Shown piece by piece: positions 1 to 64,000 of a stretch of DNA of 64,000 bases. The notes beneath the pieces were generated by a model. It did not search any database and was not told where the DNA came from. It saw nothing but the letters and a program-made list of their open reading frames with translations. Numbering within the stretch: the stretch's first letter is position 1; every line of letters starts with the position of its first letter. The stretch comes from Arcuatula senhousia (Eukaryota; Mollusca; Bivalvia; Mytilida; Mytilidae): assembly GCA_963971305.1 (NCBI GenBank), contig OZ020307.1:53565702-53629701 (forward strand). The letters run 5' to 3'. A program made the position numbers and the translations under genes.

Positions 1-225
1 TGCTGGTGATTTTCCATTGTGTTTTTTTTTCTAAATAACGGCTTGGTATGTGAGCTGTTAAATACACTTATTCCACATCTCATTATCTTCTTTTAAAGCA
101 AGTTGTTTGAGGTACATGTACAAAACTCCTGGAGGTGGTTTAATGTCAAAATGTGTTCTCACATTTGTTTCAAAAATTAAAATTAGATGTTTATGAAAGT
201 TGTGATTGGACATGTATATCAAAGG

Positions 226-340
226 AGCCTAGGATGGTGTAGTGGTTACAACCTCTGTTCTGTTAGCTAGGCCTGTACGCCGTAGATGTCCCAAATGTTG
301 CAATTTGATCCTAGCTGAGGGCACACACAAAATTCAAAAT
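226..340 (+). repeat. tRNA-like SINE head
   Basis: TGGTGTAGTGGTTA resembles a Pol III A box, and TTTGATCCTAG about 55 bp later resembles a decayed B box. There is no foldable mature tRNA, so this is read as SINE-derived. Confidence 0.45.
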
Positions 341-590
341 CTGTTTTCAGATGATTTTCAGGGTTGAAATTACAGTAACATTGTTTGATTATATACTAGA
401 CATTCATATATCAAAATTATACATGTATATCAAACTTTAGGGGAAAAAAATCTGGAAATGACTACTACATGTAAATACCTAAAAGCTTCTGATTTGAGTA
501 GATCAGTGTGATACATGACTTTAGATTTATGTGAAGCCAGAGGGAAATCAAAAGCAGCTTTACTGGAATCGAAGTACTTCCATTGAAGAA

Positions 591-755
591 TGTAACTGCC
601 TGCCTGATTGGTGACAATTGAACCCTGAAATTACAACACACAAAATGTAACTGCCTGCCTGATTGGTCACAATAGAACCCTGAAATAACAACACACAAAA
701 TGTTACTGCCTGCCTGATTGGTCACAATAGAACCCTGAAATAACAAAACACAAAA
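591..755. repeat. 55-bp tandem repeat, three copies
   Basis: Copies begin at 591, 646 and 701, each with TGCCTGCCTGATTGGT and ACCCTGAAAT. They differ at only a few positions. Open in one minus frame but with no protein character. Confidence 0.9.
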
Positions 756-1610
756 TACTGAAAATGGAAAACAACAAAGAGCTGCTATCTTGATTACATA
801 CCATAAAAGCTTATAGATGAATTAAACATAATTTATATGCACTAGTTAATCAAACTACAACCTTATGAAACCAAACTATAGTGAGGCACATTTTACTAAT
901 ATTTATTTTTCAAAGAGTAAATAAAATCTTGGTAAAATATGTTTTTTTCATTATCAGTGAAAAAAAAAAAGTTTAATTATCTTAAGATAAACAAACTGTA
1001 ACTCAATGCATCAACACACAACACAATCAACACATTAATTGAAAATATAAGTGTTTATGTGTGTTCTTGTGACCTTTTAGTTTTTCAGACATTCAAATGT
1101 CCCATTGGTACTTCTTAGTTTCCTTTTTCACTGTAAAGCTAATCCAACTTACATAAAACTGATTTCAATCTTGTTACTACTTGATTTTATGTTGTTGTTT
1201 TTGAATTTTTATGTTTTTGTGTTGTCTTGTTCTTTATGTTGTTCTTGTTTGAGATCCTGTTTTGTCTCTGCCCTTTCAGACTATTGAGAGTCAAATGCAC
1301 CATTGGTACTGTCAGAGACTTTACGTACGTAATGGCAATGATACATGTTGACATAACTAAGACATATTATAATGTCAAGATATTGTTACCAAGATTTGTA
1401 CGTAACATTTTAGAGTTGAATATACGATGGAGTAGAACACATGTCTTTCTACAGGGTTTGAACCCCACTTACACCACATGTACCCCTGCTTCTTCCTTAA
1501 AACTGATTAAGGAAGGCATTGATTATATTAAGTGTCTGTAAAATTTTTGCTCAAAACAATTAAATTACTCAACAAAATCTTCAATCAATCAATCAACCAA
1601 TCAACCTTAC

Positions 1611-20858
<19,248 letters not shown>

Positions 20859-21676
20859 TTTCAGCTTAAGATCAACTCAACATTTAACTTAATTTTCATT
20901 TCTCAGATGTAAACATTCAGATTTCAGATCGATACATATTGGACCGCATCATCTCATTCGGAAACAACTCCGCGTAAATCTAGTTCAAATGTAGACATTC
21001 TCTTTTAAGATGTTAAAACAGATATATCAACTAAGCGTTATTGATTTATCCATAAAACTTCAAAATGTAAATGAATTATTTAAATCACAATGCTTTTTAT
21101 CATATTTTACTTTTGGGAAAATGTTTGTGTATCGCACCTGTCAAATATAATTCATGCGCATTATGTTTGATCCGCGGCAATATATAAATTCAGTAACTTT
21201 TTTACACGAGAGTAAATACCGTGAGAAATAATAATTACACGCGAGGATTCATTTGACAGTACACGAGTGACCATCCAGTGTCAAAAGTTTATGACACATA
21301 CAGATATACAGATATACAGATATTAATTTTGAAAAAAGGGTATCCCAAATTTATCTTTCATAATTTTTAGTAATTTTTATTTTTTATTTTTCTAACATCA
21401 AAAGAAAGATATCCCATATTTGTCTTTCATATTTTTTTCGAAGTGAATAGTTATTTTGTTATTTTGTTAGCAATTTGCGTGTCAAGCCGCTCTCTTTGTA
21501 TTTCCCACAAGCTCTTCAACAAAGAATGTTGTGATACACATTATATGTAAACTTAAAAAGATTGAGCAGACGAAACGTTGATACACAAAGAAGGAAAAGT
21601 AACGTTTGAAAGTTGAAGGCATAATGTTTGGCATGTTTGTCAAAGAATCATTGCTTGCCGAAATTTTGTAGTGTTA
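20859..21676. promoter_or_regulatory. upstream region of SEC14L1-like gene
   Basis: Position only: this lies 5' of the minus-strand start codon and must include or adjoin the 5' UTR and promoter. No core promoter motif can be named with confidence. A short CAGATATA microsatellite lies near 21300. Confidence 0.3.
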
Positions 21677-21902
21677 TGTCTCCCCCACTTTCGTGAGGAG
21701 ACACATTGTTTTTGTCGTGTCCGTCCGTCACAAAATATGTCAGCGCAACGTACTCCTCTGAAACTACTGAACCTAATTCAACGACACTTGGTATATATAG
21801 GAAGGATATCATGTGTAGTTGTGCATATTACCAGGAAATTTTGATCCCCAAAATATTGTGGGAGTTATGGCATTTTGAACTTAGAACTTTTGGGGGAGAC
21901 AT
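21677..21902. mobile_element. TGTCTCCCCC small TIR element
   Basis: TGTCTCCCCCACTTTCGTG at the left, GGGGGAGACA at the right. It carries GTCCGTCCGTC and CTCTGAAACTACTGAAC, motifs also found near the ends of the larger tandem-core elements, so it looks like a one-unit relative. Confidence 0.6.
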
Positions 21903-22794
21903 CGTTTTTTGCAGGCAAAAAAAAAACCAAACTTTTAATTCTAAATGTTTCATGCACACACAAACAAAAAAACCCATACATTTTGCCGGTGTTCTATTGT
22001 AGATTTTCCCCCATGCCAGTTTTTCCGGGGGGAAAATCTGGACCGATCCAGTTTTCCCCCCGGAAGAATAGAATCAATCCAGTTTTTCCCCCGGGGAAAG
22101 ATAGGATCAGTCCAGTTTTTCCCCCTTTATAAGCCAAAAGCTCAATTTTCCCCCTTACGATGTAACGTCACCGACGTAACGATAAAATAAAAAAAAAATT
22201 CGATATTTCTATGAATCAAGCGATTAAAGCTGGGCTGTGCTTTCGAGATAAATTAACACAAAGACTAGGTTGTTAATACCGGTATATAGTATATACTCCC
22301 AAACTTCCACATCGGAAAACAGCCAGCAGTTCTGATCGCTGTTTTGCAGCTGGATCTAGACTCAAATATGTAATATAAGATTCAAAACTTAACATAAAAT
22401 GTCAAAGAAGACCCTTTTCTTAAGAGTGCAAACATAATCCTTGATAAAGACAAATTATTTAATGACACGTAATTTTCGTCCCGCAAACGACACCAAAAAA
22501 GAAATGTTTAAAGGTTTATGGGTCTAAACAACTCCTAACATACATTTTGCCATATTAAACAATCTCGAAAATTCATATCATTCTTTTTGCGGATCTGGCA
22601 GTATCTTATATACGGACGGACTTAACACTTAATGCCCTATTCCGATATGTCGTCTTTGGAACATTCAAACTTATAATAAAAACTAGTGTAGATTACACAA
22701 CCTACATGTACTCTATATAATTCCTTGACTATATATAAACAGGGCCTTCTAATTAGTTATGGAAGGCCCTGATATAAACGACAATTAAAACAAG

Positions 22795-23760
22795 AGCCGA
22801 TAAAAATAATAGTAATTCACATAATGTGAATGAAATTCATTATGGTTTTATTAATAAAACGCCAATTGAAAAACTTCATCTTTCCTTTTGTAAAAATATT
22901 TTAGGGACAAAAAAAAGTTCCTCAAACTTGTCAGTAAGAGCTGATCTTGGAAGACTTCCAATAGAGTCTTTTATTCTTATACAAGCTCTCAACTATCTGA
23001 TAAGATTAGATAATGAAGATAATAATCCTTTATTAAAAGAATCTTTTCAATTAAATAAAGATCTAGATGAAGAAGGAATTTATACATGGTATACTTTTGT
23101 AAAACAATCTTCAGATATAATTGGCTTTAATGTGAATGAAACAAAAATATGTACTAACAAAAATGAAGTGCCAAATGCAAAGACACCATTAAAAAGAAAG
23201 TTTTGCATTACTATGAAAACATGTTTACAAAATGTACTTCTATGATAAAAGAGTTAAAAGAAGAAAACAAAATTTTTCTTTACAAAATTATTAAAAATAA
23301 TGAATTTGAGTGTGAAAAATATCTTCATCCCCCAAATAAATTTAAAAGACAACTTATTGCAAAGTTTCGTATGAGTGATCATACACTTATGATAAACTTG
23401 GAAGATATCAAAATATTCCTCGTTCTCTCAGAATTTGCAAACTCTGTAATGAAATTGACAATGAAATGCATTTTTTCTTCACTTGTAAATATAATGAAAA
23501 TATACGAATTAGTTTTTATTTAAACTTTAATAACCATCATGAAAATTTTGAAAGTTTGAATAATTTTGATAAAATAAATGTCATCTTAAACCCATCAACA
23601 CCAACCCAAATTAAGGCTGTATCGTCTTTTATAGAACAGTCATTAGAACTGAGTAAGGAAGACCCTGGTCAGTCTTAGTTTTCTAAATTGTTATTATGTC
23701 TTTATATATGTTTATATGTTATGTGATTTGTTATTGTATCGCCATGACATGTAGTCTTGT
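22795..23760 (+). pseudogene. 5'-truncated non-LTR retrotransposon, RT C-terminus
   Basis: Three overlapping plus-strand frames joined by frameshifts. They encode LHLSFCKNILGTKKSSSN and DLGRLPIESFILIQALNYL, then a Cys/His segment (CKLCNEI...MHFFFTCKYNENIR). This order is typical of the region after the reverse transcriptase domain in LINE ORF2 proteins. No catalytic RT motif remains, so the copy is 5'-truncated and dead. It ends near AATAAAGTTTCATT without a long poly(A). The clade cannot be set from this part. Confidence 0.7.
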
Positions 23761-23764
23761 GTTG

Positions 23765-24010
23765 CGTTAATAATAAAGTTTCATTAAAAATCCGTAATGG
23801 GAAAAAACAACCAGCAGCCTTCAATGTGACCAGTGGTCGCTGCTCATTTTTTGCAGTTGGCACTGTATTGTAAATATAATGCTTATGATTTAAGGCTAAT
23901 CCTATGAAACCAAAGAAAGAACCCCCTTCTAAGCAAAGAACAAATAACATTAAGTCGACAAACACAAACATCAGCTTTGATAAAGATTCCTGGCTCCGAA
24001 CAGGCACATT
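23765..24010 (-). repeat. inverted copy of the GCTGCTGG-family repeat
   Basis: On the minus strand this reads GAGCCAGGAATCTTTATCAA ... AAGGCTGCTGGTTG, matching 49570-49640 and 20110-20140. Confidence 0.65.
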
Positions 24011-24849
24011 TAAAATATGACGGGTTAAACTAGTTTATTTGGCTCAACCTTCCCCTTATTGATAACAAAGCACAAAATTAAAACGTACATGTAGTAAAAA
24101 ATCAAATGAACAGAAGTTCAATTCAACAATAGAGAATCTGAGACATAAAGACACCAGAAAAAAACAGGACGAAGAGGAACTTTTTTGAGTGCAGTCGAAG
24201 TTACTGACAGCTAGCTTAGAAGCACCTTTCGACTGGTTTAAAAAAAAACAATGTACGACAATTTCAAATCCAACTCAACACTTCTAACAGCTAATGATTC
24301 GGTGATGCATCATCATCTTAAATCGACACACATAGATGCTGTTATGTTAAAAAAAAAACAAAAAACAAAAAAAAAAAAACACAAGGCAAATAACATTTTC
24401 AAGTAAGTATCAATTCATCAATGTTTCCAAAAAGACTTAATTCAAAGATTTTACTAAAATTTCATATCCTTTACTTTTAAGTTTAAAGCCTGTTTGTTGT
24501 TGTTGTTATCAAAGATGCTGTCAATACTGAATCCCTCCTAAAAATATTCATACGGATAAGAGTTTAAGAGTTGGAATAAATGATTTAATAGATTTAAATA
24601 TTTTTTTCACTGAAAAAGCGTATAAATCATATTACAGCTACATTTGTCATAAAAAATCACAGACTGGTAAGCATATATCCACTCAAAAGTTTAAAAAATG
24701 CTTAACATCATGGGGGAAAAACTGGCATGGGGAAAATCCACAATATGTATACGTATTGTCATTTTTCCTAGGGGGAAAAATGGCAATGATCCAGTTTTTC
24801 CGGGGGGGACTGGCATGGGGATAAATGGCAATATAACACCGGGTTTAGA

Positions 24850-25800
24850 GGGGGTGCAAGTTCTCCACGCCCACTCTAAATCCGTGCCCAAAGTCTTTCT
24901 TTCAAGAGTTTTTATTTCAAGACGTAGATCTAAATATAAACGACAGACTTCCTATACCACATTAGATTGAACATTACATGAAGTCCACTCTTAAATGTTT
25001 TAAAAACGATTTTCATAACATTTGGCGTGTTATTGAAGTATCAATAGAACACATACTAGTTCATACTACACTCTTTTAAATGAAAGTGAATACAACTTTT
25101 TCGTAAAGTTTTCACTCTGGGTCAAATGAGCTATTAAAAAGACCCAAAGTTGTCAAAATTTTATCTTATTTTACAAAGAATTATTATTATTTTTTTTTCT
25201 ACGGCGATTCTCAATATTGCAACAAGTTCAAAATAAGTTTTCATGCGGTCGAATCAATATTGGTATTTGACTAGAGCGCCTCTGATTAGTCTTGGGTATT
25301 CTATTTTGAACAACGACGTTGAATATGAAGAGAAACAATGATCAATTGACAAAATAAACGGTCACCTATGAATATGATTTTGACAGCTGAAAATTCAAGC
25401 CAGTCCCCTTACTAGGTCTTTTATTAAGTCATTCATCAGAGTTGATTGAACGTTTGTTTCGTTCTCAATGTTTTGGTGTCATTAAGTCCAAAATGTAGCA
25501 AAATAGACCAATACACATTTATTACCAAATTGAGCCAAAATGACATTTATCAAATTGCAAAAAAATATTCTAACAATCATGGAAGTGTTAAAGAATTATG
25601 ACAGTCTTAATACTTTAAAGTCAACAGGCACCCCACCTGCTCTTCTAGAATCTCATCGCCAATTATGCAAACTTTTTTCTGTCAGTGGACAAATATAGAA
25701 GTTAATCTGTACCTTTAAAGTACTCATATTCCGCCGCCTGCCAAGACTGCTTCAATATTATCAAAACGAGGGGAAGAAGTCCCATAAAAGACAAAAACAA
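24850..25800. other. intergenic, nothing recognised
   Basis: AT-rich. A short piece at 25273-25310 (AGAGCGCCTCTGATTAGTC) looks like a decayed fragment of the hammerhead-bearing repeat. Confidence 0.45.
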
Positions 25801-25805
25801 AATCA

Positions 25806-26224
25806 GTTAATACCCCCGGGGGGGGGGGGGAAACTTGGTAATTTTTTGGGTGGGGATGTGCCATTTTCGTTTTGAATTTAATACCCATATTTATATACAA
25901 TTTCCAAATTTCATGACCCATATTTATATAAAGTCAACAATTTTCATGACCCATATTTCAATATTCATATATTTCTCACAGCTTATTGCTGATGCAGAAT
26001 TTCATGGGGCATATCTATATAAAAATGGACAAATCATGACCCATATATTTATATGAGACCAGATTTCGTTTCAATGAAAATTAAAAACCATACCCATTTT
26101 TATATAAAATTGTCTTAAAACTATACCCATTTTAATATAAATTTTCCCCAAAAAACCTACCCATTTTTTGTCACATCTGCGTACACTTTTACATAGGAAG
26201 TTACCCCCCCCCCCGGGGTTAATA
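25806..26224. mobile_element. MITE with TAATACCCCCGGGGG ends
   Basis: Left TAATACCCCCGGGGGGGG...AAACTT, right AAGTTACCCCC...CCGGGGTTAATA. The interior repeats CATACCCATTTTTATATAAA-like motifs. About 420 bp. Confidence 0.7.
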
Positions 26225-26261
26225 CATACATGACATAAGGGATTGGATTGGTTACAACTCT

Positions 26262-26530
26262 GAAGGTCTGCTGCTTAGTTTGTGGTAGAAGCAAAGGTGT
26301 ACCAAAGGGGTAGATCAGTATCATAAAACCGTGAAGACAAAGACAAAACCGGCAGACAAAAAATCATCACAACAAAACAAACCACATAACAACATAAAAC
26401 ACACACACGTAACAACAAAACCGCATTCAGCAACGGGAACTCAAGTCGAAACGAGAGTGAACTCAGGTGCTCCGGAAGAGTAAGCAGTTCCTGCTTGCTA
26501 TAGCACACCCGTCACGTTGCCAAAGATCGA
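26262..26530 (-). repeat. interspersed repeat (GCACACC...TTGCCAAAGATCGA family)
   Basis: Shares CAGTTCCTGCTTGCTATAGC and CGTTGCCAAAGATCGA with 49770-50045, 54790-55020 and 55140-55330. Confidence 0.65.
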
Positions 26531-26599
26531 TTAAGTGTTGGTCAAATCCGGAAAGGATGACATTAAAAAACTCTATGTCAAACCAACATCTGTGGTGTC

Positions 26600-27430
26600 C
26601 TTTATTCCTGCACTGGGTAGTTACAACTAAAGAGTGCTGCTTTGTTGGTGGTGTCTATCGCCTTTCTTCACTACTGATCTGGTGGATTATTCCAGGGTGG
26701 ATAGGTTACAACTAAAGAGTGCTGCTTTGTTGGTGGTGTCTATCGCCTTTCTTCACTACTGATCTGGTGGATTATTCCAGGGTGGATAGGTTACAACTCA
26801 GGTCATTGCTGAGTTGATGTTGTCTATTGCCTTTTGTCTCTATCTTGTCTATTCTAGGTTTTGGAAGCTCAGCTGGTGTCTATTGCCTTTCTTCACTATC
26901 TGGTCAATTATTCCAGATTTGTAAAGGTTACAACTCAGGTCTTTGCTTAGTTGGTGGTGTCTTTTGTCTTTCGTCAATATCCAGTCGACAGGATTTGATA
27001 TAGGATTGGGTAGGTTACAACTCTGAAGGGCGTTGCTTACATGTAGATGGTGGTTTCAACTATCCAGTCGATTATTCCAGAACTGCGGGGTGGTTACAGC
27101 TATAGTATGTTGCTAAGTTAGTGGTATCTCTTGCTTTTGTCACTATCTGGTCGATTATTCCAGGATTGTGAAGGTTACGTCTAAGGTATCAAATGCTTAG
27201 TTGGTGGTGTCTATTGCCTTTTGTCACTGTCTGGTCAATTATTCTAGGAATGGACAGGTTAAAACTAAGGTCTCAGCTGCTAAGTTGGGTGACATTTACT
27301 GCCTTTCGTCACTATCTGGTCGATCATTCCAGGACTAGATAGGTTACAACTCAGATCAAATATATTGCCTTTTTTTCACTATCTGGTCAATTATTCCATG
27401 ATTGGAACTTTTCCACTCAAGTTAACGTCG
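26600..27430. repeat. about 85-bp minisatellite, roughly 10 degenerate copies
   Basis: GGTTACAACT marks copies at about 26620, 26705, 26790, 26927, 27014, 27093, 27174, 27258 and 27343. Each also has TTGTCACTATCTGGTCGATT and ATTATTCCAGG-like parts. A stray copy occurs at about 38140-38210. Confidence 0.85.
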
Positions 27431-27544
27431 CTGGCTAAGATTTGGTTGTTATATGGGTCTTCATTTAATAATGTATGTACGACTAACTTCAACAACAGCT
27501 CTTACTACCACGGATTGCACCTATTGTAAGAAATAGAAATTACA

Positions 27545-27878
27545 TTAAAGTTACAGGCAATAAATTTTGCTAAGCCTGGCGCGAGCTTCATCTACTCAAG
27601 GCTCATCAGAGGTGCTCTAGTCAAAAGAATGAAAATGCAAAACAAAACATGAGTATGAATTAACAGCACAGAACTGACAATTAAACCACATAACTCCGAA
27701 ACGGGACCCAATTCATGACTAAAATCATTTTTTGTCTGTGGTAGGAAAAACCTTCCAGTTTTTATAATTTTGAAATAAACACAGTCAATTTCAATATTAA
27801 TTTACAGTATTATCTTCATGTTGATACCGGAGCGGGATAACCTCGGGGAATTAAAACTGTTTCAGCAGCGCTAACATC
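27545..27878 (-). repeat. decayed hammerhead-bearing repeat unit
   Basis: Matches the minus-strand units at 60634-61800 over its length (AATTTTGCTAAGCCTGGCGC ... CGGGGAATTAAAACTGTTTC). The ribozyme region keeps CTGATGA but has lost base pairs and the GAAA core context. The 10.2-kb element is inserted at its end. Confidence 0.7.
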
Positions 27879-27883
27879 AAATT

Positions 27884-28475
27884 CACCGGGTATAAGCGTT
27901 ACCGCGGGAGAGTCGCTAAAACGTAGGAGAGAGTCGCTTTGAACGTAGGGGAGAGTCGATATTTGACCTAGATCGAAGCACACCAGGTATGTAAATGATA
28001 AAATCATCTATTTTCATTGATCAAATGTTACAAATAAATATTGCACGGAACATTAGAATTATTTAAGAATGTGTGCACGCTAAAATTACCTCCCAGAACC
28101 TTCCATTTCATACCAAACACCTCGAACTTTTACGGGCGGTCAGTGTAAATTTGGTGACATCGCATCTTAAAATATGATTTTCTCCACAATAAATACATTA
28201 TATGACAATTGCATGCACTCAGTATATGCACAAGATTGATATCTAAAAGAGATACTTCACCGTTACCCTTTACAAAGTCATAATACAATTTTATTCGTTA
28301 ATTTTTCAACAACAACGTAAGTGCCGTAGGGGAGAGTCGATTCGAATTGTCTTGAACGTAGGGGAAAGTCGATTCGGATTGTTGTGAACATTGCATTATT
28401 TGCTTTCAATCACTTTTTTTTACAACAAACATTGCAAAACCTTGAAAAAGGTATCATTGGATTATGTTATGGTTT
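27884..28475 (+). repeat. left long terminal inverted repeat
   Basis: Pairs with 37480-38088. GTAGGGGAGAGTCG-type motifs lie at about 27920, 27945, 28327 and 28360. Confidence 0.9.
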
Positions 28476-31100
28476 AACTGTAAGTGCTGTTAGATATTAT
28501 CAATGTTAACAGCATATAATTATGTAGGTCTGATAGCAACATGATAGCAAAGGCTCCCACCACTTCCAGCCCCTTGCTCAATTTTTCTGCACCTAGTCCT
28601 TCATGCAATATATAACCAGTCAGACAGGTGGTGACAAAATATTATCTCCCTTGTAAATATTTTGTATGTCTAAACTGATCCGAAAAACACACCATTTTGA
28701 ATGACGCGGTGAGCTGAAATCACCAACTTAATCTTTTGATTAATAAAAAGTAGGTCATGGTTATTTTCAAATTTGGGTACAAGTGAATGGACAAACTATT
28801 GTTCTTTTTTCTTAGTCAGGATGTTTTACGCATAGAATAATAATTTGTGACAAAAAAGGGAATTTATTATCTCTAAGGAATAACCGGAACTCTATAAAGG
28901 TGATAAACATGTTGAATTTAAAAAATAATGGTAAGTGCGACGGGTTACATACTTTGACAGATGACGACCAATCTTATGCTTTTTTTGTTGACGAAATTTT
29001 AAGGAAATCGGAGAAAAATGTTTTTTTTGTCACAAGCAAGTCTAAAACGTTGCTAGGCAAATGAAGGGAGACGATTACAGTTTTACAAATCGAACAAACC
29101 TCACTTAATAGACCCCCCTTCTAAAACGTCATTTTACATTTGCTTATTATCATTTTATTATAAAGACATGCATTATATTAATAAAAAGTAAAATTTAAAC
29201 AGTTTCACCAGTGAAGGCCTTATATATTGCAGAATTAAAGAAAAAATATTTTAGGAAGTCGAGTAGACCATTGCTATTTTTAGCTGGGTATGAGATACTC
29301 TCAATGTTTATTTATTTTATGAATGAAATTTCTATATTTAGAAAGGGGGATTCACAAATAACTTATGAAATTAGCACAACTTTGACAATCATTTTTATCA
29401 ATACCGCTATAGCGACGGGTTCAGGATTTTTTTATCAGAAAGAATGGAGTCTTATCTGTTGGATATATTTTTTTTCAGATTTTTAGGAGCATGATGTTTT
29501 ATTTGTCACAAAGGAAATCAGACCCCATAATATTACTAAACATGAGAAATGTGCTCTTTTCACGCTGTTAATTTAATAAACCAAGGCAAATTCGGTGTTG
29601 TTTACTTTCATTTTACATATTCTATATCACAATTTATTTTAAAAGTTGCTCTAATAAACTTTTTAATGCCCATAGTTACTACGTAAACATGCCGAATCAA
29701 ATTCTACCTTATTTACTGAAGAGCGCATATTCTTTTGTCTCGTTCTGACCACCTTTCTGACTGTAACGCCCTATTTGATCCCAATCCCCAGAATCAGATA
29801 GACCAACATTGATTATTGAAAAATTTCCCGACGAATATCTTATGATTTTGAGATTGATTTTTTTAATTAAAGTGGGCTTCTCTTTTTTCTTATCTGATTT
29901 CGGGCAAAAGTGGCAATCTTCCCCCTCTCAGTTGCAAATTATCCGTTGGACCTTTTGTTTTTTAATTCGTAAAACAAAGTTTAACCTGTTTTTATTTTAT
30001 TTTATTTCAGCTTACACATATATGTGACGTCCCTTAGGTAACGGTGAAATGGAATTTGGTAAATAATACTCATTAGTTCATGAATAGCTTATAACCTTCC
30101 CGACTACTGTTCCGTTCGGATTTTCCAACAGTTGTATGGTGGTCACTGTATTCTGTATAAGGACTGAATTATGGTGATGTGGATGGTGGACATCATAAAG
30201 TGGAAAGGACAATACTGGTTGTTATTTGGTGTTCCATTTTAAATGACTGATTAAACTTCCAGAATATTTGTGTAATTGATGCATAAAATAAATGTTTTAT
30301 ATGTATAACTTCATTTTTTCACTTCTTAAATTTTCGTTTATGGATATATAGATGTGCAGAGAAATGGCAAACTGAGGACAGTTCAAAACATTTACCTGTG
30401 CTTGACTTTTAAAATAGAAGAAATGGGCAGACAGCAGTCTCATCTTAGTCTGTTGTCCATCGTGTTTTTCTAACACAAAACATAACACGTTTGTGTGACA
30501 TACATAGGTTTTATATTGGCCTTTTTGCTTATTGTTGCATTTTAGCTGTTCGTGGTCATATTAAAGTGTCCGCTTTCCCTGCCTTTAACTAAAGCGGAGC
30601 AACTCGAAAAAAATTATGTAATACTAATTCTGCTCGAAATCAAAATAATTTAACAAGAATGACCAAATATTTTTTCAAACACGTAAAACATTATCATCTG
30701 GAAACCTCGAAAGACAGACAGGACAAGCATGATGCACTACATAGGTAGGGAATAATTTATGGTGACTTTTGTTTGTTATTATTATGATGCATACGTGTAT
30801 AAAGTTTTATGATGATCTCATAGTTGATCATAGTTCTTACATAGAAAACATCGCCTGTAAATAACCTATATAGCGTTGCGCGGGCGTAAAACACCAACTC
30901 CTCACTCACTCACTACATAGAAAACCATTTTAACTAGCATAACCAAAGTAACCAAACAGCATATCCAAATTGGATTTTGGTATTGTATTTTTAACAAGAA
31001 GGCCGTTAGTCTGATTTGGGACTGACGGACGGACAAATAGACTAGGACCTTATATATGAACCTCTTTCGTAGGTGGGACATACAGTTACTACATTTACTC
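28476..31100. other. interior of the 10.2-kb element, no gene recognised
   Basis: AT-rich. Open frames such as 29211-29486 have no recognisable domain and a low-complexity hydrophobic composition. Confidence 0.45.
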
Positions 31101-31403
31101 TTTACTAAAAGAGAGGCTCTCAGAAGCCTGAATCGATCACCTGGGTCTCTTTTTATGAGCAATAGCCCTAATAAGGGTCCATTGAAAGGGACTTTTGAAA
31201 AGCTAATTGAGATAAAAGGTTAAGCAATGCAATACTTGTCAATCTTAATGACAAAAAAACATAAAAAAATGCTTTCTTCCTACCCCAGACATAGGTTGAT
31301 CATCTTAGTTATAATTTGGTTCCCCATTTTGGTAATTTTGGTTTTATTGTTCTATGCTCTTCATATTCATATAGTGTTTGGCATTTTCAATATTTTTGGT
31401 AGA

Positions 31404-31447
31404 GCGCCTCTGATGAGTCTTCAATAGACGAAACGCGCGTCAGGCGT
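31404..31447 (+). ncRNA. hammerhead ribozyme
   Basis: Core CTGATGA 31410-31416. Stem II GTCT/AGAC (31417-31420 with 31426-31429), loop TCAAT. GAAA 31430-31433. Stem III AC/GT around loop GCGC. Cleavage triplet GTC 31439-31441. Stem I GCGCCT (31404-31409) pairs with AGGCGT (31442-31447). All core positions match the hammerhead consensus; predicted cut after 31441. Confidence 0.93.
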
Positions 31448-31760
31448 AGCAAAATTTATTGTCTGGAACTTTGTTGTCATTTTTATTTCGAACACACGTG
31501 AAGGTTAGCACTGCTGGTGGAGTTTAAATTCCCCGAGGTTAGCCCGCTCCGGCACCAACACTTTTGTGTTGGAGAACACATCAAAACTTAAAATTATCTG
31601 TATAAATTTCAAAATTGTCTAACCCTAAGGTTCTTCCTACCCCAGACATAGGTTGATCATCTTAGTTATAATTTGGTTCCCCATTTTGGTAATTTTGGTT
31701 TTATTGTTCTATGCTCTTCATATTCATATAGTGTTTGGCATTTTCAATATTTTTGGTAGA

Positions 31761-31804
31761 GCGCCTCTGATGAGTCTTCAATAGACGAAACGCGCGTCAG
31801 GCGT
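31761..31804 (+). ncRNA. hammerhead ribozyme, second unit
   Basis: Identical to the copy at 31404, offset by 357 bp. CTGATGA at 31767-31773, cut predicted after 31798. Confidence 0.93.
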
Positions 31805-32364
31805 AGCAAAATTTATTGTCTGGAACTTTGTTGTCATTTTTATTTTTTCCTCGATCTTAACCCCTATTAAGGGTCATCTGACAAGATCGAACCAATGCAG
31901 ACTTTTGAAGAGCTCCGTGAACTGAAGATTCTCGATCTGCAATATATTTTATTCTGTAGGGTAAAAACTTGAAAATCCGCTATTTTTTTTATCTTTAAAA
32001 GGACCTTAACCCCTATGAGAAGTCATTTGACACCTTCGACCAAAGAGAAACTTTTGTAGATCTGATGAGGCTTAAAAAGGTAGGTTGCATCAGGCTATTT
32101 CTATATCTTAAAGGGTTTTTTATTTACAAGCCAAAACAGTAATCTGACTCTCCGAGTTAATTTATAGCAACGGCAGCCATGTGTTTTCAGTGCATGGATC
32201 AAAAATCAGAACTCAACTGTTATGCAGCAGGACACCTTAAGAACCAATCATACAAAGTTTCATTGAATTCTGTTCAGAAGTTTCAATGGAGAAATTCTTT
32301 TTTAAAATGTTAACGGACGACGACCGACGACGACCGACGACGAACAATTGATGGTACAGTAATA

Positions 32365-32600
32365 GGTCACATGGACTTATCCTTGTTTAGAATGGGGTAT
32401 ATCTGTGACTATTTCAGGACTGGATTTGAATTATATGCATTTCATTTAGACCATGGACCAATTGCAGAACCACGAGCAGCACCTACTGGCCTCGTTGAAA
32501 GCTGCTGGCGGTTGTTCATTGTGGTTATTCTAAATTGTCGCTTGTTATGGGAGCTGTGTCGCGTACACCTATTCCATATCTCATTATTTTCTATTTTGTG
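32365..32600 (+). repeat. interspersed repeat (GCTGCTGGCGGTTG family)
   Basis: ACTATTTCAGGACTGGATTT at about 32411 and AAGCTGCTGGCGGTTG at about 32502, as at 19895. Confidence 0.75.
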
Positions 32601-33297
32601 GTTCCAGATGAGCTAAAAAACTGTTCCTACAATTCTGTCTCTAAACTGAACACTAATGAACGACATTGAAATTAATTCATATTCATACAATTTTAATAAA
32701 ATTTAAACATCTTCGGCACACAAGACACTACTCGTCAAACACCAATAGTCTTTTATAGTAGAATTTTTATTTCATCTTTTCTATGGCTTTGTCGAACTGG
32801 CAATCAAACTGGAAGGTTCAATCTGCTTTGATACAAATGTACTTCCAAATTTGATATTCTTCTCCTTCGCATCTTTTTTTTTACTTTATCAAACGAATCA
32901 CTTCTGAAAAAAAAATGAAAACCATAACTATCATACTTTAGTCTTGGAAAAAAAAATTCATAATATGCAAAAATAAGTACTTCTTATCTTAAATAACAGA
33001 TAATTAGATCAACCTAACTTTTTTAACGACAATCCAAAACAATATGCAATAGAAAAGTGGGAGTTCATATGACACAAGGAATTACAAATGAACAGAAGGC
33101 AATGTATTCTAAAGACGGTGCTATGGAGCAAGAAATGGCAACTACGTATATAAGTGGGGGTGTCAGGCAAGGACTGGGAAATTTACAGATATCCTTGTGC
33201 ATACAAGTGGTGACAATCAGATGCAAGGAATGACAAACGAGGTGAAAACTCGGAATTTTGAGTGGGCGCAGTAGACATCCGGAGACCAACTGGATAG
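32601..33297. other. no feature recognised
   Basis: Between the preceding repeat and the Harbinger left end; no coding or repeat signal that I can name. Confidence 0.4.
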
Positions 33298-33942
33298 GGG
33301 GCCGTATTCATAAAACAACTTAAGTTAAGGTTTTCCTAAGGAAACACTTAAGTTAAGGAAACTCTGCCCATATTACTTAAGTGGTATTCATAAAACATCT
33401 TAAACTAAGAATTTCCTAAGGAAAACCTTAGTATAAGGAAACTCCGCCCATAATACTTAAGTGATATTCATAAAACTTCTTACTCTAAGGAAACACTTAA
33501 GTGTCCCCTTAAATCTAAGGCCGTGTTTACACTAGAGGAAAAAGTAGCTATATGGGTACCTTAAATTGTTAAAACATTAATCCATTTATTCGCAGATAAT
33601 TTTAAAATTTCTTTTATCATCATATTCATATCAAATATTATTACAAAAAGTGTTCTAGTACATGAAGATAAAACAAACTATCCGTCAAAATATGTACGAT
33701 TGTATCTAATAAGTAAAACTTGTCTAACACCATTTAAAATGATTGAAAGAAAATTAAAGATCAACATGATCAACATACACGTACGTTTGTAATGAAGATG
33801 CATGACAAACTTGGAATCGTCCAATTATTTACCATTTACTGTGCCCAGTCAAGTGACCTATATGCTTAATGTAGGACGTTTTCGTATACTGAGAGCTAAC
33901 CAAAGAGCATTACGGAGAAAGCGGATATTCAGAGGTAGAACC

Positions 33943-34203
33943 ACAGGGACTTGCTCCCTTCTAGAGTCAATGTGCGGTACCAAAAAAAAAAAACACAAGG
34001 GAGATACTACTTTCACCACCAGCCCTTTTCTTCAATTCTATTTTCTTTTACCAAAATCATTGATCTCATACCTTTTCCTATATAATTCGTTTCACGGATG
34101 ATTTCCAAAACCCCCCAAATATTTATGTCTTCATTCATTGCATTTTGGACCCAAAATCAATCTTTGTTCGGGCACTTTAGTAAAATTTGGCATTTGATTG
34201 TGA
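33943..34203. mobile_element. one-arm foldback insertion in the transposase
   Basis: ACAGGGACTTGCTCCC at the left and about 260 bp similar to the left arm of 9820-10485. Flanked by TAGAACC on both sides (33936-33942 and 34204-34210). The transposase motif RGRT continues on the far side. Confidence 0.85.
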
Positions 34204-34793
34204 TAGAACCAATCCACTGGATAAAATTTTTTGAAAAATATAGCTTTGACAGTCAAGCAATTTTGATGATCACTGATGTCATTAATGAAGATATCCAAAA
34301 TATTACTAACAGAAACCACGCATTAACCCCTCTACTCAAAGTGTTGGTTGCATTGAGGTTCTATGTCAAAATGTGATTGCCGATACTTTTGGATTATCTC
34401 AGCCCAGTGTTTGTAGATTTATAAATGACGTAACTAATGCAAGTGTGAGGAAGTCTAAAGAATACATTTAATTCCCTTACGCAGCACATAAAGTGGCCAC
34501 TATCAAAATAGATTTTTATTCTGTTGCTAGCTTTCCTGGAATTATTGGAATAATAGATGGCACACACGTTCATATTCAAGCCCCTGCTGAACACGAAGAA
34601 CAATACATCAACAGAAAATGATATCATTCTATAAACGTGCAAGTAGTAGTTGATAGTAACAATAGGTTTATCAATGTAGTAGCAAAGTGGCCTGGAAATA
34701 CTCATGACTCTCGAGTTTTCAAGGATAGTGGACTGTGTCGCTTTTTGTTTAAAAATAATGTAGATCGACACTTACTGGGTGACAGTGGGTATG

Positions 34794-35801
34794 TATGGGC
34801 AGCCATTCGGGCAAAAATTAAAAAAAAAAATGAAAACAGACGATAAACTGAAAACACACAAAATCACGGAAAACAGACAGAAAAACAGACAAAAATTACA
34901 AAAAAACAGACATAAATTTTACTAACAGACAGACGATTCTGTAAAACAGACAAAATATGAAAACGGACAAAAATTTTAAAAACCGACAAAAAATACAAAA
35001 ACAGACAAATATTTTTTTACAGACAGATGATTCAGTAAAACAGACAAAATATGAAAACAGACACAAATTTTACAAACAGACACCGAATTCAAAAACAGAC
35101 GTTTTTTTAAAAAAACAGTCGAAAAACAGCTGTATATCATGTATATCAGAATCTTGGCCTTGGGAGGTAGAAGATGACTGAGCCTGTGTGTGAAATGAGT
35201 CGCCAAGTTCAGTGGGAGCCTTCCCAATCAGATCGGATGCTTCTTTCAATAACCTTACAGCATCATTTACTGCCATTTTTCCAAACAATGCTAGATTGAA
35301 TGGTGCGACCTCTAGCGTTGCTTTTTTAAAGTTTACGTTATTTTCTTAGTACGTCTGTTTATAAAAAAAAAATTCTGAGACTGTTTCATATTGTTGTGTC
35401 TGGTTTACTATAAAATCGTCTGTTTGTTAGTAAAATTTATGCCTGTTTTTTTTTTAATTTTCATGTTTTATTTTAAAACTAATGTCTGTTTTGTGTGTTT
35501 TTTTGTCTGTTTTTAAAAACGTCTGTTTTTGAATTTGGTGTCTGTTTTATAAATTTACCTCTGTTTTTTAAATTTTTGTCTGTTTTCATATTTTGTCTGT
35601 TTTACAGAATCGTCTGTCTGTAAGTAAAATATATGTCTGTTTTTATATTTTTTGTCTGTTTTTAAAATTTGTGTCTGTTTTCTGTGATTTTGTGTCTGTT
35701 TTCAGTTTATCGTCTGTTTTTCATTATTTTGTTAATTTTTGCCAGAATGGCTGCCCATTTTTTCATTATTTTGTTAATTTTTGCCCGAATTGCTGCCCAT
35801 A
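34794..35801. mobile_element. 1008-bp TIR element of CAGACA/TGTCTG repeats
   Basis: Ends TATGGGCAGCCATTCGGGC and the inverse form ending GCTGCCCATA, flanked by GGTATG (34788-34793 and 35802-35807). The left half is rich in AAACAGACAAAAAT, the right half in the inverse TGTCTGTTTTTAAAA, so the whole element can fold. It interrupts the transposase just after GDSGY. Confidence 0.88.
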
Positions 35802-36759
35802 GGTATGCATGTAAGTCATTCCTTGTTACACCATACATCATACATGCGACCAAACACGAGGAACGAAAACCGCTACAATAACGCTCTTAAAAAACAAGGT
35901 GTGCTGTAGAAAGGACAATTGGTCAATGGAAAAGACGTTTTCATTGTTTACATGGAGAACTTGGGCTACATCAAAGGTACTCTTGTAGAGTCATTACAGC
36001 TTGTGCAGCCCTACATAACATGGCTAAGGACAGAAACATGCCTTTGGATTTTATTTTGGACCGAAACATTGCGCAAATAATTTCTTTCCTCTTTTCAAAT
36101 TCCCCCGTTAGTATGTTTTTTCTTTGTCTGTCCAATTTGGCTTTCTATTCGGCATGTCTAATACTAAAGTGTACATACAGTACTAATGCAATTCCCAAGT
36201 AATTTGTCCCTTATATTGCTCATGTACAAAGTGGAGATGGATTTTGGTTTTCTTTATTAGATACAAATGAATGAAGGAAATGTTTTTAATTTTATCAAAA
36301 ACAAATAAATATCTATAAAAACTTTAAAATCCATATTTTGAATTATATTTTGATTCAAAATAAGACACATGACAATTCATTTAATTAACCCCTTAAGCAA
36401 GCTAAACAAGTTTGACAAATAGGCTCGTGCAACTTGTATGAGCGCCAAATTGTCTTAGTATACATTTACATGATTTAAATCATGGCGATGGTTGGCCTTT
36501 AATCTTTCGAATTCACTCCAATTTTGTAACGTATCTTTGCAAGAAAGATCAAGCAAATAACGCCAAAGAGATATATCAAGTACATTCACGTCAAATTATA
36601 GGGAAAATATAGATGAGTTCCGTTTGTCAAGTACTTAAGTATTCCTTAGTTAAGGAGATACTTAAGTATCTTTATGAATACCGATAAAAATATTTCCTTT
36701 ACTAAGTTTTAGTAATACTTAAGTTAAGAAGTTTTGAGAATACGGGCCCAGAAGCCCGC

Positions 36760-37130
36760 AGGATATATGCGTATATTTATTTGCTCTTCGGCCCGACAAT
36801 GCATGGACGGGAAAAATATCAAAGGGATATAGGCAATGTGATTAAAGGTTAAAGGTTGGGGTTTAGAAAGAACTGACACTTTCTACCGTCAATACATGTA
36901 TCAAGCTGTCACAGTTGATAATACAGGTTGTAATAACTTTCAAGGTTTTGCAATTTATTTATTCGTATATCTGGGGATCAGGATCAATGAGGGCGTTATA
37001 TATTGCACGAACGACTAGGTAATGGAAGTTTGAGCAAGGGTTTGGAAGTTGTGGGAGTCCTTGATCTTAGACCTACAAGTATGCTGTTAACGTGGATAAT
37101 GTAGGTTTTGGTATCAACACGTACAATATA
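36760..37130. other. no feature recognised
   Basis: Interior of the 10.2-kb element right of the Harbinger copy; no coding or repeat signal seen. Confidence 0.4.
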
Positions 37131-37270
37131 TAGAATATCATATGGGTGTTTTCATATCGTATCTCATAACTACCCGAGACGCCCATATCATCCCGAGAGC
37201 TTTAGCTCGAGGGCATGATATTGGTCAAGGGTTGTTATGGGTACGATATGAAAACACCAATATTATATTC
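37131..37270. mobile_element. 140-bp hairpin MITE
   Basis: GGTGTTTTCATATCGTA at the left pairs with TACGATATGAAAACACC at the right. The inner stem includes CCCGAGAGCT/AGCTCGAGGG. TATA-rich flanks. Confidence 0.8.
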
Positions 37271-37479
37271 TGTTTATCAAATATTTGAAAATAAATATGT
37301 TTTGTCTATATTTACTCAAATCACGTGACTTAACCTAAAGGTGCGTTATTGATCACATGGCTTAACCTAAAGGTCTAGGGGTGCGTTATGGATGATATGG
37401 AAAAACAGTGATATGACCCAAACCATTCATCTTGTATCATATATTAAAAAAACGTACATAATTAAACAAATGTATGATA

Positions 37480-38088
37480 AAAAACCATAACATAATCTTA
37501 TGAGTCATTTTTTTTTCAAGATTTTGCAACGTTTGTTGTTGTAAACTTGATTGAAAGCCAATATAATGCAACTCTCTCTTATGTTCACAACAATCCGAAT
37601 CGACTCTCCCCTACGTTCAAGACAATTCGAAACGACTCTCCCCTACGGCACTTACGTTGTTGTTGAAAAATTAACGAATAAAATTGTATTATGACTTTGT
37701 AAAGGGTAACGGTGAAGTATCTCTTTTAGATATCAATATTGTGCATATACTGAGTGCATGCAATTGTCATATAATGTATTTGTTGTGGAGAAAATCAGAT
37801 TTTAAGATGCGATGTCACAAAATTTACACTGACCGCCCGGAAAAGTTCGAGGTGTTTGGTATAAAATGGAAGGTTCTGGGGGGTAATTTTAGCGTGTACA
37901 CATTCTTAAATAATTCTAATGTTCCGTGCAATATTTATTTGTAACATTTGATCAATGAAAATAGATGATTTTATCATTTACATACCTGGTGTGCTTCGAT
38001 CTAGGTCAAATATCGACTCTCCCCTACGTTCAAAGCGGCTCTCCCCTACGTTTTAGCGACTCTCCCGCGGTAACGCTTATACCCGGTG
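37480..38088 (-). repeat. right long terminal inverted repeat
   Basis: Inverse of 27884-28475; ends CGCTTATACCCGGTG next to AAATT. Confidence 0.9.
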
Positions 38089-38559
38089 AAATTGATTGCC
38101 TTGAACAAATTGAGCCAAGAGCGTCTCTCTTAAATAGATCTCACCAGTCTCTTATTCCAGGTCCCAGTTGCTTAGTTGTTTGCACCTTTTGCCGTTCGTC
38201 ACCGTCGTATATTAGATATACAGGTCTATGAGACATGTTGGCCTGTCACAATAAGGGAGATAATTCTGATTAACAACCAATGTGCATTCCATGGCTTACC
38301 TTTATAATCATTAAGGAATGTCTCTTTTGTGGTTTATGTTTATGGTAAAATAAACAAAAGGAAATTGAAAATAAAGACGAACGAAATCCTTTCTTGAAAA
38401 AAAAATTGATTTTAATATTTGATAACTGAATTCAGTACCATATGTAGAAACGAAATGAAAGCACGGGTCTTTCCTATTCTTTTAAATAAAAAACTATTTT
38501 CATTCAAATATAATTAAATTTAAACTTTTAACTGGTTACCCCCTAAGGTATTATTCCTT

Positions 38560-38723
38560 TGCTCCCAACGACAAGATTTTTACCTGTAATTACCGGAAAG
38601 GTATTCCGTTTCGCGCAGGCGTACAGGTGAGATACAGGTAAAAAAACAGTGACAAATAGCGGAAGTGTTTTCGAATATTGTTTTGAACCATGTAGGCACT
38701 AAAATAAGAAACAATTTCGCAAA
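38560..38723 (+). promoter_or_regulatory. putative promoter/5' UTR of the two-pass membrane protein gene
   Basis: GCGGAAGTG at 38659-38667 matches the core of ETS/GABP sites common in TATA-less promoters. It lies 57 bp before the ATG. No TATA box seen. Motif-level inference only. Confidence 0.35.
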
Positions 38724-39056
38724 ATGCAGAAGGAGAGAGAAGCGGACAAGGATACAGTGGTAGCCTACCACGCCAGAGTCCAAAATCAAATCAAAGATGA
38801 ACTCAATGGGCTCGGTCTTGGGCCAGGCACATTTCCCATTTTTGTAGCCAAAATCATATTTGCTATTGGTGTGATCTTGGGTGTTGTCGGTGTCCTTGTT
38901 ATCACGTTACGACATAGACATGTGTACTTGATCAGCTGGAATGACCAGTTTTTAGGACCTGCTTTTATTGTTATGTTTATTTTGTGTATTGGGGCAGCAA
39001 CTTACCTGGTGATATTGGCCTACAGAAGAGCTAATGCATACAGACAAGGACTTGTG
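38724..39056 (+). CDS. membrane protein coding exon 1 (both TM segments)
   Basis: 111 codons from MQKEREADKDTVVAYHARVQ to NAYRQGLV, then donor GTAAGAC. Reading through the donor would give a 126-residue protein ending at 39104, a possible intron-retention product. Confidence 0.85.
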
Positions 39057-42000
39057 GTAAGACATTATGATCCATCCCCTCCATACAAGCTCATAACCAG
39101 ATAGTTACGAAGGTCTTTTATGTGCAGTTTATAATATGCGGAAGCTGAGACAATAGTTAAAGAGATTGGACTCCACGATCAACCCAAAATAACAGTGTCT
39201 CCGCGCAAATTTGTAAATATTCAAATTCGGCCTGTTGAGAACGAACCTGTTATTTTCAATAATTTCATATGTTTAATAGGATGATTCGATTCTCTTCGAT
39301 ATGATTTTCTCAGGCCGAAGTCAATAAAAAATCCTGTGATTTCCATTAATTTTCTAAGGGAGCGACCATTTGATTTTTAGGGGGGGGGGCTATGGTGAAA
39401 TTTGAAATAAATAGGCAGGATGGCAAAAACCCAGAAATAAAAAGGTAGGACAGTGCTTTGAGTAAAAAAAAGGCAGGATGGTATTTTTGGCTAAAAAATA
39501 TAAAGTTGCTTTAAAAATAAAAATTTTTGCGCGTGCAAGCGCGAAAAAAAAAATCCAGGCTCGACTTTTTCTGAAAATAAAAAGACAGAACAACGAAAAT
39601 ATCCATAGCGCCCCCCATAAAAATCAAATGGCTGCTCCCTAAAAGATGAAATTGAAGTTGGACTCAACACACACCCATTCAAGCAAATCATGCTTTATAA
39701 GTTATGAATTAAAACATGGCTTGTCACCTGTTTCTTTTAAAGTATATTAGTTATCTGTCCAAAGTTAAGAATGTGAGGTATTCCTGTGGTTTTCTTACCA
39801 TATTACACAGTAGACTAGAACCTTGTTTGTCCGTGATGTACATGTAACAATGTATATTAAAAAACTTTCATAAAAAAACAATAAGAAAGTATCAAACACA
39901 TACAAACATGATAATCAGAGAGAAAAAATATTTTGTAAAAGAATGCATTAGAAATTAAAAGCCTAAAATCACAGCACATCATATAAACTCTTTCAAAAAG
40001 GGCAATAACTCAAATTTTTTGTTTTATTTGCATAGGATAAACTTTCAACAGGTCATGAAGATAAGCAATATTATAAATAGTTATGATACTTATTTATTAT
40101 TTGGAAATAGAATTATTGAATTGAGTATTAAAATTTTTGTTCAAAAGGTGATAAAGTATACATTTTTTTCTGTTCACAGTTCCGACCAATTGGTGATTAT
40201 GGCGTTGCCGTTACACACAAAAGTAGACTGAACTATGAACACGAGACGAAGTAAGTAGTGCAAAACCCATAAAAAAACTTTAATAGACTGTTAACCTGTT
40301 ATAAAGAAGAGACAAATGCGAGAGAATTGCGTTATGTTTACTTCGAATGATCAACGTAGAATGGCGTCGTAGCCCATACAAGTTTACTTAACAATGGAAT
40401 AACGTTACAATAGAAATAGGGAGATAGAATGTGTGTCCTTTGCGATGTGTAGATTCTCGACATTCTCCCCGCCTCAAAAGTACATCAATAACATTTATAA
40501 CATAGGAACCAGTTAATTTAGGTTTAACCAATATAAGGAAGTTTCCATGTGTGCGTGTCTTTGAAATCTCGTAGGTCCATGGGCAAATCTGAGGGTCATG
40601 ATCTGGGAGTCTATCTGAGTTTCTCGGTTAAGCTATAAACCATCTGGAACAGTCCATAGTGAATGAATCAAGTCATAATGTTTGAGCCTGTAACAGCATC
40701 TATATATAATAAGAGCCTGGGCTATGGTTAACATTGATAAATGTTTTACATATTTTACTGTTGCGGCATAACAAAACATGTTAAGATGTGAAAAACCTTT
40801 TGATGCTTCCTTGATTTTCATTCTTTTCTCATGTTTCTGTATATCTGTTGATGTAAGACTTTGAATCATGGACTGTTTGTTGTGTTTCCTTTCACGTGTT
40901 TGTTGACGTGATCCTTGTTCAGTTATTCAATTTTGGTCTTGTACGTAAACTGATACGCTTTTTTCCAATCTTCAAACCTTTTGTTTTTCTACGGTTGGCA
41001 TTTCTCGCGGCTTTTGATGGCACAAAAACCTTCTCTGCACTCTGGATCTTGTCTTTGTTGTTGACCATGGTCTCTGAACACTGTGGCGTCTTCCTATAGT
41101 CCTCAACGGGAACGACATACTTTAATGCCAGCACATAAACATCATCTGAAAACTCGAAATACCTCTTGAAGTGTCTAATTTTAGAGTCTACATATGTAGG
41201 TCCCATGTAAATTCATCTGCCGTGACAATCTCCTCGTCAATGTGGTTAATCTCTATAACATCGATCAGTTGTTTGTTAAGTTGTAGAAGATTGTGTCTTG
41301 TCTGAATAAGTTTTCCGAATGTAATCTTTGCCTCTTCTCTATCAAAAACTGTAGAGTCCTGCAGATCTGCAAGTTTCTTTGTAAGATCTTCAGTGTGTTT
41401 CCTGTGAATATCACGTAGAATCTCTAGCTCCATGGGTCATCAGCACCAATATAAAGAAGAGACAAATGCGAGAGAGCTGCGTGACGTTTACTTCGAATGA
41501 TCAACGTAGAATGGCGTCATAGCCCATACAAGTTTATGTAACAATGGAATAACGTTACAATAGAAATAGGGAGATATAATGTGTGTCCTTCGCGTTGTGT
41601 AGATTCTGGACACCTGTCTTTTAGATAGAGATGGTTTAAATTTCAATATTTTTTGGACCTGTGCTGAGCACTCATCTATTCTGAACAAATTGTTCAGTCA
41701 AAAGGGTTCTGTTTGAACAGATTTTTCTATTTATGTTTGGGAAATAATTTAGAATGCTGATTGATATTCAAATTCTTTATTTTATAATATTGTTAAAGAT
41801 TTTGTTTTATGCATACATGTATCTAAAATCAGAACACAATTTGTGACAATTGCTAATTTATAAAAAAAAACAAAAAACAGGTGACATGTAATTATTTCAA
41901 ATGAAGACCTGATTATTCTATATTTCACATGTATAATTTTGTTTTAGCTTTTGTGCATATCTAAAATCAGAACACAATTTGTGGCAATTGGTAATTTACA

Positions 42001-45000
42001 TATGTATATATATATATAAAAAAAAAACATGTGACATGTAATTATCTTCATTGAAGACCTGATAATTCTGGTTTATGCAAATTAAACAGGTAATGAAAAA
42101 AAGACAATTTATTTTCAAAAAAAAAAAAAAAAAAAAATGAATATCTTTAAAAAGGAATACAGTTTTTCATTATAATTTATGTAAATTTCTTGCTTTTTTC
42201 AGAGAACAACTAAAATCAGGAACCACACCCCATGAAGCTAAAGCTCTAGAAACTTATGTGAGTTTATTGTGTAATTGAATTGTTAGATACCATATTATCA
42301 GCATGTAAAACAATAAAATGGAGACATTTTATAAATTTGAACTTACAGGAAAGCAAAGGAGCTAGGTCATTTATTTGTTTTAGTCTGAAAAGACCAAGTA
42401 AAAACAAAACAGGAAAAAAAGCCTCACAGACACAGCATCATTTAACAACATTTATAAAAACAATGGCAGTAACCATTAATAAAAATAAGTGATTGTTGGA
42501 CTCATTATATTGTAAATATTTGTTTGAGAGCATTACTTCAAAATGTGTATTGAATCAGAAATGAAAGTGTCGCAGTTTTAATGTGCAAAAAATATTACAA
42601 AAAGCCCAATCATACTCAAATATACAGCAATTGTATATATGATTCTGAAATGTGAATAGATGTAACCTATCTAAGATATTGTTATTGTATGTTATTTAAG
42701 ATTGCTATCAAAACAGCTAGCACTTTAAACATTTTTTCTGTACTTTGTATGATAGCAACAATGACTTTTAAAATTTCAATGATTCTTTCAATGAATTTGA
42801 CTATTTCAGTCTACAAATAAAGACAGATATGGCCGTCCTGTTAACGGCTATGACAACAGAGGATACAAAACTAACGATCCTCGGGGTCCCCCTCCACGAT
42901 ATGAAGAGAGGTCTGTAGACGATAGAAGAGGCCCACCAAGGGATAGGTCCAGAGGGGATAGACCCCGACCCCCACCTGGTGAGAGGTACAATGACAAGCC
43001 CTATAGGGACAGACCAGGACCCCCAGGAGATAGATACCGGGACGAAGATGACAGGTACCTTATATTTGTTTGATAACTTTCAGGTTTTCTGGGATTTGCT
43101 AAAATTATAAAACAGAATAATGATAGATTCATATTTTCTGTAAAGTGCTACATTGTAAATGCTATGGAACAAAATTACTATAAAGTTCTATGCAAATGAT
43201 TTTAAACTGTGCATTGCACTGGTTTGGTCAACTCATCAGATATGCTCAAGCCAAAAGTAAACTTTTGAATTGGTAATTTTCACATTTCTTTCATTGATAT
43301 CATTTTGTGGAAATTTAATTTGGAACATCTATGTATCAAATGAAGAAACAGCATTAAAAATATGAAGTATAACTAAATCTGATGAAAAAAAAGTCTATAA
43401 ATTAAAATGGCCTGCAACCTAAAGACCCTTTATTGGTGACTTATGCCATCTATTCAGTTACAAATAACCATCCAAAAATTAATTATTACAACCTGAGAAA
43501 AATATGCCCTAAAAGAGTTCTATAGATTTTTTAAAAACAATCTTGCAAACTGAAGGGTGTCTCTCGGAGCTCAAATAGAAGACTATGATCTTTTTGTGAG
43601 ACGTGTGCCATGTTTGTTTCTTGTTTGATTTGATTGATTTTGTATGTTTTAGGAGACGTGGTCCCCCAGGGGATAGGTATGGAGATGATAGAGACAGGAG
43701 AGGTCCTCCCCGTGGTCCACCAAGAGGCCCACCCAGAGACCCAAGGGACCCAGATAGGAGGGGTCCTCCAAGAGGACCACCTAGAGATGATGACAGGAGA
43801 GGCCCTCCAAGGGGGCCACCTAGAGATGGGGAAAGGAGAGGTCCTCCAAGGGGACCACCAAGAGACGATGATCGCAGGAGACAGGAGGATCGTAGACGAT
43901 ATGAGGAAGATAGACAAAGACGTCTGAAAGAGGGTGAAAGTCGTGGACCATCAATGTAAGTTGTTGTGTATGTGTTAAGAGTAATATTACTTGAAGATTT
44001 TTGGTAGGAAGAAAAGTAGAACTTTATAAAGTTGCCACTAAAAATAGTAATACTTCAAAGGAGGCTTTCAAATATTAGAAGGCAAAGACAAATTGAAATA
44101 AAAAACAACAACATGAAGAAAAAGACACCATAAAAACACACAAAACAAACAACATGCAATCAGCAACACTAACAAGAGTCTCAATGAAAGAACCTTAGTG
44201 AGCACGCTCACATACATTCTGCTACGTTCTGCTATTGGACTATAAAAATTATTCTTGAGCTGGTAAACTTTTGCGAATTAAAAATTTGAGGTAACATACA
44301 CAGTTACATATGTTATACTTTTTGCATACCAAGTTTCATTAAATTCTATTCAGTTGTTTAAGAGGAGTTGTGTTTACAAACTGTAATAAAGATTTTCTGC
44401 AAATGTCCAAGTCCAAAGGACCATAACTCCCACAAAAATTTGATGATTCCTGGTAAATTGCACAAAAAACATATGGTGTACTTCTTGCATACCAAGTTTT
44501 GTAAAATTCTGTTCATTAGTTTAAGAGGGGTTGCGTTAACAAACTAATTTCAGGATTTTCTGATAATTTCTAAGTCCAAAGGGCCATAAAGCCCACAAAA
44601 ATTGGCGGAACAAAAATTCCTGGTAATATGCACATGTACATATGGTGTACTTCTTGCATACCAAGTTTCATTAGAATATGTTCAGTAGTTTAAGAGGAGT
44701 TGCATTCACAGACAGATGGACGGACTGACGGACCAGTCAAAAACATTATACCCTCCGCAACTATGTTGTGTGTGGTAAAATGAGTGAATTCAGTGAATAT
44801 AGGCACTGTGGAAGGGTGGGCAGTTTAAACTGTATTCATGACATCTATCATGTTGTCAACAATCAAGTTAATGCTTGTCAAATCTGGTAAATGATGACAA
44901 TTTCAAACTATATGACAAAGCCACATCTCTTCTCATATTAGAGATAAAAACTTGAAAAAAAAAAAAAAAATAAGAGCTAGTTGTTTCTGTTAAAATTTGC

Positions 45001-47327
45001 AACTGGCCCAAGTTAAAAATTTTCAAAATTAGGCCAAAATAAAAATATATCTTAAATTCTCACCCCTCTTGTCCAAATTTTTATAGCCCTCTGGAAAAAA
45101 ATTGATTTTTTGGGCAAATTATGTTTATTTTTTGGATCAATTTTCTTTCAAATGGCAGAATATTTTATCAAAATGGATAAAAACCAAAATAAAATTAACG
45201 GATCCGCCCAATATTGTCAGTGAATTTGGATGAGAATCTAGGAATTATTTTTTTTAGCTCACCTGGACCGAAGGTCCATGTGAGCTATTGCAATCACTTG
45301 GTGTCCGTCATCGTCTGTCGTCTGTCCACTGTTAACAATTTTTCAAAAATCTTCTCCTCTGAAACTACTGAACAGAATTTAATGAAACTTAGTATGATTG
45401 ATCCTTAGGATGTCCTGTACAAAAGTTGTGTTTCGATTTTTAATCCGTCAAAAAACATGGCTGCCGTAGCTAAAAATAGACCAGGGGGTCAGACTACTAA
45501 TTTTGGCTTGTAAAACAAAAAATATAAGAGATAGATGAAATCTGATGCCACCAAACTGCTTCAGCATCAAAAGTTCTACAAAAGTCTCCATTGGATCCAA
45601 GTTGTCAGATGATTCCTTATAGGGGTTACAGCCCCTTAAAGGTGAAAAATAGTGTTTTTTCATGTTTTTGGCTAATAGAATGTAAAGTATTGAGAAAGAG
45701 AAAAGCTGTTGCTTGCTTAAATGTTCAGCTCATTTAGCTCTACAAAAGTTGTCATAGAGTCGAAGTTGTCACCAGACCCCTTATAGGGGTTACAGCCCCT
45801 TAAAGGCTGAAAATAGTGTTTTTTGGCATATAGAATGAAAACTATTGCAGATAAGGAAAAGCTGTTGCTTGCTTAAATGTTCAGCCCATTAAGCTCTACA
45901 AAAGTTGTCATAGGGTCGAAGTTCTCAGATGACCCCTTATAGGGGTCACAGCCGCTTAAAGGCAAAAAATAGTGTTTTTGGCCTACAGAATGAAAACTAT
46001 TGCAGATAGAGAAAAGCTGTTGCTTGCCTATAGGGTCCAAGTTGTCACATGACCCCTTATAGGGGTTACAGCCCCTTAAAGGCTGAAAATACATGTAGTG
46101 TTTTTTGGCATATAGAATGAAAACTATTGCAGATAGGGAGAAGCTGTTGCTTGCTTAAATGTTCAGACCATTTAGCTCTACAAAAGTCGTCTTAGGGTCG
46201 AAGTTCTCAGATGACCCCTTACAGGGGTCACAGCCCCTTAAAGGCAAAAATAGTGTTTTTGGCCTACAGAATGAAAACTATTGCAGATAGAGAAAAGCTG
46301 TTGCTTGCTTAAATGTTCAGCTCATTTAGCTCTACAAAAGTCTTCATAGGGTCAAAGTTGTCAGATGACCCCTTATAGGGGTTACAGCCCCTTAAAGGCG
46401 AAAAATAGTGTTTTTGGCCTTTAGAATGAAAACTATTGCAGATAGGGGAAAGCTGTTGCTTGCTTAAATATTCAGCTCATTTAGCTCTACAAAAGTCTTC
46501 ATAGGGTCGAAGTTGTCAGATGACCCCTTATAGAGGTTGCAGCCCCTTAAAGGCGAAAAATAGTGTTTTTGGCCTATAGAATGAAAACTATTGCAGATAG
46601 AGAAAAGCTGTTGCTTGCTTAAATGTTTAGCTCATTTAGCTCTACAAAAGTTGTCATAGGGTCGAAGTTGTCAGATGACCTCTTACAGGGGTTACAGCCC
46701 CATAAAGGCGAAAAATAGTATTTTTGGCCTATAGCAGATAGAGAAAAGCTGTTGCTTGCTTAAATGTTCAGCCATTTAGCTCTACCAAAGTCTCCATAGG
46801 GTTGAAGTTGTCAGATGACCCCTTATAGGGATAACAGCCCCTAAATTAACATGTTCATGTTTTTGGCTTATATAATGAAAACTATAGCAGATAAGGAAAA
46901 GTTGTTGCTTGCTTAAATGTTCAGTTCATTAAGCTCTTAACAAAAGTCTCTATAGAGTCAAAGTGTTCAGATGGCCCTTTAAATAACATTTTGCACTTTT
47001 TTGGCCTACAGAATGGCAACTATTGCTGAAAGAGAAAAACTGTTGCTTGCTTAAATGTTCAGCTTATTTAGCTATACAAAGTTCTTTATAGGGTTGACAT
47101 CAAGACCAGGTGAGCGATTCAGGCTCCTGAGAGCCTCTTGGTATGGCTTTACATACATAGGACTGATACACAATATTCTGAAAATGTCGTTGAATTTCAA
47201 TGCTTTTCTATTTTGCAGTGAGAAACCTCCCTTGCCAATGCCCGGGCCACGCCCTGTCATCCCCGCATCAGAACCTGCCATTGTATTCAAGGGTGATGCT
47301 GATGTTTCCTCAGAATCCATATTATAG
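38724..47327 (+). CDS. unrecognised two-pass membrane protein with Arg/Gly/Pro/Asp-rich tail
   Basis: Six coding exons: 38724-39056, 40180-40250, 42203-42257, 42810-43054, 43653-43955, 47219-47327. All have GT/AG and matching phases; 1116 nt including TAG, 371 residues. Residues 1-37 are polar with no signal peptide. Two hydrophobic segments lie at about 38-61 and 77-99, joined by a short loop (RHRHVYLISWNDQ). After residue 100 the chain is hydrophilic (FRPIGDYGVAVTHKSRLNY), then about 180 residues rich in RGPPRGPPRD-type repeats, and it ends PAIVFKGDADVSSESIL. With both ends likely cytosolic, the tail could bind SH3/WW domains or RNA, but that is inference. I do not recognise the family. The ATG is the first in frame and follows a GC-richer leader. 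Introns carry an LTR element, MITEs and tandem-core repeats. Confidence 0.85.
39357..39640. mobile_element. MITE with AGGGAGC ends in intron 1
   Basis: AGGGAGCGACCATTTGATTT at the left and the inverse of AGGGAGCAGCCATTTGATTT at the right, each followed inward by a G/C run and CTATGG. 284 bp. Confidence 0.85.
39660..40179. other. intron 1 remainder, nothing recognised
   Basis: AT-rich, no motif or repeat boundary found. Confidence 0.4.
40180..40250 (+). CDS. membrane protein coding exon 2
   Basis: FRPIGDYGVAVTHKSRLNYE HET plus two bases, between TTCACAG and GTAAGTAG. The LTR element starts 50 bp downstream. Confidence 0.85.
40300..40462 (-). repeat. 3' LTR
   Basis: Differs from the 5' LTR at a few positions only (for example ATTGCGTTATG against GCTGCGTGACG). 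Confidence 0.9.
40919..41433 (-). pseudogene. gag-like remnant of the LTR element
   Basis: First frame MELEILRDIHRKHTEDLTKK ... (41433-41188), a charged helical 81-residue segment. It overlaps a second frame (41206-40919) that is Lys/Arg-rich at its end (NRRKTKGLKIGKKR). Position after the primer-binding site suggests gag; no protease, RT or integrase motif is present. Confidence 0.5.
41450..41612 (-). repeat. 5' LTR
   Basis: Begins TGTCCAGAATC on the minus strand and ends TTTATA just before the primer-binding site. Confidence 0.9.
42203..42257 (+). CDS. membrane protein coding exon 3
   Basis: 55-nt exon, EQLKSGTTPHEAKALETY, between TTTTTTCAG and GTGAGT. Identified by phase fit. Confidence 0.8.
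42810..43054 (+). CDS. membrane protein coding exon 4 (R/G/P/D-rich)
   Basis: STNKDRYGRPVNGYDNRGYK followed by many DR, RGPP and PPG motifs, ending RYRDEDD plus two bases; donor GTACCT. Confidence 0.85.
43653..43955 (+). CDS. membrane protein coding exon 5 (RGPPRGPPRD repeats)
   Basis: Repeated RRGPPRGPPRD blocks separated by DD/DG/GE, then a charged helix-like stretch (DRRRYEEDRQRRLKEGE). The repeat makes both strands open; this strand has the splice signals. Confidence 0.87.
43955..44175. other. intron 5 start, nothing recognised
   Basis: A-rich intron sequence before the repeat elements. Confidence 0.4.
44180..44775 (+). mobile_element. tandem-core element, about 165-bp unit, GGAC tract
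   Basis: TGCATACCAAGTTT at 44323, 44486 and 44655. Then GACAGATGGACGGACTGACG and CATTATACCCTCCGCAACTA at the end. Same order of parts as the larger elements in this window. Confidence 0.7.
45026..45246. mobile_element. MITE, TAGATTCTCATCC family, copy B
   Basis: AGGCCAAAATAAAAATATAT then a decayed TTCTCACCCC at the left; GGATGAGAATCTAGGAATT at the right. Interior resembles 16741 and 50860. Confidence 0.7.
45256..47137 (-). mobile_element. TCACCTGG-family element, about 155-bp core, copy 2
   Basis: AGCTCACCTGG at 45256 and CCAGGTGAGCG at 47107, with a hairpin AGGCTCCTGAGAGCCT at the far end. About nine units marked by AAAAGCTGTTGCTTGC at 45701, 45857, 46012, 46138, 46293, 46448 and on. Opposite orientation to 56272-57766. 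Confidence 0.85.
47219..47327 (+). CDS. membrane protein coding exon 6 (stop)
   Basis: EKPPLPMPGPRPVIPASEPA IVFKGDADVSSESIL then TAG. Acceptor TTTTGCAG. A tandem-core element ends 82 bp upstream. Confidence 0.85.
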
Positions 47328-48150
47328 TTCTATCTGATCTGAGACATTGTATATAATCATTGTATATAGATTTTAGTCATCTGTCAATTCTACTGAAACC
47401 AATGTTAAGTTTAAAGTTGTTCTATATATACATGTAGCTGCATTCTGTAGTTTCAAACTTGCAATGCAAATATTTTATATGCAAATTAAAATGAAGTTTA
47501 AACTTTTGGTTTTTCTTCAAGACATATTTTTTAAAAATCCATGGAGAATGAAAATTAAGCTTTTGGTAAAATGTCTTGTATGCTAAATTTACGATATTTG
47601 TTTGTATCTCAAAGTTACCAGAAAATCTATAGAACAATGAAGGATTTAAGTATGAGTGCTATAACAACTTTGTAAATTATACATGTAATTGCAAATAATC
47701 CAATTGTTGTAATAGCATTTACCGGTATTTACATAAAACGACGTAATGAAATGTGGTTATTTTCAAGAAAAAAATGTTACTATGAAATAAGTTTTTGTCA
47801 GTTGTTTACATGTAAAATATGATTTCCTAAGGAGTTTTATTGTAAAAATTCCATAGTGTATTTTTTTTAATTGAATTTTTTACTTCAACATTCCAAGACA
47901 TCATGATACATGTAGGAATCATCTTTTAAAATTCTTTTTTTTTCTTATATTAGAGTGCCATGTTGTAAATATACATATTTTTTTATATCGATCTATTGTG
48001 TTTTATATATGATTTGTTTTTGTAATTCAGACGTCATCATTGTAATTTGGATTTTATCGAAATACATTTATTTTGCTGCATGTATTTACATATTAGAAGG
48101 AATTCATTTTATGTTTTAAAAACTTTTATGCAAGAACATAGGGGTGGATA
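47328..48150 (+). other. 3' flank / probable 3' UTR of the membrane protein gene
   Basis: AT-rich after the TAG; no canonical AATAAA seen, so the transcript end is undetermined. Confidence 0.35.
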
Positions 48151-48154
48151 ATTT

Positions 48155-48945
48155 TTGTCTCGCCTGCGACGAATAGTCGCGGAAGGCGAGACATAGGTAT
48201 TACTTTCCGGCGACGGCGGCGGCGACGGCGGCGGCGTAAACTTTTTTGTAAGACTTTTGTGGACAATGAATTGCTTGAAAAGTATAATAGCTAGGCATCT
48301 GATATTTGGTATACAGACAGTTCAGGTTATGGTCTACGCAACTGTCACCATGCCGTTTGACCCTGACCCCATTTTCACGCTCCAGTGACTCTGTGAACTT
48401 AGGTTTTTTTTCAGGCCGTAAACTTTTTTGTAAGACTTTTGTGGACGATGAATTGCTTGAAAAGTATAATAGCTAGGCATCTGATATTTGGTATACAGAC
48501 AGTTCAGGTTATGGTCTATGCAACTGTCACCATGCCGTTTGACCCTGACCCCATTTTCACGCTCCAGTGACTCTGTGAACTTAGGTGTTTTTCAGGCCAA
48601 AAAACTTTTTTGTAAGACTTTTATGGAAGATGAATTGCTTGAAAAGTATAATAGCTAGGCATCTGATATTGGGTAAACAGACAGTTGCAGTTAAGGACAA
48701 CGCAACTGTCACCATGCCATGTGACCATGACCCCATTTTTATGCTCCAGTGACTCTGTGAACTTAGGTCTTTTTTCAGACAGAAAACTTTTTGTAATACT
48801 TGTGTGGATAATGGATTGCTTGAATAGTATAATAACTAGGCATCTGTTATTAGGTATACTGACACTTTTTGTGTTTATATCAAGAAATGAAAGCTTAGGT
48901 AGTTGATTTTAGTGATGGTGCCGGCAGGCGAGACATACTTTTAGT
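48155..48945. mobile_element. TGTCTCGCC-family TIR element, 181-bp core, inverted copy
   Basis: TTGTCTCGCCTGCGACGAATAG at the left (spaced over 48156-48180) and GGCAGGCGAGACATA at the right (about 48924). A GGCGGCGACGGC tract at 48211-48235. Units start TAAACTTTTTTGTAAGAC at 48237, 48419 and 48599. Confidence 0.85.
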
Positions 48946-49419
48946 GGCCACACTTGTTTATAATAAAATCATTTATAGTGGAACAGTTCAATTAATATAA
49001 AATACATCAAAATATTAAATTGAAATCTTTGTGAAAACCAGTTTTGAACTATCATTGAAATTTTGATGTTAAAAAACTTGACTTCATAATTTTCAGCCTG
49101 TGTCATTACATTTTCTGAACATCTTATAATTACAAATATATTTTTACTATTTACAATAAAGCCAATAAAATTGATTTCTAGTATCTTTCGTCCTCTTTTA
49201 ATGATAGATTCTAACATTCTACATGCTGATAATCAGATTTTTAAAATGGAGAAATTTCAGTTCATAGTCACAGTCCAAGTCTTACAATGTCTTAGCCAAG
49301 AACAGACTTCTCTCTAGATGAATTGAACTTTGATCGATTTGATTTTTATTGTGTGTTTAGTTTTTGTGCTTTGTCTGGGAATATTGATAGGAGGAAGGTT
49401 TGGCCCAGAAACTAGTTTA

Positions 49420-49745
49420 ACCCTGCCACATTTTATATTATGTGCCTGTCCTAAGCCAGGAATCTTTGCCAAAGTTTTTGTTTGTACTTGTCTTTTTGAT
49501 GTTTTCTGTTTCAATTAAAAAAAAATAGTTTAACTAGTTTAACCCTGCCACATTTTATATTTGCCTGTCCTAAGCCAGGAATCTTTGCCAAAGTTTTTGT
49601 TTGTATTTGTCTTTTTGATGTTTTCTGTTCCATGTTTAAGAAGGGGATCTATCTGTGACTATTTCAGGACTGGATTTGAATTATATGTATTTTATTTAGA
49701 CCCTGTGTTCCATATACTTATTCCACATCTCATTATTTTGTATTA
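49420..49745 (+). repeat. interspersed repeat with local duplication
   Basis: AACCCTGCCACATTTTATAT ... AGCCAGGAATCTTTGCC occurs twice (from about 49420 and 49534), then continues into the GCTGCTGG-family body (GACTGGATTTGAATTATATG). Confidence 0.75.
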
Positions 49746-49769
49746 TTTAAACATGAATATATAAGAAGC

Positions 49770-50060
49770 AGAGAGGTACCATTAGAGCATTCAAATGACA
49801 GTAATCTTAACAAAGACAATGTCAGTAAACCCAAACAAGAACAACACAAAGAAACTAGAAAACATAAAAAATGCACAAAAACAATTGAATAGCAATCAAA
49901 AAATGATCTTAGTCATAACAAGACTGATCTCTGGTGCTCTGGAAGAGTTCCTACTTGTTGCAACACGTCTGTTGCCTGGCAGATTGTTAATTCAGCATGA
50001 CAAGAAGAACCAGACAAAATCTTTGACAAACCAACAACTGTACTCATGTGACAGATAGAT
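49770..50060 (+). repeat. interspersed repeat (GCACAAAG...GCACACC family)
   Basis: AGAGGTACCATTAGAGCATT ... GCTCTGGAAGAGTTCCTAC, as at 54790-55020. Confidence 0.65.
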
Positions 50061-50859
50061 ATCACATATTTGTCAAAAACACATGATGTCTTCTTAAAAA
50101 ATTTCTTGAGTTATGACAGCATTTAAGGACTAACATTAAGCAGTTTTAGTATCATGTCTTGACACTTAATTGAATCATTGTTAGCCTCAAAAGCTCTGTA
50201 ATATTGTTTTACACTTTATAATCTGTAACAGAAGAAATGTTGCTACACAAGAACTCTGAAAGAAAATTTGAAGATCAGACTTTGATTTCCAGGAAAAAAT
50301 CAACTTTAATGCATACTACCAAATACCAACTGGATTTAAGAGGTCTAAAAGCAAATGTAAAAACAGTGAATTCCCACATTAGTTTGTTTTCAATACAGAA
50401 TAATATTGAAGAATAAAATATTTTTTTTATTATGATTTTTATGAAAACAAATACTAATACATAATATTTAAAAAAAAATCAACAATGCACAAGATTAAAA
50501 TTAAATAAAACTACATCATCTTAACATTAAAACATCTTAACATCTAAACATTTTTAACAGAGAAAATCACATAAGCACCAATAACCCACCCCCCCAAATG
50601 GATCAGTAACAGCTATCACTGCTAACAATCTCACTTGGGGAAGATACCCCAAGCACTTGTCAAACTACATATAAAGTCCAATTATCTCCCCTGATATTAA
50701 AGAGCAATTGATGATCTTTCTGCATTTCTAATTTCCTTAAAATCCACCAAGCAGTCTTTTGAGGAGTTGCACTAAGAAATATGTGGACAGATATGGTGAT
50801 TCTTAGGTACCCCAAAATCGGTTTGCAGGGGTATATAAAAAGTTATAAATTCATTTCCT
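50061..50859. other. intergenic between membrane protein gene and FLCN, nothing recognised
   Basis: AT-rich; no gene, RNA or repeat boundary that I can support. Confidence 0.45.
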
Positions 50860-51100
50860 ATAGGCCAAAATAAAACAATTCCTTGAATCTCATCCAAATT
50901 TCTTGAAAATATGGGGTGGGTGGGGGAACTTTATTTTCTATCCATTTTGATAAAAAAAATTCTGTCATTTTGAAGGAAATTGATTAAAAATAAACATAAT
51001 TTGCCTAAAAATCTTAATAATTTTTTTGAGGCAGCTGAAAAATTTGGGAAAGGAGGGGATGAGATTCTAGGATATTTTTTAAAACTGATAACTTGCCAAA
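50860..51100. mobile_element. MITE, TAGATTCTCATCC family, copy C
   Basis: TAGGCCAAAATAAAACAATT ... GAATCTCATCC at the left; GGATGAGATTCTAGGATATT ... GCCAAAATAAA at the right. Confidence 0.75.
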
Positions 51101-51279
51101 ATAAATTGGTTTACAGTAAAACCTCAAATATGATGTTATGCATGGAGTATCAATGTTGATGGAATGTGGTTTCTGTATTGAGAACTGAGACCAGAATTCT
51201 GCTGTTGAGCTGTTGATGTTGACAGAATGTAGGTTCTTATACTGAACATTGAGACCAGAAGTTCAGAACATAATTAGTG

Positions 51280-51600
51280 TTGATTAACTTATTTTGTGGG
51301 TAACAATTTTTGTGCTTTGATGACAATTTACAATTGTAGAAATAAACCTTTTATTAAGACGTTTCGGCCTTAGGCCTTCATCAGTTTCACAAAATACTCC
51401 TGAGCTACATTTTGACTGTTATCTCTTCAACTTGTATTGAATTAATGTCATTGGTAAATTCACAAGTTAGTGGATTCTGATATTTGTGGTTCTGAAAGTC
51501 TGCATCATACAGATTAATGTAAAATTTCCTTTTCGTGAATCAGCACACACGAAAACAATGAAAATTGATACCTAAACAAATAATAATGAAGCCACAGTAA
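51280..51600. mobile_element. MITE (CTGTGG...TTCATT family) carrying an insertion
   Basis: TTTTGTGGGTAACAATTTTTG at the left (51293 on) and AATGAAGCCACAGTAA at the right, as in the 2006 copy. An unrelated piece at about 51320-51470 interrupts it. Confidence 0.55.
51345..51390 (-). ncRNA. hammerhead-like core motif
   Basis: Minus strand: CTGATGA (51384-51378), stem GGCC-TAA-GGCC, GAAAC (51365-51361), GTC. Position 10.1 is A, not the usual G, and no convincing stem I is visible. Similar motifs occur in Penelope-like elements (family knowledge). May be a degenerate ribozyme. Confidence 0.4.
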
Positions 51601-51626
51601 ATGTATGTCTCCTGATGATTTCCTAT

Positions 51627-51865
51627 ATACCGTATGAGTTGTTTTTTTTTTGCGGTAGTTTAATTTAGTGGATTTCTAAAAAAATGACAGATTTTTTTTT
51701 TTGCAGAATTCAATTTTAGCGGTTACTTAAACCAAATTGCAAGTATGTACTCTGCATATACTATTTAAAAGATTTAATTTTCACTGGTTTATATTTTTAC
51801 GAGTTGCTAAGTACCACGAAAAAAATTTGAAATTAGATTCTGGCAAAAATACAACTTATACAGTA
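51627..51865. mobile_element. MITE with TACCGTATGAGTTGT ends
   Basis: TACCGTATGAGTTG at the left and the inverse of TACTGTATAAGTTGTATTTT at the right; 239 bp. Confidence 0.7.
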
Positions 51866-52014
51866 TTGTTTGCAGGGAGTATCATTAATGTTGAGCTTTT
51901 GATGTAGACAGTATGTGTATATATAGAGAACTGAGACTAGAAGTCAAGAACTTCATTTAATTGTTTGTCTTCTTCCAATTTTCTATCCTCTATGCTGTTT
52001 GTGGGATGTTAGAA

Positions 52015-52198
52015 TCAATGCTGAGCTTTTGATGTAGATAGTATGTGATTCCTATATTGAGAACTGAGACCAGAAGTCCAGAACTGCATTAATTGTTTGT
52101 CTTCCTCTTGGGCTCCTACCACATGTAACAGATTTTTAGTGTCCACTTCTGAGATGCTCCCTCCGGCTTTGGTAAACTTGTATAGGACTTTTACTTTA
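52015..52198 (-). CDS. FLCN: FLCN terminal exon (stop)
   Basis: KVKVLYKFTKAGGSISEVDT then LLHVVGAQEEDKQLMQFW and STSKAQH, TGA at 52017-52015. Acceptor CATTTCAG at 52200-52199. Two decayed copies of the acceptor and first 45-50 bp lie upstream (52228-52287 and 52309-52353). Confidence 0.95.
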
Positions 52199-55100
52199 CT
52201 GAAATGCAAAAAAGTTAAATATATACTTTGAGATTCTTCCTCCTGCTTTGGAAAACTTGTATAAGACTCTAACTTTACTGAAATGCATAAATAAATAATA
52301 TATATACTTTGAGATGCTCCACCTGCTTTGGTAAACTTGTATTTTACTGAAATACACAAAAAAATTTGAACTGACAATGTAAAATTAGAATAAGGGATGG
52401 CTTATTCTAACATTCTATTATCTTATATTTCTATATCTTATCATTTGGATTGTCTAAAATTGATTTCCAAGGCAAAAAAATCAAAACTTGGAGAACTTGG
52501 AGGCAATCCATGTGTCTTTCAAATATGGAAGCATTTGAGCAATAGAAGACACCTTTTTATTTTCTATTAGTCAGAAGATTAAATTTCATAGGTGTGGGTT
52601 TGTAGCTCAAGATTATGGACCTGGCCAAAATTTGTGAGAAATGCTAGCCACTGATACCCCTGCTTTTGCAGTCAAAAGTTTGACAGAACTACAAACAAAG
52701 CTGTGGCATAATAAGTTAATTATAGATTCTTTGACTTGAATTAATAATACAGTACACTAAGAGACATACCTTGACTGAACACTGTGATAGTGGTACACCA
52801 CTTTTAGAGTGGAATCCCGTTGGAAGATTTTTACAAAAAATGTTTTTTGAAATTGTTCTGTATAACCTTTCCCTCTAAATGTGAAAAGAATTTCTGGAAA
52901 ATCTTCAACCACAAAAAGGATACTTGTTATGTCTGTAATAGTGGTGGTGTACCACTATCTAAGTGTTCAGTAATGGTATGTCTCTTGGTGTACTCTCGAG
53001 GGTGCAGAGGTGTTTACCCTCTTTCGTGTTACATTTGTACCAGTAATTGAAAGACTTTTTTCTGTAAATTTGACTAGTAATTAGTAATCTGAAATTTTGT
53101 ACAGGTGACATGGGATTTTAAATCTCCAACACTAATCAGTTTTGTGTTTGTAATATCCAAAATAGTCATTCAGCATTAAGTAATTAAGATTTTCTATTGC
53201 ACAAAACTGGCTTTAACTTTGTGGTGTAAATAAAATAAGCAAGTATTATAATAACATTGTAACAATTGCATAAATGAGTAATTTCAAAGGGTAAATCAGT
53301 GATGAATATTTTGGAACTCAAATCAGGAATGATTACTGAAAATCAGTACATGTAATGGTAAACAACTCTGAGGGTGTACTGTACATGTTGTGATTTTAGT
53401 CCCTTTTCATTTTTGTCTCTTGCCCTTGTAAAGCCCTTGAATTAAAGTAACTAAAGCTTACTTCATCCATTCTTCCTTTAAACAGATCAGACATTGTTCC
53501 ATCACACCATCTGTGAACTCTGCATTCTTTAAAGATGACTCTATCTTGTTTAATACATTAGGTGCTGAAAAAGGTATGTATTCCTTGCTTTAAAAAATAA
53601 TAATATCCTTCTACTGTTTACATGTTTAATAGCCATCACTAAGGTCTATTTCATGTTCAATAAAATTCACAAATATTCTTAGAATCCACAGATTCAATTT
53701 GACTGCTACTACACAAGAATGATTTTCAATGTATAGCATTGTTGGAAACAAGAAATTCTCATATTGGTAATAACCTTATGGGACTCCATTGAAGGATATC
53801 TCCCTAAAACTTGTTTGAATTTCAAGGAGATTTTGTGTAGCCCCATCTTTGTCTTGAAAATTGTGAGCCCATATATATATATTTTTAGCCAATAAAACCA
53901 TGCAAGTCTGCTACATGTATTCAATAGCACTTATAACATTATTCAATATGCCTTTTTTTTTATCACCTATGATCATTTAATCTCTCACAAACTTTAAGCA
54001 AGAGTTATTGCAATATATTTATTTAGAAAATTTAGTTTTGACTTTCAAATACAACTTTGTTGATAAGTACTATATCTGTTAATTCTTTTTTTTTATAGCT
54101 AGGTATTTAAGGCACAGTCTTTTGGTAAATTTGAATTCAAATACAGCACTTAAATTTTAAAGGTATCTAAAATGTTCATTATCATATGAACAAATTTATA
54201 GCCAAAATCCTTTCTTTTTGTGCATTTTTAATTCAGTTCCCCCAAAATGTTTTATTTACAACAAAGAAGGGGAGGTAGTTCTAATCATTTTGTTTAGTTT
54301 CTCACAGAATTATCAGTTTCTCTCCCCATTACTTCATTACCCCTGATCTATAACTTTTCATTTTTAATACTCTCTGTGTTCTTCTTAAGAATTAATATGT
54401 CACCCAGCAGATATAATTGGATTAATTTTTGACTTATTTTTTGTTCTTCACTCAATAATTAACACCCCCTTATGTGTGTTTTGATAACATGTACACTTAT
54501 GGGTTAAATAAATTTTCAATTATAGAAGTTTGATCGAGTAAATTCAATGACGATCATGTTGATTGTTTATAAAACTTTCGAAAAAGGGAGAAAAGAATGA
54601 TTTTTGGATAAAGATTTATCATTGCAGAAGATACTAGTGCAGGAGGACAATGAAAAGTCGAGAGAATAGTGTCTCCCCCTAGGGAATAGTTAATTTCTTG
54701 TGAGAAAGCTTAAATTTTCTGGAAGCTCCTGCAGGATCTCGGAGGGTAAAAACCTACATGTATGTGTTCATTTTAGACAGGTTTCACAGTAAATCAAGAT
54801 TGAAAGAAGCAAAGAGGCACCAATGGGGCATTCGATTATAAAAAGTCCAAAAGGGCAACGACAAAGCCGGCAAACAAGAACAAGAACAGCATGAAGAAAC
54901 ACAAAACACAAAATCAACTGAAAGGAAATCAACAACAAGAACTCAAGTCCTAACAAAAGTGAACTCAGGTGCTTTGGAAGAGTTAGCAGTTCCTGCCTGC
55001 TATAGCACACCTGAGTTGTGATGCTAATTTGAAAATAATATATTCTGCATATTTTTATACATTTTATATATTGATGTAAGTACAATACAGAGGTCGTAAA

Positions 55101-58100
55101 ACCTGACCAAACAGCAGTTTAATTGCCTTTTCCAGGTCACATGGTGGTAATCATACAAGCAAAGGTGTACCAAAGGGGCTCAAACATCATTATTCCGAAA
55201 AGACAAAGATAAGGTTGGTAGACAACAAATCATCACCAAAAAACCCCAAACCACACAGTAATCTCAGGCGTTATTGAAGAGCTAGCAGTTCCTAGCACAT
55301 CCATCACGTTGCCAAAGATCGACAGTGTCAGTGGTAATAGGTCTAAGGGAAAAGATTTTACCTCCATGATGGTGTTCAGTCATGGAAAGTCTCTTTTTGT
55401 ACTGTACATGTTATGTATAGGATTCATGCAAATTATTGAAATCACTAACCTTTGTCTAAAAGCCTAGTCCTGCTAGCCATACTAAATTTGAATTTTTGAA
55501 AATCATTTTCACTTTGAGGTGGGTCATTTTCATCTTTGAGCATCATTTCAACCAACAGAACATAGGTTCCTTCAGAGGAAAGAATATGATTGGGTAATGA
55601 GGTGTCAGCCGACAGTCCCAGAAAGTTACACTTCCACGACTGTTGATATTCGTCAGTGTAAAACGTAGGTCTACAACATCCTTTTGGTACAAGCATCTAT
55701 AAAATCAAATAAATGATCATAAAAACTTCAAACAAAAAAGCTATAACAAGTAGCATTCAGGATTATGTTCAAAATAATACCATTTTTTGTACAGGAGCTT
55801 AAAATATTGCAGGTGAGGTTATGTGACAATGAACTCTATAACAGAGATGCAGATTATCTTTTATTCTTGTCAGACATTGGGTCTTACAAAATAGATAAGT
55901 CTGCCAGACCTGCAAATATTTTACAAGACCTATCCACTTTAGCTGTAATAAATTATTCCAAAACTTTGCCTGATATAGGTCCTGCACAATAAATGTCTTA
56001 ACTTGCTGGACCTCTTGAAATTTTGATCCCTTTGTCTGACAGGACCGGCACTTATCTGCATCACTGCTATAACCTAGCTCTGTGGTAGAAATATCAAACA
56101 ATATCAGTACACAATGGTATTTATATGCTACAATATCTTAACCTTGGGTTGAATTTTTCAAAGGTAAAAATATTGTATATGTCATCAGGTACATATCAGC
56201 AACAAACAAAATACATGTACATGTATGCTCAAATTTATTTATCAAAATTTATGTTATAATAAATCCTGAACAAGAGGCTCCCAGGAGCCTGAATCGCTCA
56301 CCTGGTCTTAATGTCAACCCTTTGAAGACTTCTGTATAGCTAAATGAGCTGAATGTTTAAGCAATAAAAAGCTTTTCTCTATCTGCAATAGTTTTCATTC
56401 CAAAGCGAAAAACACTATTTTTCACCTTTAAAGGGCCATAACCCCTTAAAGGGGTCATCTGACAACTTCGACCCTAAAAAGACTTTTGTAAAGGTAATTA
56501 AGCTGAACATTTAAGCAAGCAACATCATTTCTCTATCTGCAAAATGTTCTTTCTTTATGCCAAAAACACTATTTTTTGCCTTTAATCGCCGTAACCACTA
56601 TAAGGAGTCATCTGGCAACTTTGACCCTATGGAAACTTTTGTAGAGCTAAATGAGCTGAACATTTAAGCAAGCAACAACTTTTCTCTATCTGCAATAGTT
56701 TTCATTCCATAGGCCAAAAACACTATTTTTTGCCTTTAAGGGGCTGTAACCCCTATAGGGGGTCATCTGACAACTTTGACCATATGGAGACTTGTGTAGA
56801 GCTAAATGAGCTGAACATTTAAGCAAGCAACAGCTTTTCTCTATCTGCAATAGTTTTCATTCTATAGGCCAAATTCCCAAAAACTCTATTTTTTGCCTTT
56901 AAGGGGCCATAACCCCTATTAGGGGTCATCTGACAACTTTGACCCTATGGATAATTTTGTAGAGCTAAATGAGCTGAACATTTAAGCAAGCAACAGCTTT
57001 TCTCTATCTGCAATATTTTTCATTCTATAGGCCAAAAACACAATTTTTTGCCTTTAAGGGGCCGTAACCCCTATAAGGGGTCGTCTGACAACTTTGACCC
57101 TATGGAGGCTTGTGTAGAGCTAAACGAGCTGAACATTTAAGCAAGCAACAGCTTTTCTCTATCTGCAATAGTTTTCATTCTATAGGCCAAAAACTCGATT
57201 TTTTGCCTTTAAGGGGCCATAACCCCTATAAGGGGTCATCTGACAACTTTGACCTTATGAAGACTTTTGTAGAGCTAAATGAGCTGAACATTTAAGCAAG
57301 CAACAGCTTCTCTCTATCTGAAATAGTTTTCATTCAATAGGCCAAAAACATGAAAAAATGCTATTTTTCACTTTTAAGGGGCCGTAACTCCCATAAGGGG
57401 TCATCTGACAACTTCGACTCAATGGAGACTTTTGTAGAGCTTTTGATGCTGAACCAGTACCGTGGCATCAGATTTCATCTATCTCTTATACTTTTTGATT
57501 TACAAGCCAAAAACAGTAGTCTGACCCCCCTGGTCTATTTTTAGCAACGGCGGCCATGTTTTTCGACGAATCAAAAATCCTCACATCAGTTCTGTGGGGG
57601 ATACCCTAAAGTACCATCAGACCAAATTTGGTTTGAATCTGTGCAGCCGTTTCAGAGGAGAAGAAGTTTGAAGAAAAGTTAACGACGACAACGACGGACG
57701 ACGACGGACGACGACGGACGCCAAGTGATGGCAATAGCTCACATGGCCTTTGGCCAGGTGAGCTAAAAAACATCTTTTCATCTCATACATTCACAAAATG
57801 TTTTCATTAATTAGTTAATAACATATATGTAGTTTTTGGGATCTATAATAAATCATCATTAACTTGTTTAAAGGTGTAAACTATAGTAATTTAAAAGCAA
57901 GGTTAAGATACAAAATATGCCAAATGTCAAGCAAAAAAACAGGTTAAAGTTTTTATATGGAACAAGTTGCCATTCTCTGACCAGAGCATGCTCAGACAGT
58001 GTTCTCATCAGATGTATTTAAAAGCTGTCTGAAAATGTGTAATAAGATGGTTTGCTATTTTACCAGTAGCAACAGATGAAAAAAGCCTACGAATAGTAAC

Positions 58101-61100
58101 AGCTGAGAAGTCGGGTACAAAAAAAAGTGTGACAGACAGACACCAGCATTTCTATGTCCCTGCTCCGAATTGTGGTGGGGGACAAGATAATTGCCTTGTG
58201 GTATCACAGTTAGGGAAATGATGAGAATACTGAAACTATTTTCAATTAATCAAATGAATCCAATGACATTGCAAATAAACATTAATTTATACCATCAGTC
58301 CATGTATGATGAGCCTGATAGACTCTTTGTACGATCCTTGTATTATAACCTGGTTACCAAGGACAACATGATGTGTCAGGGTGTGGAAACTCTCTTCGCC
58401 AAGTACCTGTAATGAAAATGTAAAAAAAAACAACATGTATTTTGAGTTGAACAGACACAAAAGAATGTGTCAGAACCTCATTTTTCTTAGTATTTGTGAA
58501 GAGTTTCTGCAAAAAGTATAATAGTTTCTGATAAACAGAATGCAAAATTTTGTTATCAGGTGATCAACATCATGTTTGGTTAATTGGTTTGCCTAATGGG
58601 TTCACAAAACATGATAAAAGAAAAATATGTCCAAAAGACATAATGCCCCATCAACCAACATTTGGGACATACAGACAAACGGATGGACTTGAACACTACA
58701 TGTCCCCTACTTTTGTAGATGGGACACAAAAACATCATATATTTCTAGAGAAGAAGATGTTTATAATAATATTATCATTGGGATAAAATTTTTCTACCGG
58801 TAGTTAAGAGTACAAAAATATTATGTGAAGACAATTTTTAATGGATTTTAAATCTTACAATACTCTCTTTCCATGGGTCACAAATTGAAGGATGCTTGCT
58901 GTTTTCAAATGTATATTTTTTTATTGCAACTGATTTATATTACATTGTAGGCTGTATCATACAAGTACACTTATCCTGCATCTCATGATTATATATATCT
59001 ATACTACTAAAATAACGAAGCGTTTTTTCTAGCCGGATTGCAGCCTAAACAACAATTGCTACGACCAAGCTTCATATATCAAAAACAGGGGATGGTCGTG
59101 CCCTTTAAAAATTTGATTAGCGTATGTGCAATTATGACTGCAATTTGCTAATTAACCTAATTAATTAATCCGGAAAACCTAAAGCCGTCATCGTTCCAGC
59201 ATTAGAATGATGGAAATTATTTCCCCTGTTTTCTGACAATTACAAAAAAAAATCCCACAAAACTTTTCCATTAATTTTGCTATATATGTATATTTAAAAT
59301 ATTTTATATAAAAGGTTATATTGGTAAATTCACTATAAAAATGTATGCAAAAAATTTTTATCGTTAAAAATTGCAGCTTGATAGAAAAATAAAAACTATG
59401 TTGAAGTTAACGACCCATGGCAAATAGAGAGTCTATTGTAATTTATTACTGCTAATAGTCGCTGCAAAGGCTCACAGCACACAAAGCAGGTCTAATATAG
59501 TTTATTACTGCTAATAGTCGCTGCAGGGCTCACAGCCTGTAGACACGACATCAACAAGTTTAATAACAAATGTGCGAAGCGATTGATCAAAACTGACCCT
59601 GCCACTGGACATTTGTTTTATTTGCAGATGGGGTAACAAAAACCAAGATAACAAGATATAACACCTTAAAAGTTTGTCTCGCCTGCCGGCATCATCCGAA
59701 ACAATTATTCTTTCTTACTTCAACTATACTTTGCAATTATAAGGATTTTCAGTTTCTCAGATCAAAAGGTGTTATAGAACTTAAACATTTCATATATATG
59801 CAATAACAATAATCAAAGTCAATCAACCGAAAATTCAAGGTATAGGTCAAAAGATGGGTATGCAACTGTGCTAGGCTGCTACTGGGGCATATTATCAATC
59901 ATTATCTTTTTCTTATATCTGTTTATTTGTTGCTCATGCTGCCCTTAGGGGCCCTTGATTGGACAATAAAATATGTTCTATGTTCTATGTTCTATGTATA
60001 CCAAGTTTTATCAATCTAGAACTTATAGTTATTGGGATATGGAGGTGCTCGCAAACCTTACCCCTGCTTTTATATTTATATTGAAAATTTCAGTTCCTCA
60101 ACCGGAAAATCAAGGTCAAGGTCAAAAGATTGGGATGAAATGATGCTAAGCTACTACTAGGGCATATGCATGACCAAGTTTCATGGACCTACGACCTATA
60201 GTTCTTGAGATATGGATGTGCTCCCATAAAACCTGACCCAAAAGGTTAACGCCGCCGCCGACGGTAAAGTAACACCTATGTCTCGCAGACGAGACAATAA
60301 ACTAAAAACTTACTTACAGATAAATATACCGTATAACCTTCAATTTGCGATTAGCACAACCAGGTAAGGTCATACAAATCCTATGTTTTTGTTGTGTGGT
60401 CTATTTTTCAAAGCAACGCAACGATTGATTCTCCCGCGAATTAACGGGTTTTTCCTAGTTAAGTTTAATTGCATTGATTACTCTTACTTACAAAATGAAC
60501 CAAATTGAATTCTCCACAATTATACTGTTAACCAGGATATTTTTGTGCTGTCATTTTTTTTGGGTGGTGAATGTGTAAATGGCGAAAAAAAAAACTGTTC
60601 TGACTATTTCCTGGTTTACAGTATATAGAAATACAAATGACAACAAAGTTCCAGACAATAAATTTTGCTACGCCTGATGCGCATTTCGTCTATTCAAGAC
60701 TCATCAGAGGCGCTCTACCAAATATATTGAAAATGCCAAACACTTTATGATTATGAAGAGCATAAAACAGTAAAACCAAAAATACCAAACTGGGGAACCA
60801 AATTATAACTAAGATGATCAACCTATGTCTGGGGTAGGAAGAACCTTAGGGTTTAAACAATTATGAAATTTAAACAGATAATTTAAAGCTTTGATGTGTT
60901 CTCCAACACAAAAGTGTTGGTGTCGGAGCGGGCTAACCTCGGGGAATTAAAACTCCACCAGCAGTGCTAACCTTCACGTGTGTTCGAAATACAAATGACA
61001 ACAAAGTTCCAGACAATAAATTTTGCTACGCCTGACGCGCGTTTTGTCTATTTAAGACTCATCAAAGGCGCTCTACCAAAACTATTGAAAATGCCAAACA

Positions 61101-63350
61101 CTTTATGATTATGAAGAGCATAGAACAGTAAAACCAATAATTCCAAACTGGGGAATCAAATTATAACTAAGATGATCAACCTATGTCTGGGGTAGGAAGA
61201 ACCTTAGGGTTTAAACAATTATGAAATTTAAACGGATAATTTAAAGCTTTGATGTTGTGTTGGTGCCGGAGCTGGCTAACTTCGGGGAATTAAAACTCCA
61301 CCAGCATTGGGGGGGGGGGGGTTAGGAGGGGTATGATCCCGAAGTCCCGGCAAATTAAACAAGAAATCCTGGATTCCCGCGAAAATAAATATGTGATTCC
61401 TGCATCCCGATAATGAAAATGGCTAAATCCCGTTCCCGTTAAGGGTTTTCCCGAATTCCCGTTGAAATAAATGGGCTTTCTTGCTGTCCCGCAAAAAGTC
61501 CTACTGACCCTCAGCAGTGCTAACCTTCACGGGTGTTCGAAATACAAATGACAACAAAGTTCCAGACAATAAATTTTGGTACGCCTGACCCGCGTTTCGT
61601 CTATTCAAGACTCATCAGAGGCGCTCTATTATTATAATATTGAAAATGCCAAACACTTTATGATTATGAAGAGCATAGAACAGTAAAACCAAAAATACCA
61701 AACTGGGGAACCAAATTATAACTAAGATGATCAACCTATGTCTGAGGTAGGAAGAACCTTAGGGTTTAAACAATTATGAAATTTAAACGGATAATTTGAG
61801 AAAAGTATATATGCCTTACTTGTTGAAGAAGTCTCAGATTGTGAATATTTTCGGTACCAGTAGGAGGGATATCTTGTTCCACAGTTTCCTCCCTTGGTGA
61901 TGATACAGGAGTTAGTTCCCCTTCTTCAGATTCACTAACACTGACAGATTTTGTAAAAAGTTTTATAAAGCCTTCAGGTGTCTCTGAAATAAACAGATCG
62001 TATCTATAAATAAGTAAATTTCCCCAAAAAGTATTAAACAAAAATAGTTTTGAAAAGTATTTGTTGCTGAAGTGGCCTTATTTTATGATGTTGTGCAAAA
62101 AATATATAAGTAATTTGATTTAATTCTATAATCATTATAACTACATCCACTTAAATCTGACTTCTGTTATATGTCTTCCATGTTTTATCTTTTCTCTTGG
62201 ACATTAAGACTGATCCTACAAGTTCAGTAATTTTGTAATTATACCTTTATTTCAAACTTCAGAACAGAATATGAAAACTGCCCGCCTTTTTGTTTAAAAA
62301 AAGCCAGAATTCATTCATAAAAAAAAACTGCAGTAAATGTACACTTCTATAGGGTTGTTGCAATAATATTCCTACTCTATTTCTATAACAATTGAAAATT
62401 TATCCAATGCCAAACTTTAAAATACCTGGGCATGTGAGAATTTTTACTACAACTTGTATTAAATGTCAAGTCATAACGCACCTGTTGCTAGTTACGACCT
62501 GAAATCATCCAGTCACTGCCTGATTTACTCAAAAAGTCAATACTATTGGTTGACAATGTAGAAATTCAAAGGTAGTGTGTGCAAAATTTAATTCAAATGC
62601 TTAGTTTTTATTTTGAATCTAATTGGTTCATAGTGAGTGACCAGGCTTAAATTGGGAAGGAATTATTTTACCGACTCAAATACATGTATTCTAGACTATT
62701 GATTATTTTTCTATTCCAGTAATACATTTTATTGTTGCATTTACAATTTTTGAAATGTTAAACTCAAATTAGTTAAAAATTTTATGAGGTTTAAAATATT
62801 CAAAGAATTAATTTAATTACGTTCAAATTACAACCGAAAAACTTTGTACAGTAAAATATTTAACAGGAAAAGTACCTTCTTGTTTTTCCATGTCTATGAT
62901 AGAATCCTCAGTCGGTGGCCCCTCCAAGAGTGTTTCAGTTATCCTATTACTGCAAGCTTTCAATATCCATACGAAAGCAAGGTGTAAAATCTTGAATATG
63001 TTTTTATCATTCGTCAATTCATTCAAAGATCTAGCAGGCTTGTTGCCTCCCCTTAATACCAATCCACGAGTAGCACTAGATGCCATTCGGTTAGATTTTG
63101 GGAATTTTATGATTTCTTCATCATAAACCTTACTAGCCTTTGTTTGTAAATGTTCTATCACTATTTTCAAATGTGGGACCAGGAACGGCCAAGAGTTTAA
63201 TAGATAGATTTTATCCATCATCATGACGATTATGCTGTATTTCCGTTGGAAGCCTCGAGCGTGACTGTCTTTAAGTTGAAATGTATAGCTTAAAACATGG
63301 CCTTGTTGGTCATTCCCGAAAAATATTGCACCTTCTTTTCCGGGACAAAC
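52015..63350 (-). CDS. FLCN: folliculin, 5'-incomplete gene
   Basis: Folliculin, the Birt-Hogg-Dube protein. In other animals it works with FNIP as a GTPase-activating protein for RagC/D at the lysosome and in AMPK/mTORC1 and TFE3/TFEB control. Coding exons in transcript order: 62876-63350, 61820-61983, 58293-58406, 55450-55696, 53462-53564, 52015-52198. Splice phases agree at all five junctions: 428 residues to TGA. The first visible exon covers the end of the longin domain, with DSHARGFQRKYSI (the stretch expected to hold the human Arg164 arginine finger) and KIYLLNSWPFL. The acidic Ser-rich linker follows (SESEEGELTPVSS). The DENN part holds VVLGNQVII, WKCNFLGLSAD, CLICLKEEW and the C-terminal FWTSGLSSQYR. 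Human FLCN is 579 residues, so about 130 N-terminal residues are missing; no matching exon was found in 63351-64000. Introns hold a Helitron, a retrozyme array and a tandem-core element. Confidence 0.95.
52156..52353 (-). repeat. tandem copies of FLCN terminal-exon acceptor
   Basis: TTTACTGAAAT acceptors at 52199, 52278 and 52347, each followed on the minus strand by ACAAGTTT(A/T)CCAAAGC and an AGCATCTCA/AGAATCTCA match. Only the one at 52199 opens the full frame. Confidence 0.8.
52755..52990. mobile_element. Tc1/mariner-like MITE with TA duplication
   Basis: CACTAAGAGACATACC at the left and GGTATGTCTCTTGGTG at the right, TIRs about 45 bp with the inner match GATAGTGGTACACCAC. TA on both sides (52753-52754 and 52991-52992). 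Confidence 0.85.
53462..53564 (-). CDS. FLCN: FLCN exon (DENN, penultimate)
   Basis: 103 nt: PNVLNKIESSLKNAEFTDGV then MEQCLICLKEEWM, split codons on both sides; donor GTAAGC. The junction forms the conserved EEWMNKVKVL. Confidence 0.94.
53565..54780. other. FLCN intron, nothing recognised
   Basis: AT-rich; no exon or repeat boundary identified. Confidence 0.45.
54790..55335 (-). repeat. two copies of an interspersed repeat
   Basis: 54790-55020 (GGCATTCGATTATAAAAAGT ... CAGTTCCTGCCTGCTATAGC) and 55140-55330 (AAGGTGTACCAAAGGGG ... CGTTGCCAAAGATCGA), as at 26270 and 49770. Confidence 0.7.
55450..55696 (-). CDS. FLCN: FLCN exon (DENN)
   Basis: MLVPKGCCRPTFYTDEYQQS then WKCNFLGL through MASRTRLLDK plus one base; donor GTTAGT. 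The ATG here is an internal Met, not a start. Confidence 0.95.
55697..56270. other. FLCN intron, nothing recognised
   Basis: AT-rich intron without a supportable feature. Confidence 0.4.
56272..57766 (+). mobile_element. TCACCTGG-family element, about 155-bp core, copy 3
   Basis: Left GAGGCTCCCAGGAGCCTGAA (hairpin) then TCACCTGG. Units carry GAGCTGAACATTTAAGCAAG and GGGGTCATCTGACAACTT. A (GACGACG)n tract lies at about 57685-57720 and CCAGGTGAGCT at the right end. Best-preserved copy of this family here. Confidence 0.88.
57767..58292. other. FLCN intron, nothing firm
   Basis: A fragment at 58100-58190 (GTGACAGACAGACACCAGCA) looks like a repeat end; otherwise unremarkable. Confidence 0.4.
58293..58406 (-). 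CDS. FLCN: FLCN exon (DENN start)
   Basis: Thirty-eight codons, VLGEESFHTLTHHVVLGNQV IIQGSYKESIRLIIHGLM. Found from the VLG-SF...LGNQVI motif; phase 0 both sides; donor GTATAA. Confidence 0.9.
58407..58997. other. FLCN intron, repeat fragment
   Basis: GGGACATACAGACAAACGGA at about 58662 resembles the microsatellite end of the tandem-core elements. No exon. Confidence 0.4.
59673..60297 (+). mobile_element. TGTCTCGCC-family element inside the Helitron
   Basis: TGTCTCGCCTGCCGGC at the left, a GCCGCCGCCGACGG tract and CGCAGACGAGACA at the right. Core units about as at 11601, interrupted at about 59890-59998 by a LINE 3' tail. Confidence 0.8.
59890..59998 (+). mobile_element. LINE 3'-end fragment with TTCTATG tail
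   Basis: CCCTTGATTGGACAATAAAA followed by repeated TATGTTC units. This is the short tandem tail typical of some non-LTR retrotransposons. It splits a core unit of the host element. Confidence 0.6.
60670..60713 (-). ncRNA. hammerhead ribozyme, unit 1 (stem III covariant)
   Basis: CTGATGA (60707-60701), stem II GTCT/AGAC with loop TGAAT, GAAA. Stem III is AT/AT instead of AC/GT: both partners changed together. Cleavage triplet ATC; predicted cut between 60676 and 60675. Stem I GCGCCT/AGGCGT intact. Confidence 0.93.
61028..61071 (-). ncRNA. hammerhead ribozyme, unit 2, core-mutated
   Basis: TTGATGA replaces CTGATGA and AAAA replaces GAAA. Both changed bases (C3 and G12) are essential in hammerheads, so this copy should be inactive. 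Confidence 0.85.
61307..61511. mobile_element. 205-bp insertion in retrozyme unit 2
   Basis: Begins TTGGGGG(n) and ends GACCCT, flanked by CAGCA on both sides (61302-61306 and 61512-61516). The interior repeats TCCCG motifs. The retrozyme unit continues in register across it. Confidence 0.8.
61581..61624 (-). ncRNA. hammerhead ribozyme, unit 3
   Basis: CTGATGA (61618-61612), stem II GTCT/AGAC, GAAAC, loop GCGG, GTC, stem I GCGCCT/AGGCGT. Core intact; cut predicted between 61587 and 61586. Confidence 0.92.
61820..61983 (-). CDS. FLCN: FLCN exon (acidic linker)
   Basis: TPEGFIKLFTKSVSVSESEE to NIHNLRLLQQ; donor GTAAGG. The end of a retrozyme-like array lies only about 20 bp inside the following intron. 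Confidence 0.93.
61984..62875. other. FLCN intron, nothing recognised
   Basis: AT-rich, no repeat or exon seen. Confidence 0.45.
62876..63350 (-). CDS. FLCN: FLCN exon (longin end), first visible
   Basis: Begins VCPGKEGAIFFGNDQQGHVL at acceptor TTACAG (63352-63351) and runs 158 codons plus one base to MEKQEE; donor GTACTT. Contains ARGFQRKYSIIVMMMDKIY and LLEGPPTEDSI. Confidence 0.96.
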
Positions 63351-64000
63351 CTGTAAGTCAAAAACAAAAGATTATATTCATCCTACACCGGTTAAGATTC
63401 GAGAAAACAATATAATACAATGTATAGTGTAAATAAATTGAAAAGAAATTTGCTTGAAAGTTTATAATTCTAGAATGTACTATCATGAACATGTACTCTC
63501 TAACTTTCACCTTCTCCTAGCTGATTCTAAATCTGCAATTACAAGTAGCAATGTGATATTACATACCGATATACTTACATTTAATTGCATACATTGTTTC
63601 AACTTAGAGCATTGGTTACAAATAAAGGTTACAAAAATACAGAACTTGGAAGATTGATATCAGATATTCATGAGAAAAGACAAAACAAAGGACATATTGG
63701 AAAATTGAAGATCGCAATGGTCCTGAGACTCCTGACTTGGTACAGGCAATACAAAAAGAAATGATGTGTTAAAATGAAAGAATAATTGTGGTTTTGGAGT
63801 TCTCCATAAAAAAAATAAAGGATCATATCTATAATCTTATCAAATGGCCATGTAGAGATACAGGGATGAAAGGTTTGAAGGCAACTGATCATTTGGGCAT
63901 AGGAATCAGAGGTCTAGTGGTGGGACAGGACATGTGGGTATAAAGATAGCTGAGGTCAGAGAATTGGGATATGGTAGGTGAAGTTCCAACCTTGTAACAT
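63351..64000. other. FLCN 5' intron, nothing recognised
   Basis: Upstream FLCN exons (N-terminal longin part) were looked for on the minus strand and not found; they should lie beyond the right edge. Confidence 0.45.

What the first reader, a model, noticed from the sequence alone, without database searches (positions are those of the whole stretch)
31274..31845. Tandem 357-bp repeat with two perfect hammerhead ribozymes (retrozyme candidate)
Both units carry every conserved hammerhead nucleotide (CTGATGA, GAAA, GTC). Stem I is 6 bp, stem II 4 bp with a 5-nt loop, and stem III only 2 bp. A transcript would cut at 31441 and 31798 and release a 357-nt RNA that could circularise. Short stem III hammerheads acting as tandem copies are known from metazoan retrozymes and Penelope-like elements.
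Basis: partly seen in the sequence, partly recalled or inferred. Interest (0 to 1): 0.9.

Follow-up and report, generated by a model that had tools for sequence, protein, structure and literature searches.

The report
Animal retrozyme with hammerhead self-cutters
This is a small non-coding jumping element of an animal genome, built of repeats that each carry a self-cutting RNA, of a kind already known from mussels; many of its copies stop at one fixed point, which hints at how it is copied into new places.

Summary
Window 31274-31845 is 1.60 copies of a 357-bp unit. Each copy carries an Rfam type I hammerhead (31404-31447, 31761-31804; 36.0 bits, cut-off 34), with predicted cuts after 31441 and 31798. 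It belongs to a large family in this 1.04-Gb animal genome and fits the published metazoan non-LTR retrozymes; the closest case is a Mytilus family of 350-390-bp repeats found as circular RNA. New member of a known kind.

What I did not find in print is the footprint. In 34 of 40 arrays read, the 3' end lies at one unit position, 47-48 nt past the ribozyme cut; 5' ends are spread evenly, copy number is fractional, and target-site duplications do not exceed chance. ATT is enriched before the 5' junction. Penelope-like elements (PLEs) of the same genome also end at preferred sites past their hammerheads, and a PLE enzyme is known in vitro to start copying internally and to cut at ATT. I infer that a PLE-type enzyme copies the retrozyme circle from a fixed start. 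Not proven: no end sequence shared with a PLE was found, no RNA was examined, and twelve other fragments met in passing end elsewhere, among them one well-preserved copy.

The parts
31274..31845 (+). retrozyme insert, 572 bp, 1.60 units of 357 bp
31274..31488 (+). first copy of the 215-bp repeated part
31489..31630 (+). rest of the unit, present once here
31631..31845 (+). second copy of the 215-bp repeated part
31404..31447 (+). type I hammerhead, predicted cut after 31441
   Evidence: fold by hand
31761..31804 (+). type I hammerhead, predicted cut after 31798
31845..31846 (+). 3' junction, unit position u357/u1, 47-48 nt past the cut; inferred start of reverse transcription
60628..61797 (-). 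second retrozyme array, with a ~200-bp foreign stretch at 61309-61512, same 3' end
27528..27875 (-). decayed single unit, 72% identity, same 3' end, no Rfam match
27879..38093 (.). DNA transposon with inverted ends (27879-28616 against 37481-38093) that hosts the retrozyme

Best explanation
A genomic copy of a metazoan non-LTR retrozyme. Tandem transcripts are cut by the hammerheads into 357-nt RNAs, which a host ligase closes into circles. A PLE-type reverse transcriptase with endonuclease nicks AT-rich DNA and begins copying the circle at a fixed internal point 47-48 nt past the ribozyme cut, goes round one or more times and stops anywhere. This gives inserts with one 3' end, random 5' ends and fractional copy number. 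Shown here by sequence: repeat, ribozyme motif, family, end pattern, one empty site, AT-rich target. Inferred: cleavage, circle (from the published mussel case) and the enzyme. Membership in the retrozymes I hold at about 0.93; the confidence below is for the whole chain.
For: Hammerheads and tandem unit; 3' ends within u355-u4 in 34 of 40 arrays, 37 of 40 within u355-u12, Rayleigh p 6e-14, 5' ends uniform, KS p 0.74; 8 of 8 loci chosen by ribozyme score alone have an end at u356-u8 and both copies in L096 end at u356 or u1; 8 of 8 fetched relatives of the host transposon lack the insert; no target-site duplication beyond chance; ATT before the 5' junction in 7 of 39, background 3.5%, p 0.0004; units alike within arrays, 1.6% against 3.3% between, nearest neighbour in the same array for 83% of 108 monomers; PLEs of the genome end at preferred sites past their hammerheads; PLE enzyme with internal start and ATT cutting in vitro (PMC11167929).
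Against: No 3' terminus shared with the PLE regions read (20 regions). Twelve other fragments in the fetched DNA end elsewhere: 11 far from u357, one at u350; most are short or decayed, but one 95%-identical copy on C11 starts at u76 and ends at u72. Three of the 40 arrays end at u95, u220 and u229. The 40 were picked by a query that itself ends at u357. Some arrays are as varied inside as between arrays (L051 3.6%, L030 3.4%). The predicted fold hides the hammerhead. The distance past the cut (47-48) is not that of the PLEs (about 60, 100, 160 or 200). Later homogenisation of arrays would mimic circle copying.
Confidence: 0.62

Rival explanations
1. Same enzyme class, but the template is a long tandem transcript that escaped ribozyme cutting, not a circle.
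For: In vitro the Anolis PLE works on unprocessed RNA and ribozyme mutants do not change insertion (PMC11167929). It gives the same ends.
Against: Units of one array resemble each other more than those of other arrays; L031 has 8 full units without a difference. A copied mixed array would keep its differences, though homogenisation could erase them.
Confidence: 0.2
2. Mobilised by a LINE-type enzyme, like a SINE: fixed 3' end, 5' truncation.
For: Fixed 3' and random 5' ends are also the LINE pattern (general knowledge).
Against: No target-site duplication beyond chance, at most TTTC at the one empty site, no tail of A or of short repeats at the 3' end. Some LINEs make none or short ones, so this is not excluded; LINE 3' ends of this genome were not examined.
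Confidence: 0.12
3. An ordinary satellite that spreads by unequal crossing over or by re-insertion of DNA circles; the hammerhead is a passenger.
For: Tandem arrays; the same insertion has 1.6 units in one host-transposon copy and 2.6 in the other; the C11 copy that starts at u76 and ends at u72 would fit a re-inserted circle.
Against: Both ends should then be random or equal in phase; the 3' ends are not.
Confidence: 0.04
4. An LTR element (TRIM or plant-type retrozyme) with 215-bp terminal repeats.
For: In the window alone it looks like repeat, core, repeat, with a possible 4-bp duplication TTTC.
Against: In other arrays the repeated part has every phase and length; the ends are not TG..CA; the hammerhead is type I, not III.
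Confidence: 0.02

Closest known systems
Metazoan non-LTR retrozymes, Mytilus galloprovincialis family (PMC7229834)
   Same: Type I hammerhead, repeats of about 350-390 bp, low GC, thousands of copies, no coding; sizes match (DRtz_Mg353 there, 357 here).
   Different: Their circles and cleavage were shown; here only sequence. A fixed 3' insertion point is not described in the parts read (1-4 of 6). Their sequences could not be compared here, so sameness of family is open.
Penelope-like elements with hammerheads (PMC11167929 and the genome's own PLEs)
   Same: Hammerhead near the insertion end, preferred 3' ends downstream of the cut, AT-rich target, tandem and truncated copies.
   Different: PLEs encode RT and GIY-YIG and carry minimal hammerheads without stem III; the retrozyme is non-coding, has a 2-bp stem III and another terminal sequence.
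Plant LTR retrozymes (described in PMC7229834 and PMC7761336)
   Same: Non-coding element whose ribozymes flank a unit released as a circle.
   Different: Type III hammerheads, true LTRs with PBS and PPT, 4-bp duplications.

Membership tests
Metazoan non-LTR retrozyme | type I hammerhead | tested here: met
   RF00163, 36.0 bits, cut-off 34
Metazoan non-LTR retrozyme | tandem unit of 150-450 bp, low GC | tested here: met
   357 bp, GC 0.38
Metazoan non-LTR retrozyme | no protein-coding region | tested here: met
   no stop-to-stop frame of 90 codons or more lies in 31274-31845
Metazoan non-LTR retrozyme | many dispersed copies in tandem | tested here: met
   130 matches from 38 of 2451 candidates; 40 arrays read
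Metazoan non-LTR retrozyme | no LTR, PBS or PPT | tested here: inconclusive
   the LTR-like look is undone by variable 5' ends; PBS and PPT were not searched for
Metazoan non-LTR retrozyme | target-site duplications, when present, longer than 4 bp | tested here: inconclusive
   none beyond chance; at most TTTC at the empty site
Metazoan non-LTR retrozyme | self-cleavage and abundant circular RNA | not testable with these tools
   no RNA data
Penelope-like element | ORF with RT and GIY-YIG | tested here: not met
   no long frame in the element
Penelope-like element (works like, insertion) | preferred 3' end internal to the template, past the hammerhead, at AT-rich DNA | tested here: met
   34 of 40 arrays at u355-u4; ATT enriched; exceptions
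Plant LTR retrozyme | type III hammerhead within true LTRs | tested here: not met
   type I match; repeated part varies in phase and length

The most novel reading that the evidence does not exclude
The genomic footprint shows how animal retrozymes move: a PLE enzyme acts in trans, starts at one site on the retrozyme circle a fixed distance past the ribozyme cut, and copies it round and round into AT-rich DNA. This explains fractional tandem arrays with one 3' end and without target-site duplications.
Probability: 0.45. Interest if true: 0.72.

Novelty: new member of a known kind. Interest (0 to 1): 0.5.

Why it matters
Which machinery moves animal retrozymes is open: a 2020 review says that their repeats show no conserved motif that would help deduce it (PMC7761336, section 9). 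A preferred junction 47-48 nt past the ribozyme, seen in this family down to about 72-76% identity, is such a mark. It turns the PLE proposal of the 2020 paper into a direct test with purified enzyme and circle. My paper searches listed none on it by title or abstract; they cover open-licence papers only.

Tried and rejected
Relatives elsewhere: 7 viral contigs match the hammerhead core pattern, but likeness stops at 26-38 nt and two of them carry a ribozyme over the cut-off, one beside a run of tRNA genes; I take them for phages. Prokaryote genomes: 0. Family PF26215, named from recall, is not in the library.

A heap of 5' ends near the cut site (10 of 39 within 36 nt) is not significant (simulated p 0.19; 0.06 for the 18 arrays of 1.6-2.6 units). 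Opposed pairs like those of the PLE family were looked for: L043 has distant opposite pieces, L022 a 24-nt one, L096 is tail to tail with 237 bp between. A terminus shared with PLEs was looked for and not found; a short likeness in L076 by eye was not tested. Helitron set aside: random 5' ends and no A|T junction. Selection on the ribozyme could not be shown: mean minor-base frequency 0.016 in it, 0.019 elsewhere; 147 of 357 windows of that length are as low. Covariation is weak: 2 of 17 pairs with a double change, reached by 18 of 500 shuffles.

Dropped rows: L016 was left out where arrays had to be independent, as it shares its insertion with the window copy. Of 122 monomers 3 were lost by shared names in L018. 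The last part lists 12 fragments that were not among the 40 arrays nor the ribozyme-chosen loci: ends u30, u72, u75, u97, u109, u113, u125, u203, u237, u239, u285, u350. Of the 64 RF00163 matches I read 8 loci and, in L096, two more. L093's family was not searched in the genome, the tool being busy.

Full report
What is there. Two identical 215-bp stretches, 31274-31488 and 31631-31845, lie 357 bp apart with 142 bp between. Rfam finds a type I hammerhead in each (36.0 bits, cut-off 34), with predicted cuts after 31441 and 31798. Stem III has two pairs and the loop GCGC; the 2020 paper describes two pairs capped by a tetraloop for one axolotl hammerhead and calls it similar to invertebrate ones.

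More copies. In the window a second array (61797-60628, minus) and a decayed unit (27875-27528, minus) share the same 3' end. In the whole genome (1,036,387,356 bases, 1803 contigs) a 571-base query gave 130 matches, with 38 of 2451 first-look candidates scored, so counts are lower bounds. RF00163 gave 64 matches with 74 of 145145 candidates scored, 62 over the cut-off. The 8 loci of these that were delivered all belong to the same repeat family, best identity about 76-94%. The host is an animal (Pfam folliculin and CRAL-TRIO exons); that it is a bivalve is my recollection of such repeats, not a result.

Ends. I fetched 37 places and with the two other window copies read 40 arrays. Their 3' ends fall within unit positions u355-u4 in 34 of 40 and u355-u12 in 37 of 40; the rest are u95, u220 and u229, of which the last (L018) may be cut by a later insertion. 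With L016 left out, 5' ends are uniform (KS p 0.74) and 3' ends are not (Rayleigh p 6e-14). The query ended at u357, which could favour such arrays. As a check, the 8 loci chosen by ribozyme score have ends at u356-u8 in 8 of 8 (L060 has in addition a piece that ends at u97), and the two copies in L096, also reached by ribozyme matches, end at u1 and u356. Against this, a scan of the fetched DNA shows 12 further fragments with other ends, one at u350 and 11 farther off. Most are short or 75-80% identical, where the end of similarity need not be a junction, but one 95% copy on C11 (about 31477487-31478014) runs from u76 to u72. So the 3' end is strongly preferred, not universal. Copy number in the arrays runs from 0.97 to 14.81. 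The repeat-core-repeat look of the window copy is thus an accident of where copying stopped, not a pair of LTRs.

Insertion. The window copy sits in a DNA transposon with inverted ends, 27879-38093, whose relative on C11 has the retrozyme at the same spot with 2.6 units in place of 1.6. The left flank occurs at 38 further places among 40 scored of 619 candidates. I fetched eight; 8 of 8 lack the retrozyme. The empty site shows a clean insertion with at most TTTC shared by both sides. Over the arrays, duplications do not exceed shuffled pairs: 0 of 40 of 6 bp or more; mean 3.6 against 3.5 in 33 arrays when the borders may shift. The three bases before the 5' junction are ATT in 7 of 39, background 3.5% (p 0.0004), ATG in 4 of 39 (p 0.01); TTT, TAT and AAT are not enriched. 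I noticed ATT by eye before testing it.

Template. Monomers differ by 1.6% within and 3.3% between arrays, 0 of 1000 label shuffles as low; the nearest neighbour lies in the same array for 83% of 108 monomers, 3.6% in shuffles. L031 has 8 full units without a difference, while L051 and L030 are as varied as different arrays. This fits copying of one circle, though homogenisation could look alike. A linear, ribozyme-cut monomer cannot be the template, since copying from the start point would run out after 47-48 nt.

The likely enzyme. The genome has 140 matches to GIY-YIG (150 of 1106 candidates scored), many in frames of 900-1000 codons that lie in tandem or opposed. One such frame, L095, has both RT and GIY-YIG; L077 has GIY-YIG only by Pfam. 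In the 20 regions that I read, 10 showed a hammerhead-like motif by regular expression, eight of them with GAAATA and so without a stem III. In the family of L079, apart from the query itself, 11 of 44 rows end 63-66 nt past the predicted cut, 31 end at 144-181 and one ends before it. In that of L076, 6 of 45 rows end at 59-63 and 15 at 156-164; 18 hit another part of the query, 5 end elsewhere, one is the query. In that of L086, 39 of 40 end at 194-225, 10 of them at 199, while L087 leaves L086 at about 101. These families were not all checked for RT. Frangieh and others found in vitro that a PLE protein of Anolis starts reverse transcription at two adjacent internal sites (by their numbers 85-92 nt past its ribozyme cut), prefers AT-rich DNA with ATT, and that genomic copies end at those sites (PMC11167929, parts 1-3 of 4 read). 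The retrozyme shows the same kind of footprint at 47-48 nt. It does not share a terminal sequence with the PLEs read, so the partner is not named, and a LINE is not excluded.

Against. The 357-nt circle is not more stable than shuffles (-75.6 kcal/mol, z -0.72, 22 of 100 shuffles as low), and the local best fold is not the hammerhead (-15.6 against -9.3 kcal/mol; tertiary contacts are not counted). The authors note the same of some mussel circles. Conservation and covariation give little support.

Known or new. By sequence the element belongs with the metazoan non-LTR retrozymes; the Mytilus case has about 5000 hammerheads, repeats of 350-390 bp and abundant circles (PMC7229834, parts 1-4 of 6 read). 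The review says that animal retrozymes show no motif to betray their helper (PMC7761336, section 9 and passages read). A Limnoperna satellite paper was only searched for terms (PMC12818792): 0 mentions of hammerhead, retrozyme or 357. The other papers were seen as listings only.

Noticed in passing
window 27879-38093; C11 about 31481862-31488432: DNA transposon with long inverted ends, relatives at 38 further places, carrying retrozyme and nested inserts; the insert 33302-36749 holds a DDE_Tnp_4 piece at 35891-36199.
   Followed up: partly
window 60628-61819 minus: A retrozyme array starts about 22 nt after what looks like a splice donor, upstream of folliculin exons on the same strand (62823-63371); the exon itself was read by eye.
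   Followed up: partly
G000, families of L079, L086, L076: PLE families with two preferred 3' ends; in the L076 family opposed pairs in which one copy has the long and the other the short end, as if both strands of one target were primed.
   Followed up: partly
C3:56567155-56568190, C8:36552797-36553832: Pieces of the L076 family in tandem about 806 bp apart; possibly a larger retrozyme-like derivative of a PLE.
   Followed up: no
C11 about 31477487-31478014: Retrozyme copy that begins and ends at the small hairpin u67-u82, unlike the others.
   Followed up: no
L001-L007 (viral contigs): Hammerhead cores in 7 viral contigs; L006 and L007 reach the Rfam cut-off, L006 beside a run of tRNA genes.
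   Followed up: partly
window 61309-61512: A foreign stretch of about 200 bp with a run of C inside the second retrozyme array.
   Followed up: no
window 3556-3927 minus; 22778-23678 plus: A CRAL-TRIO exon, and frames that look by eye like the tail of a non-LTR retrotransposon, without a Pfam match.
   Followed up: no
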